Below, piece after piece: positions 1-64,000 of a DNA stretch of 64,000 bases. This DNA comes from Algoriphagus sp. Its GTDB lineage: Bacteria > Bacteroidota > Bacteroidia > Cytophagales > Cyclobacteriaceae. The translations under genes were made by a program, and so were the position numbers. The notes beneath the pieces are model-generated. The model saw only the letters and a program-made list of their open reading frames with translations. It was not told the origin of the DNA and ran no database searches. Within the stretch, counting starts at the first letter, position 1, and each line of letters starts with the position of its first letter. The DNA lies in the NCBI GenBank assembly GCA_030729785.1, contig JANQWS010000090.1, positions 62,001-126,000 on the forward strand, in the 5' to 3' direction.

Positions 1-373
1 AGCCTTTTGTCTCTATCCACTTGACAGCGTTGTTATACAATTCTCCTCTCTTGTCGTAAATAGCCATCACACTGTCTTGATAAACTCTTTTTTGAACAGC
101 ATCTTCGGTCTTGTCAGCAGCACCCTTGTACACGGTCACTCCTTGAATGTAGATAGACTCATTCAAATCGGGTACGTTTACCAAAAGCCAGTTTAATGGT
201 TTGGTCGCCTCCACAAACTGCTCTGCTTTCATGTAATCAAAATAAGCAGCATTGTATTCGCGCGCTTTTGCTTCTTCTGCAGGATCTGAAGGCCAGTTCC
301 AACCGTCCTGCGCAAAGGTAATCCCAGAAGTGAGCAACGCTACAAGGATTAGAAGGGTTGATTTAATTTTCAT
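1..373 (-). CDS. Secreted hypothetical/TPR-like protein, C-terminus cut off by the window edge
   Basis: Reverse-strand reading from ATG at 373: MKIKSTLLILVALLTSGITFAQDGWNWPSDPAEEAKARE...; signal peptide; open to the window edge. Confidence 0.7.
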   Translation of the reverse strand, partial: MKIKSTLLILVALLTSGITFAQDGWNWPSDPAEEAKAREYNAAYFDYMKAEQFVEATKPLNWLLVNVPDLNESIYIQGVTVYKGAADKTEDAVQKRVYQDSVMAIYDKRGELYNNAVKWIETKG

Positions 374-440
374 AATCTTAAAGGTTTAATCAGTGGTTGA
401 CGCTAAAGTAAATCCCCAATCGGGTTAATTGTTTTAATTT

Positions 441-1718
441 TTATTCAAAGACACGCTTGTAAAACCAGCTGTTGTCATTTAAGGAAAGGCCAAAGGTAAA
501 ATTCACATACCCCTCACGAATCAATCCATTGTCCAAAGTTCCTCTTCTTCCCACCTTAACTGCAAAATTTACCAAGGACAACTGATTTACAGGAATAGAA
601 GTACCAAAGTTGATGCCAATGTCATTAATTGTAGTCTGATTAATAAAATAAGGCGTTCTCAACCACTCCAGTCCCATTCGGTAGGTAGCTCGATTGAATA
701 GATTGTCAAAATCCATAAAATCTGGTACCACCTGAAATCCAAGCCCTACTTTTTGAGCTGATTGCAAACTCAAGGTCTCTCCAAAGAAGTTTCGATAATC
801 CGCAAAATCTTGGTATTGACCTTCTAGTCCAATGACGAATTTATTAATTTTTTCGTAGCTCATCCCAAACCCCAAACGATCAGGGATGTAAATGGCTCCT
901 CTGTCATTATTAGCAATGAGGTATCCGTCAGTTTTTACACTACTAGCTTGGCCAATTGGTGCCAGTTTTGCAAATGCTGTTCCATTAACATTGCCAAATT
1001 TCTGATAAATGGCTCCAAAATGAAGGTTGCTCTTCTCAGAAGCTTTTAAAAAGTAATGTGCCCCAAGCTTTAGAGCCACATCTGAGACCGTCATCCGCTC
1101 GTAGTATTCAGAAGGTCGACCTACTTCAACACCATTGGGATCAAAAATTAGTAATTGATTGGAACGAATCGAAGACCCAAAAAGATAGGATCCATGGACC
1201 CCAATACTAAGATTTTTGGTTACCAAGTACCCGAAATTAAGATAGGCTTCAGAAATACCTCCGTCTCCCTCAAGATAATTGCTTGCACTCAAATCTGAGT
1301 TATTGACTGGGCTATCCACCTTGAGTCGGTAATTAATACTTGAAATCTGACCCAAACCAAGTCCTGTGGTTAATTTGCCTGTTTTGACTGGAAGCGACAA
1401 AGCCAAATAAGATAGTCCGCCCCCATCTACTGTTGAATTCTCTGTTTCATTGGAAACAGCTATTCTCTTGTAGTTCAGCGATGCTTGAAAGTTAAAGATG
1501 GTATTCCGTGTAGAAAGAGCAGGATTGACCACATTTGCCCCCCAACCTGTACCAAAACTTATTCCTAACCCCCCCATGCCTTGGTTTTGAACCTGACCTC
1601 CATAGTTAAATTCTCCAATACCAAGGGCACTGTAGGTGGAAGCACTATTTTGACCGAAGCCTTCTGAAAATACAACAAAGGTGCAAAGGACACCCAACGC
1701 TAGTTTACGCAACATCAT
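441..1718 (-). CDS. Outer-membrane beta-barrel protein (FadL/OmpP1-like)
   Basis: Signal peptide, then 'STYSALGIGEFNYGGQVQNQGMGGLG' and alternating beta-strand pattern to the C-terminus. Confidence 0.65.
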   Translation of the reverse strand: MMLRKLALGVLCTFVVFSEGFGQNSASTYSALGIGEFNYGGQVQNQGMGGLGISFGTGWGANVVNPALSTRNTIFNFQASLNYKRIAVSNETENSTVDGGGLSYLALSLPVKTGKLTTGLGLGQISSINYRLKVDSPVNNSDLSASNYLEGDGGISEAYLNFGYLVTKNLSIGVHGSYLFGSSIRSNQLLIFDPNGVEVGRPSEYYERMTVSDVALKLGAHYFLKASEKSNLHFGAIYQKFGNVNGTAFAKLAPIGQASSVKTDGYLIANNDRGAIYIPDRLGFGMSYEKINKFVIGLEGQYQDFADYRNFFGETLSLQSAQKVGLGFQVVPDFMDFDNLFNRATYRMGLEWLRTPYFINQTTINDIGINFGTSIPVNQLSLVNFAVKVGRRGTLDNGLIREGYVNFTFGLSLNDNSWFYKRVFE

Positions 1719-2078
1719 GGTTTAGAATTCAATTTAGTCCAAAGGGCACTAAATTTAGGACTACAAATATGTGGTCTTTTAGCAATGAATCAAAAGATTT
1801 GAATTCCGCACTAGGTAGATATCTAACTATTTCTGAAAATTTAACGCAAAAGGATTCCGTGCATTGTCTACTGCATGCCTTTACTTTTTGTTAAAATTAT
1901 GCTTCCATCAACGAAATCTAGCCCTCTTTTAGCCAAACTAGATTGACTTAATGCGGTATTTATTAATTTAGGAAGTAAATTTTCATTAGAGAGGTGAAAT
2001 TGGCCCCAACAAGAAAAACTTTTTTATAGCCTAAATTTTGCTGCTCTTTGTCCCCGTTTACTTAACATTATTTAACCC

Positions 2079-3155
2079 ATGCTTCCAGAAAGATACTCGT
2101 TGATTGGTTTGATGTCAGGCACCTCTGGAGACGGACTCGATTTGGCATATTGCCATTTTGAGTTTCTAAACGGAAAATGGACCTACCAACTAGGCCAGAC
2201 CCTTACCTGTCCATTTCCCCCAACTCTAGGGAAAGCACTGGCAAATAGTCACTTACTCCCCGGGTATGAACTTTCGTTATTGGATGTAGCATTTGGGAAA
2301 TGGATGGGGGAACAAGTAAACGCATTTTGTTTGGAGCACCAGCTTAACCCCATGGCTGTTGCTTCCCATGGACATACCGTTTTTCACCAACCTGAAAAAG
2401 GAATCAGCTTACAGATTGGCAATGGGTGGGCACTTCACCTAGCTTCAGGGAAAAAAATAATAAACGATTTTCGGATGCTTGATGTACAGCTTGGTGGGCA
2501 AGGGGCGCCATTAGTGCCTATTGGAGACCGTTTGCTCTTTCCTGAAATAGACTTTTGTATCAACTTGGGAGGAATTTCAAATCTCTCCTTGGAAAAAAAT
2601 GGGGAACGGCTTGCCTTTGATTGCAGCCCATTTAATCTACTTCTCAATCGTGAAGCCCAAAAACTAGGTAGTCCCTACGATAAAAATGGAGATTGGGCCC
2701 GAGAGGGGAGCCTTGATACTCCACTTTTAAACCAATTAAATGCACTTCCTTTTTATTCCCTTGCTGGAGCTAAATCCTTGGGAAGAGAATCGTTGGAACA
2801 ATTTTTTATCCCCCGATTAGAAAAAGCTAACCTGTCACCTAAAGATTCTTTACATACTTTAGTGGAACATTTTGCAATTCAAATCGCCTCAGTCATTCGA
2901 ACCTACTCCACACCTCTTCCTCCTCGGATTCTACTCACCGGTGGAGGCGCATATAACTGCTATTTTGTTGAACGATTAGCCCATCATCTGGACCAGCATT
3001 GGATCCAAGTGGAAGCAGGTAATGCACTAATTGAATTTAAAGAAGCCCTCGTATTTGCTTTTCTTGGCCTACTAAAACTCCGGGGAGAGGTGAATACCCT
3101 CGCATCGGTAACAGGCGCTAGTCAAAACTCTTCTGGGGGTACAGTCTATGGCTAA
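2079..3155 (+). CDS. anmK: Anhydro-N-acetylmuramic acid kinase
   Basis: Motifs 'GLMSGTSGDGLDLA', 'INDFRMLDVQLGGQGAPLVPIGD', 'NLGGISNLS', 'LLTGGGAYN'. Confidence 0.93.
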   Translation: MLPERYSLIGLMSGTSGDGLDLAYCHFEFLNGKWTYQLGQTLTCPFPPTLGKALANSHLLPGYELSLLDVAFGKWMGEQVNAFCLEHQLNPMAVASHGHTVFHQPEKGISLQIGNGWALHLASGKKIINDFRMLDVQLGGQGAPLVPIGDRLLFPEIDFCINLGGISNLSLEKNGERLAFDCSPFNLLLNREAQKLGSPYDKNGDWAREGSLDTPLLNQLNALPFYSLAGAKSLGRESLEQFFIPRLEKANLSPKDSLHTLVEHFAIQIASVIRTYSTPLPPRILLTGGGAYNCYFVERLAHHLDQHWIQVEAGNALIEFKEALVFAFLGLLKLRGEVNTLASVTGASQNSSGGTVYG

Positions 3156-3444
3156 AAAAAAGGTATGCTAAATTCAATACGCACAAAAATTACCCAAACT
3201 CCCTATAAAATAGCTTTAGCACAGCTCATGTAAATTAATAACAGAAAAATAATAGGAGCGAATAGATTCGTCATTTCTACAAATAGAGCGAGATCCTTAA
3301 TCCCACCTTATGGATAAAATCAAAATTCTTAACTCAAATTCTTCTTCAAGAGTTAGGAATTTAGGGATAAAGAAACTAGAATCGCTAAATAGAACGAATC
3401 AAGCCCTAGATTAAACCTAATTTATCAACCAAAAAACCTAAAAA

Positions 3445-4800
3445 ATGGAGTTATTAATCATTATTATCTTTGTGGTCGGCTACTTGGCAATTGCCCTAGA
3501 GCACCCCATCAAGATCAACAAAACTGCTTCTGCATTGCTTACTGCAGTAATTTGTTGGACTATTTTCACCGTTTCAGGAGCCCCTGAAACCCTATTAACA
3601 AGTGAACGATACCTCCATTTTATCCATGTGTTGGGAGAAAAAGCGGCCAGCCTGTCTGCCGGTGAACTCCATTTAGAATATGTTATCGAACAATTGGGGC
3701 ACCACCTCAATGAAATATCCCAAATCCTTTTCTTTTTGATGGGCGCCATGACTATCGTGGAATTGGTAGATGCACACCATGGATTTAAATTCATCACCGA
3801 CCGCATCAAAACCAAAAATCCAATCGTCCTATTGTGGGTCGTTTGTGGTGTGGCCTTTTTCTTGTCTGCCGTGTTGGACAATTTGACCACTACTATTGTC
3901 ATGGTATCCTTGATACGGAAGATGATTCCTGACAAGCAAATGCGACTCTTCTTTGCAGGTATGATCGTCATTTCTGCGAATGCCGGTGGTGCATGGTCTC
4001 CAATTGGTGACGTAACGACTACCATGCTGTGGATTGGTGGTCAAATCTCTGCCGCTTCTATCATGCAAAGTATACTTATCCCAAGTATTGTTTGTGCGGT
4101 TGTGCCGTTGATCTACCTTACCTTTACCTTGAAAGGAACTTTGGGAGAATTTAAGGAAAGTAAGAATACTGAAGGATCAAAAGTAACTAGTGGTAACCTC
4201 ATGCTTGCGATTGGTGTAGGAGCGTTGATTTCTGTTCCAATCTTTAAAACCGTTACCCACCTCCCTCCTTACATGGGCATGCTACTTGGCCTGGGTGTAC
4301 TTTGGGTGGTATCCGAATTAATTAATCCACATTTGGATGAGGCAGAACGAAAGCATTACACAGCTGGTCATGCATTGACCAAAATCGACATGCCTAGCGT
4401 CTTGTTTTTCTTAGGCATTTTGCTTGCTGTAGGATCCTTACAATCCATGGGCACCCTTGCAAACTTTGCCAGCTACCTCAACGATACCATCGGTGATAAC
4501 CGAATCATTATCACGCTTATTGGAGTGCTTTCCGCTATTGTGGATAATGTGCCTTTAGTAGCTGCCAGTATGGGCATGTACAGTATGGAAGTATATCCTA
4601 TGGATGACTTTATTTGGACTTATCTCGCTTACTGTGCCGGTACAGGAGGAAGTATCTTGATTATTGGTTCTGCCGCTGGTGTAGCAGCTATGGGTATGGA
4701 AAAAATCGAATTTGGCTGGTATTTGAAGCGTGTTTCTTTTCTTGCCGCACTTGGTTATTTTGCTGGAGCAGCAGTCTACCTTCTTATGGCCCAATTGTAA
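3445..4800 (+). CDS. nhaD: NhaD-family Na+/H+ antiporter
   Basis: Multi-TM protein with 'SAVLDNLTTTIVMVSLIRKM', 'NAGGAWSPIGDVTTTMLWIGGQI', 'SAIVDNVPLVAASMGMY'. Confidence 0.92.
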   Translation: MELLIIIIFVVGYLAIALEHPIKINKTASALLTAVICWTIFTVSGAPETLLTSERYLHFIHVLGEKAASLSAGELHLEYVIEQLGHHLNEISQILFFLMGAMTIVELVDAHHGFKFITDRIKTKNPIVLLWVVCGVAFFLSAVLDNLTTTIVMVSLIRKMIPDKQMRLFFAGMIVISANAGGAWSPIGDVTTTMLWIGGQISAASIMQSILIPSIVCAVVPLIYLTFTLKGTLGEFKESKNTEGSKVTSGNLMLAIGVGALISVPIFKTVTHLPPYMGMLLGLGVLWVVSELINPHLDEAERKHYTAGHALTKIDMPSVLFFLGILLAVGSLQSMGTLANFASYLNDTIGDNRIIITLIGVLSAIVDNVPLVAASMGMYSMEVYPMDDFIWTYLAYCAGTGGSILIIGSAAGVAAMGMEKIEFGWYLKRVSFLAALGYFAGAAVYLLMAQL

Positions 4801-4823
4801 GAATCAAACCTAAATCAACATCA

Positions 4824-4852
4824 AAAAGGGAGGCTAAGCCTCCCTTTTTTTA
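4824..4852. terminator. Intrinsic terminator, probably bidirectional, between nhaD and tag
   Basis: AAAAAGGGAGGCTAAGCCTCCCTTTTTTT hairpin with flanking A and T tracts. Confidence 0.85.
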
Positions 4853-4855
4853 TGC

Positions 4856-5431
4856 TTATTGGATTTCTTGCTTCCGAAAACAGGTATCCAAATGGTCGTT
4901 TACCAAACCGGTAGCTTGCATATGTGCATAGAGCACTGTGCTGCCTAAAAACTTAAATCCTCTTTTCTTCATGTCCTTTGCTAGCAAATCAGACTCCAGA
5001 GAAGTGGCGGGATAAGGTGCTCCAGGAGCGATGGAATTTCGAATGGGTTTTCCTCCAACAAATCCCCAGATGTAATTGGAGAAGGTTCCAAAATCCTTTT
5101 GTACTTCCTGAAAACGCTGCGCATTGTTGATGGCAGCACGAATTTTCATACCATTGCGAATGATTCCCTTGTCTTGGAGTAATTCTTGCACATAGGATTC
5201 TGGAAATAAAGCCACTTCCTTGTAATCAAAGTTTGCAAAGGCCTTTTTATAACCGGCCCGCTTTTTTAAAACAGTGGCCCAGCTGAGCCCTGCTTGTGCG
5301 CTCTCCAATACCAAAAATTCGAAGTGGACTCGATCCTCGTATACTGGTACGCCCCATTCTTCGTCATGGTAGGTAATGTATTCCGAAAACCCTAGGCACC
5401 ACGGGCAACGTGTTTTTTGAATAGTATCCAT
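4856..5431 (-). CDS. tag: DNA-3-methyladenine glycosylase I
   Basis: 'CPWCLGFSEYITYHDEEWGVPVYEDR', 'FLVLESAQAGLSWATVLKKR'. Start placed at the internal ATG (MDTIQKT). Confidence 0.93.
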   Translation of the reverse strand: MDTIQKTRCPWCLGFSEYITYHDEEWGVPVYEDRVHFEFLVLESAQAGLSWATVLKKRAGYKKAFANFDYKEVALFPESYVQELLQDKGIIRNGMKIRAAINNAQRFQEVQKDFGTFSNYIWGFVGGKPIRNSIAPGAPYPATSLESDLLAKDMKKRGFKFLGSTVLYAHMQATGLVNDHLDTCFRKQEIQ

Positions 5432-5541
5432 AATTTGAGCCTCTCTAGTAGTAATCCACAAACAAGTGCAAAAAAGGATTCGGGAATTATTTTTTTTTAA
5501 AACTTAACGAAAAATTCAACAAGTAATTTTGAACCTACATT

Positions 5542-6282
5542 CTAGGCCTTATTCCAAATTTTCCAAGCGGCCTCTGCTTGCAATTCAAGCATATCTTGCC
5601 CATTTTTTACTCTTCCCCCTCGAGATACACATTCCTGCATCAGCCGAGTACGAGCAGGATTGTATACCAAATCATAAACAAGATGCCGGTTATCCATTTG
5701 TTCCAAAGGCAACTCTGGCATTCCTTCCACCTGAGGGAAAGTTCCCAAGGGAGTTGCATTAATCAGTAAGGGATAATCTTGCATCCACGTAGTATTCTCC
5801 TTTAAATCTTGGTAGGTAAGTTGTTCGCCTTGCTTGCTTCTTGAAACTAGCAAAAATGATACGTTAAGATCCCGCAGTGCTTGCTGCACTGCTTTTGAGG
5901 CTCCTCCCGTACCTAATACCAAGGCATTTGGGATAGTATCACCCAGCCAAGTGGTTAAGGATTGTTTAAAGCCTAGGTAATCCGTGTTAAATCCTGTTTT
6001 TTTACCTTCGCGGATTCGAATGCAATTGACTGCTCCAATTCGTTCACAAGCAGGATCTAAGGCGTCAAGGTAGGGGATAATTTGCTCTTTGTACGGTATG
6101 GTCACGGAAAGACCTTCCAATTCTTTTTCTTGTTCAATTACCGCACGGAAGTTTTCCACATGGGGAAATTCATACAATTCAAATCCGCAGTCGCTACGAT
6201 TTTCTCGGGCAAATTTTTCTGTAAAATATTTTTTTGAAAAGGAGTGCCCTAAAGGAAAGCCGATCAAGCCAAATTTTCTCAT
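5542..6282 (-). CDS. aroE: Shikimate dehydrogenase
   Basis: 'FGLIGFPLGHSFSKKYF', 'LSVTIPYKEQI', 'LGTGGASKAV', 'NATPLGT', 'NGQDMLELQAEAAWKIW'. Confidence 0.93.
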   Translation of the reverse strand: MRKFGLIGFPLGHSFSKKYFTEKFARENRSDCGFELYEFPHVENFRAVIEQEKELEGLSVTIPYKEQIIPYLDALDPACERIGAVNCIRIREGKKTGFNTDYLGFKQSLTTWLGDTIPNALVLGTGGASKAVQQALRDLNVSFLLVSRSKQGEQLTYQDLKENTTWMQDYPLLINATPLGTFPQVEGMPELPLEQMDNRHLVYDLVYNPARTRLMQECVSRGGRVKNGQDMLELQAEAAWKIWNKA

Positions 6283-7220
6283 ACTTCTTGTAACTTATTT
6301 GCTAACCACTCAATAAATAGAACAATCAGGATTCCTAAGAGAAATGCTCCCATTGCCCAGGCAATATGAGGTTGCTGACCAACCTTTTCTAAATACGTCC
6401 CAGGCAGGATATTTTCTGTAAGAAATGGGGTTTGATGGCCTTTAGAAGACATTCTCCAAGCGGTCACCAGCTTCCAAGGCCAAAGCTTATTGATCGAACC
6501 CAACATAAATCCAGACAATAACCCAATGGTACTGCTATAATACCTCCTCAACAAGAAAGCAACGACACGACTAAATGATACTAGTCCAACCAAGCATCCA
6601 GCCGCAAATAATCCAAGAGTAAAAATATCTTTCTGGGAGACCGCCATTAAAATGGTTTCGTATTTGCCCAAGATTAATAGTATAAAACTTCCACTAATCC
6701 CAGGTAAAATCATGGCACAGATGGCTATAGCACCAGCAACAAAAGTAAACCAATGTGCATCAGTGGTGGTCATAGGAGGTAGATTGGTCACCAGCCAGGC
6801 AAAAACTGTTCCCGAGGCAAGTGCTAAAACTACTCCTCCGGACCAACGCTTGATATTTTTTAAAATTAAAAAAGCACTGACCAAAATCAAGCCACAGAAA
6901 AATGACCAGAGCGGTATAGGATACTCATCCATCAGAAAGGTAATCACCCGAGAAAGAGCAAAAATGCTCGTTAAAATCCCTAGCAATAAGCTAAGCAAAA
7001 AATTACCATTTACACGGGCATAGAATTCCTTGATTTGGAAAGCTTTCAACAAAAGCAAATTTTCTATGTGGAAGGAATTGATGCTATCGAGTAGCTGCTG
7101 ATAAATTCCTGCGATAAGGGCAATCGATCCTCCGGAAACGCCAGGAACAATATCTGCTGCGCCCATTGCCATCCCTTTGAGGTAATTTAGTCCGTATTTT
7201 TTTAGGGAATTCATTTTCAA
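6279..7220 (-). CDS. DUF368-family membrane protein (polyprenyl-phosphate transporter/PopT family)
   Basis: 'GMAMGAADIVPGVSGGSIALIAGIYQQLLDSI', 'ILPGISGSFILLILGKYETI'. ATGA overlap with aroE. Confidence 0.88.
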   Translation of the reverse strand: MKMNSLKKYGLNYLKGMAMGAADIVPGVSGGSIALIAGIYQQLLDSINSFHIENLLLLKAFQIKEFYARVNGNFLLSLLLGILTSIFALSRVITFLMDEYPIPLWSFFCGLILVSAFLILKNIKRWSGGVVLALASGTVFAWLVTNLPPMTTTDAHWFTFVAGAIAICAMILPGISGSFILLILGKYETILMAVSQKDIFTLGLFAAGCLVGLVSFSRVVAFLLRRYYSSTIGLLSGFMLGSINKLWPWKLVTAWRMSSKGHQTPFLTENILPGTYLEKVGQQPHIAWAMGAFLLGILIVLFIEWLANKLQEV

Positions 7221-7252
7221 AAAGAAAGGCTGATCAAGGGAATGATCAGCCT
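7216..7252 (-). terminator. Intrinsic terminator downstream of the phosphosulfolactate synthase gene
   Basis: Minus strand: AGGCTGATCAttcccTTGATCAGCCT followed by TTCTTTTT. Confidence 0.75.
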
Positions 7253-7266
7253 AAGTTAAAGTGGAA

Positions 7267-8037
7267 TTAAAGTTTGATTTCACCAAGAAAATGGTCAAAA
7301 GTATCTCCACGAAGGCCTAGTCGGATGGTTTCCAATGGAATTACTTCAGCAGGACTGATATTTCCAAGATTGACATTGGCTCCAAGTAATTTAATAAACC
7401 ATACTTGTTGTGATTTTTGAGGAGCTTCCCAAATGATTTTATCTTCAGGCACTTGCGTCAAAATCTCCTCCACCAGCCCTTGCCGTACTTCTCCTGAATC
7501 TCTAAATAAACCTACATTCCCTCCTTCACGAGCCTCTCCGATTACCTTCCATGCCCCAGCTCCCAATTCGGTCTGCATCTGTTCAATCCACTTGTAAGGG
7601 GGAATGATTTTGGCTGCATCCTTGGATCCAACTTCAGAAAGCACAGTCACCTGCTTGGAAAGCTCATGAATGTAAGTACATTTTTTATCGTGATTGAGAG
7701 AGATTGAGCCGTCAGAAACTTCGGCATATTCCAATCCAAAGGTGTCTAAAACTCTTCTATAATCTTCAAATTGACCACGAACAATAAAGGCTTCAAACAA
7801 GGTACCCCCAAAATAAACTGGGATGCCTGCAGCTTTATATACTGCGATTTTTTCTTTCAATCGGTTGGTCACATAGGAAGTTGCCCATCCAAACTTTACA
7901 ATATCCACGTAATCCGCACAACTATCCACAAAGTCTTCCGTTTCGCGTAAGCTAAGTCCTTTGTCCATCGCCATGGTAAATCCCGTGTTACGAGGCTTTG
8001 CAGTCCGTACAGGGAGATTCTTCAGCACGTAATTCAT
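7267..8037 (-). CDS. Phosphosulfolactate synthase family protein (ComA-like)
   Basis: TIM-barrel family hallmarks 'DYVDIVKFGWATSYV', 'YFGGTLFEAF', 'EVSDGSISL', 'EVGSKDA', 'GEAREGGNVGLF', 'IIWEAPQKSQQVWFIKLLG'. Confidence 0.88.
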   Translation of the reverse strand: MNYVLKNLPVRTAKPRNTGFTMAMDKGLSLRETEDFVDSCADYVDIVKFGWATSYVTNRLKEKIAVYKAAGIPVYFGGTLFEAFIVRGQFEDYRRVLDTFGLEYAEVSDGSISLNHDKKCTYIHELSKQVTVLSEVGSKDAAKIIPPYKWIEQMQTELGAGAWKVIGEAREGGNVGLFRDSGEVRQGLVEEILTQVPEDKIIWEAPQKSQQVWFIKLLGANVNLGNISPAEVIPLETIRLGLRGDTFDHFLGEIKL

Positions 8038-8047
8038 TCGCTAAGTA

Positions 8048-9469
8048 TTATGATGTTGAGCGGGGATTTTCATCCCGAAACTGGGCAATGATCTTGTATA
8101 CGGCCTTTTGCTTTTGCAATTCTGGCATCAATTCATACAGGAGGGCATGCCTATCAAAGTCCAAAGTTAATGCATTTTCCAAATATGTGAAGCCTTCCTT
8201 GTATTTACCCATTTTGATCAAGTAGACCACAAGTCGGTAATACAACTCCGCTTCCTCGGGCAATTCTTCGATTCCTTCACGGATGACATCTATGGATTCC
8301 TCAAATCTATTCTGCTCAAAATAAATTATAGATAAGTTCACATAAGCCTCCATGATTCCTGGCTCCAAGTTAATGGCTTCTTCGTAGGCATCGGAACTGG
8401 ACTGCATATTGCCGAGATTAAACTCTGCATCTGCCAAACCTACCCAGTAGGTTGCATTATCTTTGTTGAGATGTATGGCTTTCTTAAAGTAATGAATCGC
8501 TTCAAAAAATTTTTCTTTTTTCAGCATACACATCCCCAATCCAAACCAAGCATCGTCGTACTCTTCGTCCAACTTGGCAGACTTTTTAAAATAGGTAAAG
8601 GCCTCATCGATTTTTCCCAATTTTTCATAGGCAGCGCCCATGTAGCAGCAGTTTTCTGCATTGGCACCTTCGCAATTAATCGTATTTTGATACGCTTCCA
8701 AGGCTCCCTTAAAATCCTGGGTATTCATCAAGGAATTCCCCATGTTGAAGTGGGCCGAAGCAAATGCATCGTCTATAATTAAGGCATATTCATAGGCTTT
8801 TATAGCCTCCTCAAATCTCCCGAGACGATTGTAAACCACCCCAAGATTGTACCAAGCCCCAGCAGAATAGGGGTCCTGATCAATAAACTCTTGGTAAAAA
8901 TCCAAAATCTCATCGAATGACCCTTCTTCTTCAGTGATCATTGCCAACTGAAATAAGGCATCCTCGTGGTTGATCCGGTTTTTTACTGCTTCTTTGAAAT
9001 AATGACTAGCCTTGGAATTATCTCCTTTGGCACGAAACAAATTCCCCAACGAATAATACACCTCTGCCTTGTCCTCGGCCATGGGAAGGTAATTCTCTAG
9101 CAAATCAATGCCTTCTTGAAAATTGCCCGCCAAAATCTGTGCATTGGCTAAAGCCAATACAATATCCTCGTTGTTGGGAGAAAGGTTGTTGAGCTGCTCC
9201 AAAATCTCCAATCCCTCATCCAACTCGTCATTGAAAATAAGGCACTGTGCTTTTTGGAGGCGGATTTCCACAGAAAAAGGAAATTTTTCTAGGGCATATT
9301 CGGAGGCACGGAGCGCCTTTAAAAATTTTTGCTGATCAAAGTAAAACCGGATAATATCCTCCAATTCTTCTTCTTCGAAATATAGGTCCATGTTGGACTT
9401 CAGGGAATTTTCAAAACGCTCAACAAGCTTTTTGTCTTCTTCCCAGTCGTGGTCGTGATCTCCAGTCAT
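8048..9469 (-). CDS. Tetratricopeptide repeat protein
   Basis: Many TPR units, e.g. 'AGAWYNLGVVYNRLGRFEEAIKAYEYALIID', 'ASAHFNMGNSLMNTQDFKGALEAYQ'. Confidence 0.92.
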   Translation of the reverse strand: MTGDHDHDWEEDKKLVERFENSLKSNMDLYFEEEELEDIIRFYFDQQKFLKALRASEYALEKFPFSVEIRLQKAQCLIFNDELDEGLEILEQLNNLSPNNEDIVLALANAQILAGNFQEGIDLLENYLPMAEDKAEVYYSLGNLFRAKGDNSKASHYFKEAVKNRINHEDALFQLAMITEEEGSFDEILDFYQEFIDQDPYSAGAWYNLGVVYNRLGRFEEAIKAYEYALIIDDAFASAHFNMGNSLMNTQDFKGALEAYQNTINCEGANAENCCYMGAAYEKLGKIDEAFTYFKKSAKLDEEYDDAWFGLGMCMLKKEKFFEAIHYFKKAIHLNKDNATYWVGLADAEFNLGNMQSSSDAYEEAINLEPGIMEAYVNLSIIYFEQNRFEESIDVIREGIEELPEEAELYYRLVVYLIKMGKYKEGFTYLENALTLDFDRHALLYELMPELQKQKAVYKIIAQFRDENPRSTS

Positions 9470-9622
9470 TCGGTAGTGATAAGATTGTTTTAAGATACCA
9501 AAATTTTGGTTTTTCTAAAATCCAACTATGATTTTTTCCTGAATTTTTCGTACTCCGAAAATTTTATTTTTCTGAGTCTTTTTTTCATTTCCCCTTTCCA
9601 ACACTAGCAATGGAAAATAAGT

Positions 9623-10585
9623 TTATCCGGGGGTATTTGCCCAGCTTAAGGTTTCTTGCAAATCCCGGTAGCGAAACTGTAGATATGCTTCTACCTTTTG
9701 ATTTCGATACCGCGTTTTTTGTTGCGCATTTCGAGCCATTGCAGCAGACAGTGGCAATTTCTTTCCAAAGAGCAGGGAAACCATTTTTAGCAAGGGAAAA
9801 CCCCAATTAATCCCCCAATTGGGGACTACCCTTGTGGGTGCTATCCCACCAATAACTTGAGTAACTTTCTGAAAAAACGCCTGATAAGGAATGCTTTCCT
9901 TGGTCAAAATAAAACGCTCTCCCCAAGCTTGAGCAGACACCAAAGCCTGCGTAATCGCTGCAGCATCACGTACGTCGATGTAATTGAGATTTCCAGCAGG
10001 AAAAAATGGAAGGCCTTTACGGATTGCTTGGTAGAGTACTCCAGAGCTTCGCGTGTAGGAAATTTTCCCTAATAGTACTGCTGGATTCACCACCAACACT
10101 TGCAAACCCTCTTGTTCGCCTCGCCAAACTTCCAACTCTGCCATGTATTTTGAAATGGCATAGGAAGTTTGATCGGCAGCATCCACCCATGTGGATTTCT
10201 CGTCGTAATCTTCCTGGTCTGGAATCTGTCCCAAAGCTGCAACTGAGCTTACGTAAACAAGTTTGGGTACCCCTGTCGCCAATAAGGCATTGACTACATG
10301 GGTTGTCCCTTCGTGGTTAACTTTATAAACCTCCTTGTCGTCCTGTGGCAAGAAGGATACTTTTCCGGCAGCATGAATCACTATATCCATTCCAGCTACT
10401 GCCTCTAATAGGGAACTAAAATCCAAAATATCCCCTTCATGCCATTGAATAGTCACCCCTGCCAAATCAGGATCCGTGAAGGAAGAATTTGAACGCCTCA
10501 GGCCATGAATAGTTCCCAGCGAGGAAAAGGTCTTCGCAAGTTCCCTCCCAAATAATCCAGTTACTCCGGTGATTAAAATATTCAT
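9623..10585 (-). CDS. NAD-dependent epimerase/dehydratase (extended SDR)
   Basis: 'MNILITGVTGLFGRELAKTF', 'DIVIHAAGKVSF', 'YVSSVAALG', 'YAISKYMAE'. Confidence 0.88.
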   Translation of the reverse strand: MNILITGVTGLFGRELAKTFSSLGTIHGLRRSNSSFTDPDLAGVTIQWHEGDILDFSSLLEAVAGMDIVIHAAGKVSFLPQDDKEVYKVNHEGTTHVVNALLATGVPKLVYVSSVAALGQIPDQEDYDEKSTWVDAADQTSYAISKYMAELEVWRGEQEGLQVLVVNPAVLLGKISYTRSSGVLYQAIRKGLPFFPAGNLNYIDVRDAAAITQALVSAQAWGERFILTKESIPYQAFFQKVTQVIGGIAPTRVVPNWGINWGFPLLKMVSLLFGKKLPLSAAMARNAQQKTRYRNQKVEAYLQFRYRDLQETLSWANTPG

Positions 10586-10621
10586 AGTTGATTTCTGTGG
10601 GGCCTACTTTCCCCTATCCAA

Positions 10622-11176
10622 TTATAATCCCCCTTGAGTTGCTGCTACAAACTCCGAAAGACTGGGTAAAAGCATGTCTTTTTCGGATACAATCGGTTCG
10701 GCTACCCCCCAGTCAATACCTAAAGCTGGATCGGACCAAAGTACTCCTCCCTCGGAAGCCTTGTGGTAATAGTTAGAGCACTTGTAAACAAATACTGCAT
10801 CTTCCAAGACCGAAAAGCCATGGCCAAAGCCAGCAGGAACGTAAAGGAGGTTGTTTTTCTCCGTATCCAAAATCGTGGTATACACCTGCCCAAAAGTGAC
10901 AGAGCCCTTTCTCAAATCCACAGCGAAATCGCGTACTTTTCCAGAAATGACCCGGACCAACTTGGCTTGTGCATGTTCTCCTCGCTGAAAATGAATTCCA
11001 CGAACCGTCCCCTTCTGTGAAAAAGATTGGTTGTCCTGCACCCATGATTCCTGCACGCCAACCTGCTCCAACCAATCACCCCGGAAGGATTCAAAAAAAT
11101 AACCCCTACTGTCTGGGAAGACGCGGGGAAAAATCTCAAAGACACCCGAGAGGGAAGTTTGCTTAATTTCTGCCAT
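10622..11176 (-). CDS. rfbC: dTDP-4-dehydrorhamnose 3,5-epimerase
   Basis: 'FPRVFPDSRGYFFESF', 'VQDNQSFSQKGTVRGIHFQ', 'VPAGFGHGFSVLEDAVFVYKCSNYY'. Start moved to the ATG of MAEIKQTS. Confidence 0.92.
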   Translation of the reverse strand: MAEIKQTSLSGVFEIFPRVFPDSRGYFFESFRGDWLEQVGVQESWVQDNQSFSQKGTVRGIHFQRGEHAQAKLVRVISGKVRDFAVDLRKGSVTFGQVYTTILDTEKNNLLYVPAGFGHGFSVLEDAVFVYKCSNYYHKASEGGVLWSDPALGIDWGVAEPIVSEKDMLLPSLSEFVAATQGGL

Positions 11177-11339
11177 TGGGGCGTTATATTTTGCTTTCGA
11201 AAGCAAAATAACCATACCCAAAGAGAGTATCCTAATCTAATCTAAGGAATTATGCTCAAATTTGGGGAAGCAATCACCAAGTCATGGGAAAAGAAGCTCT
11301 TCCATAGACATTGCAGACGAGATCAATCTACCCCAGTAC

Positions 11340-12608
11340 ATGAGTAAATTTTCAAGAAAACTCCAAAAACTACACGATACCGCCCCTCGACAGGAAACTG
11401 CCGTCTTAGTCACCTTGGTGCGCCAATATCAACCGGAACAGGAAGTGGAAGAGCATCTGGATGAATTGGCCTTCCTAACAGAGACACTCGGCGCAAAAAC
11501 AGTGTACCGTTTTAAACAAAAAATGGAAAAGCCCGACATCCGCACCTTTGTGGGGAAGGGAAAATTGGAGGAGATCCAAACCTATGTGGAACATTTTGCG
11601 GTGGACATGGTCATCTTTGACGACGACTTGAGCCCTTCCCAAATGCGAAATTTGGAGAATGAACTCAAAGTTAAAATCTACGATCGCTCCCTACTGATCC
11701 TGGATATCTTTTTAAAGCGCGCCCAGTCGGCACAGGCCAAAACCCAGGTAGAGCTGGCACGTTTTCAATACCTATTGCCCAGATTGACCAACATGTGGAC
11801 CCACTTGGAGCGGCAGCGCGGAGGTACTGGTACTCGAGGGGGATCCGGTGAAAAGGAGATTGAAACTGATAAGCGAGACATTCGTGCAAAAATCTCCTTA
11901 CTCAAAGAAAAACTTCAAGAAATAGAAAAGCAAGGGATTACCCAACGAAAAGGCAGAAAAGGAATTGTGCGTGTAGCGCTAGTCGGCTACACCAACGTGG
12001 GAAAATCCACCCTGATGAACTTGATTACGAAAACAGATATTCTAGCTGAAAACAAACTCTTTGCTACCGTGGATGCTACGGTACGGAAAGTGGTTTTGGA
12101 AAATATTCCTTTCTTGCTTTCCGATACGGTGGGTTTTATCCGCAAATTGCCCACTCACCTAATTGAATCCTTCAAGTCCACCCTCGATGAAATTCGAGAA
12201 GCAGACCTCTTGGTGCATGTGGTCGACTTATCACACCATGCTTTTGAGGACCATATTGAAGTCGTCACCCAAACACTTCAAGAGATTAAGGCAGGAGACA
12301 AGCCCGTCTTACTTGTTTTTAATAAGGTAGATCTAGTGCAGCTAATGCCCACCCAAGAGGAATTGTTGCTCATCTCTGAGCACGAACTACAAGAAACCCG
12401 CTACCTCGATTTCAAGGCACTCTCCGAGGCTTTTGAGAAGAAAAACGGCATCAGCCCTGTGTTTATGGCAGCATCCCTAGGTGACAATGTGGAAGGCTTC
12501 CGCGAAGCTTTGGTACAAGAGGTGAAAAAACAACACCGCAAACTGTACCCGCACTACCTAGAAGATCAGGTGGTAGACTGGGGAGAAAACTGGGAAGAAG
12601 AGCAGTAA
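11340..12608 (+). CDS. hflX: GTPase HflX
   Basis: 'GKGKLEEIQ', 'VIFDDDLSPSQMRNLE', 'RGGTGTRGGSGEKEIETDKR', 'VALVGYTNVGKSTLMN', 'DTVGFIRKLPTHLIESFKSTLDE'. ORF extends upstream to a TTG at 11262. Confidence 0.95.
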   Translation: MSKFSRKLQKLHDTAPRQETAVLVTLVRQYQPEQEVEEHLDELAFLTETLGAKTVYRFKQKMEKPDIRTFVGKGKLEEIQTYVEHFAVDMVIFDDDLSPSQMRNLENELKVKIYDRSLLILDIFLKRAQSAQAKTQVELARFQYLLPRLTNMWTHLERQRGGTGTRGGSGEKEIETDKRDIRAKISLLKEKLQEIEKQGITQRKGRKGIVRVALVGYTNVGKSTLMNLITKTDILAENKLFATVDATVRKVVLENIPFLLSDTVGFIRKLPTHLIESFKSTLDEIREADLLVHVVDLSHHAFEDHIEVVTQTLQEIKAGDKPVLLVFNKVDLVQLMPTQEELLLISEHELQETRYLDFKALSEAFEKKNGISPVFMAASLGDNVEGFREALVQEVKKQHRKLYPHYLEDQVVDWGENWEEEQ

Positions 12609-12630
12609 CCTTCTTCCTAAGAGTCTACAA

Positions 12631-13974
12631 TCAAGCCCCTGGAAGGGAGATTCCCTTTACCCGTCGATACAGATTCAGTGCATACTTGTCGGTCATGCCT
12701 GAGATAAAGTCAATCAACGCACGGAGCAGGGGATAGGCATTTGATTCGGTTCCAAAACCTTTGAGTGGAAAATCCTCCGGAAGAAGCCTAAGTAAACTTT
12801 TGTCCTGACCTGATGCACGCTCGGGCGCATAGCAATGATGGTATAAGGCTTGGCTAAATACTTCGAGTAAGCCATTTAGTACTTGAAATCCCACCGCTTC
12901 TTTTTCTAACACGACCTGAGCACGGTAAATCTGCTGTACAGACCGCTGGGAGATCTCTGCCAAGGCCTTGGCAGAGGGAATGATGTCTGTAAGCGCCTTG
13001 TCAAAATTGCCCTTTCGCATGCTCTCCTCATAAATAATGAAGGCTTCTACCGTTTCTCGAATTAACTGTCCTATGGCTAGGGCTCGAAGGGCTCCCAAAT
13101 TTTGTGATTGGGTACGCCCCTTTAGTTTCTCTGGATCAAACTTCTCTCCCAAAATAGGTTTCAACAAGGAAAGTGTATCCTCAAAAGTGACTAGACCCAG
13201 GGTACAGCCATCTTCTAAGTCGATAATGTTGTAACAGATGTCATCTGCCGCCTCCACCAAAAAGGCAAGTGGATGGCGAGCCCAGCAATCGTTTCCTACT
13301 TTTTCCAAACCCAGTTCCTGAGCCATTCGCTCAAAATCCTGAAGTTGGTTGATAAAGAAACCATATTTTTTTTGACTCTTTCTAGCCAAATCCCGCTGTA
13401 CAATCAAACTGGGACGGGGATACTTGGTAAATGCCGCTAGGGTCGCATAGGTTAATTTCAACCCATTTTGCTTGGAAACCAACATCCGGAATCCCTGTGC
13501 ATTGCCTTCAAAGTTGATCAGATCAGTCCACTGATCCTCCTGAACATGCTGTTTCCAACTGGTGCCATAGGGCTGAAGCCTGAAAAAATCAGAAATTGCC
13601 ACTTCCCCTGCATGGCCAAAAGGAGGGTTGCCAATGTCGTGAGTGAGCGCTGCTGCTGCTACTATCGAACCAATTCCTGCTGCGGTGATTCCTTTGGAAC
13701 TAAGTTTGGGGTATTTTTCAAGTATTTTTTCCCCTGCCGCTTTTCCTAGGGAGCGACCGACGGAGGATACTTCCAGACTGTGTGTCAAGCGGGTGTGCAC
13801 AAAGGCCTGTTCGGGTAGGGGGAAAACTTGGGTTTTATCTTGAAGATTTCGAAAGGGGGCAGAAAAAATAATGCGGTCGTAATCCACTTCAAATTCAGAA
13901 CGTGCAGAGTCCATGTTTGTTCCTTTTGCCTGCTCTCCAAAACGCACAAAGGCGAGTAATTTTTCCCAATTCAT
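12631..13974 (-). CDS. dgt: dGTP triphosphohydrolase (HD-domain dNTPase)
   Basis: 'FRNLQDKTQVFPLPEQAFVHTRLTHSLEVSSVGRSLG', 'ALTHDIGNPPFGHAGE', 'VEAADDICYNIIDLED'. Confidence 0.93.
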   Translation of the reverse strand: MNWEKLLAFVRFGEQAKGTNMDSARSEFEVDYDRIIFSAPFRNLQDKTQVFPLPEQAFVHTRLTHSLEVSSVGRSLGKAAGEKILEKYPKLSSKGITAAGIGSIVAAAALTHDIGNPPFGHAGEVAISDFFRLQPYGTSWKQHVQEDQWTDLINFEGNAQGFRMLVSKQNGLKLTYATLAAFTKYPRPSLIVQRDLARKSQKKYGFFINQLQDFERMAQELGLEKVGNDCWARHPLAFLVEAADDICYNIIDLEDGCTLGLVTFEDTLSLLKPILGEKFDPEKLKGRTQSQNLGALRALAIGQLIRETVEAFIIYEESMRKGNFDKALTDIIPSAKALAEISQRSVQQIYRAQVVLEKEAVGFQVLNGLLEVFSQALYHHCYAPERASGQDKSLLRLLPEDFPLKGFGTESNAYPLLRALIDFISGMTDKYALNLYRRVKGISLPGA

Positions 13975-14129
13975 CATACACAAAAGTACATCGAGCGCTA
14001 GACTTTTCTGGTGTCTGAAGCAAAGAATCCTTTTACAGGAAGTAAAATTTCATCCTTGATCCATGCAGATTGGGTCAAGGCAAGCACTTACTTGCTGAGA
14101 ATGACAAGAATTGAACTAAATTTGAACCC

Positions 14130-15152
14130 ATGAATCCTTCGCTTTTCATGCAACGTGCACTTGACCTCGCCGAACGAGGAAAAGGGTCCGTACACCCCAA
14201 CCCTTTGGTGGGATGCGTACTCGTGCATGCGGGGAAAATTATCGGTGAAGGATACCATGCCCAGTATGGGGGATCCCATGCAGAAGTCAATGCGATTGCC
14301 TCGGTCACTGACCCCCAATTACTAGCAGACGCTACGGCTTATGTTAGTTTGGAACCGTGCTCCCACTATGGGAAAACTCCTCCTTGTGCCAACTTATTGG
14401 TCGAAAAAGGAATTAAATCAGTGGTGGTGGCCACCTTAGATCCCAACCCATTAGTGGCTGGAAAGGGAGTAAAATTGCTTGAAGAAGCGGGAATACCTGT
14501 ACAGGTGGGACTTTTGGAGCGAGAGGCACGATGGCAGAATCGCCGCTTTTTTTGCCAACAGGAAAAACAACGACCCTACCTGATTCTGAAGTGGGCCCAA
14601 ACTCAGGATGGGTTTATTGCCAGGGAAAATTTTGACTCCAAATGGATCAGTTGCTCTCAAAGCAGGCAGCTCGTCCACCAATGGCGGGCAGCCGAGCAGG
14701 CCATCCTAGTGGGAAAAAATACCGCTCTCTTCGATAATCCTCGATTGAATGTACGGGACTGGAGCGGAACTAATCCCCTACGCATAGTGCTGGATTCTCG
14801 GTTGGAACTTCCCGCCAACCTGAACCTATTTGACCAGCAGATTCCAACGCTTTGTTACAATACGCTAAAAAACGAATCCCTTCCCAACTTGGAAAGGATC
14901 AAATTATCGGAAGGGAATTTTCTTGAAGCCCTACTGGCCAACTTGCATGCCCGTCAAATTCAAAGTGTCCTGATTGAAGGGGGAAGTCAAACGATCAATC
15001 AGTTTTTGAAAGCGGGACTTTGGGACGAAGCCCGGGTATTTACTGCTCCTATTGAATTTGAATGCGGTATTGCTGCACCCCAACTCACACAAGCTCCTTC
15101 TGAATCGCATGCGATTGGGAAGGATCAACTAGAAATTTATTTCCATGGCTGA
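14130..15152 (+). CDS. ribD: Bifunctional diaminohydroxyphosphoribosylaminopyrimidine deaminase/5-amino-6-(5-phosphoribosylamino)uracil reductase
   Basis: 'GSVHPNPLVGCVLV', 'GGSHAEVNAI', 'YVSLEPCSHYGKTPPCANLL', plus C-terminal reductase domain 'VLIEGGSQTINQFL'. Confidence 0.93.
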   Translation: MNPSLFMQRALDLAERGKGSVHPNPLVGCVLVHAGKIIGEGYHAQYGGSHAEVNAIASVTDPQLLADATAYVSLEPCSHYGKTPPCANLLVEKGIKSVVVATLDPNPLVAGKGVKLLEEAGIPVQVGLLEREARWQNRRFFCQQEKQRPYLILKWAQTQDGFIARENFDSKWISCSQSRQLVHQWRAAEQAILVGKNTALFDNPRLNVRDWSGTNPLRIVLDSRLELPANLNLFDQQIPTLCYNTLKNESLPNLERIKLSEGNFLEALLANLHARQIQSVLIEGGSQTINQFLKAGLWDEARVFTAPIEFECGIAAPQLTQAPSESHAIGKDQLEIYFHG

Positions 15153-15633
15153 AAACCTATTCCTTCCTCAAGCGGGGAGCAAAGAAGAAATTTACCAAGC
15201 GCTCCTTCCTCAAGTGGAGGCATTAATCTCTGGTGAGCAAGATTTGGTAGCCAACCTGGCCAATATCGCTGCTGCGCTTCGGGAAGCTTTTGGGTTTTTT
15301 TGGGTAGGGTTTTATGTGGTTCAAGGCCAGGAATTGGTGCTCGGTCCTTTTCAAGGCCCAATTGCCTGCACCCGAATTGCATACGGGAGGGGCGTCTGCG
15401 GCGCGGCCTGGAAGGAACAGAAAACCCAATTAGTCCCCGATGTGGAGGCTTTTCCAGGACACATCGCCTGCAGTTCAGCTTCCAAATCTGAAATCGTCGT
15501 TCCTGCATTTCAAAACGGAGAAGTATTTCTCGTCTTGGATGTGGATAGCGATCGATTGGATGATTTTGATGCAGTAGACCAGCGCTACTTGGAGGATATG
15601 ATGGGTATTCTTGAAAAAACTAGAACTTCTTAA
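15145..15633 (+). CDS. msrC: GAF-domain protein, likely free methionine-(R)-sulfoxide reductase
   Basis: 'IACTRIAYGRGVCGAAWKEQKTQLVPDVEAFPGHIACSSASKSEIVVP' keeps the three-Cys arrangement of fRMsr. Confidence 0.85.
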   Translation: MAENLFLPQAGSKEEIYQALLPQVEALISGEQDLVANLANIAAALREAFGFFWVGFYVVQGQELVLGPFQGPIACTRIAYGRGVCGAAWKEQKTQLVPDVEAFPGHIACSSASKSEIVVPAFQNGEVFLVLDVDSDRLDDFDAVDQRYLEDMMGILEKTRTS

Positions 15634-16390
15634 GCACTTCGCATACAAAGTCTTGAATTACGGCCAAAGTTTTCTCTTTTTCCTCCACCATGCCCAGATG
15701 CCCCACGCCTTCCAGTTCGATGTAGTGAGTGAATGCAGCTTGCTGTGCACGGCTAGCATCAATTTTTACAGCCCCATCTAAAGTACCTGCTAGCAAGAGC
15801 TTGGGGCCTACAAACTGCTCAAGTACCGCTTGTCTGTCTTTGCGGTCACGCATCGCTACCGTATAGGCCAGTAAACCCTCGAGGCTGGAGCGCTTGCCAT
15901 CTTCAATGGCTTGTTCCATGGCTTCGGCCAGCTCAATTCGGCGGTGTTCAGGGAATAGCATAGGCACAAAGGAAGAGACGAATTTGGCTGCGCCGTGCTT
16001 TTTCAAAAAGGTAAGGGTGCGGTTGCGAATTTCTATCTTTTCCTGGTCATCCGCAAAAGCTGTGGAATGAAGAAGGCCAATTGCTTTGATCCTTTCACCC
16101 ATTCGTTCGAGTAGTGCCAAAGCCACATAGCCCCCCAAGGAATGGCCCATTACAATGGGATTTTTGATTTGCAAGGCTTCTACCCAGTCTTCCAACTGCT
16201 CAGCCACTTCTTCGATACGTTGTATGGGTTGACTTAGGGGAGAATTGCCAAAGCCTGGAAAATCAGGGCAAATAACCCGGTACTGAGAGGCTAAGGAATC
16301 AGCAAGGTGTCTCCACATTTCTCCAGATTCGCAAAACCCATGAAGGAAGAGCAGAGGATGACCGTGACCTTTTTCAAAAAAATGCAGCAT
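15620..16390 (-). CDS. Alpha/beta-fold hydrolase
   Basis: 'PLLFLHGFCESGEMW', nucleophile elbow 'VMGHSLGGYVAL', C-terminal 'GVGHLGMVE'. Confidence 0.9.
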   Translation of the reverse strand: MLHFFEKGHGHPLLFLHGFCESGEMWRHLADSLASQYRVICPDFPGFGNSPLSQPIQRIEEVAEQLEDWVEALQIKNPIVMGHSLGGYVALALLERMGERIKAIGLLHSTAFADDQEKIEIRNRTLTFLKKHGAAKFVSSFVPMLFPEHRRIELAEAMEQAIEDGKRSSLEGLLAYTVAMRDRKDRQAVLEQFVGPKLLLAGTLDGAVKIDASRAQQAAFTHYIELEGVGHLGMVEEKEKTLAVIQDFVCEVLKKF

Positions 16391-16403
16391 GGAAGTGCTG
16401 GTT

Positions 16404-18323
16404 TTAGGCGAATTGTTCTTGCTCGGTCAATGCCTTTACTGCATTGGCAATGCCCTGAGGATCGAAGCCACAGTCGCGATGCAATTCCAATTGCTCTCCA
16501 TGTTCGATCACGTCATCTGGAATACCCAAACGCTTTACTTGAGCTTGATAGCCTTGGTCAACCATCCATTCTAGGACCGCAGATCCAAATCCACCCATCA
16601 AGCAACCGTCTTCTACGGTGATTACCTTTTTGAAGGTGCTGAAGATCTCATGCAATAACTGCTCATCCAAAGGCTTTACAAAGCGCATGTCGTAATGTGC
16701 AGGGTTCAACCCTTCTTTAGAAAGGGCTGTACAGGCCTCCACGGCATAGTTACCGATGTGCCCAAGCGTCAAGATAGCCACTTCTTCCCCTGACTTGATG
16801 CATCTGCCTTGACCTACCGGAATGGCTTGCAAAGGTGTTTTCCAATTGGGCATCACCCCATTGCCTCTCGGGTAACGAATAGAAAATGGCCCTCCATGGT
16901 TGGAGCCTGTATACATCAGGTTGCGCAATTCTTCCTCATTCATCGGCGATGAAACCACCAAGTTGGGTACGCAACGGAAATAGGCAATGTCGTAAGCCCC
17001 ATGGTGGGTGGGGCCATCTGCTCCGGCAAAGCCTGCGCGATCTAAACAAAATACTACAGGCAAATTTTGAAGGCATACGTCATGGACTACCTGATCGTAG
17101 GCGCGTTGCATAAAGGAAGAGTAAATGTTGCAGAAAGGAACCAGTCCTTGTGTTGCCATTCCAGCTGAAAAAGTAACTGCATGCTGCTCGGCGATACCCA
17201 CATCAAAGGCCCGGTCTGGCATGGCAGCCATCATCAAATTCATGGAAGAGCCTGAGGGCATGGCGGGAGTTACCCCCATGATGCGCGCATCGTTTTCAGC
17301 AAGTTCGATTAAGGTATGTCCAAAAACGTCTTGGTATTTGGGTGCTTGAGGAGTACTTGGGGTTTTTTTATAGATTTCACCCGTAACCTTGTCAAAGGTA
17401 CCGGGAGCATGCCAAGTAGTCTTATTTCCCTTTTCTGCAGGGCCATATCCCTTGCCTTTGACGGTAATGCAATGAAGGATCTTAGGACCTGGAATATCTT
17501 TAAGATCTCTAAGAATCTCTACGAGGTGGTCCACGTCATGGCCGTCGACTGGTCCAAAATAGCGAAGGTTGAGCGATTCAAATAGATTACTTTGTTTGAG
17601 TACTGCTGACTTAATTGCCCCTTCTACTTTGGATATAATTTCTTGTGCACTACTTCCAAACTTACTGAGTTTACCAAGCACGTTCCATACTTCGTCTTTT
17701 ACCTTATTGTAGGTGTGAGAGGTAGTGATATCTGTCAAATAATCTTTCAATGCGCCTACATTGGGATCAATGGACATGCAGTTGTCATTGAGGATAATGA
17801 GCAAGTTAGTGCCACTCACTCCCGCATGGTTTAAAGCCTCAAAGGCCATTCCTCCTGTCAAGGAACCATCTCCAATTACTGCAACATGTTGCAGGGGAGC
17901 TCCCTTGTATTTGGAGGCCATAGCCATGCCCAAAGCTGCAGAAATTGACGTACTTGAGTGACCTACCCCAAAAGTATCGTATTCGCTTTCCTTTCGTTTT
18001 GGAAAACCTGACATGCCTCCATAAATACGATTGGTATGAAATACATCCCGTCTCCCTGTTAGTATTTTATGGCCATAGGCTTGGTGACCCACATCCCAGA
18101 CCAATTGATCCTGAGGAGTATTGAGCACGTAATGTAGTGCTACAGTGAGCTCTACCACACCCAAGCTCGCTCCAAAATGACCTCCATAAACAGACACATT
18201 ATCAATAATAAATTGACGGAGTTCTTGGCATACTTGAACTAAAGTATCCTTTGAAAAATTCTTCAAATCAGCTGGGTTGTTGATTTGAGCTAGTAAAGGT
18301 CCTGGTAGGATTTGCATTGGCAA
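16404..18323 (-). CDS. dxs: 1-deoxy-D-xylulose-5-phosphate synthase
   Basis: 'GGHFGASLGVVELTVALHYV', 'DVGHQAYGHKILTGR', 'VIGDGSLTGGMAFEALNHAG', 'DVGIAEQHAVTFSAGMA', 'DRAGFAGADGPTHHG'. Confidence 0.97.
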   Translation of the reverse strand: MPMQILPGPLLAQINNPADLKNFSKDTLVQVCQELRQFIIDNVSVYGGHFGASLGVVELTVALHYVLNTPQDQLVWDVGHQAYGHKILTGRRDVFHTNRIYGGMSGFPKRKESEYDTFGVGHSSTSISAALGMAMASKYKGAPLQHVAVIGDGSLTGGMAFEALNHAGVSGTNLLIILNDNCMSIDPNVGALKDYLTDITTSHTYNKVKDEVWNVLGKLSKFGSSAQEIISKVEGAIKSAVLKQSNLFESLNLRYFGPVDGHDVDHLVEILRDLKDIPGPKILHCITVKGKGYGPAEKGNKTTWHAPGTFDKVTGEIYKKTPSTPQAPKYQDVFGHTLIELAENDARIMGVTPAMPSGSSMNLMMAAMPDRAFDVGIAEQHAVTFSAGMATQGLVPFCNIYSSFMQRAYDQVVHDVCLQNLPVVFCLDRAGFAGADGPTHHGAYDIAYFRCVPNLVVSSPMNEEELRNLMYTGSNHGGPFSIRYPRGNGVMPNWKTPLQAIPVGQGRCIKSGEEVAILTLGHIGNYAVEACTALSKEGLNPAHYDMRFVKPLDEQLLHEIFSTFKKVITVEDGCLMGGFGSAVLEWMVDQGYQAQVKRLGIPDDVIEHGEQLELHRDCGFDPQGIANAVKALTEQEQFA

Positions 18324-18482
18324 GGGGCGATTGACAAAAAAGAATAACTTTTACAGGGTCTGTTTGTTTGAAAAATACCTCACATTTGAAGTGACTCTTT
18401 CTAATTTCTGGGCCATAGAATTCTTGAATTGAATATCTTTGGCTAGGAATATGCAAAATTAATCCAATAAATTAAATATCCG

Positions 18483-19235
18483 GTGAGTTTCGAAATCAAA
18501 TTACCCCTGTTCGAAGGTCCTTTTGACCTCATGCTCTTTTTTATTGAGCGGGACGAATTGGATATTTATGACATTCCCATCTTCAAGATTACGACCGATT
18601 TTTTGGAGTATATCCAGCAGTTAGAGACATTAGAAATGGAGGTAGCCAGTGAATTCATCCTATTTGCAGCTACTTTAATGAAGATAAAATCAAGGATGTT
18701 ATTACCAAGGCCTGAGCTAAACGAGCAGGGCGAAGTCGTGGATCCCCGGGAGGAATTGGTACGAAACCTACTTGAATACAAAAAATACAAATCAGTAGTT
18801 GAAGAACTTTCAATGCTGGAGCAAAATCGCTTGGCAAAGGAAAAGCGTGGAAATCTCGTCAAAGAACTACAAGGGCTTAGTAAGTTGGAAGATGTAGAGG
18901 GGGAATTACAGCATTTAGACTTGTACAAATTACTTCATGTATTCCAAAAGTGCATGACGCGCATGGCCACCAGAGTGGATGCGCCAACGCATACGGTGAT
19001 CCAGTATCCCTACACCATTGAGCAACAAAAAGAGTTTGTGCTTGAAAAAATAAGTTCCAAGAGGCAAGTTCCATTTACTGAGCTGATCGAATACAAACCG
19101 GAAAAGATTTTTGTTATTTATACATTTCTAGCGATTCTAGAATTGCTTCAGCTTGCCAAGCTTACCCTTGTTTTGGGAGAAGGATACAATAATTTTTGGG
19201 TGGAGAAAATTGAACCTGTCGCTACCGAAGCATGA
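18483..19235 (+). CDS. scpA: Segregation and condensation protein A
   Basis: 'FEIKLPLFEGPFDLMLFFIERDELDIYDIPI', 'FILFAATLMKIKSRMLLP'. GTG start. Confidence 0.93.
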   Translation: MSFEIKLPLFEGPFDLMLFFIERDELDIYDIPIFKITTDFLEYIQQLETLEMEVASEFILFAATLMKIKSRMLLPRPELNEQGEVVDPREELVRNLLEYKKYKSVVEELSMLEQNRLAKEKRGNLVKELQGLSKLEDVEGELQHLDLYKLLHVFQKCMTRMATRVDAPTHTVIQYPYTIEQQKEFVLEKISSKRQVPFTELIEYKPEKIFVIYTFLAILELLQLAKLTLVLGEGYNNFWVEKIEPVATEA

Positions 19236-20293
19236 AGCTAGACAATAAAAAAATTTTCGAAACACTCAATCCAAATCGAGTTTGGGTGCCCGTATTAATT
19301 GGTCTTGCCATCGTGTTTACGATGTTTTATTTGGATCCTAATTTGACTTCCGACAACCTAAAAGTGGTCGTGGACGCCTCCCCATTTTTTATTTTTTTAT
19401 CCCTTGTCGTTATCTTTTTTAGGGACTTGGGCTATGTCTACCGAATTCGTGAAATCACCGATAGACACCTTACTTGGACCCGTGCGATTTATGTCATTAT
19501 TCTGTGGGAGTTTGCTTCAGCAGTTACTCCATCTGTTGTAGGGGGTACGGCAGTTGCTATTTTTATTCTCAATAAAGAGGGGATTAAAATGGGCAAAGCC
19601 ATCGCCTTTGTAATGGTAACTGCTATTTTGGACAACCTATTTTTCGTGATTGGGGCCCCTATCATTCTCTTCTTTGCCAAAGGAAATATTTTTCCTGAAA
19701 GCAAGCTCTTGGAATCACAGTTGGGCAACAGTCTCCAGGCCATATTTTGGATTAGCTATGCCCTCTACGCATCGTATAGTTTGGTAATGGCTGCAGCGCT
19801 ATTTTATAGACCTAGGGTCTTCAAATGGGTTTTAATCAAACTTTTTTCAATCAAATTTCTTCGTAAATGGAAGCACGATGCCCAAGAATATGGGGATCAA
19901 ATTATTGAGGCTTCCAAGCAATTATCTGGAAAAAACTATCGGTATTGGCTTCCAATCATCGGGGCAACCTTGTTTGTTTGGTCTTCCAGATATTTGATGC
20001 TCAATGCGCTGATCTCTGCCTTTGTGCCCCTAGATTTTATTGAACACATCGTCGTGTTTGCACGGCAAGTAATCATGTGGATAGTCATGATGATCTCCCC
20101 TACCCCGGGAAGTAGTGGTACGGCCGAATTTTTCTATGGCCAATTTTTCCAACAATTTCTTGGCAAATACACCTTTGTTACCAGCATCGTATGGAGACTT
20201 TTCTCCTACTACCCTTACTTGATATTAGGAGCAATTTTTCTCCCTCGCTGGATTCGCCAGGTATTTTTCAAGAAGAAAAAGGAGGAAAATTAA
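19232..20293 (+). CDS. Flippase-like/lysylphosphatidylglycerol synthase TM-region (UPF0104-type) membrane protein
   Basis: Multi-TM; 'FRDLGYVYRIREITDRHLTWTRAIYVIILWEFASAVTPSVVGGTAVAIF', 'SPTPGSSGTAEFFY'. ATGA overlap with scpA. Confidence 0.8.
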   Translation: MKLDNKKIFETLNPNRVWVPVLIGLAIVFTMFYLDPNLTSDNLKVVVDASPFFIFLSLVVIFFRDLGYVYRIREITDRHLTWTRAIYVIILWEFASAVTPSVVGGTAVAIFILNKEGIKMGKAIAFVMVTAILDNLFFVIGAPIILFFAKGNIFPESKLLESQLGNSLQAIFWISYALYASYSLVMAAALFYRPRVFKWVLIKLFSIKFLRKWKHDAQEYGDQIIEASKQLSGKNYRYWLPIIGATLFVWSSRYLMLNALISAFVPLDFIEHIVVFARQVIMWIVMMISPTPGSSGTAEFFYGQFFQQFLGKYTFVTSIVWRLFSYYPYLILGAIFLPRWIRQVFFKKKKEEN

Positions 20294-22765
20294 ATGTTGA
20301 TTTCCTTTACCCCATCCCTTTTAGAAAAAATTACCGGAGGCGCGGGCCTAGGAAAGGATCCTGGCCAAGCGATTGCTCAAATCAGCATTGATTCGAGACA
20401 GGTCCTTCATCCTCAACAAAATTTGTTTGTCGCCTTAAAAGGGGCAAAGGCAGATGGAATTTCCTTTGTGCCCGAACTCTTGAACTTGGGAGTGAGCTAT
20501 TTTTTGGTAGACGATCAAACAAGCATTCCTTCCTCCTGGCTGGACAGGGGTTATTTTATTCAAGTGAAGGATACGCGAATCGCACTTCAGTCATTGGCCA
20601 CCTACCAAAGGGTTCAATTCACAAAACCCGTAGTAGGAATCACGGGAAGCAATGGCAAAACCATCGTCAAGGAATGGCTTGGTCAGGTACTCAGCCAACA
20701 GTTTGCGGTAGCTAAAAGTCCAAAAAGCTACAATTCTCAGGTGGGTGTGCCCCTATCGATCTTCGGGATTCAATCCTATCACCAAGTAGCCCTCTTGGAG
20801 GCAGGGGTTTCCAAAACAGGAGACATGGATACCTTGGCCAAAATAATCCAGCCTGGGTTGGGAATTTTCACCAACATTGGCTCTGCTCATGAGGAAGGAT
20901 TTCCAGATATAAAGGAGAAGATCGCCGAGAAACTCAAGCTCTTTGCAGGCGTAAACTTTCTTTTGTATTGCAAGGATCATGACCTGCTCGCCCAAGAAAT
21001 TGAGCAACAACTCCCCACTGAAAAACGTATTTCCTGGTCCAAAAAAGCTGGGGCAGAGTACCTCGTATCTTGGAAAAACCAAGAAACTCATTCCCGAATT
21101 GTTGTGATGAAAAGCGATGGACAAACCTTCACTTTTCAAGTCCCTTTTACCGATCAAGCTTCTCTAGAAAACGTCACCCATGTAATCCTTGCTTCGCTGA
21201 GTTTGGGTCAGGAAGTCAAGAGTATACAAGAAGGGCTGAGTCATCTGATGCCTGTAGACATGCGGCTTACGCTCAAGCCAGGCCTCAATGACTCACTTCT
21301 AATCGATGACACCTACAACAACGACCTGGCTGGGCTCAAGGTGGCACTTGAATTTTTAAGTCAACAGCGCCCTAAACGCTCCAAAATCCTAATTATTTCA
21401 GACCTCCTCCAACAAGGCCTCCCCGAGAAAGTATACAAAGAAGTTGCCGATTTAATTCAATCCTATGGGATTGATCAAGTAATCGGAGTGGGTACCCAGA
21501 TTCAACACCTAGAAACCTTACTCGGAAAAGGGGTCCGCACATTTTCCAACACCGAGCAACTCTTGTTGGAACTACAGCCAGAGCAATTTCAAAATGATCT
21601 CATTCTCATCACTGGGGCAAGAGAATATACCTTTGAACGAGTGGTCAATCGACTTCAACAGCGCATTCATGGCACCACCTTGGAGATCAATTTGAATGCG
21701 CTGACCCATAATTTTAATTTTTACAAACGGCAGCTTGCACCAAGCACGCGGGTCATGGTGATGGTCAAGGCTTTTGCCTACGGAGGAGGAGCTGCAGAAA
21801 TCGCCAATCATCTGCAGACCTTGGGGGCCGATTACCTGGCAGTAGCCTACACCGATGAGGGGGTAAGCCTACGCAAACAGGGGATTCAACTCCCCATTAT
21901 GGTGCTCAATCCGGTAGAAGAATCCTTCGATTTACTGTCTCAATACCAGCTTGAGCCCGTGGTGTTTAGTCCCGAATTTTTCAGGAAATTGGGGGCTTAT
22001 GTACAGCATCAATCCCTGCAATTATCCATCCATTTGGATCTGGATACCGGGATGAATCGCTTGGGCTTTGAGCAGGAGCAGCTAGTAGAACTAATGGACT
22101 TGATCCAACAGTATCCTCAACTGCAATTGGCAAGTGTGTACACCCACTTGGTGGGAGCAGACGAAGAAGTACATGATGATTTTTCGCTGCATCAGCTGCA
22201 GCAATTTCAAGAAATGAGCGAATCTATCTGTTCTATTCTTTCCTATAAGCCCCTGCGTCATGCGCTCAACTCGGCGGGGATTGTGCGGTATCCAGACTTC
22301 CAGCTGGACATGGTGCGCCTAGGTATCGGTCTGTATGGGGTAGAAGTGACAGGCAAGCACGACCGCTCTTTGAAGGCGGTAAGTACCTTAAAAACCACCA
22401 TTTCCCAAGTCAAAACCCTAGCTGCTGGAGCTACGGTGGGCTATTCCAGAAAGGGGAGTTTGCCCGAAGGGGGGCGAATCGCCACCTTGGCCCTCGGCTA
22501 TGCAGATGGATACGACCGTAGATTTTCCCAAGGAAAGGGATATGTACTAATTGATAGCAAAAAGGCTCCCGTGATCGGCAATGTCTGCATGGATATGGTG
22601 ATGGTGGATGTGAGCGCTATCCCTGGAGTCAAAGCAGGGGACGAAGCCATCGTGTATGGGGAGGAAATTTCACTGAAAGAGCTTGCCGATTGTATTGGTA
22701 CCATCCCTTACGAGTTACTCACCAATATCAGTGGACGCGTCAAGCGCGTGTATTACTTGGATTGA
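20294..22765 (+). CDS. Bifunctional UDP-N-acetylmuramoyl-tripeptide:D-alanyl-D-alanine ligase/alanine racemase fusion
   Basis: Mur ligase P-loop 'VVGITGSNGKTIVKEW' and 'DDTYNNDLAG' in the N half; racemase 'VMVMVKAFAYGGGAAEIA', 'HLDLDTGMNRLGF', 'VRLGIGLYG', 'VGYSRKGSL', 'NVCMDMVMVDVS' in the C half. Confidence 0.93.
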   Translation: MLISFTPSLLEKITGGAGLGKDPGQAIAQISIDSRQVLHPQQNLFVALKGAKADGISFVPELLNLGVSYFLVDDQTSIPSSWLDRGYFIQVKDTRIALQSLATYQRVQFTKPVVGITGSNGKTIVKEWLGQVLSQQFAVAKSPKSYNSQVGVPLSIFGIQSYHQVALLEAGVSKTGDMDTLAKIIQPGLGIFTNIGSAHEEGFPDIKEKIAEKLKLFAGVNFLLYCKDHDLLAQEIEQQLPTEKRISWSKKAGAEYLVSWKNQETHSRIVVMKSDGQTFTFQVPFTDQASLENVTHVILASLSLGQEVKSIQEGLSHLMPVDMRLTLKPGLNDSLLIDDTYNNDLAGLKVALEFLSQQRPKRSKILIISDLLQQGLPEKVYKEVADLIQSYGIDQVIGVGTQIQHLETLLGKGVRTFSNTEQLLLELQPEQFQNDLILITGAREYTFERVVNRLQQRIHGTTLEINLNALTHNFNFYKRQLAPSTRVMVMVKAFAYGGGAAEIANHLQTLGADYLAVAYTDEGVSLRKQGIQLPIMVLNPVEESFDLLSQYQLEPVVFSPEFFRKLGAYVQHQSLQLSIHLDLDTGMNRLGFEQEQLVELMDLIQQYPQLQLASVYTHLVGADEEVHDDFSLHQLQQFQEMSESICSILSYKPLRHALNSAGIVRYPDFQLDMVRLGIGLYGVEVTGKHDRSLKAVSTLKTTISQVKTLAAGATVGYSRKGSLPEGGRIATLALGYADGYDRRFSQGKGYVLIDSKKAPVIGNVCMDMVMVDVSAIPGVKAGDEAIVYGEEISLKELADCIGTIPYELLTNISGRVKRVYYLD

Positions 22766-22779
22766 AAGTTGGAGCAGAT

Positions 22780-24009
22780 TTAGGGCAGTGACCTCTTCCA
22801 GCCCAGGTCTTGTAAAGCATAAATGCTTCCTTTTCCACTAAAAATAAAGGCAAACAAACAGGAAATTCCCAGGTAGACTCCTGCTTCCAGACCAAATAAT
22901 TCCATCCCCATCAAGGTACAGGCCAAAGGCGTATTCGTAGCTCCGGCAAATACGCCCACAAATCCACACCCTGCCAAAAGTGCTAATGGAAGAGGGATAT
23001 AGGCAGCCAGCGCATTGCCTAGCGTGGCCCCTGTAAAGAAAAGTGGGGTGACCTCCCCGCCTTTAAAACCAGAGCCGAGTGTCAAAGCTGTTAAGCCTGT
23101 TTTCGCCAAAAAATCATACCAGGGCAGGGGGGTTTCAAAAGCCTCGAGTATCCTCGGAACACCCAAGCCTATGTAAGTGTAAGCACCCGTGAGGTACACG
23201 ATCCCTGCAACTAGCAGTCCACCCACGAAAGGCCGAAATGGAGGATAGGCAATGCCACTGAAGAGTCTATTTACCCCATGACCTGCCTCCACAAATAGTC
23301 GCGCTGCCAGGCCAAAGGCTATTCCTGCGGGAATCATCCATGCCAAGTTGTTCAGGGTATGGGGAGTAATCTCAGGAATAACATAGGTCGTATGTCCAAT
23401 GCCCCAAACCCATTCGCAAATCCAATAAGCTATAAACGCAGCCCAGAAAGCCGGAAAAATGGAGCTGGGGTCTATCTTTCTACGAAACAACCATTCTAGA
23501 GAAAATACCGCTCCTGCCAAAGGCGTACCAAATACCGAGGCAAATCCCCCTGCTACTCCACAAATCAACAAGATCCTGCCGGTATTCTTATCTAGGGTCC
23601 ATCGCTTGCCCAACTGGGCAGCTAAGGAAGCTCCCATTTGAACTGCTGTACCTTCCCTTCCCGCGGAGCCCCCAAAAAGGTGGGTGATTAAGGTGCCGAA
23701 TAAAACAAAAGGTGCCATTCGCCAGGGCAGAGTCGGCTGGGGAGTATAGATCCCAGCTAAGATTAAATTGTTCCCTTTTTCAAGACCATCCCCGTAATGG
23801 TGGTAGCAGTAGCCAATTACAAATCCTGCTATGGGTAAGCCTCCTAAAAGCCATAAATGGGCATCCCTAACCCCACCCACCCAATCCAAGGAAAGCAAAA
23901 AAATGGCAGAGGCGGAACCCGAAAATATTCCGATTCCGGTACCAATGGCTATCCAAAAAAGAAGGTATTTCAGCAAGATAATCGGAGATTGAGGGACCTT
24001 TTGATACAA
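22780..24009 (-). CDS. ClC-family (voltage-gated) chloride channel/antiporter
   Basis: 'GGSAGREGTAVQMGASL', 'GVAGGFASVFGTPLAGAVFSLEW', 'GSGFKGGEVTPLFFTGATLGNAL'. Confidence 0.9.
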   Translation of the reverse strand: MYQKVPQSPIILLKYLLFWIAIGTGIGIFSGSASAIFLLSLDWVGGVRDAHLWLLGGLPIAGFVIGYCYHHYGDGLEKGNNLILAGIYTPQPTLPWRMAPFVLFGTLITHLFGGSAGREGTAVQMGASLAAQLGKRWTLDKNTGRILLICGVAGGFASVFGTPLAGAVFSLEWLFRRKIDPSSIFPAFWAAFIAYWICEWVWGIGHTTYVIPEITPHTLNNLAWMIPAGIAFGLAARLFVEAGHGVNRLFSGIAYPPFRPFVGGLLVAGIVYLTGAYTYIGLGVPRILEAFETPLPWYDFLAKTGLTALTLGSGFKGGEVTPLFFTGATLGNALAAYIPLPLALLAGCGFVGVFAGATNTPLACTLMGMELFGLEAGVYLGISCLFAFIFSGKGSIYALQDLGWKRSLP

Positions 24010-24142
24010 AGAAAGGGGGATTTAGGAGATTTCTAGGGACAAGGAACGCATTTTTCTAACTGCACTTCATCAATTTAGGACTTAAGTCCTTCACGGAGCA
24101 ACCAATTGCCAAGTAAATGAGTTATCCACAAAATACGCGTTC

Positions 24143-25033
24143 ATGAAAAACATTCTCATTACTGGAGGATCAGGATTGGTCGGGAAGCAACTTACTACCT
24201 TATTGGAACAAAAAGGGTATGAAGTGGCTTGGCTTAGTCGAAAACCACAGCGGCAGACCCATTTTCTCTGGGATGTAGCCCGTCAGGAAATAGATCCAAT
24301 AGCCCTGGAATGGGCAGATGCAGTGGTGCATTTGGCTGGGGAAGGGGTCGCAGAAAAGCGCTGGACGGCGGAACGAAAGGAGTCCATCCTTCGCTCACGA
24401 ACAGAAAGCACGGCACTATTGCATCGAGCGATACAGCAGGCAACGGTTAAGCCAAGCACCTTTATTTCTGCCTCAGCAGTGGGCTATTATGGATTTGATA
24501 CCGGCGCTGCTCTTGTGGATGAGGGCAGTGCTTCGGGCACCGATTTTTTGGCAGAAGTGGTGCTGGCCTGGGAAAAAGAGGTCAAAAAGATAGAAGCCTT
24601 ACCCCTCCGATGTGTGGTCCTCCGAATTGGCATCGTCTTGGATGCCAAGGGAGGAGCCTTAGCCGAAATGCTCAAACCCCCTATGGCTGCCCCTTTGGGT
24701 TCGGGTGCGCAGTGGATGAGTTGGATACATGTGGAAGACTTGGTGCGCCTATTTGTTTTTGCCCTTGAAAAAACCACACTACAGGGAATATACAATGCAG
24801 TGGGACCTAATCCCGCCACCAACCAGCAACTGACCCAGGAAGCGGCGGCGGCCAAGGGCAAAACCTATCTAGGAATCGGGGTGCCTGGATTTGCACTGAG
24901 GTTGGTCTTGGGAGAAATGGCCGCCATGGTCCTTGGCGGCAATCGCGTGTCTAGCCAAAAGATTCAAAAAGCAGGCTTTGAATTTGAATTTCCAGAGTTG
25001 AAGCAGGCATTAAAGTCCATTTATTCGAGTTGA
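24143..25033 (+). CDS. TIGR01777-family NAD-dependent epimerase (SDR39U1-like)
   Basis: 'NILITGGSGLVGKQLTTLL', 'ADAVVHLAGEGVAEKRWT', 'SASAVGYYG', 'WEKEVKK', 'WIHVEDLVRLFVFALE'. Confidence 0.92.
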   Translation: MKNILITGGSGLVGKQLTTLLEQKGYEVAWLSRKPQRQTHFLWDVARQEIDPIALEWADAVVHLAGEGVAEKRWTAERKESILRSRTESTALLHRAIQQATVKPSTFISASAVGYYGFDTGAALVDEGSASGTDFLAEVVLAWEKEVKKIEALPLRCVVLRIGIVLDAKGGALAEMLKPPMAAPLGSGAQWMSWIHVEDLVRLFVFALEKTTLQGIYNAVGPNPATNQQLTQEAAAAKGKTYLGIGVPGFALRLVLGEMAAMVLGGNRVSSQKIQKAGFEFEFPELKQALKSIYSS

Positions 25034-25153
25034 ATTTTCCATTTCGCCTATTCATTGATTAGTGCTCCTGGCGTTTTTTTTTAACCATCAGTCCTAAAAT
25101 GTTTTTTTTAATCTCAGGAATAAGGACTTTAGGGAAAGATTTACACCTGAAGT

Positions 25154-27706
25154 ATGAAAAATATCATCGCTGTGCTACTGCTAGCACTAATCAGTCAATT
25201 TGGCTTTGCCCAAGACCTAAGCTACTACCTGCCCAAAGGCTATACCTACAACCCGAAAGTTCCTACTCCCAAGCAGGTACTGGGCTATGAAGTAGGCGAA
25301 TGGCATGTGACCCACGACCAGCTAGTCATGTACATGAAGGCTGTGGCGGCAGCATCCGACCGTGTTCTCTTTGAAGAAACCGGCAGGTCCTACGAAAAGC
25401 GACCACAGACCTTGCTGACCATCAGTGCTCCTGTCAACCTGGCCAAACTGGACCAGATAAAAGCAGAGCGCGCCAAACTTCGAGACCCTGCAGCTACAGT
25501 CAACATTGCGAACATGCCTGCAGTCCTATTCATGGGTTACTCCGTTCATGGAAACGAACCGAGTGGAGCCAATGCAGCACTACTAGCAGCCTATCACTTT
25601 GCTGCCGCCAATGAAATCGAAGCAGACCTCAAGGACATGGTACTCCTTTTGGATCCGGCCATCAACCCGGACGGTCTCAACCGCTTTGCTTCCTGGGTCA
25701 ATTCACACAAGGCCTACGTCATGAACGGGGATCCAGCGCAGCGCGAACTCAATGAGGCCTGGCCTCGAGGACGTACCAACCACTACTGGTTTGACCTCAA
25801 CCGCGACTGGCTGCCTGTGCAGCATCCAGAATCCAGAAATCGCGTACGCGTGTTCCAAAGTTGGCTTCCGAACGTGCACTTGGACTTCCATGAGATGGGC
25901 TCCAACAGCACCTTCTTTTTTCAGCCCGGCGTCCCTTCTCGCGTCCACCCTTTGACCCCAAAGAAAAACTTTGAGCTCACTGAGAAAATTGGCACCTACC
26001 ATGCCAAAGCCTTGGACCAAATAGGCTCCTTGTACTACAACCAGGAAAACTACGACGACTTTTATTACGGAAAGGGATCCACCTATCCGGACGTACAAGG
26101 ATCGATAGGTATCTTGTTTGAGCAGGCAAGCTCTAGAGGACACCTCCAAGAAACGGACAATGGAATGCTCAGCTTTCCATTTACGATCCGCAACCAATTT
26201 ACCGCCAACCTATCCTCCTACCAGGCCACCAAAGAAATGCGGGTGGAACTCAACCAGTGGATGAAGGATTTCTACACGGACATCAAAAAGGAAACCGATG
26301 CCGACATCAACAAGGCCTATATTTTTGGTGCCCCTGAGGAAGATGCACGGAGCTATCACCTGGCGGATTTGATTCTTCAGCACGACATCAAACTCTTTTC
26401 CCTTAAGGAGGATTTGGTTATCAACGGGAAGCAGTTTAAAAAAGGAAACTCCTACATTGTCCCTGCAGATCAGCCGCAGTACCGCTTGATCAAGGCGATG
26501 TTTGAAACGCGTACTACGTTCCAAGACAGCTTGTTTTACGACATCTCTGCTTGGACCTACCCCATGGCTTTTGGAGTAGACTATATGGCTTTGAATAGCC
26601 GCATTGTCAACTTGGCCAGTGTCAGCCCTGTGGATAAGTCTAATTTTGCGCAAGCTCCTGGCAAGGTAATCGGCTCCGCAGGGGCCTATCAATATGCCAT
26701 GGAGTGGACCGATTACTATGCGCCAAAGGCGGCCTATCAGTTGCTTAAGGCTGGATTTTTGGTACGTGTAGCCACCAAAGAATTTTCCACCGCGGAAGGG
26801 AAAACCTTTGGTAGAGGAACGGTATTGATTGATGAAGGAGAAAGTGGGCTTGATGCGCAAGCCTTCTTCAAGAAGCTAGAAGAGGTCGCCCAATTTGCAC
26901 ATGTAGATATCCATGCATTGACAACAGGATACACCCAAGGAGCCAATCTGGGATCAACCTTCATCCTTCCTCTGAAAACACCAAGTATTGCCTTATTAGT
27001 GGATGGGGGTGTGGATAGCGGAGAAGCAGGGGAGATCTGGCATCTATTAGACCAACGCATGCAAATGCCAGTGACCCTATTGCCCTTAGGATCTGTAAGC
27101 AGCACCAATTTGGACCGCTACTCGGTTATCCTCATGGCAGATGGCAGCTACGGGTCACTAGGCCAGTCCGGTGCTGCGGCACTCAAAACTTGGGTAAGCA
27201 AAGGCAATACCTTGGTCGCTAAAGGAGGCGCACTTCGTTTTTTGGCTCAAAATGAAATCGGAAATTTCACCTTCCGTAAAGTAGATAATGCAGAGAAAGG
27301 TTTGCAGAAAAGCTATGCGGACTTTGATAATGCTACTGGAGCGAAGCAAACTTTTGGAGCCATCTTCAAATCTACTTTAGACACCAGCCATCCAATTGGG
27401 TTTGGTTACGTAAGCAGGGAGCTCTTCACTTTTAGAAATGACAATTTCTTCCTTGAACCTTCTGCCAATCCCTACGCCAACCCACTCGTTTATACGAAGG
27501 ATCCTTTGGCTTCGGGCTACCTGCATCCAAGCAATCTGCCTGGAGTACAAGAGACTGCCGTGATCCGTGTATCTGGACAAGGAAGAGGTCGAATTGTAGG
27601 CTTTGCAGACAACCCTAACTTCCGTGCCTTCTGGTTTGGTACCAACAAGCTGTTTATCAATTCCATTTTCTTTGGACAAGTGATTGATGGAGGAACTGCA
27701 CGATAA
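25154..27706 (+). CDS. Secreted M14-family zinc carboxypeptidase
   Basis: Signal peptide, 'YSVHGNEPSGANAAL', 'DPAINPDGLNRFASWVNSHK', 'DLNRDWLPVQHPESR', 'VHLDFHEMGSNSTFFFQPG'. Confidence 0.88.
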   Translation: MKNIIAVLLLALISQFGFAQDLSYYLPKGYTYNPKVPTPKQVLGYEVGEWHVTHDQLVMYMKAVAAASDRVLFEETGRSYEKRPQTLLTISAPVNLAKLDQIKAERAKLRDPAATVNIANMPAVLFMGYSVHGNEPSGANAALLAAYHFAAANEIEADLKDMVLLLDPAINPDGLNRFASWVNSHKAYVMNGDPAQRELNEAWPRGRTNHYWFDLNRDWLPVQHPESRNRVRVFQSWLPNVHLDFHEMGSNSTFFFQPGVPSRVHPLTPKKNFELTEKIGTYHAKALDQIGSLYYNQENYDDFYYGKGSTYPDVQGSIGILFEQASSRGHLQETDNGMLSFPFTIRNQFTANLSSYQATKEMRVELNQWMKDFYTDIKKETDADINKAYIFGAPEEDARSYHLADLILQHDIKLFSLKEDLVINGKQFKKGNSYIVPADQPQYRLIKAMFETRTTFQDSLFYDISAWTYPMAFGVDYMALNSRIVNLASVSPVDKSNFAQAPGKVIGSAGAYQYAMEWTDYYAPKAAYQLLKAGFLVRVATKEFSTAEGKTFGRGTVLIDEGESGLDAQAFFKKLEEVAQFAHVDIHALTTGYTQGANLGSTFILPLKTPSIALLVDGGVDSGEAGEIWHLLDQRMQMPVTLLPLGSVSSTNLDRYSVILMADGSYGSLGQSGAAALKTWVSKGNTLVAKGGALRFLAQNEIGNFTFRKVDNAEKGLQKSYADFDNATGAKQTFGAIFKSTLDTSHPIGFGYVSRELFTFRNDNFFLEPSANPYANPLVYTKDPLASGYLHPSNLPGVQETAVIRVSGQGRGRIVGFADNPNFRAFWFGTNKLFINSIFFGQVIDGGTAR

Positions 27707-27709
27707 ACC

Positions 27710-27741
27710 CCAAATCCCAGCTCAGTGCTGGGATTTTCTTT
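27710..27741 (+). terminator. Intrinsic terminator after the M14 peptidase gene
   Basis: AAATCCCAGCtcagtGCTGGGATTTTCTTTT. Confidence 0.8.
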
Positions 27742-27769
27742 TCTAATCCTGATGCTATTCTTAGAGTTT

Positions 27770-28882
27770 ATGAAAAAAATTAGTCTGTTTCTTTTCGCTT
27801 TGCTCATGGGGGGAGGCGCTGTTTTCGCGCAAGAAATGAGTTTTGAGTCCTACAATCCTCCTTCGACGCTCAAGGTGCCACAACATCCGGTGACACGATC
27901 AAAGTTTCCCTTTATAGATATCCACAGCCACCAAGGAGGTGTCAACAAGTCAAAAATTGACCAACTTCGGAGTGAAATGGATGAGTTGAACATGGGCATC
28001 ATGATCAACCTGAGTGGCCGGGGCTTTGGACAAGGCAATAGCAATGCACAGCAGGAATACATCAAGGGCATGATGCAGGAATTTAAAACCCATGCCCCTG
28101 GCAGGTTTATGGTGTTTACCAACCTAAATTTTAACGGATTTGGCACGCCAGAATGGTCTGCTTTGGCCGTGAAGGAACTGGAAGAGGACGTGGCCGCAGG
28201 AGCTGTGGGATTGAAGATTTACAAGAGTTTAGGATTAAACACCAAGGACAATAGCGGAAAGCGAATTCCCGTGGATCATCCCGATTTGGATCCAGTTTGG
28301 GCGAAGGCTGGGGAGCTTGGGATTCCAGTAATTATTCACTCTGCAGACCCCGCACAATTTTGGCAAGCGATGGATTCTACGAATGAGCGCTGGTTGGAAC
28401 TAAAACTCCATCCCAATCGCCGCCGATCTGCAACCGACCCTGCGCCTTTTGAGCAGATCATCGCCGAGCAGCACCGCATATTTGCAAAGCATCCCAAGAC
28501 CACTTTTATCAATGCGCATATGGGTTGGATGGCCAACGATCTGGATGCTGCTGGGGCCCATTTGGATCGCTATCCCAATGTTAATTTTGGCATTGGCGCA
28601 GTGATCGCAGAGTTTGGAAGACAGCCCCGACGGGCCAAGGAATTTTTCACCAAGTACCAGGATCGAATTCTATTTGGCAAAGATGCCTACAACAAGGAGG
28701 AGTTTTACACCTACTTCCGCGTACTGGAAACCGAGGATGAGTATTTTCCTTATTACAAAAAATACCATGCCTTTTGGAGCATGTATGGCTTGGGCCTTTC
28801 AGACGAAGTCTTGAAAAAGGTGTATTACAAAAATGCGCTGAGGATTGTTCCTAGATTGGATAAGACGCTATTTCCAGAGTAG
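27770..28882 (+). CDS. Secreted amidohydrolase-family (metal-dependent TIM-barrel) protein
   Basis: Signal peptide MKKISLFLFALLMGGGAVFAQ; 'FPFIDIHSHQGGV', 'VGLKIYKSLGL', 'PVIIHSADPAQFW', 'TFINAHMGW', 'ILFGKDAYN'. Start placed after the upstream terminator. Confidence 0.87.
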   Translation: MKKISLFLFALLMGGGAVFAQEMSFESYNPPSTLKVPQHPVTRSKFPFIDIHSHQGGVNKSKIDQLRSEMDELNMGIMINLSGRGFGQGNSNAQQEYIKGMMQEFKTHAPGRFMVFTNLNFNGFGTPEWSALAVKELEEDVAAGAVGLKIYKSLGLNTKDNSGKRIPVDHPDLDPVWAKAGELGIPVIIHSADPAQFWQAMDSTNERWLELKLHPNRRRSATDPAPFEQIIAEQHRIFAKHPKTTFINAHMGWMANDLDAAGAHLDRYPNVNFGIGAVIAEFGRQPRRAKEFFTKYQDRILFGKDAYNKEEFYTYFRVLETEDEYFPYYKKYHAFWSMYGLGLSDEVLKKVYYKNALRIVPRLDKTLFPE

Positions 28883-29057
28883 TTGTACGAAGCACCAAGG
28901 TGTAGTATCAGGTATCAAGTAGCTAGTATCAAGACTTTATTCGTGGTGATACGAGATTCGTATGATTCACGAATTCCCACTTCTTCATTCTTCACTTGGC
29001 GTTCAGCATTTGAAAAGAGTATTTAGTAGAAAGTATCCTGCCCGCGGCGGCGGGTAG
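28883..29057. repeat. Intergenic mosaic repeat cluster, left of the Fic gene
   Basis: GTTGTACGAAGCACCAAG / GTATCAGGTATCAAGTAGC / TGATTCACGAATTCCCACTTC (28963-28983) / CCTGCCCGCGGCGGCGGGTA (29038-29057). Related words recur at 30397-30720 and 57700-57837. Confidence 0.7.
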
Positions 29058-29140
29058 ACTGGAAGGCCAAGAACTAAGAGACATGCCTTCTTTGCGGCTT
29101 CGCGCCTTTGCGAGAGATTATTCACCCAAAGGCGCAGAAA

Positions 29141-29205
29141 CCTGCCTGCCGTAGGCAGGCGGGTATTTCAATCTTATTTCGCCTGCCCGCCGTGGCGGGT
29201 ATTTC
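29141..29205. repeat. GC-rich palindromic repeats
   Basis: CCTGCCTGCCGTAGGCAGGCGGGTATTTC (29141-29169) and GCCTGCCCGCCGTGGCGGGTATTTC (29181-29205). Confidence 0.8.
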
Positions 29206-29230
29206 CCCACTGTAAACAAAATCGACAAAT

Positions 29231-29319
29231 CTTTACATATGGAGATATATATGTAAAGAAAATGCTTGTTTTCTTTACATAAGAGAATACCTTTGTAAAG
29301 AAAATCAATTTTTCTTTAC
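29231..29319 (+). promoter_or_regulatory. Cluster of inverted CTTTACATA/TATGTAAAG half-sites upstream of the Fic gene (putative operator)
   Basis: CTTTACATAT (29231-29240)/ATATGTAAAG (29249-29258); TTTTCTTTAC (29269-29278)/GTAAAGAAAA (29295-29304); TTTTCTTTAC (29310-29319), ending 5 bp before the ATG at 29325. Confidence 0.7.
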
Positions 29320-29324
29320 ATATA

Positions 29325-30392
29325 ATGGTCTGGAAACTAGTCCCCTTACCCTATGCCGAAGATTTGGAAACCAAATCCATCCTCAAGCAGCTGCCTGCCG
29401 CACATGCTGCCATGGCAGAATTGAAGGGAATCGTTCGATCGATCCCCAATCAGATCATCCTGCTCAACACATTGGGAATTCAGGAAGCAAAAGACAGTTC
29501 CTCCGTCGAAAACATCATCACGACCCACGACGACTTGTACAAAGCCAACCTTGACTTTGAAGTCAACACCTCTCCAGCTATCAAAGAAGTACAAAACTAC
29601 GTAGCTGCGATGAAGCGGGGATTTGAGTTGGTGCAGACTCAGGGTCTGCTCACCAATCAGACTATCCTAAAGATTCAAGAGATCTTGGAAGGCAACAACG
29701 CTGGGTTTAGAAGGCTTCCTGGCACAACACTAAAAAATACCCAAACCGGAGAAATCGTCTACCTCCCACCACAAGACCCTACTGAAATCGGCAGCCTGAT
29801 GGGCAATCTGGAGCAGTTTATCAACAATTCAGAGCTGAGCGACTACGATCCACTTGTGAAGATGGCCATCATTCACTACCAGTTTGAAAGCATCCACCCC
29901 TTCTACGATGGAAACGGACGGACAGGAAGGATTCTGAACATTCTCTATCTGGTTTTGACCGGTCTACAAAAGCTTCCCATTCTTTACCTGAGCAGCCACA
30001 TCATCCGAAATAAGCCGGATTACTACCGATTGCTGCAGGGGGTAAGAGAAAATGGAGACTGGGAAAGTTGGATCAGCTACATGATCCAAGGTGTGGAAAA
30101 CACCGCTAGAGAAACCATACTTCTGATCGAGGAACTTAAAGTCCTGATCGCTGAGATGCAAGTTGTGCTTCGTACTCGATATAAATTCTATTCCCAAGAA
30201 TTGCTCAACAATCTCTTTGAGCATCCTTACACCAAAATTGAATTTCTCGTGCGCGATCTTGGCGTCTCCCGCATCACAGCCGCCAACTACCTCAATCAAT
30301 TAGCTGCCGACGGAGTACTGCGAAAAGAAAGACTGGGTACTGGGAATTATTATGTGAATGAAAAACTATTTGCGCTGATGAGTAGGAAGTAA
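29325..30392 (+). CDS. Fic family protein with N-terminal Fic_N region and C-terminal winged-helix-like region
   Basis: Core motif 'HPFYDGNGRTGR'; inhibitory-type motif 'SSSVEN'; C-terminal 'LVRDLGVSRITAANYLNQLAADGVLRKERLGTGNYYVNE'. Confidence 0.93.
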   Translation: MVWKLVPLPYAEDLETKSILKQLPAAHAAMAELKGIVRSIPNQIILLNTLGIQEAKDSSSVENIITTHDDLYKANLDFEVNTSPAIKEVQNYVAAMKRGFELVQTQGLLTNQTILKIQEILEGNNAGFRRLPGTTLKNTQTGEIVYLPPQDPTEIGSLMGNLEQFINNSELSDYDPLVKMAIIHYQFESIHPFYDGNGRTGRILNILYLVLTGLQKLPILYLSSHIIRNKPDYYRLLQGVRENGDWESWISYMIQGVENTARETILLIEELKVLIAEMQVVLRTRYKFYSQELLNNLFEHPYTKIEFLVRDLGVSRITAANYLNQLAADGVLRKERLGTGNYYVNEKLFALMSRK

Positions 30393-30396
30393 TAAT

Positions 30397-30720
30397 TTGT
30401 ACGAAGTACAAAGTACAATGTACCAAGTAATGCGAATTCAGGGCCTGATTGAAATCCCTACTTCGTACTTGGCCTGTCCGCCGCGGCGGGTACCTGATAC
30501 ATTGTACAATTTTTTTTCGATATTCTTCAATCAGCGTTGGACATTCGATATTACCCACTGCGGCCTACCTGCCGTAGCCAGGCGGGCAGGCAAGAAACGA
30601 GACTCGTTGTGGGACGTGTTTCGTCTGATTCACAAATTCCCACTTCAACCTTCGACACTAACTTAGATTCCGTACTTCGTATTTCTAACTTCGTATTTCC
30701 TCCTCGTACCTCGTACAATA
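30397..30720. repeat. Intergenic mosaic repeat cluster, right of the Fic gene
   Basis: TTTGTACGAAGTACAAAGTACAATGTACCAAGTAA (30397-30430), GGCCTGTCCGCCGCGGCGGGTAC (30471-30493), CCTACCTGCCGTAGCCAGGCGGGCAGGC (30563-30590), TGATTCACAAATTCCCACTTC (30626-30646), CGTACTTCGTATTTCTAACTTCGTATTTCCTCCTCGTACCTCGTACAATACC. Confidence 0.75.
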
Positions 30721-30722
30721 CC

Positions 30723-33110
30723 TTAAAACTTCATCTTCAATCCCATCAAGAAGTTCGTGCCGGCCTGAGGATAGAAGAAGTTTTCGGTTACCAATTCTCG
30801 TCCATTTCCTCCGGGCACAAAGTAGCTGAAGGTATAGCCATTGGGCTCGTATAGCTCATTGAAGAGGTTGTTGATGAGTAGATTTACTTCCAGCCCCTTG
30901 AAGAAGCGAGGGGTTGCGGAATAACTGATACGCAAGTCATTCGTGAAGAAGGCGTCCAAGGACCGAGCCTCATTAGCTGTATTGTCCAAAAACTGTCTGC
31001 CTACGTACTTGGTCAACCAGTTCAGGGAAAGGTTTTTGCTTGGTTTGTACTCGATGATCGCCGAGCTCACCACATTTGGAGAGAAGGCAATGTCCGTATT
31101 GGAATAGGTGATCTTTTCTTGACGGAACTCGTCCACACTGTAGTCGTCGATGTACTCGGTAAATCCACGAATTTTATTTTGACTCAGTGCCAAGTTACCC
31201 CCCAAAGTCCAGGTCTTGGAAAGGATATAGGCCCCATCCAATTCAATGCCTGCACGGTAGGAGGATTCCACATTTTCTCGAATGTAAGCCCCTACATCAT
31301 TGATCTGCCCAGTGAGGATCAACTGGTCTTTGTAACCCATGTAGTAGAAATTGGCATTGTAACTGAAGTTGCCAGATTTGGATCGTACACCCGCCTCCAC
31401 ATTGTTGAGGCGCTCCGGTCTGGGTACTTCGGTGATGGGATTGTCGGTAAAGTCCGAGCGGGTTGGTTCCCGGTTGGCCACTGCATAGCTCGCATACCAA
31501 GTTTGTTTTCCTTTTTCGTAAGAGAAGCCAAACTTTGGATTGAAGAAGGTGTAATTAGCTAAACCATCGACGATACGTAAGTCGTCATTCACTCCATTGA
31601 AGGAGTAGGAGATGCCGCGCAGCTGCAGGTCACCGAAGAGAGTTAGTCCTGGCTTGATCTCGTAAGTGGCTTTGGTATACATGTTTCGGTCATCCTTGAT
31701 GGCATTGTTGTCGTAGTAGCGATCCCGAATGTTACTTGGGCCGGCAATTCTTGCCCAGATGATCTCTCCAAAGTGTCCTCCATCGTAGCGATTGGCACCC
31801 CCACCGATAATCCAATCGAGTTTGCCATCTGTAGAGATATAGTTGACCGAGCCTACAAAACCATAGAAATCATTGTCTAGCCATCGACGACGGATAAAAT
31901 CCGTGCTTTCAATCACTTGATCCCCGATTATCACCGGAGCTAAGGCATAGGTGGCAAAATCGTCCTCAGGGCGAAACTGTTCGTAGTATCCCCGTCCGTA
32001 GGTGTAGTGCAATGCCAAGTTAGTTTTCCAGTTGGACCCCACTTTCCCTGTGTAAATCAACTGGTAGTGATCTTGCTGGTAGTTGTCCGTTTCGTTGTCG
32101 TAGGTATAGTAATTCCAGGTGCGATCGGTTTTTAGCTTGTCTTCAGGAAGTCCCCACCAGCTTTGGTAGGTTTGTTCTTTTCCAGAGAAGGCAATCAATT
32201 TGATGACACTCTTTTCCCCGTAGTATCCCCCCGACACAAACCAACTGCCTAGGTCCGAAAAAGCTCGGTCCACAAAGCCATCGGAGGTAATCTTGGAGAG
32301 CCGTGCATCTACGGTGAAGCGGTTGTTGAGTAGGCCTGTTCCCGCCTTGACGGTATGTCTCCAGGTATTGAAGGAACCGAATCCATTGTCAATTTCGGCA
32401 TAGGCCTCGTCGCGTCGGGTGTCGGTCTGAAAGTTGAGGCTGGCACCAAAGGCTGCTGCTCCATTGGTAGAGGTCCCTACACCCCGCTGAATTTGGATAT
32501 TTTCCACCGAGGAGGCAAAATCCGGCATGTTGACCCAAAAGACCCCATGCGACTCCGCATCGTTGAGCGGGATGCCGTTGATGGTGGCATTGATGCGCGT
32601 TTGGTCGGTGCCTCGGATTCGGATCCCAGTGTAACCCACCCCAGCTCCTGCGTCGGAGTGGCTGACTACGGAAGGGGAAAAGTTGAGGAGGATAGGTATA
32701 TCTTGTCCCAAATTTCGCTTGGCGATTTCCGACTTATCCACTGTAGTAAAGGTGCTTGGCGTGCTCTCCGATGCGCGGGTGGCAGAGACAATAAACTCCT
32801 CGCTCAAGAAATCCCTGAATTCCAAACCTAACTCTAAGGAGACTACTAAAGGAACTTCCACCGACTTGCGTACGGTTTCGTAGCCCACGTAGGAAACTCG
32901 GATTTCCTGCTTTCCATTGGGCACCCGTGCCAAAGTAAAATTTCCGTCAATATCCGTGACGGCACCTTTTCCCAAACTTTCGATCCATACAGAAGCCCCT
33001 ACCAAGGGAGCCGTTGTTTTGGCATCGTAAATTCTCCCGCTTAGGCTAGATTGTGCCCAGGCGTGTAGACTGAATAGTACACACAGTCCTAGAAGTACTA
33101 ACTTTTTCAT
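30723..33110 (-). CDS. TonB-dependent receptor with N-terminal carboxypeptidase-regulatory-like domain; putative thiamin or thiamin-precursor receptor
   Basis: 'GRIYDAKTTAPLVGASVWIESLGKGAVTDIDGNFTLARVPNGKQEIRVSYVGYE', plug region 'IRIRGTDQTRINATINGIPLNDAESHGVFWVNMPDFASSVENIQIQRGVGTS', C-terminal barrel. Substrate inferred only from the upstream TPP riboswitch. Start placed at MKKLVLLGLC. Confidence 0.9.
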   Translation of the reverse strand: MKKLVLLGLCVLFSLHAWAQSSLSGRIYDAKTTAPLVGASVWIESLGKGAVTDIDGNFTLARVPNGKQEIRVSYVGYETVRKSVEVPLVVSLELGLEFRDFLSEEFIVSATRASESTPSTFTTVDKSEIAKRNLGQDIPILLNFSPSVVSHSDAGAGVGYTGIRIRGTDQTRINATINGIPLNDAESHGVFWVNMPDFASSVENIQIQRGVGTSTNGAAAFGASLNFQTDTRRDEAYAEIDNGFGSFNTWRHTVKAGTGLLNNRFTVDARLSKITSDGFVDRAFSDLGSWFVSGGYYGEKSVIKLIAFSGKEQTYQSWWGLPEDKLKTDRTWNYYTYDNETDNYQQDHYQLIYTGKVGSNWKTNLALHYTYGRGYYEQFRPEDDFATYALAPVIIGDQVIESTDFIRRRWLDNDFYGFVGSVNYISTDGKLDWIIGGGANRYDGGHFGEIIWARIAGPSNIRDRYYDNNAIKDDRNMYTKATYEIKPGLTLFGDLQLRGISYSFNGVNDDLRIVDGLANYTFFNPKFGFSYEKGKQTWYASYAVANREPTRSDFTDNPITEVPRPERLNNVEAGVRSKSGNFSYNANFYYMGYKDQLILTGQINDVGAYIRENVESSYRAGIELDGAYILSKTWTLGGNLALSQNKIRGFTEYIDDYSVDEFRQEKITYSNTDIAFSPNVVSSAIIEYKPSKNLSLNWLTKYVGRQFLDNTANEARSLDAFFTNDLRISYSATPRFFKGLEVNLLINNLFNELYEPNGYTFSYFVPGGNGRELVTENFFYPQAGTNFLMGLKMKF

Positions 33111-33255
33111 AATTTTCCCCTTTCGGGTGTTTGAGTGAAACAGAAGAAAACCTAGGGGAGGTTTTCCGTGATTGTTTACCCGGTTGCGATGCATAAAAAC
33201 AAATCCTAGGAAGGCTAGCACTTCCTTGAATGGGTTCAGTTTTATAACTCCGCAT

Positions 33256-33336
33256 GTTCATTTCCCTTCGCCGGCATTACCCGGATCAGGTAGTATGGGT
33301 ATGATCTCAGCCCGTTGTATTTAAGGCACCCCTTAT
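33256..33336 (-). promoter_or_regulatory. TPP (thiamin pyrophosphate, THI-element) riboswitch
   Basis: Minus strand: AAGGGGTGCC...GGGCTGAGATCATACCCATACTACCTGATCCGGGTAATGCCGGCGAAGGGAA, matching the conserved CUGAGA, ACCUGAUC, GGGUAAUGCCGGCG and GGGA core elements. Confidence 0.96.
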
Positions 33337-33433
33337 GATCTGTGTTCAAAGTTAGATGGGAAAAGTTATTTTCCAAAAAACCATTCTTCCCTACTTTTTT
33401 ATAAATTCAAGGCTTCCCCCAAGCTCTACACCT

Positions 33434-34279
33434 ATGCGCCTTTACAAATTAATTTCGGGAACCCTCTTAGAAGTAAATGGAACTCATTATTTAGGTCCTG
33501 AACTCGATTGGGATCAGTTGCTTGGCAGAGAGCAACTACCCAAATTGCTTGCTTCTGAAGCGAGTCATTGGGAAAAAATAAGTTTAGAAAAAGCTGAAGA
33601 ACATATCAAAGAAGGATTATTGGCTCCCATGGGCACCCAAGAAATTTGGGCAGCAGGTGTAACCTACTACCGGAGCAGAACTGCTCGAATGGAAGAATCT
33701 AGCGATTCGGGCGGAGCCACCTTTTACGATAAAGTTTACGTAGCCGAGCGACCGGAACTATTCTTTAAAGCTACTGCCAGCCGGGTATCGAATCCAGGAG
33801 ATTTGGTAAAAATTCGAAAAGATTCCAGTTGGGATGTTCCTGAACCTGAGTTGACGCTTCTCCTCTCTCCATCTGGAAAAATTCAAGGCTATACTATTGG
33901 AAACGATATGAGTAGTCGTAGTATTGAAGGTGAAAATCCGCTTTATCTTCCTCAAGCTAAGGTATACCAAGGCTGTGCCTCCTTGGGTCCCTGCTTGCTG
34001 ATTCAAGAGGATGCCCTTCCCCAAACAACCAGCATCGGCTTGGAAGTGTATCGAAATGGAAAACTTGCTGCATCAGGAGAAACTAACTTAGCACAATTGA
34101 AGCGAAGTCCGGAGGAACTGGCAAGTTGGCTTTTTCGAGGAAATTCCTTTCCAATAGGTTGTTTCTTGATGACGGGTACAGGAATTGTACCTGACGATTT
34201 CTCCTTAGTCAATGGGGATCAAGTAGCTATCACGATTGAAGGAATTGGTACCCTTCAAAATGGAGTAGGAACAGTTTAG
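33434..34279 (+). CDS. Fumarylacetoacetate hydrolase family protein
   Basis: 'EIWAAGVTYYRSRTAR', 'PELFFKATASRVSNPGD', 'VPEPELTLLLSPSGKIQGYTIGNDMSSRSIEGENPLYLPQAKVY'. Confidence 0.87.
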   Translation: MRLYKLISGTLLEVNGTHYLGPELDWDQLLGREQLPKLLASEASHWEKISLEKAEEHIKEGLLAPMGTQEIWAAGVTYYRSRTARMEESSDSGGATFYDKVYVAERPELFFKATASRVSNPGDLVKIRKDSSWDVPEPELTLLLSPSGKIQGYTIGNDMSSRSIEGENPLYLPQAKVYQGCASLGPCLLIQEDALPQTTSIGLEVYRNGKLAASGETNLAQLKRSPEELASWLFRGNSFPIGCFLMTGTGIVPDDFSLVNGDQVAITIEGIGTLQNGVGTV

Positions 34280-34281
34280 GG

Positions 34282-34710
34282 ATGTCAGATTTTTTTCAAA
34301 AATCAGTTCAGCTACCTGCTTTTCCACAGGGGTATCACTTGATTACCTCCTATATAGAACAATCTATTCAAGAAATAGAAGTTCTTCAAATTGGAATTTT
34401 GCAGGTATTTCTTCAACATACTTCCGCGGGACTTTGCATCAATGAAAATGCAGATCCAACAGTAAGAAAAGATTTTAAAACCTTCGTAAACGAGCTAATT
34501 CCTGAAAATTATCCTCGATTTGTACACAATTACGAGGGTTCAGACGACATGCCTGCACATTTGAAAAGTGCTTTTTTTGGAGTCAATCTTAGCCTACCTA
34601 TTCGTCAAGGAAAGTTAGCACTAGGACTTTGGCAGGGAATTTACCTGTGCGAATTTCGTCACGAAGGCGGACCAAGAAATCTTCTACTTACAGCATATGG
34701 AACCAAATAA
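34282..34710 (+). CDS. YjbQ/UPF0047 family protein (secondary thiamine-phosphate synthase family)
   Basis: 'LQVFLQHTSAGLCINENADPTVRKDF', 'HLKSAFFGVNLSLPIRQGKLALGLWQGIYLCEFRHEGGPRNL'. Confidence 0.93.
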   Translation: MSDFFQKSVQLPAFPQGYHLITSYIEQSIQEIEVLQIGILQVFLQHTSAGLCINENADPTVRKDFKTFVNELIPENYPRFVHNYEGSDDMPAHLKSAFFGVNLSLPIRQGKLALGLWQGIYLCEFRHEGGPRNLLLTAYGTK

Positions 34711-34785
34711 TCCATTGAGAACCATCACTTGACCATTGGTAAAAATCCACGACTCTGTCCTAGGAAAATCTTCTAAGTTTGTGTA

Positions 34786-37014
34786 ATGAGTAAGTATGTT
34801 ATGAACCGCCTGTTTGTATTTTTTTTAGTCTTCGGATTGGTATTCTGTCTCCAAGTTGAGGCACAGACCACTTCTCAACAAAATGCTTTTGCTTTTAAAC
34901 TAAAGGAACCTATCACCTTGGATGGGATTTTGGATGAGGACATTTGGAAGGATGCTGAGGGGTGGAATCGAGATTTTATGCAATACTTTCCCTCAGACAC
35001 CTCATTAAGTATACTCCCTACACGAGTGAAAGTAGCATTTGATGATACGAATTTGTATTTGGCTGCTATCATGGAAAATAAAGGCCCGCGTAACTATGTG
35101 TCCACCTCCCTGCGCCGCGACTACCGTGGGGAACAAAACGATGGGATTAGCTTTATTTTTGACACCTTCAATGACAGAACCAATGCATTCCAATTTGGCG
35201 TAAACCCCTATGGAGTTCAGCGAGAAGCCCTACTTGCCAATGGAGGTTCGCGCTCAGATGACCTCAGCTTGGCTTGGGATAACAAGTGGTATTCTGAAGC
35301 AAAGATTATGGAGAACCACTGGCAAGTTGAAGTGATCATTCCCCTTTCCACGATCCGGTTTAAGGAAGGAACACAAAACTGGAATGTGAATTTTTACCGA
35401 ATCGATAGCCATACAGGGGAAAGATCCACTTGGGCGCCTATTCCAAGAAATAATTCAATCATATCCACCGCATTTCTACGAAAATTAATTTTTGAGGAGC
35501 CCCTTCAAAAAAAGGGAGCCAATATTTCGCTAATCCCTTATGTAGCTGGACGTACCTCCAGAAATTTCCTAGAAAACAGCAGTGAATCGCTTACCCCAGC
35601 TGTAGGCGGAGATGCCAAAATAGGCATTGGACCAGCCATGAACCTAGACCTCACCTTCAATCCAGATTTTTCACAGGTAGAAGTCGATCAGCAGGTGACC
35701 AATTTGGACCGATTCGAAATCTTTTTTCCTGAGCGAAGACAGTTTTTCCTAGAGAATGGAGACCTCTTTGATAGCTTTGGACATCCCCGATCCCGTCCTT
35801 TCTTTTCCAGAAGAATTGGTGTAGACATTGACTCCGCCACTGGACAAAACGTACAAAGTAAAATCATTTATGGGGCACGATTGAGTGGAAAATTAAATGA
35901 TAATTGGCGTGTAGGGGCGATGAATATGCAAACTGCCAACGATGAAAATGCAGGCATTGTAGGGAAAAATTTTACCGTGTTTGCCCTCCAAAGAAAAGTA
36001 TTTGAACGCTCAAACATCGGCCTTATATACGTTAACAAAGAGTCCCTAGCGCTAGATGAATACCAGCAGGTATTTGATCCCACAGCATACAATCGCTTGT
36101 TGGGAATCGATTACAACCTCAACTCGTCGAATGGGAAGTGGACGGGAAAGGTATTTTACCACCGTACATTTGAATCCATAGAGGTAGAAAAGCCCTATTC
36201 TTTCAATGCCTATGTATTGTACACCGATTTGCATTGGAGGGGGGTATTTAGTGTTCAAGATGTGGGCAAATCATTCAATCCTGAAGTGGGTTTTTTACCT
36301 AGATCTGATTTTAAACGTATTAACCCTGATCTCGCCTACCTATTTTATCCCAAATCCAAATTCATCAATCGCCATGGACCCTCTGTAGAGTTTGAGTCAT
36401 TTTGGAATGAAACTTTGGGGACTACGGACCGCGACATTAACCTAGGATATTTGGTGCGCTTCAATTCCCTTGCACAATTGGAGGTCTCACATAGCAATCG
36501 TTACGTTTATTTATTTGGTGATTTTGACCCTACCCGATCTGGTGGAGAACCTCTAGCTGCAGGTACAGATTATTCCTACCAAAATATACAAGTAGAGTTC
36601 AGAAGTAATCCACGCAAAAAGCTAAATCTAAGCTTAATGGGGGAGTTTGGAGAGTATTTCACCGGGTCAATTCAACGGATTACTACACAAACAGGCCTTC
36701 GTTTGGGGTATCTTGCAAACATTTCCATGAACTTCAACTATGCGCGTATCCGCTTGCCAAAACCTCAGCAAGATGCTGATTTGATTCTTGTTGGGCCGCG
36801 AATTGACTTGACACTTACGAAAGATTTATTCTGGACCACTTTTGTGCAGTACAACAACCAGATAGACAACCTTAACATCAATACGCGAATTCAATGGCGC
36901 TATGCTCCAGTCTCCGACTTTTTCTTGGTGTATACAGATAACTATTTTCCAGGAGACTTCCTGCCCAAACAGCGCTCGCTGGTGTTTAAGTTGAACTATT
37001 GGTTGAATTTGTAA
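34786..37014 (+). CDS. DUF5916-type protein with N-terminal CBM9-like domain (outer-membrane-associated)
   Basis: 'ITLDGILDEDIWKDAEGW', 'TRVKVAFDDTNLYLAAIMEN', 'FSQVEVDQQVTNLDRFEIFFPERRQFFLENGDLF', beta-rich C-terminus. Confidence 0.88.
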   Translation: MSKYVMNRLFVFFLVFGLVFCLQVEAQTTSQQNAFAFKLKEPITLDGILDEDIWKDAEGWNRDFMQYFPSDTSLSILPTRVKVAFDDTNLYLAAIMENKGPRNYVSTSLRRDYRGEQNDGISFIFDTFNDRTNAFQFGVNPYGVQREALLANGGSRSDDLSLAWDNKWYSEAKIMENHWQVEVIIPLSTIRFKEGTQNWNVNFYRIDSHTGERSTWAPIPRNNSIISTAFLRKLIFEEPLQKKGANISLIPYVAGRTSRNFLENSSESLTPAVGGDAKIGIGPAMNLDLTFNPDFSQVEVDQQVTNLDRFEIFFPERRQFFLENGDLFDSFGHPRSRPFFSRRIGVDIDSATGQNVQSKIIYGARLSGKLNDNWRVGAMNMQTANDENAGIVGKNFTVFALQRKVFERSNIGLIYVNKESLALDEYQQVFDPTAYNRLLGIDYNLNSSNGKWTGKVFYHRTFESIEVEKPYSFNAYVLYTDLHWRGVFSVQDVGKSFNPEVGFLPRSDFKRINPDLAYLFYPKSKFINRHGPSVEFESFWNETLGTTDRDINLGYLVRFNSLAQLEVSHSNRYVYLFGDFDPTRSGGEPLAAGTDYSYQNIQVEFRSNPRKKLNLSLMGEFGEYFTGSIQRITTQTGLRLGYLANISMNFNYARIRLPKPQQDADLILVGPRIDLTLTKDLFWTTFVQYNNQIDNLNINTRIQWRYAPVSDFFLVYTDNYFPGDFLPKQRSLVFKLNYWLNL

Positions 37015-37039
37015 TTAGTTTAAACGATTATCCTCCCTC

Positions 37040-37165
37040 TTACTAGTAGCTAAAAATTTTGAATTGCTTCGGATAATCGTCGATGGACCGCGGTCTGCAG
37101 GCGGCCCAAAAGCGCATTAAAATGACCTTCAAGCCTTATTTTTCTGTAGTTTCTGGTGGAAAAGC
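37040..37165. repeat. Copy A of a dispersed intergenic repeat of roughly 120 bp
   Basis: CTTACTAGTAGCT...GTCGATGGACCGCGGTCTGCAGGCGGCCC...CCTTCAAGCCTTATTTTTCTGTAGTTTCTGGTGG; related sequence at 44637-44773 and partly at 50107-50177. Confidence 0.6.
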
Positions 37166-37312
37166 AGAAAAATAAATTGAAAAATTCAACCGCTAACTAT
37201 ACTATCCGCTAAGATTCAACCTAAACGCATTCTATCTGGTAGAAATAAGTATCCTAAAAAAAATTTAGTCAAGAGCCTCAAACACTTTACTTCAACAGTC
37301 TGTTAGCCAGCA

Positions 37313-38755
37313 ATGAAGTACAATAGGATTGTGGTATGGTTTCGTAATGACCTTCGTCTCTCAGACAACGAGACACTGACAAGGGCAATACAACAAGGGA
37401 AAGAAATAATCCCAATTTACTGCAATGATCCAAGACTAGTTGGAAAAACAAAACTGGGGCTTCCAAAAACTGGGGCTTTTCGTGCGCAATTTCTACTAGA
37501 AAGTCTTGAGGATCTTCGAAAATCACTGATTCAACTAGGAGGCAATTTGGTTTTCTTACAAGGGAAACCAGAACAAGTAGTGGTAGATTTTGCCAAACAG
37601 ATTCAGGCTTCCGCAATCTTTTTTTCTAAAGAAGTTACTTCAGAAGAGCGTCATGTGGATAAAGCCCTTGAGGAAAATGCTTTTTCAAACAAAATCGCCT
37701 GTGAAAGCTTCTGGCAGAGCACCCTCTACCATAAGGATGACCTGCCTTTTCCAATCAAACAAACGCCTGAAGTATTTACACAATTCCGCAAAGAGGTAGA
37801 AAAGCAAAGTAAAATCCGTGCTCCTTTTCCTCTACCTACTGCAATAAATTACCCTGGAGAAGCGCTAATTCCTGATGCAGGACTGCCCCCCCAGTGGACA
37901 GATTATGGACTGGAGAAGCCTAAGCGAGAGGAACACTCGTGGTTGAAGATACGTGGGGGAGAGTCATCCGCGCTAGGGCAACTTCAGTCCTATTTTTGGG
38001 AAAAAGACCTACTAAAAAGATATAAGGAAACGCGCAACGGTTTGATTGGCATGGACTACAGCTCCAAGCTATCTTCTTGGCTAGCCTTAGGTTGTATTTC
38101 TCCTCGTACCATCTACACAGAAGTAAAACGATACGAAAAAGAACGCATTAAAAATGAAAGTACCTACTGGCTGATTTTTGAATTAATCTGGAGAGATTAT
38201 TTCCGATTTATTGCCAAAAAACACGGAACGAAACTCTTTCAAGTAAGCGGCATCCGAAATCAAGTGGACTCCTGGCGAAGGGACAAGGCACAATTTATTC
38301 GCTGGGCAGAGGGGAAGACAGGAGTTCCATTTGTGGATGCCAACATGCGGGAGCTGAATGCAACCGGATTTATGTCCAACCGAGGGCGACAGATCGTTGC
38401 AAGCTTCCTGGTTAATGACCTCGAAATCAACTGGACCTGGGGAGCCAGCTACTTTGAAAGTCAACTCGTGGATTACGATGTATGCTCCAACTGGGGGAAC
38501 TGGATGTATGTGGGTGGTGTAGGAAATGATCCCAGAGAAAACCGCTACTTCAACATCCTTCGTCAAGCGAATACCTACGACAGAAAAGGAGATTTTGTAC
38601 GCCTTTGGATACCTGAACTCCAGGAAATCCAAGGCTTTGACATCCACCAGCCTTGGGAGTTATCCACATCCGATTTACGTGCCCTAAAAATTCAATTGGG
38701 ACATAGTTATCCACAAGCAATGGGTAAAATCCCTGCATTGGAAAAAACTTATTGA
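37313..38755 (+). CDS. DASH-family cryptochrome/photolyase
   Basis: 'IVVWFRNDLRLSDNETL', 'GGESSALGQLQSYFW', 'FELIWRDYFRF', 'GVPFVDANMRELNATGFMSNRGRQIVASFLVNDLEINWTWGASYFESQLVDYDVCSNWGNWMYVGGVGNDPRENRYFN'. Confidence 0.93.
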   Translation: MKYNRIVVWFRNDLRLSDNETLTRAIQQGKEIIPIYCNDPRLVGKTKLGLPKTGAFRAQFLLESLEDLRKSLIQLGGNLVFLQGKPEQVVVDFAKQIQASAIFFSKEVTSEERHVDKALEENAFSNKIACESFWQSTLYHKDDLPFPIKQTPEVFTQFRKEVEKQSKIRAPFPLPTAINYPGEALIPDAGLPPQWTDYGLEKPKREEHSWLKIRGGESSALGQLQSYFWEKDLLKRYKETRNGLIGMDYSSKLSSWLALGCISPRTIYTEVKRYEKERIKNESTYWLIFELIWRDYFRFIAKKHGTKLFQVSGIRNQVDSWRRDKAQFIRWAEGKTGVPFVDANMRELNATGFMSNRGRQIVASFLVNDLEINWTWGASYFESQLVDYDVCSNWGNWMYVGGVGNDPRENRYFNILRQANTYDRKGDFVRLWIPELQEIQGFDIHQPWELSTSDLRALKIQLGHSYPQAMGKIPALEKTY

Positions 38756-38760
38756 AAAAT

Positions 38761-38793
38761 GGCAGCACGTACATGCTGCCATTTTCTCTTTTT
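38761..38793 (+). terminator. Intrinsic terminator of the cryptochrome gene
   Basis: GGCAGCAcgtacaTGCTGCC followed by ATTTTCTCTTTTT. Confidence 0.85.
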
Positions 38794-38795
38794 AT

Positions 38796-38910
38796 GATCC
38801 GCTGCAGCGGATCGAACTCTGAATAGCCGCGGGTGCAACCCGTGGTAGAAAGTTAGATGGATTTTCCCGATCCCCGAAGGCGGATCGAACCATATTCCTG
38901 GCGTCAGGAA
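38796..38910. repeat. Intergenic multi-hairpin element
   Basis: GATCCGCTGCAGCGGATC palindrome (38796-38813), GCCGCGGGTGCAACCCGTGG, CGATCCCCGAAGGCGGATCG, TCCTGGCGTCAGGA. Confidence 0.6.
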
Positions 38911-38923
38911 GATGATAGCACAC

Positions 38924-40156
38924 TTAGTAGCTCAGCTTAAACCTACTCAAATCAGGTAAGATTTGTTTCTCTCTTTTCAATTCCCTTTGGTACAGGTACT
39001 GTCCTAATTCGGCAAAGAAAGGCAATCCAATTTCATCTGTTTCGTACTGGTCGTCGTTGAGAATTTGGTCTTCATTGACATAAACGATTGCAGACACAAA
39101 AAACTCTACCCCAGCTTCAAAGTCTACAAAATACCCTCCTTCAATCAGATGTCCATAGGACCAGCCGGTCTTATTAAACAGGCGGAAACGGGCTGGAATT
39201 GGTGATCTGTCTGTTCCAAACTTGAAAAACTTGGAGTAGCTATCGTAAAATTCAGTGGTATCATAGGTAGGAAACCTACTTTCTCGAGGTACCATACTCA
39301 TGTACTTGAGTACAAAGTTCCGGTGTTCCTCATTCAAATTAAATCGTTCAATCCCAACAAAGGCCTCGGGAAAAATAGTGCGCTGCACCACCCCATGTAA
39401 ATCCGAAAGGGAAAACTTGTTCTTGTAAGAAAAATCCATTCCTCCCTGGATCAAGGTATCGTTTTTGTAATACGCTTGGCCCAACTTGGGAAAACCTGGT
39501 ACCGCATACGCGCTATCCGCTTGTCGAGCAGGAATTTCCAAAAGGATTTTCCCAGACTTATCCACAAATCGAATTGGATTAAAATGTCTGTTTTCTTCAG
39601 GAGATATAGGAAAACTCAAACGCTGCGTAACTACGGTATTTGTTAGTCCTTTTTCCCTCAACTTTGTATTGATATAATCTGTCCCTAGCAATTCATACAA
39701 TCGGTTGGAGGCATCGTTATCGGATACAAGCAGGATTTTTTTTATGTAGTGCCCGATGCTGGGCAGGCCATTTTCAGCACTCGAATCACTCCATGCAGGC
39801 AGCTGGGAAGGCCGAACCGAATCGTTCAGCATGATGGTCTCCAGGTTCAACCCTTCAAATTGCTGCTCCTCCAACCATTCCAAAGCCAGCAGCGCAATTG
39901 GCAGCTTTACCGTGGATGCTGGATAGAAGTAGCGGGAATCATTTACGTTGAAAGGGTAGGTAGTAAACAAGGGATTGCCATGCTCGTTGCGGTCAATCTG
40001 TGTATAGACGATTTGTACCTGGTACTTTGCGGTATCCCCAAGCACCTTTTGCAAAGTTGGGTAGTCTTCTAATCCGTCCACGAAAGGAACACCAGTCTTG
40101 GGTTGACAGGAGAAGAGAAAAAAAGAAACCGCTAAAAGGAAAAGAAGTTGCTTCAT
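38924..40156 (-). CDS. Serine hydrolase (class A beta-lactamase-like fold), lipoprotein-type N-terminus
   Basis: 'LLFLLAVSFFLFSCQPK' lipobox; SxxK motif 'PASTVKLPIALLAL'; 'LLVSDNDASNRLYE'. Confidence 0.83.
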   Translation of the reverse strand: MKQLLFLLAVSFFLFSCQPKTGVPFVDGLEDYPTLQKVLGDTAKYQVQIVYTQIDRNEHGNPLFTTYPFNVNDSRYFYPASTVKLPIALLALEWLEEQQFEGLNLETIMLNDSVRPSQLPAWSDSSAENGLPSIGHYIKKILLVSDNDASNRLYELLGTDYINTKLREKGLTNTVVTQRLSFPISPEENRHFNPIRFVDKSGKILLEIPARQADSAYAVPGFPKLGQAYYKNDTLIQGGMDFSYKNKFSLSDLHGVVQRTIFPEAFVGIERFNLNEEHRNFVLKYMSMVPRESRFPTYDTTEFYDSYSKFFKFGTDRSPIPARFRLFNKTGWSYGHLIEGGYFVDFEAGVEFFVSAIVYVNEDQILNDDQYETDEIGLPFFAELGQYLYQRELKREKQILPDLSRFKLSY

Positions 40157-40158
40157 GA

Positions 40159-41286
40159 TTATTTGCTAGAAAGGTAGTGCAACGCTTCATTTAACGCCAT
40201 CAAATCCCAAAGCGAATGAAAGGCAGAAAGGACGATACGGCTGATGGTAGGACTATCCGCTGTGGGATAAGAAAAAGAGGAAGTAATAAATCCCATTCTC
40301 TCTAAATCTTTGGACCAGTTTGGATTCTTGAGGATAAACACTGGAAATTTGGGGGATCCTACCAATGTGGATAAGTCCTTTGTTTCTTGGTTGAAAATTC
40401 CAGAAAAGTCTCGAATTTTTTGACTTTGAGCCTTATAAATATCTTGTGTCTCTAAAAACGCCTGCAAATTGGCTGGGGAACCAGGGGATGCTCCTATAAA
40501 AATCGATTGGCTTTTTATTCCCTCGATGACTTCTTCTTTCCCCAAAATAATACCTGCCGGCATGGCCAACCCCTTTCCCAAGGATCCGGAAACCACTAGA
40601 TTTAATTGAGGATGTTGCAGGTCCGCATACCTTCCAAATAATGTTTTTCCCAATACCCCAAAAGCATGACTCTCATCTAATAGTAAAGTAACCGCATGTT
40701 TTTTTGCAATTTCCTTTACCCAAGAGTACTCGTGAATGGCTGCGTGTAGTGGATCTACCGAATTTCCCAGAATCAAAATTTTTCTGGAAGAAAGTTGCTC
40801 AGACAGCTCCAAACACTTTTTCTTCCAGGTCTCAAAATTTGCCTGAGTATCTATTTGTAGCCCCAAAGGAAGGATTGCAGGATGGGTATCCGGCGCAGCC
40901 CAACAGCTATCTGCCTTTGGGAAAAGCCATTGGGAAGCGGCAATTCCTGCCAAAAACCCAGAACTCATCACTGCAGCAGCCTCGGCCTTTGCATTTTTTG
41001 CGAAAAACTTCTCAAACTCATCGAATACTTTCAGCCGCACGTTATTGATACGACTCAAACCATGGTTTGCCCCATATTGACGGATACAATCTTGAAGTAC
41101 TGCTTCATAATGCCTATCCGCCTCCATCCCTAGGTAGGAAGTTCCACTAAAAAAAAGATAGTCCTTCTTTCCAATACGGACTACCGGGCCTAGAGACTGA
41201 TTAAGAAAAGTAGTCTTCAACCTGCTATTATTTGGCAAAAATCTGGGATGGATCTTGGAATGACTTAAACTCAAGGGCATTCCCAC
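40159..41286 (-). CDS. PLP-dependent alpha-oxoamine-synthase-like enzyme (BioF/KBL-like; substrate unresolved)
   Basis: '[15 protein letters not shown]', '[18 protein letters not shown]', PLP-lysine region '[20 protein letters not shown]'. 5' end overlaps the next gene by 59 bp, so the true start may be internal. Confidence 0.78.
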
Positions 41287-41650
41287 AAGGATCCAAAAAA
41301 AACATAGTAGCTTGTTCTCCTACCTCACCCTCGAATCGAATATAGGGTTCAATGACAAATTCCATACCGTGGGCTTTGAGTTTTTTTGCAAGGTCATGCC
41401 ATTCCTCCCAACCGAGGATAGCTCCAAAGTGACGGACTGGAACATTTTTTCCATCTACCTCGTTAGTTTTGACGTTGGCGAGTTCATCTGGCTTGATGTG
41501 TGCCGAAAGTTGGTGACCAAAGAAGTTAAAATCAATCCATTTATCGGTACTTCGGCCAATATCACAGCCCAGCAGGCCTCCATAAAATTGGCGAGTTTCT
41601 TCGATGTCACGGATCGGAAAAGCGAGGTGGAACGGTTTAAAGTCAGACAT
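41228..41650 (-). CDS. VOC-family (glyoxalase/dioxygenase-like) protein
   Basis: '[29 protein letters not shown]', '[19 protein letters not shown]', '[17 protein letters not shown]'. Confidence 0.9.
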
Positions 41651-41710
41651 AATGCGTAGTTTCGGGGGGTGATGTGTTCAGGGACTGAAAGTTAATTGTA
41701 CCCTAAATAT

Positions 41711-42607
41711 ATGGCAAAAAATAAAACAGTTTCACTGGTTTTGAGTAGTGGTGGCGCAAGGGGTTTAGCGCACGTAGGGGTAATTGAAGAATTAGAACGT
41801 AGAGGCTACACCATTGCAGAGATTGCAGGCTGCTCTGCTGGAGCCCTTGTTGGCGGCATGTATGCTGCGGGCAAGCTCTCCGAATTCAAGGATTGGATCT
41901 GTAATCTGGACCGATTGGATGTATTTTCTTTAATGGATTTCACTTTTTCAAGCCGCGGATTTATAAAGGGAGAGAAAGTATACCAAGCCCTAAAAAAAGT
42001 CGTTCCAGACCAAAAAATTGAAGATTTACCCCTGCGATTTGCCTGCAATGCTGTAGATGTCAATTCAGGAAAGGAACATGTATTTACCCAAGGAAGCTTG
42101 TACAAAGCAATTCGAGCCTCAGGTAGCATCCCCTCCGTTTTTATCCCTGCAAAGCTAGATAAGCAGCATTTTATTGATGGAGGAGTATTAAATCCTGTCC
42201 CCATATCACTCCTTTCTGATCCTCATGCACATCACATTGTCGTGGTAGACACCAATGCATTAGAGGATCATTACCATGCCCTTCCTAGCAAACCAACCAC
42301 AAAATCGCAAGGGATACTTCCTGCCTGGGTAAAAGAATACCAAACCAAAATGATGACCTATTTTCCTGAGGAACAGAAAGTAGAATCTGTTCGAACCTAT
42401 TCCGCCTTGGAACTCGTCACTCGCTCCTTTGACCTGCTGCAGGATCGGTATTGCCAATTACTTTTGGAAAACTATCCAGTGGATGCCCAAATCAAAATTG
42501 CGAGAAAGCAATGCGGAACACTGGAGTTTCACCGTGCTGCGGAATTGATTGAAATTGGCCGAATTAAAGCTTCAGCTGCATTAGACCTACTAGAAAATGG
42601 AAATTGA
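41711..42607 (+). CDS. Patatin-like phospholipase family protein
   Basis: 'VLSSGGARGLAHVGVIEELERRG', 'IAGCSAGALVGGMYAAG' (GxSxG), 'FIDGGVLNPVPI' (DGG). Confidence 0.93.
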   Translation: MAKNKTVSLVLSSGGARGLAHVGVIEELERRGYTIAEIAGCSAGALVGGMYAAGKLSEFKDWICNLDRLDVFSLMDFTFSSRGFIKGEKVYQALKKVVPDQKIEDLPLRFACNAVDVNSGKEHVFTQGSLYKAIRASGSIPSVFIPAKLDKQHFIDGGVLNPVPISLLSDPHAHHIVVVDTNALEDHYHALPSKPTTKSQGILPAWVKEYQTKMMTYFPEEQKVESVRTYSALELVTRSFDLLQDRYCQLLLENYPVDAQIKIARKQCGTLEFHRAAELIEIGRIKASAALDLLENGN

Positions 42608-43214
42608 CGAACTCAACCGACTCCTAGGAAATGTGGATAACTACCTTTTGGATCAACTCCTCAAAGGGAGATTTAACAAGGACATGAAGATCTTAGATGT
42701 GGGCTGTGGTGAAGGGCGCAATGCCGTGTATTTCCTTCAAAAAAACTATTCTATTTTTGGCCTCGATCCGAATGAAGTCGCTGTTCAGTATTGCCGATAC
42801 TTGGCCAAAACTATAAATCCCCAAACAGACATTCACCGCTTTCAAATCGGCGATGGGGCAGCGATCCCTTTTCATGCTGCTGCATTTGATGCAGTCATCA
42901 GTTCGGCCGTGCTCCACTTTGCCGAGGGGCATGCCCATTTTTGGAAGATGATTACTGAAATCCACAGAATACTCCAGCCAGGAGGGATTTTCTGGATGCG
43001 GATGTGTACTGGTTTTGGCAACATGCTCGAAGAAAGTCAGGACTTAGGAGAAGGCAGATACGCCTTACCGGACGGATCCGAACGCTATGTATTGCTTCCT
43101 GAAGGGCTGCAGGAACTGGAACGCATAGGATTCCGATTTCTTGAAGCCCCCAAGACGGTACTTGTCTATGGGCAACGGGAAATGGGGGTGTTTTTGATGG
43201 AGAAAATCGGTTAA
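42597..43214 (+). CDS. Class I SAM-dependent methyltransferase
   Basis: 'MKILDVGCGEGRNAVYFLQ', 'FDAVISSAVLHFAEG', 'RILQPGGIFWMR'. Confidence 0.9.
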   Translation: MEIDELNRLLGNVDNYLLDQLLKGRFNKDMKILDVGCGEGRNAVYFLQKNYSIFGLDPNEVAVQYCRYLAKTINPQTDIHRFQIGDGAAIPFHAAAFDAVISSAVLHFAEGHAHFWKMITEIHRILQPGGIFWMRMCTGFGNMLEESQDLGEGRYALPDGSERYVLLPEGLQELERIGFRFLEAPKTVLVYGQREMGVFLMEKIG

Positions 43215-43226
43215 GATCTTCTCACT

Positions 43227-44606
43227 TTAGTCCTTTTTCCCCTGTACCGCCTTCACAATCAAGTCAAATACGGTGGTGGGAGCAACGCGTTCGGCACTAG
43301 AAAGTGACGCCTCACAAACCAATAGCGGCTTGTCCAAGTCCGATTCTGGGATACGCCCATGGGCTCCCTTGACCAAGGTGGCATCTAAGGGGATCACATC
43401 CATCAAATAGCGAAAGCCAATCTTTTTCTTGATGAGTTTGGAGCCCACTTTCAGCAAAGGAATGGGAATGGCAGGATCCATAATCAGTTCTACAGGATCA
43501 TAACCCGGTTTGCGGTGGATATCCACACAGCGGGCATAGTCAGGGGCTTTGGCATCGTCGAGCCAGAAGTAGTAGGTAAACCAGGAATCGGCATCCGCTA
43601 CGACTACCAAATCCCCTGAACGGGCATGATCCAAATGTGCGCCTTTTTTCCCTTGAGCATCCAGCACCTTTTCCACACCTGGCAGTGCTTCGAGGAGGGC
43701 TTTCACCTCGGCAAGTAAGGACTGATCCTGCACGTGCACATGGGCTACCTGGTGATCTGCTACGGCAAACACTTTCGAGGTCCCTGCATCGAGGGTTTCT
43801 AGGCCCAGTTCATTTTTCACTTGAATCCAACCCTTCTCCCGGAAAACTCGGTTGAGGTGGATCGGCCGGGATACGGTGGTAATGCCATACTCGGAAAGCA
43901 GCAACACTTGTGTTCCTTGGCTTTCAAAATAGGTAATCAGGTCCTTTGCCAGATCATCTATTTCCCGCAGGTCTTTCCCAATCTTGGCAAAGTCAATCCC
44001 ATACTTTTGCAAGGCATAATCCAGGTGGGGCAAGTAGATCAAGTTGAGTGTCGGGGAATGCCATTGGTCTACCTTTTTGGCCGCTTCGGCTATCCAACGA
44101 CTAGATGCGATGGTCGTCGCAGGTCCCCAAAAACTAAAGAGTGGAAAAGTTCCCAACTCGGCTTGCAGACGATCCCGCAATTCCATGGGTTGGGTATGGC
44201 AATCGGGCAATTTACGCCCATCTGAAGGATATAAAGGCCTTGGGGTCACGGCAAAATCAGCAGTAGTATACATATTGTACCACCAAAATAGGTTGGCCAC
44301 CGTAAAACTCGGATCTTCTTTTCGTAGTAAATCCCATACTTTGTCTCCTTGGACTAACTTGTTGGACTGCCGCCAAAATTTGATTTCACACTCCTCCTCA
44401 AAGTACCACCCGTTACCGACAACACCATTATCTGAAGGCCATTTTCCCGTCAAATATACGGACTGTGCAGAGCAAGTTACAGCAGGAAGTACGGGCTCAA
44501 CCACTGCTTGATGCTTTGATGCTATCCATTGTTTTAAAAATGGGGTATGCTCTCCGATCACTCTTGGAGAGAGGGCAACAATATCGAGGACGACGGTTTT
44601 TTTCAT
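43227..44606 (-). CDS. eboF: Alkaline phosphatase/nucleotide pyrophosphatase-family protein, EboF-like
   Basis: 'LDIVALSPRVIGEHTPFL', 'VEPVLPAVTCSAQSVYLTGKWPSDNGVVGNGWYF', 'LLLSEYGITTVSRPIHLNRVFRE', 'HAPIPESD'-type C-terminus 'GAHGRIPESD'; located next to eboA-E. Confidence 0.82.
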   Translation of the reverse strand: MKKTVVLDIVALSPRVIGEHTPFLKQWIASKHQAVVEPVLPAVTCSAQSVYLTGKWPSDNGVVGNGWYFEEECEIKFWRQSNKLVQGDKVWDLLRKEDPSFTVANLFWWYNMYTTADFAVTPRPLYPSDGRKLPDCHTQPMELRDRLQAELGTFPLFSFWGPATTIASSRWIAEAAKKVDQWHSPTLNLIYLPHLDYALQKYGIDFAKIGKDLREIDDLAKDLITYFESQGTQVLLLSEYGITTVSRPIHLNRVFREKGWIQVKNELGLETLDAGTSKVFAVADHQVAHVHVQDQSLLAEVKALLEALPGVEKVLDAQGKKGAHLDHARSGDLVVVADADSWFTYYFWLDDAKAPDYARCVDIHRKPGYDPVELIMDPAIPIPLLKVGSKLIKKKIGFRYLMDVIPLDATLVKGAHGRIPESDLDKPLLVCEASLSSAERVAPTTVFDLIVKAVQGKKD

Positions 44607-44636
44607 GGGCTAAAAAGGAAAATGATTCTCCGCAAT

Positions 44637-44773
44637 CTTACTAGTAGCTTACTATCTGTTTGAATTAATGCGGTCAAATTGTCGACGGGCGATGGCCCTC
44701 GGTACACAGGCGGTCTACTGTCCACAGCACACTTACTTGATCCTCAAACCTTATTTGCATTTAGTCCTAGTGA
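44637..44773. repeat. Copy B of the dispersed intergenic repeat, between eboE and eboF
   Basis: CTTACTAGTAGCTTACTATCTG...GTCGACGGGCGATGGCCCTCGGTACACAGGCGGTC...CTCAAACCTTATTTGCATTTAGTCCTAGTGACC; aligns at both ends with 37040-37165. Confidence 0.6.
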
Positions 44774-44806
44774 CCAAGAGGATAACCAGAAAATTACCTC
44801 CTTCAT

Positions 44807-46039
44807 TTACAGGAGTTGCTCTTTAACCCATCCCAGCTCTTGTGAAATAGCCTCCCCAAGGGTAAGGTGTGTATCTTCTGGAAGGACCTCCCAAGTGTAG
44901 GTTTCCACTTCAAGGTGATTGGTGATACTTGAATCTGCGTTAACTAATTTCAAAACTTCCACGATATCTTCCTGGGTGGATTGGAAGGTCCCGTAATTAT
45001 CAAGAAAGATCGGTACGTGAAAATGTACTCGCCATTCCAAATCCTTAGTCGAATGAAGCTGAGAGAGGGCTTGAGGTAAGTCTGGATAAGAGATCAATCC
45101 TTTTTCCTTCGTTCGTCCAACCACCTGGTGAAGGTAGGTAATGTCCGCAAATTCCTCCAACCTTTTTTCAATACTGAAGCGCTCGTTTGGGGAATCGGGA
45201 ATCATCAATTTTAGTGCTGCAGAAAGCTGAATTTTTCCAATTCCAATCCCTGCTTTTTTTAACTTTTGAAAAGTGGTCTTGGGATTTTCGTAACCAATAG
45301 CAAAATGACATACGTCGTAGCAAACTTGCAAATGTTCTAGGATCAATCCTTTTGCTTCGCGCCACTTTAAATGACTGATACTATCCTGCGGAAACAGTCG
45401 TTTTGCAAGTATTTTTTTTCCTTTTGCAACCAGCTCTTTTTTAAAATAATGAATCACCTCTTCTGAATTTTCAATTAGCCCATCCGGTTCTGGCTCTAGA
45501 TCTAAGTGAAGAAATTTACCCGTTTCACGACGGAGACGTACCAACTCTTCTACCATATCCATCAGGTGTAGGGTTGCTTTTTCACGGGCTTCTTGTTTCT
45601 CCAGCTCTGAATCAAACCAGTACCTATACGACAAGGGGGAAGTAGAGATTCCTCCATCCATCCCTTCAGGAAGAAGTTGAGCTAAAATCCGAAAACAACG
45701 ACTTGTATACTCCAACCGCTCTTTGGTCGTCCAATCTGGGGCGTGGACCTGTTCCTTTACCTTGGTGCGGTGAAATCCACCATAAGGAAAGCAATTCAAG
45801 GTATAAACGTAAGCATTGCTTCTTTTCAACCATTCCTGAAATTCTTGCATACAACTTGGGCGCTCCAATACTAAAGAAGCCTCATGGGATAGTCTAAGGC
45901 CTATTCCAAATGGCTCGTTGTGGTCTAAGCGCTTCTTAACTTCAGGTATATATATTTTCAGGTTCCAAAAAGTTGCTTCCCAGCTTTCTCCTGCATGGAT
46001 GTTGCTGCAATAGCTTAGATGTAGGTTTTTGATCTTCAT
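44807..46039 (-). CDS. eboE: Metabolite traffic protein EboE (TIM-barrel, sugar-phosphate isomerase-like)
   Basis: 'LSYCSNIHAGESWEATFWNLKIYIPEVKKRL', 'YVYTLNCFPYGGFH', 'LHLDLEPEPDGLIENSEE', 'VCYDVCHFAIGYENP'; genomic context. Confidence 0.87.
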   Translation of the reverse strand: MKIKNLHLSYCSNIHAGESWEATFWNLKIYIPEVKKRLDHNEPFGIGLRLSHEASLVLERPSCMQEFQEWLKRSNAYVYTLNCFPYGGFHRTKVKEQVHAPDWTTKERLEYTSRCFRILAQLLPEGMDGGISTSPLSYRYWFDSELEKQEAREKATLHLMDMVEELVRLRRETGKFLHLDLEPEPDGLIENSEEVIHYFKKELVAKGKKILAKRLFPQDSISHLKWREAKGLILEHLQVCYDVCHFAIGYENPKTTFQKLKKAGIGIGKIQLSAALKLMIPDSPNERFSIEKRLEEFADITYLHQVVGRTKEKGLISYPDLPQALSQLHSTKDLEWRVHFHVPIFLDNYGTFQSTQEDIVEVLKLVNADSSITNHLEVETYTWEVLPEDTHLTLGEAISQELGWVKEQLL

Positions 46040-46059
46040 AGGCAACCTCCGGCTTGATT

Positions 46060-47205
46060 TTAAATGGTTTTTTGTTCTTCCCAGAATTGTAAAAGTTGTA
46101 GTGCTTTCCCAATCAATTCCGGATCCATTTCATGCACTTCCACTCCTTTTCCTAACTTATCTAGTACCATAATCGTGAGCCTTCCGCCCAAATGCTCCTG
46201 AAATTCCTTAAGCCCCTGAAGCAAGGCCTCCTCATGAAGTTCGGATGCATACAAGGCAAGGCCCAAAGTATGAAACAATTTAAAAATACGAATTAAATCT
46301 GCTTTATCTATTCGTCCCTGCAAATAGGAGTACGCTGAATCCAGGGCTATTCCTATGGCTACCGCTTCTCCATGTCGTATTCGAAAGTCACTTAGTTTCT
46401 CCAATTTGTGCGCTGCCCAATGTCCAAAATCCAAGGGCCTACTTGAGCCAAACTCAAAGGGATCTGCGCCAGCAATATGCGTCATGTGGTGCTGTGCACT
46501 ACGGATAATATGCGTTTTCATGGGTTCCATCTCTCGCCTTGCAAGCGCTGCAGCTTCTTTTTCTAACCACTCAAAAAAATCCAGATCCTTTATCAGTGCT
46601 ACTTTGACTGCCTCCGAAACCCCGGATCTCCAATCTCGGTCTTCCAAACTTTCCAAAAAGGTAAAGTCATTAAGCACCGCAAAGGGAGGGGTAAAGGTCC
46701 CCAGGTAATTTTTCTTTCCGAAAGCATTGATACTATTTTTGACCCCTACAGCAGAATCATTTTGGGATAATACCGTCGTAGGGATACGGACCAGTCGAAT
46801 CCCCCGATGAGAAATCGCTGCTGCAAAGCCCACCATGTCGAGGACTGCCCCACCTCCCAAAGCCACCAGGTAAGAATGACGGTCTATTCCAAAACTGTTG
46901 GTTGCTTCCACTACTTGCTGATAGGCTTCCGGGTTGTTTTTACAGGCTTCACCCCCAGCTACCACCAGCGGCTCGCCTACCAAGGCTAACCGGGAGGATT
47001 GGGCAGCTACATAGACTTTGATTTGGGAAATTAATTCAGGATGATGCGCCACTACGCCTGAATCCAACACAAAAAATACCCGAGCAAGCTGACCTTCTGG
47101 AAAAGTCTCAACAAACAAGGGTTGACTTGTAGCAAACAAATTCTCTGTAAACGCAACCGGATAACGAAAGGGTACCGAGAAAGATTGTTGTAAAATCGTA
47201 AGCAT
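46060..47205 (-). CDS. eboD: 3-dehydroquinate synthase-family protein EboD
   Basis: 'DRHSYLVALGGGAVLDMVGFAAAISHRGIRLVRIPTTVLSQNDSAVGVKNSINAFGKKNYLGTFTPPFAVLND', 'LDFGHWAAHKLE', 'RHGEAVAIGIALD'. Confidence 0.88.
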   Translation of the reverse strand: MLTILQQSFSVPFRYPVAFTENLFATSQPLFVETFPEGQLARVFFVLDSGVVAHHPELISQIKVYVAAQSSRLALVGEPLVVAGGEACKNNPEAYQQVVEATNSFGIDRHSYLVALGGGAVLDMVGFAAAISHRGIRLVRIPTTVLSQNDSAVGVKNSINAFGKKNYLGTFTPPFAVLNDFTFLESLEDRDWRSGVSEAVKVALIKDLDFFEWLEKEAAALARREMEPMKTHIIRSAQHHMTHIAGADPFEFGSSRPLDFGHWAAHKLEKLSDFRIRHGEAVAIGIALDSAYSYLQGRIDKADLIRIFKLFHTLGLALYASELHEEALLQGLKEFQEHLGGRLTIMVLDKLGKGVEVHEMDPELIGKALQLLQFWEEQKTI

Positions 47206-47265
47206 TAGGGGAGGGGGTAATTTTTCTACGTAAGCAAGATGTAAAAGAAATTGAATTTTTTTTGC

Positions 47266-48177
47266 TTAGGTTACAGCAAATTTTTTGGCCAAGCTCAAAG
47301 AAATGGGTAGAAGTAGCAAGACAAACAACCCAATAGGCCAACCTGAAAAGGCGGTAGCCAAGGTAGCATTCACCAAAATCAAGGAAAGAACCGCCGCTTT
47401 AACTGACTTGCCGATGTAGCGCGGTTCTTGAGTTCGAATCGCTTTCAAAAGGGGTGGAAATAAACGGTAACCCAAAAATGCTAAAAAGGGCAAAATTTGA
47501 AGGTATCCTGGGCTTTTTTGGTAGGCCAAAAGAAAAAGGGCTACGAAAATAGCCGCATACATCGCTCCTCCGAGGAATAGTGCGCTGCGATTTTTTCCAT
47601 GAACTTCCCCTCTACTAATTAACGTAATGGCTGCCACATAGACTAGTGGAAGTAGCCCTAAGTACCAGTTGCTATCTAGCAAGACCGGCATTACAGCGAT
47701 ACCCAAGAGAAGATTCCCTGTCCGACACAAACCCATATTGATGGGTCCAAAAAAGACCTGATGCTTGCCCCAGTAATCGTACAGCAAGGCACATCCCGCC
47801 ACGCCAATGGCAAGACTTCCAGCAAGCGGGTTGACTTGAAACGCACAGACAATCCCGGCTAAAAGTAGAAGTGAGGCCATTGCAATCGCCCCTTTTTTGG
47901 ATACTCGTCCACTTGGGATCGGGCGCTCGGGACGCTCGATCGCATCCAGCTCTGCATCAGCGATATCATTAAACGCAACCCCTCCACCATACAAGCCAAT
48001 GGTGCTTAGCGAAAGCCAAAGTAGGTTCCACCAGTACGTTTGATCTCCATAAATCCAATTGGTCGCCATCCCATCCCAAGCTCCGGCGATGGCAAAACCT
48101 GCCCAGATATCCGCTATCGCCGTCACCACATTGGCGGGACGAGTGAGTTGGAGATAAGAAAAAAGCTTACTCGCCAT
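47266..48177 (-). CDS. eboC: UbiA-like prenyltransferase-family membrane protein EboC
   Basis: 'LQLTRPANVVTAIADIWAGFAIAG', 'GGGVAFNDIADAELDAIERPERPIPSGRVSK', 'NMGLCRTGNLLLG'. Confidence 0.88.
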   Translation of the reverse strand: MASKLFSYLQLTRPANVVTAIADIWAGFAIAGAWDGMATNWIYGDQTYWWNLLWLSLSTIGLYGGGVAFNDIADAELDAIERPERPIPSGRVSKKGAIAMASLLLLAGIVCAFQVNPLAGSLAIGVAGCALLYDYWGKHQVFFGPINMGLCRTGNLLLGIAVMPVLLDSNWYLGLLPLVYVAAITLISRGEVHGKNRSALFLGGAMYAAIFVALFLLAYQKSPGYLQILPFLAFLGYRLFPPLLKAIRTQEPRYIGKSVKAAVLSLILVNATLATAFSGWPIGLFVLLLLPISLSLAKKFAVT

Positions 48178-48180
48178 GGG

Positions 48181-49092
48181 TTAGTTTTCTACGCGGTCAT
48201 CAGGACCCTCCACGCGGGGAACCTGACCGCCACGAAGCACGGAGTTACCTCCCAGTTTTTTGGTTTGATCAATCGGCGCTGCCTTGAGCCAATCATCCTC
48301 ATGCATTTGCCCACTCAAACCAAATACAGTGAGTGCATTTTGGTAGGTCGTCAAGCGAACATGCTCTTCCGGCACCCCCATTTTGCGCATCAAAGCGGCG
48401 GTCTTCGGCACAGCAATTGGATCCGAAATCCCCCAATCTGCCGCAGAGTTCACAATGATTCGCTCGGGACCATACTGCTTGACGATTTCCACCATTCGCT
48501 CAGAACCCATTTTGGTATGTGGATAAATGGTAAATGCTGCCCAAAAGCCCCGATCCAGCACCTCTTTGACTGTTTCCTCGTTGTTGTGATCGACTACCAC
48601 CCAATAAGGGTTCATGCCGTGCTCTACCGCTACATCCATGGAACGGGTCGTGCCCTTCTTTTTATCGCGATGAGGGGTATGGATCAACACAGGCAGCTCT
48701 ACTTCCTTGGCTAGCTCGAGTTGGAGGCGGTAAAAACGATCCTCCGCTTCCGTTTGGTCGTCGTAGCCAATTTCCCCGATCGCGACTACCCCTTCCTTAC
48801 CCGCATAGAGCGGTAGAAGTTCCATCACCTGTTCTGCCAAAGCCACATTATTGGCCTCCTTGGAATTGAGGCCCATGGTGCAGTAGTGGACGATGCCAAA
48901 CTGGCTTGCGCGAAATCTCTCCCAGCCTACTAATGTGGAGAAATAGTCTTTAAAAGAACCCACTTCGGTTCGAGGCTGCCCCAGCCAAAATGCGGGTTCG
49001 ATTGTAGCGACAATTCCCGCTTTGCGCATGGCTTCGTAGTCGTCAGTAGTCCTGGAAACCAGGTGAATATGGGGATCTATGTACATTTCCAT
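48181..49092 (-). CDS. eboB: TatD-family hydrolase EboB
   Basis: 'MYIDPHIHLVSRTTDDYEAMRKAGIVATIEPAFWLGQPRTEVGSFKDYF', 'GEIGYDDQTEAEDRFYRLQLELAKEVELPVLIHTPHRDKKKGTTRSMDV', 'VNSAADWGISDP'. Confidence 0.9.
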   Translation of the reverse strand: MEMYIDPHIHLVSRTTDDYEAMRKAGIVATIEPAFWLGQPRTEVGSFKDYFSTLVGWERFRASQFGIVHYCTMGLNSKEANNVALAEQVMELLPLYAGKEGVVAIGEIGYDDQTEAEDRFYRLQLELAKEVELPVLIHTPHRDKKKGTTRSMDVAVEHGMNPYWVVVDHNNEETVKEVLDRGFWAAFTIYPHTKMGSERMVEIVKQYGPERIIVNSAADWGISDPIAVPKTAALMRKMGVPEEHVRLTTYQNALTVFGLSGQMHEDDWLKAAPIDQTKKLGGNSVLRGGQVPRVEGPDDRVEN

Positions 49093-49138
49093 GAGTAGAT
49101 GCAGAGGTAAGTGGGTGAATTTAACGGTTGATAAGTGA

Positions 49139-50014
49139 TTAAACTCGATTTTTTTGAAATTCTATTCCTAGGTCTTCCCAGCAGTACGCTTCAGTGGCAC
49201 AGGCTTCCTGAAGCAAGGGATAGGCAGTCAAGAGTTCTAGAGCAGGAGCATAGTCACTCTGGTACGCAGCCAAAGCGCCCGCTTTTTGCTCCGTCCGATC
49301 CGAAGATGCCAGCACCTTTTTCAGATCTTCCAGATACTGGGAACCCATAAATGGGACGAGCAGCCGCCAAACTTCTGGCATCACTGCCCTTCCGGCTGCC
49401 CAACGCTCATGGGCAAAATCGGTGGCCATGGCAGCAAGTGCCGCATTGCGTCGATGGTCTAGGTCTTGGATAAGGTAGAGCGGGCGCTGCATAAAGATGG
49501 CTTTGAGAACCAGCTGGTTCCAGTTGGCCTCAGGGAAATAACGTGCTGGGTAGGGATTGCGCAGCGCAATGGCATCAAAGACCACTGACATATTTGTGCG
49601 GCAGCCTTCAATGGCTCGAGGCAATAGGCCTTCTGCATTGGGCATGAGTGGCAAAGCAGCATATAGGGCCTGTTGTTCGTACATATCTCCTGTTTCAAAG
49701 AGTTGCTGCAGAATGGCCAGCCAAGCTTCATGCTGGAAGGGCAACTGAAGTACTAGATAAATCCGAGCCACTTGAAGACTATCCCAGGCAGTTGGATCTA
49801 CTCCCTCAGGAAGAGATATAGTTGCTCCCTCCGTCCAGGAAACTCCCTCTTTTTTAAAATACCGAGAGGCACGGGAAAAGGCAAGAAAGAAGGGATTCGG
49901 GGAACTGGCGAATTTAATTTTTTCGGCTTGCTCCGCCAACCAAGTGATGGAAGCGGGTTCCGCATTTGCTTCTAAGGTCTTTTTTAATACTTCTTGAATC
50001 GGAGCTGTTGCCAT
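49139..50014 (-). CDS. eboA: EboA domain-containing protein
   Basis: Helical protein with 'GATISLPEGVDPTAWDSLQVARIYLVLQLP', 'EGCRTNMSVVFDAIALRNPYPARYFPEANWNQLVLKAIFMQRPLYLIQDLDHRRNAALAAMATDFAHERWAAGRAVMPEVWRLLVPF'; first gene of the ebo set. Confidence 0.88.
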   Translation of the reverse strand: MATAPIQEVLKKTLEANAEPASITWLAEQAEKIKFASSPNPFFLAFSRASRYFKKEGVSWTEGATISLPEGVDPTAWDSLQVARIYLVLQLPFQHEAWLAILQQLFETGDMYEQQALYAALPLMPNAEGLLPRAIEGCRTNMSVVFDAIALRNPYPARYFPEANWNQLVLKAIFMQRPLYLIQDLDHRRNAALAAMATDFAHERWAAGRAVMPEVWRLLVPFMGSQYLEDLKKVLASSDRTEQKAGALAAYQSDYAPALELLTAYPLLQEACATEAYCWEDLGIEFQKNRV

Positions 50015-50106
50015 GGGGAGATAGATTTACCAAACTTCTATGTAAAGAAACTCGAACCAGAAGAAAAATCCATCCCATTTTAGACAAATGGAGGAAAAAA
50101 AGTTGG

Positions 50107-50260
50107 TCAACAGTCGACGGTTAACAGACGACAGCTCATCGAATCGAACTTCAAGCCTTATTTTCTTTAGTTAGCACTTAAAAAGATGTATTCAGTAACC
50201 ACCCTCCTTATCCCTAAAACCAACTGGCTGTCGACCGTGGACTGTTAGCTGTTGACTGTT
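50107..50260. repeat. Copy C (partial) of the dispersed repeat plus flanking inverted GTCGAC-type words between eboA and the M28 peptidase gene
   Basis: TCAACAGTCGACGGTTAACAG...AACTTCAAGCCTTATTTTCTTTAGT...CTGTCGACCGTGGACTGTTAGCTGTTGACTG. Confidence 0.55.
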
Positions 50261-50329
50261 TAATTATCCACCAGCGGTTTCAGGAAAATTGAAGTTAATC
50301 CCTAGTTTTAGGAATTAAATACACTTGCT

Positions 50330-51874
50330 ATGAAAATACGTAATAATTGGTACTTAGGTCTTGTGTTTTTTGTTGCTATCCAAGTACAGGCACAAAACCA
50401 AGTCATCGATGCCATTATCAAAGAAGCAACCGAAAACTCTAAACTAGAGGTACTTGCTCATGAAATCATGGATGGAGTAGGTCCTCGCTTGGTCGGCTCC
50501 CCACAGATGCAAAAGGCCCATGACTTGGCCGTCACTACCTACCAGAGTTGGGGCATTCCTGCCCGCAACGAAAAGTGGGGGGAATGGAGAGGCTGGGAAA
50601 GAGGCATCACCCACATCGACTTGATTGCTCCTTGGACCAAGTCTTTGGCCGGTACACAATTGGCCTGGAGCCCATCCTCTCCTCAAGGAGGTGTAAAAGG
50701 AGAGGTAGTGATTCTTCCAGAATTTACCGATTCCCTTGCATTTCAAAAGTGGCTGCCCTCCGTAAAAGGCAAATACGTAATGATTTCCATGCCTCAGCCT
50801 ACTGGACGCCCGGACTACAATTGGGAAGAACATGGAAAACCAGCGTCCATTGAAAAAATGAAGGCCGAGCGGACCTCCCTCAATGCATCCTGGTCCAAGC
50901 GCCTGCAGGCAACAGGGAAAAGCCGCAATCAACTTCCCCTTGCACTGGAAAATGCGGGCGCAGCCGGTATCCTTACCTCGTACTGGTCCAATGGTTTTGG
51001 GGCCAACAAGATTTTCTCTGCCTCCACCAAAAAAGTGCCCACAGTAGATATTTCACTAGAAGACTATGGCCTACTCTATCGTCTGGTAGAAAGCGGCAAG
51101 GCGCCACAGCTACACCTCAATGCGCAGTCCAAAGAAACAGGCATGCAGCCGACCTACAATACCCTAGCCGAAATCAAGGGGACCACAAAAGCAGATGAAT
51201 ACGTGATGCTTTCCGCACACTTTGACTCTTGGGATGGGGGCACAGGTGCTACAGACAACGGCACAGGCACCATCCTGATGATGGAAGTGATGCGTGTGTT
51301 AAAGCAAGTGTATCCCCACCCTAAGCGTACCATCTTAGTTGGGCACTGGGGATCTGAGGAGCAGGGACTAAATGGTTCGCGCGCTTATGTAGAAGACCAT
51401 CCTGAAATGATCGACAAGATTCAAGCCCTATTCAACCAGGACAATGGTACGGGACGTATTGCCAATATCTCTGGTCAAGGCTATGTAGAAAGCTACGAGT
51501 ACTTGGGCCGCTGGCTCAATAAGGTGCCTCGAAACATCACCCAAGACTTAAAAACCGAGTTTCCAGGCAACCCAGGCTCAGGAGGGACAGACCACGTATC
51601 TTTTGTGGCAGCAGGTGTCCCAGCCTTCAACTTGAGTGCCTTGCCATGGAACTATTTCAACTATACCTGGCATACTAATTTGGATACCTACGATAAGATT
51701 GTTTTTGACGACGTGCGCCAAAATGTAATCCTCACTGCCATCTTGGTGTACATGGCCTGCGAAGAAGAAAACATGGTATCACGTGAGCAACGCATTCCAA
51801 TCAACCCAAGAACAGGGGAAGCAACGACTTGGCCTGCCCAGCGATCACCTAACCGAAAAGGAGGGGTAAATTAA
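50330..51874 (+). CDS. Secreted M28-family zinc peptidase
   Basis: Signal peptide; 'LAHEIMDGVGPRLVGSPQMQ', 'VMLSAHFDSWDGGTGATDNGTGTILMMEVMRVL', 'GSEEQGLNGSRAYVEDHP', 'GTDHVSFVAAGVPAF'. Confidence 0.93.
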   Translation: MKIRNNWYLGLVFFVAIQVQAQNQVIDAIIKEATENSKLEVLAHEIMDGVGPRLVGSPQMQKAHDLAVTTYQSWGIPARNEKWGEWRGWERGITHIDLIAPWTKSLAGTQLAWSPSSPQGGVKGEVVILPEFTDSLAFQKWLPSVKGKYVMISMPQPTGRPDYNWEEHGKPASIEKMKAERTSLNASWSKRLQATGKSRNQLPLALENAGAAGILTSYWSNGFGANKIFSASTKKVPTVDISLEDYGLLYRLVESGKAPQLHLNAQSKETGMQPTYNTLAEIKGTTKADEYVMLSAHFDSWDGGTGATDNGTGTILMMEVMRVLKQVYPHPKRTILVGHWGSEEQGLNGSRAYVEDHPEMIDKIQALFNQDNGTGRIANISGQGYVESYEYLGRWLNKVPRNITQDLKTEFPGNPGSGGTDHVSFVAAGVPAFNLSALPWNYFNYTWHTNLDTYDKIVFDDVRQNVILTAILVYMACEEENMVSREQRIPINPRTGEATTWPAQRSPNRKGGVN

Positions 51875-51977
51875 AAACGCCCTCTGCTAACCGTCCACAG
51901 TCAACTGCAAATTTCTTGAACATCAATGCTTAATTTTTGTGGTGAAAAGGTAAAAAAGTGGAGAAACATACACAGTA

Positions 51978-52018
51978 AAAAAAAGGCTGTCCTGATCAGG
52001 GACAGCCTTTTTTTGTGT
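51978..52018. terminator. Bidirectional intrinsic terminator
   Basis: AAAAAAAAGGCTGTCCtgatcaGGGACAGCCTTTTTTTGTG. Confidence 0.85.
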
Positions 52019-52046
52019 TCTTTCTTTATAGGTTTTTCAATTCTTC

Positions 52047-52192
52047 TAAATCCCCCTAGCCCCTTGTAAGGGGGAATCACATCACTGCACCCTTTAAAGA
52101 TTAATTATGGAGTGAAATTTTTGAATTAAAAGTAGTTGGTTGAAAACCTATTTGGGCGACTCCCCCTTCTTAAGGGGGTAAGGGGGATTCCC
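52047..52192. repeat. Intergenic element bounded by inverted CCCCCT-type repeats
   Basis: AAATCCCCCTAGCCCCTTGTAAGGGGGAATCAC on the left; the right end GGCGACTCCCCCTTCTTAAGGGGGTAAGGGGGATTCCC is its approximate reverse complement. Confidence 0.6.
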
Positions 52193-52194
52193 TA

Positions 52195-53445
52195 CTAATT
52201 TTTCTGTTGGGGCTTCCCCGACACCCTCCACGTATTTGCCGAATTGTATTTCCCCACCACCAGCACTTTGAAAAAAGGCTTATTTCCCAACTCCCTTGGA
52301 AGCACATACTGCTTTGCACCAGAAGGCACCTCTCCTAACAAAAAATACTCGTCCTGGTCCCCTTCCCTAAAGTGGTCTGTCGGACTCCAGTAGACAGAAA
52401 GGGGTTCGGATTGTATGCCTGGAGTCCAGGTAAGCACTTGGTCCATATCTCTTTCCTTTAGCGTTAAATCACTAAGTGAAAGTGGCCCTATGAGTGGGAC
52501 CCCATCCAATTCGCGTTCCTGGCGCTCCGACACCACCAAATTAAAGAAGCGGATCATCGAAGGAAGCAGATCTACCATGGCGGCCTGCCCCGAATAAAAC
52601 CGTGCATTGAGGTCCTTGGCATTGGTGCTGATCCAGATTTCTCGTTCGGCATCACTTTGACCTCCGTGACCTTTTCCATCAGGTTCCTTACGCCCATGAT
52701 CGGTAGTTATCCACAATTGCCAGTCCTCCCCTTTTTGCTGCCGCTCCTGAACGGCTTGCCAAATCAATCCCACTTGCGCATCGGCTTTTTCGATGGCGGC
52801 ATCGAGTTCGGAACTTCTACCATGCCGATGCCCCATGTCATCCGTGTATTGAAGATATACCCAGGTAAGGTCTGGGCCCTGATTTCTGAGGTAATCCGCT
52901 GCCTCCTCTGCCACGCGTTGGTCAATCCGGTGAATATAGTCCGACTGAGAATCGTGGGGGTAGCGCAGCGTATCCAGTTCCAAGCCATCCAGAGATTGAT
53001 TCAAGCGGAGGAAGTTGGTTTGGGGAAGATTATCTCCCAGAAGCTTGGTCCGGTTGTCCTGCCAGGTGGAAAAAATAGCCACCTTCGCATCGGGACGGAC
53101 TTCTCTTAGGTACCGGAAAATGGTCCAGTACTGGTAGTTGGGGGCTTTGATTCCATTCCCCCAGACTTGGTGTTTGTGTGCCCAAGTGCCTGTTAAAAGT
53201 GTATTGTAGCCGACTGCAGAAATAGTCGGAGATTCGGAGTATCCTCCCGCCAAACCCCCTGTGTAAGCACGCGAATACCCTCCCTGGCTGGCTATTTGAT
53301 CCAAGTTGGGAGTAGCCACCCTTTCCAGGTCTTGGGCAGGAATTCCATCCAAAATGAGAAAGACTATTTTATTCTGTTGAGCAAACGCAGGTTGTCCCCA
53401 GAAAAGCAGGGTGAAAACAAAGAAAAATAAGTATCTGGTTCGCAT
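52195..53445 (-). CDS. Secreted alkaline phosphatase-family (nucleotide pyrophosphatase/phosphodiesterase-like) protein
   Basis: Signal peptide; 'KIVFLILDGIPAQDLERVATPNLDQIA', 'SPTISAVGYNTLLTGTWAHKHQVWGNG', 'LWITTDHGRKEPDGKGHGGQSDAEREIWISTNA'. Confidence 0.88.
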   Translation of the reverse strand: MRTRYLFFFVFTLLFWGQPAFAQQNKIVFLILDGIPAQDLERVATPNLDQIASQGGYSRAYTGGLAGGYSESPTISAVGYNTLLTGTWAHKHQVWGNGIKAPNYQYWTIFRYLREVRPDAKVAIFSTWQDNRTKLLGDNLPQTNFLRLNQSLDGLELDTLRYPHDSQSDYIHRIDQRVAEEAADYLRNQGPDLTWVYLQYTDDMGHRHGRSSELDAAIEKADAQVGLIWQAVQERQQKGEDWQLWITTDHGRKEPDGKGHGGQSDAEREIWISTNAKDLNARFYSGQAAMVDLLPSMIRFFNLVVSERQERELDGVPLIGPLSLSDLTLKERDMDQVLTWTPGIQSEPLSVYWSPTDHFREGDQDEYFLLGEVPSGAKQYVLPRELGNKPFFKVLVVGKYNSANTWRVSGKPQQKN

Positions 53446-53603
53446 TTGTTTAGTCGTCAAGTTGATGATCCGCTTTTTTTACCAGTAACACAAAGAAAAA
53501 CAAGGGTTGAAGTTCATGGAGATTGGCTGTGGACTATGGATATCCTTTGAACCAAGGTCTGTCGTCCCTTTTTTTAATTTTTAGCAATAGCCGCAAGCCC
53601 CCA

Positions 53604-54161
53604 TTACAAGCCTCTAGTACCACGAAAATAATCCCTATCGTCTATGTATTCAACCGCCTCAATCGCAGCCCTTAGCCGCTCTGAGGTATCACCAGCAATA
53701 ATCTGATACGAGAAACCACTACGCTTAGCTAATTGCAGGTACTGTTCAAATAATTGCTCCCGGATCTCCAATTCGGGATGTTCTCGCAAAGGATCTGCCT
53801 GCCAGGGCAAATCAGTAGCACATAAGAGGATCAAATCGTAGCTTCTCCGCTCCAATTCCTTTAGCACCCAAGGATCAATCTTTCCAAAACGATGGAGAGA
53901 CCAGACCTGAATCACGCGCAAGTCGGTATCACAGAAGAGATAGCTTTTTGCTTCGCCAGCAAGTTCATCCTCCAACTGCATTTGTTGCCTGCCGATTTTT
54001 AGGAGATCCTCAAAAGCATAGGGACGGTGGAGTTTTTCCAAGTACTCCCTAGCCACTTCGGGCACCCAAGGCTCCTGAAAATAAGCTGCCAAAGCAGCAG
54101 CTAAGGTGCTTTTGCCGGTAGACTCTGGGCCTAAGATTGCGATCCGTTTAGGCTTTTGCAT
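53604..54161 (-). CDS. AAA family ATPase, NadR-like nicotinamide riboside kinase
   Basis: P-loop 'RIAILGPESTGKSTLAAALAAYF', 'VPEVAREYLE'; overlaps a pnuC-like gene. Confidence 0.83.
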   Translation of the reverse strand: MQKPKRIAILGPESTGKSTLAAALAAYFQEPWVPEVAREYLEKLHRPYAFEDLLKIGRQQMQLEDELAGEAKSYLFCDTDLRVIQVWSLHRFGKIDPWVLKELERRSYDLILLCATDLPWQADPLREHPELEIREQLFEQYLQLAKRSGFSYQIIAGDTSERLRAAIEAVEYIDDRDYFRGTRGL

Positions 54162-54765
54162 GGGATTGGGTAGCTTTAATCCAGGATAAAAGCCCTGCTA
54201 TCGCCAAGGCGGTAAAAAATAAATATTGAAATGAGGTCAGCAAAAGCCCTTTGTGAAAATAAAGAGGGATAGAAACCAGGTCGGTTAAAATCCAAAAAAT
54301 CCAGCTTTCCACCTTTTTTTTCGCCATCAACCACATGGCCACAAAGGCAGAAGCAGTGGTGAAGGAGTCCCAATAGGGGACGGTACTATCTGTAAACTCC
54401 GACAATACACCCACCAAAGCAGGGAATGCAATTAAAAAAATAAGAAATGCATAAAACCATCCCTTTTCATTGAGCCAGGTGACAGGAAGCGTGTCTTGCT
54501 TTTCTTGGGGATGGGTCCAGAGGTACCAGCCAAAGACAGACATCCCAAAGTAATAGGCATTGATCCCCATGTCTGCATAGAGCCCATAATCAAAACAGAT
54601 CCATACGTAAATGAGTACCGATACAATCCCGGTAGGATACACCCAAATATGCTGCTTTGCAGAAAAATACACGGATACAATTCCCATCAACACCGCTACC
54701 CCCTCCAACCAACTGAGTTGCTGCAGCCCTTCTGCCAATCCGGTACGGAGTAGTTCGAAATCCAT
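54148..54765 (-). CDS. pnuC: Nicotinamide riboside transporter PnuC-family protein
   Basis: 'EGVAVLMGIVSVYFSAKQHIWVYPTGIVSVLIYVWICFDYGLYADMGINAYYFGMSVFGWYLW', 'ESWIFWILTDLVSIPLYFHKGLLLTSFQY'. Confidence 0.9.
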   Translation of the reverse strand: MDFELLRTGLAEGLQQLSWLEGVAVLMGIVSVYFSAKQHIWVYPTGIVSVLIYVWICFDYGLYADMGINAYYFGMSVFGWYLWTHPQEKQDTLPVTWLNEKGWFYAFLIFLIAFPALVGVLSEFTDSTVPYWDSFTTASAFVAMWLMAKKKVESWIFWILTDLVSIPLYFHKGLLLTSFQYLFFTALAIAGLLSWIKATQSHAKA

Positions 54766-54897
54766 GATGCGAAGAAAAGGATATTTTTGAGAGCGAAAAC
54801 CTTAACCCGCTGTTAATTTCCGTTACTTCCCCTCAAATTTGTGGCAAAGAAGTAACTTTTCCTGCAGTTGCCAGGTTTGATTGCTAAATTGCACCCT

Positions 54898-57699
54898 ATG
54901 ACATTGCCCAGTACCCCGGTCACCCAGGACATAGATTCACTCGATCCGAAGAACTTTATTTTGATCAAGAATGCACAGGTCAACAACCTGAAGCACCTCA
55001 GCGTGGCCATACCTAGAAATGCCTTTGTGGTCATCACGGGTTTGTCAGGTTCAGGAAAGTCCTCCTTGGCCTTTGATACACTTTTTGCAGAGGGGCAACG
55101 GATGTATGTGGAGAGCTTGAGCTCCTATGCACGGCAGTTTTTGGGAAGAATGGAAAAGCCCGAGGTGGAGTACATCAAAGGGGTAGCTCCGGCCATTGCC
55201 ATCCAGCAAAAAGTAAGTACCAAAAACCCCCGCTCAACAGTCGGTACAACCACCGAAATCTACGATTACCTGAAACTCCTCTTTGCTCGTGTCGGTAAAA
55301 CCTTTTCTCCCGTTTCTGGAAAAGAGGTCAAGCACCATACCGTGAGCGACATCGTTGATTTTGTCCATTCCTTTGAGGAAGGGTCCAAAGTGATGATTTC
55401 TTGTCCGCTCCAACCTTCTGGAGAGCGCAAACTTGAAAAGGAACTCGAGCTCTTACTGCAAAAAGGCTATACCCGCGTTTTGAGAAACGGAGAGGTGCTG
55501 GTTCTAGAAGAGATTTTGGCTCAGCCAAAAATCGAAAAAGGAAGCTATGAAATACTAATCGACCGCTTGACGGTACAAAAAGAAGTAGAGGACAACCAAT
55601 TTCGGATGGCCGATTCCATCCAAACTGCTCTTTTTGAAGGGCATGGAAACTGTAAAATCATCCTTCCTGGTCAAGAAACACGTTCATTTTCGGACCGATT
55701 TGAATTGGATGGAATGTCCTTTGAACTTCCCTCTGTCAATTTCTTCTCCTTCAACAATCCCTACGGAGCCTGTAAGCGCTGTGAGGGCTTTGGAACCGTC
55801 TTGGGCATCGACCAAGACCTAGTCATTCCCGACAAGGAACTGTCGGTATACGAAGGTGCGATTGCTCCCTGGAGAGGAGAAAGTGGAAAAGGCTGGTTGG
55901 AACCGCTCTTGAAAAAAGGAATTGATTTTGATTTCCCCATTCACCGGGCCTACCAGGACCTTAGCGAGAAAGAAAAATCCCTACTTTGGACAGGAAATTC
56001 GTATTTCCGGGGACTCCATGATTTCTTTGAAGACCTGGAGACCAAGACTTACAAAATCCAATACCGCGTCATGCTTTCTCGATTTCGGGGACGTACTGCC
56101 TGCCCGGATTGCCGAGGGACACGATTGCGAAAAGACGCCTCTTACGTGCAGTTTGGGGGCAAATCCATTACCGACTTGGTATTGATGCCCATTGAAGATG
56201 CCCTCCACTTCTTCCAAACAATACAACTCGCTGCGCACGAGGCGAAATTAGCCAATCGCCTACTGAAGGAAATCACCAGTCGTTTGGAGTTTATGCACCA
56301 AGTAGGCCTAGGCTACCTGACCCTCAACCGACTTAGTTCCAGCCTTTCAGGAGGAGAATACCAGCGAATCCGATTGGCTACCTCCCTAGGATCTGCTTTG
56401 GTAGGCTCCATGTATATTTTGGACGAGCCCAGCATTGGACTACATCCACGGGATACGGATCGACTGATTGAGGTATTGAAGGCTCTTAAAGCTCTGGGTA
56501 ACACCGTCATTGTGGTTGAGCACGAGGAAAAAGTAATGCGAGCCGCTGACCAAATCATAGACATTGGTCCCGAGGCAGGCATAAAAGGCGGAGAATTGCT
56601 GTTTCAAGGGAGTATTGAAGCACTTATTGCGAATGGCACGACTTACACAGCGAAATACCTGCGTGGAGAGGAAAAAATATTTACCAAGACCGGCAATCGT
56701 GCCTGGAAAGACGCCATCTGGATCAAGGGTGCGCGCGAAAACAACTTGAAAAACCTATCGGTACAATTCCCTTTAAATACCCTCACCGTTATAACTGGCG
56801 TTTCCGGATCAGGGAAGTCTACCTTGGTCAAAAAAATTCTTTATCCGGCATTAGGAAAGGTTTTGGGAACGGTCCTAGAGGAAACGGGCAAGTATGATAA
56901 GTTGGAAGGGGATTTCAAAAAGGTCACGCAAGTCGAATTTGTCGACCAAAACCCTATCGGAAAATCTTCGCGCTCCAACCCTGTCACTTACGTAAAGGCC
57001 TACGACGTCATTCGAACCCTCTTTTCAGAGCAAGCCCTTTCAAAACAAAGAGGCTACAAGCCTGCTTTCTTCTCCTTCAATGTAGATGGAGGCCGCTGTG
57101 AGGCCTGCCAGGGAGAGGGAATTGTGACGGTAGAAATGCAGTTTATGGCGGACATCCACCTCACCTGCGAATCCTGCAAGGGGAAGCGCTTCAAGAATGA
57201 AATCTTGGAAGTCACCTACAAAGACAAAAATATCTCAGAGGTGCTGGGCATGACCATTGATGAAGCGATCGAATTTTTCAAAGAAAAGGCCCAGTTGATC
57301 AATCGCCTGCTTCCGCTACAGGAGGTGGGATTGGGCTACATTGGCATGGGTCAGAGCTCGAATACCCTCTCAGGTGGCGAGGCACAGCGGGTAAAGCTGG
57401 CTTCCTTCCTTGGCAAAGGGGGAACCAAATCAGGCGATCATATCCTCTTTATCTTTGATGAGCCTACCACGGGATTGCATTTTCACGACATCAGCAAGCT
57501 TTTACACAGTATCAATGCCCTCATTGACCAGGGTCACTCCGTACTCATCATCGAACACAATACCGAGGTGATCAAATGTGCAGATTGGGTAATTGACTTG
57601 GGTCCTGAGGGAGGAAATAAAGGCGGTCAACTGACCTTTGCAGGTACTCCTGAAGACTTGGCTAAGGAGAAGGGGAATTTTACGGGAATGTATTTATAG
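54898..57699 (+). CDS. uvrA: Excinuclease ABC subunit UvrA
   Basis: 'VITGLSGSGKSSLAFDTLFAEGQRMYVESLSSYARQFLGRMEKP', zinc-finger Cys motifs 'CKRCEGFG', 'CPDCRGTRL', 'CEACQGEG', 'SLSGGEYQRIRLA', 'TLSGGEAQRVKLA'. Confidence 0.97.
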   Translation: MTLPSTPVTQDIDSLDPKNFILIKNAQVNNLKHLSVAIPRNAFVVITGLSGSGKSSLAFDTLFAEGQRMYVESLSSYARQFLGRMEKPEVEYIKGVAPAIAIQQKVSTKNPRSTVGTTTEIYDYLKLLFARVGKTFSPVSGKEVKHHTVSDIVDFVHSFEEGSKVMISCPLQPSGERKLEKELELLLQKGYTRVLRNGEVLVLEEILAQPKIEKGSYEILIDRLTVQKEVEDNQFRMADSIQTALFEGHGNCKIILPGQETRSFSDRFELDGMSFELPSVNFFSFNNPYGACKRCEGFGTVLGIDQDLVIPDKELSVYEGAIAPWRGESGKGWLEPLLKKGIDFDFPIHRAYQDLSEKEKSLLWTGNSYFRGLHDFFEDLETKTYKIQYRVMLSRFRGRTACPDCRGTRLRKDASYVQFGGKSITDLVLMPIEDALHFFQTIQLAAHEAKLANRLLKEITSRLEFMHQVGLGYLTLNRLSSSLSGGEYQRIRLATSLGSALVGSMYILDEPSIGLHPRDTDRLIEVLKALKALGNTVIVVEHEEKVMRAADQIIDIGPEAGIKGGELLFQGSIEALIANGTTYTAKYLRGEEKIFTKTGNRAWKDAIWIKGARENNLKNLSVQFPLNTLTVITGVSGSGKSTLVKKILYPALGKVLGTVLEETGKYDKLEGDFKKVTQVEFVDQNPIGKSSRSNPVTYVKAYDVIRTLFSEQALSKQRGYKPAFFSFNVDGGRCEACQGEGIVTVEMQFMADIHLTCESCKGKRFKNEILEVTYKDKNISEVLGMTIDEAIEFFKEKAQLINRLLPLQEVGLGYIGMGQSSNTLSGGEAQRVKLASFLGKGGTKSGDHILFIFDEPTTGLHFHDISKLLHSINALIDQGHSVLIIEHNTEVIKCADWVIDLGPEGGNKGGQLTFAGTPEDLAKEKGNFTGMYL

Positions 57700-57837
57700 A
57701 AGGTTGTACGAAGTACTATGTACCAAGTACAATGTAAGGATTCGAATTAAACTACAATTCTGCTATTTAAGGATCTTGGTACATTGTACTTGGTACTTCG
57801 TACAACCTTGATACTTGCTACTTGATACTTGCTACTA
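57700..57837. repeat. GTAC-rich imperfect inverted repeat between uvrA and the quinone oxidoreductase gene
   Basis: AAGGTTGTACGAAGTACTATGTACCAAGTACAATGTA (left) and TTGGTACATTGTACTTGGTACTTCGTACAACCTT (right, inverted), then CTTGATACTTGCTACTTGATACTTGCTAC. Confidence 0.75.
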
Positions 57838-58807
57838 AAAGTACCACTCCCTTCCCCAACATTTTCCGATCCATCAGATCCTGCAAGGCCTGGGGAGCCT
57901 CAGCTAGCGTGTAGCGTTTTCCCACATGCTGCCGAATCTTGCCCTCCTGAATCCAAGCAAGCAGCTGCCGGGTATTTTGAAGACTGGCCTTGGGCTCTAG
58001 CTTGGCAAACTGCCCCCAAAACACCCCCACCACCGAACAGCCCTTCAAAAGGGGAAGATTCATCGGGAGCTGCGGGATTTCCCCATTCGCAAAGCCAACT
58101 ACCAAATAGCGCCCTTTCCAGGCCATTCCACGCAAAGCGGCATCCGAAAATTTTCCCCCAACCGGATCGTAGACCACATCCACTCCCCGTCCTCCGGTCA
58201 ACTCTTTGATTCGCGTTTTCAGGTCCTCCGTTTCGTAATTGATTGTTTCCACCGCCCCCTTCTCTCGGCAAAGGGCTAGTTTTTCTTCCGTAGACGCTGC
58301 CGCAATCACCCGAGCCCCCATCAAAGTACCTAGCTCCACCGCTGCCAAGCCCACTCCGCCTGCTGCCCCCAAAACCAGGAGGGTTTCACCTGCTTGTAGC
58401 TGGGCACGATCTTTCAAGGCATGGTACGAAGTGCCATAAGTATACAAGGTGGTTGCCGCTACCTCAGGAGAAATTCCTTCCGGCAAGGGAAATACCCGAT
58501 CCACATCTACCGCCACTTGTTCGGCAAATCCTCCCCAGCCACAAAGTGCCAAAACAGATTGTCCCACTGCCAGTCCTTCAACCTCATGGCCAATTTCACT
58601 GATGATCCCAGCCACCTCTCCTCCGGGTGAAAAAGGGAGTTGGGGTTTAAACTGGTACTTATTCTGAATAATTAGCACATCTGGAAAATTTACCCCACAG
58701 GCTGCTACGCTGATGACTACCTGCTTGGGCCCCACTACAGGGTTGGCAACCTCGTGCACCTGCAAGGTGTCGGGAAGTCCAAATTGGGTACAAAGAACTG
58801 CTTTCAT
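57818..58807 (-). CDS. NADPH:quinone oxidoreductase-family (zinc-free MDR) protein
   Basis: 'VVISVAACGVNFPDVLIIQNKYQFKPQLPFSPGGEVAGII', 'LLVLGAAGGVGLAAVELGTLMGARVIAAA', 'GRGVDVVYDPVGG'. Confidence 0.93.
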   Translation of the reverse strand: MKAVLCTQFGLPDTLQVHEVANPVVGPKQVVISVAACGVNFPDVLIIQNKYQFKPQLPFSPGGEVAGIISEIGHEVEGLAVGQSVLALCGWGGFAEQVAVDVDRVFPLPEGISPEVAATTLYTYGTSYHALKDRAQLQAGETLLVLGAAGGVGLAAVELGTLMGARVIAAASTEEKLALCREKGAVETINYETEDLKTRIKELTGGRGVDVVYDPVGGKFSDAALRGMAWKGRYLVVGFANGEIPQLPMNLPLLKGCSVVGVFWGQFAKLEPKASLQNTRQLLAWIQEGKIRQHVGKRYTLAEAPQALQDLMDRKMLGKGVVLLVASIK

Positions 58808-58889
58808 GGAGCTTTATTTTTGCCGAAGGCGTGTAAACACAAAAGAAGGAAAAAAGAAGGAAAATCGGCTCGAAAGGGATAATTTTGAG

Positions 58890-60305
58890 ATGAATTCACC
58901 CCTAAGACTTTCTTCTATGTCTGTAGCCTCCTACCTAGAAAAAAATAAAGACCGCTTTTTGCAAGAACTGATTGACCTTCTCCGCATCCCTTCGGTGAGC
59001 GCGGACCCAAAATTCAAGGGAGAGGTGGTCGCAGCAGCCAATTTTGTCAAAAATTCCTTGGAAAAAGCAGGTGCAGATCTAGTTGAAATTTGTGAAACCC
59101 CAGGCTTTCCAATCGTCTACGGAGAAAAAATAATCGACCCCGCACTGCCTACTGTATTGGTCTACGGCCACTACGATGTACAGCCTGCAGATCCCTACGA
59201 ACTCTGGGACTCACCCCCTTTCGAGCCAATCTTGAAGAAAACGGCCATCCACCCTGAGGGAGCTATTTTTGCCCGAGGCGCAGCAGACGATAAGGGGCAG
59301 TTCTACATGCACATCAAGGCTTTCGAGTCGATGATGGCTACCAGCGATCTTCCCTGCAATGTCAAGTTTATGATCGAAGGAGAAGAGGAAATTGGCTCAG
59401 ACAACCTGGACAAATTTGTGCTGGCCAACAAGGAGCGGCTCAAGGCAGACGTCATCTTGATTTCGGATACCCATATGATCGGTATGCAAGATCCCTCCAT
59501 CACAGTGGGTCTGCGCGGCATGGCCTACATGGAGGTGGAGGTGACTGGCTCCAACCGTGACCTGCACTCCGGTACTTATGGGGGTGCAGTAGCCAACCCA
59601 ATCAATGTGCTTTGCAAAATGATTGCTTCGCTTAAGGACGAAAACGAGCACATCACCCTCCCTGGCTTTTATGAAAAAGTGCAAGAGCTTAGTGCGGCTC
59701 AACGTCAGCGCCTCAACGAAGCCCCTTTTGATCTTTCCGAGTACAAAGGGAAGTTGGACATTCAAGAAGTTCATGGAGAAAAAGGCTACACGACCATCGA
59801 GCGAGTGGGTATCCGTCCTACGCTAGATGTCAATGGGATTTGGGGAGGCTACACCGGGGAAGGCGCTAAGACCGTCCTTCCTTCCAAGGCTTTTGCCAAG
59901 ATTTCCATGCGCTTGGTTCCTGATCAAGATTGGCACGAAATCGCCACCCTTTTTGAAAATCATTTCAAGGCCATTGCTCCTGCATCAGTGAGCGTCAAGG
60001 TAAAAGCACACCACGGTGGCGCACCAGCAGTGGTCTCCGATTCTTCCCTAGGCTACCAAGCAGCAGAAGCGGCCATGGAGGAAACCTTCGGCAAAAGACC
60101 AATTCCTACCCGAGAAGGGGGCTCCATTCCGATCGTAGCCCTCTTTCAAAAAGAGTTGGGTTCTGATCCGATCCTATTTGGTTTTGGACTTGACACAGAT
60201 GCTTTGCACTCTCCCAATGAGCACTATGGGGTAAAAAACTACCTGATTGGTATCGAAACCATTGCTGCCTTTTTTAGGCACTTTAGCACCCTACATGGAC
60301 GTTGA
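58890..60305 (+). CDS. M20-family dipeptidase
   Basis: 'LLRIPSVSADPKFKGEVVAAANFV', 'VLVYGHYDVQPADPYELWDSPPFEP', 'FARGAADDKGQFYMHIKAFESM', 'FMIEGEEEIGSDNL', 'DLHSGTYGG'. Start set downstream of the overlap with the minus-strand gene. Confidence 0.93.
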   Translation: MNSPLRLSSMSVASYLEKNKDRFLQELIDLLRIPSVSADPKFKGEVVAAANFVKNSLEKAGADLVEICETPGFPIVYGEKIIDPALPTVLVYGHYDVQPADPYELWDSPPFEPILKKTAIHPEGAIFARGAADDKGQFYMHIKAFESMMATSDLPCNVKFMIEGEEEIGSDNLDKFVLANKERLKADVILISDTHMIGMQDPSITVGLRGMAYMEVEVTGSNRDLHSGTYGGAVANPINVLCKMIASLKDENEHITLPGFYEKVQELSAAQRQRLNEAPFDLSEYKGKLDIQEVHGEKGYTTIERVGIRPTLDVNGIWGGYTGEGAKTVLPSKAFAKISMRLVPDQDWHEIATLFENHFKAIAPASVSVKVKAHHGGAPAVVSDSSLGYQAAEAAMEETFGKRPIPTREGGSIPIVALFQKELGSDPILFGFGLDTDALHSPNEHYGVKNYLIGIETIAAFFRHFSTLHGR

Positions 60306-60380
60306 TTTCATTTTTCTACGATGAAGAAAAGGAAACCTTACCAACCTATTTTCTGTTACCCCAGGCAAACCCAGTAGTTT

Positions 60381-62486
60381 ATGAATCGCTTCCAAAAAAA
60401 TAGTTTTCTACTCCTTGCACTTGTGCTATTGCTCAGCACTTCGGCAAAGGCGCAGTTGGTCAAGCCGCCGGTATGGAACATCCGCCTTGAAGACAACAGT
60501 TTGCGTGTTGGGGACGAAGCAACTGTCGTATTGGAAGCGCAGATTCCCTTGGGATGGTATGTGTATTCCAACGATTTCGATAAAAGCCTAGGGCCCTTGT
60601 TGACCGAATTTATTCCTGCCCCCTCGACAGATTTTTCGGTGGCGGGAAAGCTTCGAGCGATCCAACCCAAAAAGAAATACGACGAGGTTTGGGAAGGAGA
60701 TGTGACCTTTTTTATAGGCAAAGGGCGCTTTGAGCAGCCCGTCAAATTGCTCAGTACCGCAGGAAAAGTTACTGGCTCCTTGGAATACCAAATGTGCTCG
60801 GACCTGACCGGGCAATGCATCAATTACGAGTTAGACATCGAATTGCCATTTACGGCAACAGAAAGTCCAGCCATCGTGGAGGAAGACCTTCAAAAAGAAG
60901 CAAGCTCCAGAGATACTAGTTTACTTGAAAAGGACCTGCTTCCCAACACCTCCACTAGTGAAGAAATTATTCCAGAAGAAACAATTGCAAAAGTAGCCGC
61001 TCCTGAAGAGGTCCCCACCACGAATATGTTTGCTGGGGATGAAGAAACGGCTTCACTTTGGGGCTTTATGGTGCTGGCCTTCTTAGCTGGTCTAGCCGCG
61101 CTGCTGACGCCTTGCGTCTTTCCAATGATCCCAATGACGGTGAGCTTTTTTACCGGAAGATCCAAAACACGATCTGAAGGCATTCGCCAGGCATTTATCT
61201 ACGGCATTTCGATTATCGGTATTTACACCGTTGCAGGCACTGCTGTTGCAGCCATCCAGGGGCCAGAGTTTGCCAACTGGCTAGCCACTCACTGGGTACC
61301 GAATGTGTTTTTCTTTGGCATATTTGTGGTATTTGCCTTGGCTTTTTTGGGGATGTTTGAACTGACTCTACCCTCGAGTTTTGTAAATAAAATAGATGCA
61401 AAAGCAGAAAAAGGAGGGCTTGGAGGAGTCTTCTTTATGGCCTTTACCTTGGTGTTGGTCTCTTTTTCGTGTACAGGTCCCATTGTAGGTTCTATCCTGA
61501 TTTCTTCTGCAGGAGGAGAACTCGTGAAACCTGTCTTGGGCATGTTTTCTTTTGGCTTGGCCTTCGCCATTCCATTTACCCTATTTGCCATTTTCCCCGA
61601 ATGGATGCAACGCCTCCCCAAATCTGGGGGCTGGCTGAATACGGTAAAAGTGGTGTTGGGCTTTCTGGAATTGGCCTTGGCCTTCAAATTCCTTTCCATT
61701 GCCGACCTCGTCTACCACTGGGGAATCTTGGATCGAGACGTGTTCTTGGCGATTTGGATCGTAATTTTCTCCGCCTTGGGACTGTACCTCTTGGGAAAAA
61801 TCATACTTCCGCACGACTCCAAAATGGAGCATTTGGGCGTACCTCGCTTGCTGTTGGCGTTGCTTACCTTTGTCTTTGTCGTCTACATGATCCCAGGACT
61901 TTGGGGAGCACCGCTCAAATTGTTGAGCGGCTATTTGCCGCCCCTGACTACCCAACAGTTTCGCTTCAATGGGGCCGGGGCAAGTGATACTACCTCCACT
62001 TCCACAGAGACCGTCCTTTACGGTGACTTACTCAAAATCCCCCACGGCATCCCTGGGTACTTCGACTACGAGCAAGCCCTTGCCGCTGCCAAACGAGAGG
62101 GGAAACCGCTTTTGATTGACTTTACAGGACATGGCTGTGTCAACTGCCGTAAGATGGAGGAAAATGTATGGGTGGATCCCCAAGTATTGAAACGACTAAA
62201 AGAGGACTATGTAATGGTGGCCTTGTACATCGACGAGCGACTGGAACTCCCCGAGAGCAAATGGTATACCTCCAGCTACGACGGCAAGGAGAAAAAGACC
62301 CTAGGAAAGCAAAACGCCGACTTCCAGATCACCCGGTTCAACAACAATGCCCAGCCGTATTATGTCATCTTGGACCACCAAGAGCAATTGCTAGCCACCC
62401 CTAGAGGCTATAATACAGACATTGCTGCATTTGTGGATTTTTTAGATGAGGCCAGAGCTAAGTTCAAAACTGAAAAACCCTACTAA
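60381..62486 (+). CDS. DsbD-family thiol:disulfide interchange protein (cytochrome c biogenesis TM domain plus C-terminal thioredoxin-like domain)
   Basis: N-terminal DsbD-alpha-like region, 'AALLTPCVFPMIPMTVSFFTGRS', 'VLVSFSCTGPIVGSIL', thioredoxin-like 'LLIDFTGHGCVNCRKMEENVW'. Confidence 0.92.
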   Translation: MNRFQKNSFLLLALVLLLSTSAKAQLVKPPVWNIRLEDNSLRVGDEATVVLEAQIPLGWYVYSNDFDKSLGPLLTEFIPAPSTDFSVAGKLRAIQPKKKYDEVWEGDVTFFIGKGRFEQPVKLLSTAGKVTGSLEYQMCSDLTGQCINYELDIELPFTATESPAIVEEDLQKEASSRDTSLLEKDLLPNTSTSEEIIPEETIAKVAAPEEVPTTNMFAGDEETASLWGFMVLAFLAGLAALLTPCVFPMIPMTVSFFTGRSKTRSEGIRQAFIYGISIIGIYTVAGTAVAAIQGPEFANWLATHWVPNVFFFGIFVVFALAFLGMFELTLPSSFVNKIDAKAEKGGLGGVFFMAFTLVLVSFSCTGPIVGSILISSAGGELVKPVLGMFSFGLAFAIPFTLFAIFPEWMQRLPKSGGWLNTVKVVLGFLELALAFKFLSIADLVYHWGILDRDVFLAIWIVIFSALGLYLLGKIILPHDSKMEHLGVPRLLLALLTFVFVVYMIPGLWGAPLKLLSGYLPPLTTQQFRFNGAGASDTTSTSTETVLYGDLLKIPHGIPGYFDYEQALAAAKREGKPLLIDFTGHGCVNCRKMEENVWVDPQVLKRLKEDYVMVALYIDERLELPESKWYTSSYDGKEKKTLGKQNADFQITRFNNNAQPYYVILDHQEQLLATPRGYNTDIAAFVDFLDEARAKFKTEKPY

Positions 62487-62605
62487 ATCTATTTTCCTTG
62501 GCTTCGTTTTTACCTTATTAGTAGGTTGTTTTTAATTTCGATACAACAGTGGGGACCCAAAGACACACCATTCAAAAATTGGACTCTGATTAATTATATC
62601 CCTAG

Positions 62606-62650
62606 AAAAAAAGAAAGCACTCGTTTCTAAATAGAAATGAGTGCTTTTAG
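62606..62650. terminator. Bidirectional intrinsic terminator
   Basis: AAAAAAAGAAAGCACTCgTTTCTaaatAGAAAtGAGTGCTTTT. Confidence 0.8.
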
Positions 62651-62668
62651 GTAAATGGGGAGGGAAAT

Positions 62669-63445
62669 TTATTTTTGAATTTTGGTATACGTTTTTTTAT
62701 TTATTTCATTGGTAGTGCTATTAGTAATCGTCTGAGTAAACCCTGAATCTGTGCGTTCTATCGTAATAGGATAAATACCGGTTATTCCCTCCATATTTGA
62801 GTCCTCCAATACCTCAGTAACTTCATCACCATTAACCGTAATTTTACCTTGACCGACGTAATTGTTAACGGATCCATCCTGACTTATGGATTGAGCTCCC
62901 CACAAAAATTCACCTTTTGAAATCATCTTAAATTCATGATACGTAGTTTCAGAAGTATCACCCTCGGCAATATTCACTGATTTTGTCAATCGATAAAGAC
63001 CGTCCAAATCACTCGCTTCATTAACTTTATTTCTTTCATACGCTTCGTCAAGCTTCCAAACTTCACCATCAGCTAATACCATCTCATCAATAATCTGCCT
63101 GTATCCGTTATCGGTCATTTCTATTCTAAGCATAAAATCACTTCCTGCCGAGTCAGGATTGCTCGTCAGTGTTTGTTCTGTTAGCATATCCTCATTAATT
63201 GAATAAGTCCCAGCAGAAAACGCCACAGTACTATCTCCTCTAAACCCTATAAACATCCAATGCTGATTTGTAAAAATTTTTATTTGTTTTGCAACCGCCA
63301 AATCAGAAGCTAAGCTATCTCCCAAATAAAATTCTTGGCTAGATAACGTATAATTTCCTTCTACATTTATGTCTACCTTTTCTTTAGAACAAGCAAATAC
63401 AGACAATAAAAGAACTACTAAAACCAACTTTTCTACCTTTTTCAT
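62669..63445 (-). CDS. Lipoprotein of unknown function
   Basis: Lipobox 'LVLVVLLLSVFACSKEK'; beta-rich, lipocalin-like repeats of 'NYTLSSQEFYLGD'. Confidence 0.75.
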   Translation of the reverse strand: MKKVEKLVLVVLLLSVFACSKEKVDINVEGNYTLSSQEFYLGDSLASDLAVAKQIKIFTNQHWMFIGFRGDSTVAFSAGTYSINEDMLTEQTLTSNPDSAGSDFMLRIEMTDNGYRQIIDEMVLADGEVWKLDEAYERNKVNEASDLDGLYRLTKSVNIAEGDTSETTYHEFKMISKGEFLWGAQSISQDGSVNNYVGQGKITVNGDEVTEVLEDSNMEGITGIYPITIERTDSGFTQTITNSTTNEINKKTYTKIQK

Positions 63446-64000
63446 AATTAAATGTTTAAATTATTATAAATAATTAAGCTAATTAAATTTATTATTTTTT
63501 TGTTTTTTTGAAATTTTTTCTCCAAAAATTTAATTTAAATAGTTGATTATTAATCCTTAACATTAAATTTCACCAACATTTATGTATTGCTTTTTCTAAT
63601 ATTATTGGATGGATTTTAGGGGAATCTAGGTTTATCAGCTAGAAATAATTGATCGTATCCTTTAAATTAAGCTGATTCTAGCTAATCCTAAATTATTTGT
63701 AAACTCTATTAGTATTAATGTTCATGAAAATACTAATTGATTTTTAATTAATCAATAAAGAAAGTTGATTCTAAACTTTAATGTAAATCTATCGGCAAAA
63801 AAATAATTATATTAATTATACTAATTATTATATTCAATTAGACATACACAAGTTGACAAGATGTTAAATTCATCCAGCTTCCAAAAATTTTTTCAAATTA
63901 TCTAATCGAAGTAGAGTCTAATTTGTCTTTAATTAATTAGACATCGGAAAAGTTTAAAAACAATACGCTTATTTCAAGGAGAAAATGCTCTTAAAATTGA

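What the first reader, a model, noticed from the sequence alone, without database searches (positions are those of the whole stretch)
29231..29319. Five inverted half-sites packed directly upstream of the Fic start codon
Seen: two perfect 10-bp inverted pairs, CTTTACATAT/ATATGTAAAG and TTTTCTTTAC/GTAAAGAAAA, plus a fifth TTTTCTTTAC half-site ending 5 bp before the ATG, all within about 90 bp. This is far denser than expected by chance. Inference: an operator recognised by the Fic protein's own winged helix, i.e. an autoregulatory Fic switch linking AMPylation and DNA binding. I am not aware of a detailed description of such a circuit.
Basis: partly seen in the sequence, partly recalled or inferred. 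Interest (0 to 1): 0.68.

Follow-up and report, generated by a model that had tools for sequence, protein, structure and literature searches.

The report
Self-addressed DNA sites beside Fic toxin
A bacterial anti-phage enzyme gene (SoFic) carries beside it a regularly spaced row of mirror-image DNA sites that its own DNA-binding tail almost certainly reads; across bacteria the sites and the tail change together, and some phages carry copies of the sites without the gene.

Summary
Upstream of the Fic start there are six alternating half-sites, forming three palindromes (GTAAAG-N13/14-CTTTAC) about 41-42 bp apart. They overlap a Bacteroidota promoter (TTG-N19-TACCTTTG). The gene belongs to the SoFic anti-phage AMPylase family, which has a C-terminal winged helix.

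In 81 loci the half-sites alternate with fixed 19/20 and 22 bp offsets. An exact palindrome occurs in 11 of 242 genomes of the order, and in 10 of those it lies beside a SoFic gene. Of 77 non-redundant SoFic genes from several phyla, 69 have a significant palindrome or array next to them. The geometry is kept, but the half-site sequence has diverged.

The half-site follows the recognition helix: R316 goes with TG, E316 with C, hydrophobic 317 with an A/T core (100 of 100), polar 317 mostly with a G/C core (20 of 26). Autorepression is likely but not shown; a more distant Fic, CccR, is a published precedent.

Two things are unexpected. About a quarter of the family has the array downstream of the gene. 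Fic-less phage contigs carry the same arrays, possibly as decoys.

The parts
29212..29236 (.). Palindrome P1, GTAAACAAAATCGACAAATCTTTAC (left arm degenerate)
29253..29278 (.). Palindrome P2, GTAAAGAAAATGCTTGTTTTCTTTAC
   Evidence: Exact dyad; 34.6 bits
29295..29319 (.). Palindrome P3, GTAAAGAAAATCAATTTTTCTTTAC, between the -7 box and the start codon
   Evidence: Exact dyad; 35.5 bits
29266..29268 (+). Predicted -33 TTG element
   Evidence: 19 bp before the -7 box; TTG found 19-21 bp before a TAnnTTTG box 28 times in the relatives
29288..29295 (+). Predicted Bacteroidota -7 box TACCTTTG (TAnnTTTG), overlapping the left arm of P3
   Evidence: TAnnTTTG within 120 bp upstream in 66 of 81 loci, 0.08 expected per 120 bp; consensus from PMC7366714
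29325..30392 (+). SoFic-family Fic protein, 355 aa: Fic_N (20-101), Fic (109-209), SoFic-like_C (281-348); inhibitory helix motif DSSSVEN, catalytic motif HPFYDGNGRTGR
   Evidence: Pfam PF13784, PF02661 and PF21248; PADLOC SoFic 390.9 bits; SoFic crystal structures are the best PDB hits, E about 1e-75 to 1e-79
30225..30356 (+). Helix-turn-helix and wing of the C-terminal domain (residues 301-344); recognition helix residues 316-328, coding 30270-30308, with R316 at its first position
   Evidence: AlphaFold2 model: H305-312, H316-328, E333-337, E340-344; R316 is the residue best predicting the half-site

Best explanation
The repeat is an operator array for the SoFic protein itself. SoFic dimers bind each palindrome through the C-terminal winged helix. 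Up to three dimers sit side by side on one face of the helix, because half-sites alternate every 19 and 22 bp (about two turns) and palindromes repeat every 41-42 bp (about four turns). Bound protein covers the -33 region, the -7 box TACCTTTG and the transcript start, so it should repress its own gene and keep a toxic AMPylase low until induction. Shown here by computation: the array, its conserved geometry, its link to the gene, its overlap with a promoter consensus, and coevolution with the recognition helix. Inferred: binding itself, cooperativity, and repression rather than activation. Not shown: any effect of DNA binding on AMPylation, or of phage infection on binding.
For: Half-sites alternate with offsets 19/20 (160 of 161 inward pairs) and 21-23 (109 outward pairs) in 81 loci of 62-100% identity. 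Exact palindromes occur in 11 of 242 genomes of the order; in 10 of the 11 they lie within about 110 bp of a SoFic gene. A palindrome score of 13 or more is found upstream of 66% of 159 fic genes, against 2 of 109 other genes in the same loci. 69 of 77 non-redundant SoFic genes have a palindrome or array that at most 1 of 40 dinucleotide shuffles reaches. The column best predicting the half-site after correcting for the rest of the protein is R316 (partial r 0.58, z 5.2, next 3.2), the first residue of the recognition helix. R316 goes with TG (126 proteins), E316 with C at that place (12 proteins). Residue 317 hydrophobic: 100 of 100 A/T-only cores; polar: 20 of 26 with G/C. The same helix SRITAS/SRPTAT goes with TGTAWAG in distant branches (L126, L131, L140), while a change to SRK inside the SRI clade goes with TGGGWAG (L108). 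TAnnTTTG overlaps the last palindrome in most relatives. Precedent: CccR.
Against: No binding or expression data for any SoFic. In 18 of 77 genes only the downstream side is significant, which promoter repression does not explain, though some of these could be terminators. The phylogenetically corrected test for residue 317 goes the right way in every informative pair (about 4 to 0) but is too small for significance (p 0.125). Among R316 proteins alone, residue 317 by simple identity is not a top column (rank 81); the pattern appears only when residues are grouped as hydrophobic or polar, a grouping chosen after seeing the table. The E316 proteins fall in one clade. Half-site phase was partly curated by hand.
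Confidence: 0.82

Rival explanations
1. The sites are bound by SoFic, but their main role is to hold and control the enzyme (storage, inhibition or activation on DNA), with promoter repression secondary. This would explain arrays downstream of the gene.
For: Downstream-only arrays in 18 of 77 genes, many of them after a close co-directional gene; in a Coxiella Fic, DNA binding changes AMPylation (title and discussion of PMC10628234); the SoFic C-terminal domain is needed for toxicity (PMC12249575); Fic-less phage arrays.
Against: In the window's own clade the array sits on the promoter in essentially every relative, and its last palindrome is built around the -7 box. No enzymology.
Confidence: 0.25
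2. A different transcription factor binds the array and controls fic.
For: Binding by SoFic has not been measured.
Against: Sites follow the fic gene across families, plasmids and phyla and differ between genomes; the half-site tracks residues of SoFic's own recognition helix; no other copies of the exact site in the window's genome.
Confidence: 0.06
3. The inverted repeats act as RNA: hairpins, an attenuator, or a repeat-RNA antitoxin as in type III toxin-antitoxin systems.
For: Tandem palindromes next to a toxin gene resemble ToxI-type arrays at first sight; downstream arrays would be transcribed.
Against: P1 and P2 lie upstream of the predicted transcript start. Arms of one palindrome are no more complementary to each other than to arms of other palindromes (mean mismatches 2.51 against 2.34), as expected for independent DNA half-sites and not for hairpins.
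Confidence: 0.05
4. Chance or AT-rich low-complexity sequence.
For: The region is AT-rich (26% G+C against 45% in the window).
Against: Markov and shuffle controls, 81-locus conservation of spacing, and control genes.
Confidence: 0.01

Closest known systems
CccR of Yersinia pseudotuberculosis (Fic plus C-terminal HTH; PMC9755527)
   Same: Fic AMPylase with a DNA-binding C-terminal domain that binds an inverted repeat in its own promoter and represses its own gene; class II inhibitory helix; dimer.
   Different: A different Fic branch (29% identity over 45% to SoFic in the paper); one palindrome with a 26-bp spacer (AGATAATCAT-N26-ATGATAATCT) bound by a back-to-back dimer, not a 41-bp periodic array with 13-14 bp between cores; secreted effector.
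SoFic/Sofic anti-phage AMPylase (Shewanella SoFic 3EQX/3ZCN; E. coli Sofic; PMC3667792, PMC12249575)
   Same: Same family, domain order, inhibitory helix and catalytic motif.
   Different: No operator or DNA binding described for SoFic in the papers read; the E. coli gene was described with a small downstream antitoxin AS1, not looked for here.
Coxiella CbFic2 (PMC10628234)
   Same: Fic with HTH that binds DNA, with AMPylation and deAMPylation affected by DNA.
   Different: DUF4172-type Fic; tested on random DNA, no specific site known.
phd-doc and other self-regulated toxin-antitoxin operons
   Same: Palindromes over the toxin promoter, cooperative autorepression (own knowledge).
   Different: There the antitoxin carries the DNA-binding domain; here one protein is both enzyme and predicted repressor.

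Membership tests
SoFic-family AMPylase | Fic_N + Fic + SoFic-like_C domain order | tested here: met
   PF13784, PF02661 and PF21248 all above cut-off; PADLOC SoFic 390.9 bits
SoFic-family AMPylase | NCBIfam SoFic equivalog cut-off (550 bits) | tested here: not met
   368.8 bits over nearly the full length: same wider family, not the strict equivalog of that model
SoFic-family AMPylase | Catalytic HPFx[D/E]GNGRxxR and inhibitory (S/T)xxxE(G/N) | tested here: met
   HPFYDGNGRTGR and SSSVEN in the translation; both regions invariant or nearly so in 26 relatives
Sofic anti-phage system | Protects against phage | not testable with these tools
   Needs plaque assays
Self-repressing Fic-HTH (CccR type) | Palindromic site over the gene's own promoter | tested here: met
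   P1-P3 overlap TTG-N19-TACCTTTG
Self-repressing Fic-HTH (CccR type) | The protein binds that site and represses its gene | not testable with these tools
   Supported only indirectly by helix/half-site covariation
Self-repressing Fic-HTH (CccR type) | 10-bp arms separated by 26 bp | tested here: not met
   Arms separated by 5-6 bp (13-14 bp between GTAAAG cores), in arrays
Type III toxin-antitoxin (repeat RNA) | Transcribed repeat RNA as antitoxin | tested here: not met
   Arms not co-varying within palindromes; P1 and P2 lie upstream of the predicted start
Bacteroidota primary promoter | TAnnTTTG at -7 and TTG near -33 | tested here: met
   TACCTTTG 29288-29295, TTG 29266-29268; 66 of 81 loci have the box; consensus in PMC7366714

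The most novel reading that the evidence does not exclude
The SoFic address array is more than a promoter operator. DNA-bound SoFic is held inactive, or switched, by its array wherever the array lies (upstream or downstream), and phages of Bacteroidota carry free-standing arrays of the same geometry as DNA decoys that soak up SoFic during infection: a counter-defence made of DNA sites rather than protein. Evidence that does not exclude it: 18 of 77 genes with only downstream arrays; about 15 viral contigs with three or four in-phase half-sites and no SoFic gene found, of which the 13 whole records searched have no Fic domain at all. Pairs at the array gap have a further in-phase half-site in 10 of 27 distinct contigs, against 0 of 11 at a control gap.
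Probability: 0.2. Interest if true: 0.85.

Novelty: new variant of a known kind. Interest (0 to 1): 0.64.

Why it matters
SoFic is a toxic anti-phage enzyme whose winged helix had no known DNA target (PMC10628234). These data supply the target, a testable recognition code (316 Arg to G, Glu to C; 317 hydrophobic to A/T) and a likely reason for the domain: keeping the toxin's own dose low. They give ready-made reporters and operator DNA for asking how SoFic is switched on. The rapid change of sites at constant geometry suggests that each SoFic keeps a private address, perhaps to avoid crosstalk or phage mimicry, and the phage-borne arrays make that idea testable.

Tried and rejected
RNA-hairpin reading: rejected by the arm test. 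Other-regulon reading: no other exact site in the window's genome; at 3 mismatches only background (4 places against 9 for the reversed-letter control). Antisense promoter in downstream arrays: TAnnTTTG found on the minus strand in only 1 of 15. Residue 317 as top predictive column by simple identity: not found (rank 81); only the hydrophobic/polar grouping separates. Viral TGTCGATA palindromes (39 contigs): no clear further in-phase half-sites, read as chance. Search for close SoFic genes in viral contigs: none found. Many of the 42 viral matches are repeated copies of a few coding-sequence families and were not counted.

Full report
1. The observation. In addition it has a sixth, weaker half-site GTAAACAAAA at 29212. 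The half-sites alternate in orientation, so the clean description is three inward palindromes, P1 29212-29236, P2 29253-29278 and P3 29295-29319, with successive starts 41 and 42 bp apart. The cluster is not chance: 200 Markov windows never reached more than 3 CTTTAC/GTAAAG within 110 bp, and the window has 5. The string TTTTCTTTACATAT occurs nowhere else in the 2.57-Mb assembly, which is 84% complete.

2. The gene. The downstream ORF (29325-30392, 355 aa) is a SoFic-family Fic AMPylase: Fic_N, Fic and SoFic-like_C domains, PADLOC SoFic, closest solved structures the Shewanella SoFic set and 9vjc. It carries the inhibitory-helix motif and a full catalytic motif. It falls below the strict NCBIfam SoFic equivalog cut-off. 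AlphaFold2 (mean pLDDT 80.7) places a winged helix at the C-terminus, with recognition helix 316-328 and wing strands 333-337 and 340-344. Close relatives are Algoriphagus species.

3. Conservation of the array. In 80 relatives of 62-90% identity plus the window, half-sites strictly alternate: inward offset 19 or 20 bp in 160 of 161 pairs, outward offset 21-23 in all 109 pairs. Most loci have four to six half-sites, one has eight. Both offsets are near two helical turns, so all half-sites face the same side of the DNA.

4. Link to the gene. Across 242 genomes of the order, the exact palindrome TGTAAAGAA-N9/10-TTCTTTACA occurs in 11. In ten of these it lies within about 110 bp of a SoFic gene; the eleventh, G128, has an array next to another type of Fic gene. 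As a control, upstream regions of 109 other genes in the same loci reached a palindrome score of 13 in 2 cases, against 66% of 159 for fic.

5. Promoter. A Bacteroidota -7 box (TAnnTTTG; consensus in PMC7366714) lies within 120 bp upstream in 66 of 81 loci, with 0.08 expected, and it runs directly into the left arm of the last palindrome (TTTG-TAAAGA). In the window it is TACCTTTG 29288-29295, with TTG 19 bp upstream. Protein on P2 and P3 would cover the promoter and the transcript start.

6. The half-site diverges, the geometry does not. In more distant SoFic genes, including Cyanobacteria, Alphaproteobacteria and an enteric plasmid, palindromes of the same size flank the gene but read TGTATAG, TGATAAG, TGTTAAG, TGTCGATA, TGTCCA, TGGGAAG, AACATTAAAA, GAGGGTAAA and others. 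In 77 non-redundant genes, 47 have a significant array upstream only, 18 downstream only, 4 both and 8 neither, at 1 of 40 shuffles or fewer.

7. Who reads it. For 83 non-redundant proteins, each alignment column was tested for how well it predicts half-site difference after removing the effect of distance in residues 1-275. R316 came first, partial r 0.58, z 5.2; the next column had z 3.2. R316 is the first residue of the recognition helix. R316 proteins (126) have TG-type half-sites; the 12 E316 proteins have C at the same distance from the centre. This is the familiar Arg-G and Glu-C pairing (own knowledge). Among R316 proteins, hydrophobic 317 goes with A/T-only cores in 100 of 100 and polar 317 with G/C in 20 of 26. 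Removing close relatives keeps the pattern: at 70% identity 14 of 14 against 12 of 14. On a tree built without the winged helix, residue 317 class changed 7 times; independent pairs agree about 4 to 0, which is in the right direction but cannot reach significance. L108 (SRK, TGGGWAG) sits inside the SRI/TGTAAAG clade, and SRITAS or SRPTAT helices in distant branches go with TGTAWAG. Winged-helix columns (291, 303, 315, 318, 334, 342) are over-represented among the top ten when only R316 proteins are used. The 317 grouping was made after inspecting the table, so it should be re-tested on new data.

8. DNA, not RNA. Arms of one palindrome mismatch each other as much as arms of different palindromes in the same array (2.51 against 2.34). 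P1 and P2 lie upstream of the predicted start.

9. Mechanism. The simplest account is cooperative autorepression by SoFic dimers on a helically phased operator array over the promoter. Shown: array, conservation, coupling to the gene, promoter overlap, helix/half-site coevolution. Inferred: binding, cooperativity, repression. Untested: effect of AMPylation or of infection.

10. What does not fit. The downstream arrays, for example L114, where the first palindrome spans the stop codon, cannot be promoter operators of fic in the usual way. Many of these fic genes follow a close co-directional gene.

11. Phage arrays. Viral contigs hold the palindrome in 42 records against 4 for the reversed-letter control; many are repeats of a few coding sequences, but L185, L191, L203, L205, L211, L215, L218 and L223 have a further half-site at the array gap. 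Three of four TGTATAG matches are arrays as well. Outward pairs at the array gap have an additional in-phase half-site in 10 of 27 distinct contigs; at a control gap 0 of 11. No SoFic relative was found in the fetched loci, and no Fic domain in the 13 whole records searched; these may be fragments. Neighbours judged by eye from translations include terminase-like and thyX-like genes, and tRNA genes found by ARAGORN. Decoys are one reading.

12. Comparison. CccR is the nearest described circuit (PMC9755527), with a different dimer and a 26-bp spacer. Kinch et al. suggested in 2009 that Fic-linked HTH domains may regulate fic (PMC2686095). For SoFic, DNA binding had not been demonstrated by 2023 (PMC10628234), and the 2025 structural paper does not mention it in the passages read (PMC12249575). 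The library is open access only, so an unseen report is possible.

Noticed in passing
L107, L111, L114, L115, L116, L119, L123, L124, L125, L137, L138, L171, L176, L181: SoFic genes with the palindrome array just downstream of the stop codon instead of upstream; many follow a close co-directional gene.
   Followed up: partly
Viral loci L185, L191, L203, L205, L211, L215, L218, L223, L268, L270, L271, L284, L287, L289: Fic-less viral contigs with arrays of SoFic-type half-sites at the same gaps, mostly between genes and sometimes beside tRNA genes.
   Followed up: partly
L204 1380-1515: Viral contig with tandem palindromes at about 43 bp that mix half-site types (TCATGTATTAAA/TCATGTTCA and TGTAAAG), as if addressed to several SoFic specificities.
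   Followed up: no
L129 (G128 C17) 2344-2420: SoFic-type array in a genome with no SoFic match, about 300 bp past the end of a different Fic gene (929-2038); possibly a relic.
   Followed up: no
L171 downstream of 1868; L113 upstream of 1486: The two palindromes of an array are inverted copies of each other including the central spacer, so the whole array is itself a long inverted repeat.
   Followed up: no
window 29040-29055, 29140-29165, 29180-29200, 30470-30490, 30565-30592: GC-rich repeat pieces (CCTGCCTGCCGTAGGCAGGCGGGT-like) scattered in intergenic DNA around the fic gene, resembling a small palindromic interspersed element.
   Followed up: no
Flavobacterial loci such as L062, L069, L073 upstream of fic: The middle palindrome uses TGATAAG arms while the last uses TGTAAAG/TGTATAG; TGATAA resembles the CccR half-site ATGATAATCT from a distant Fic.
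   Followed up: no
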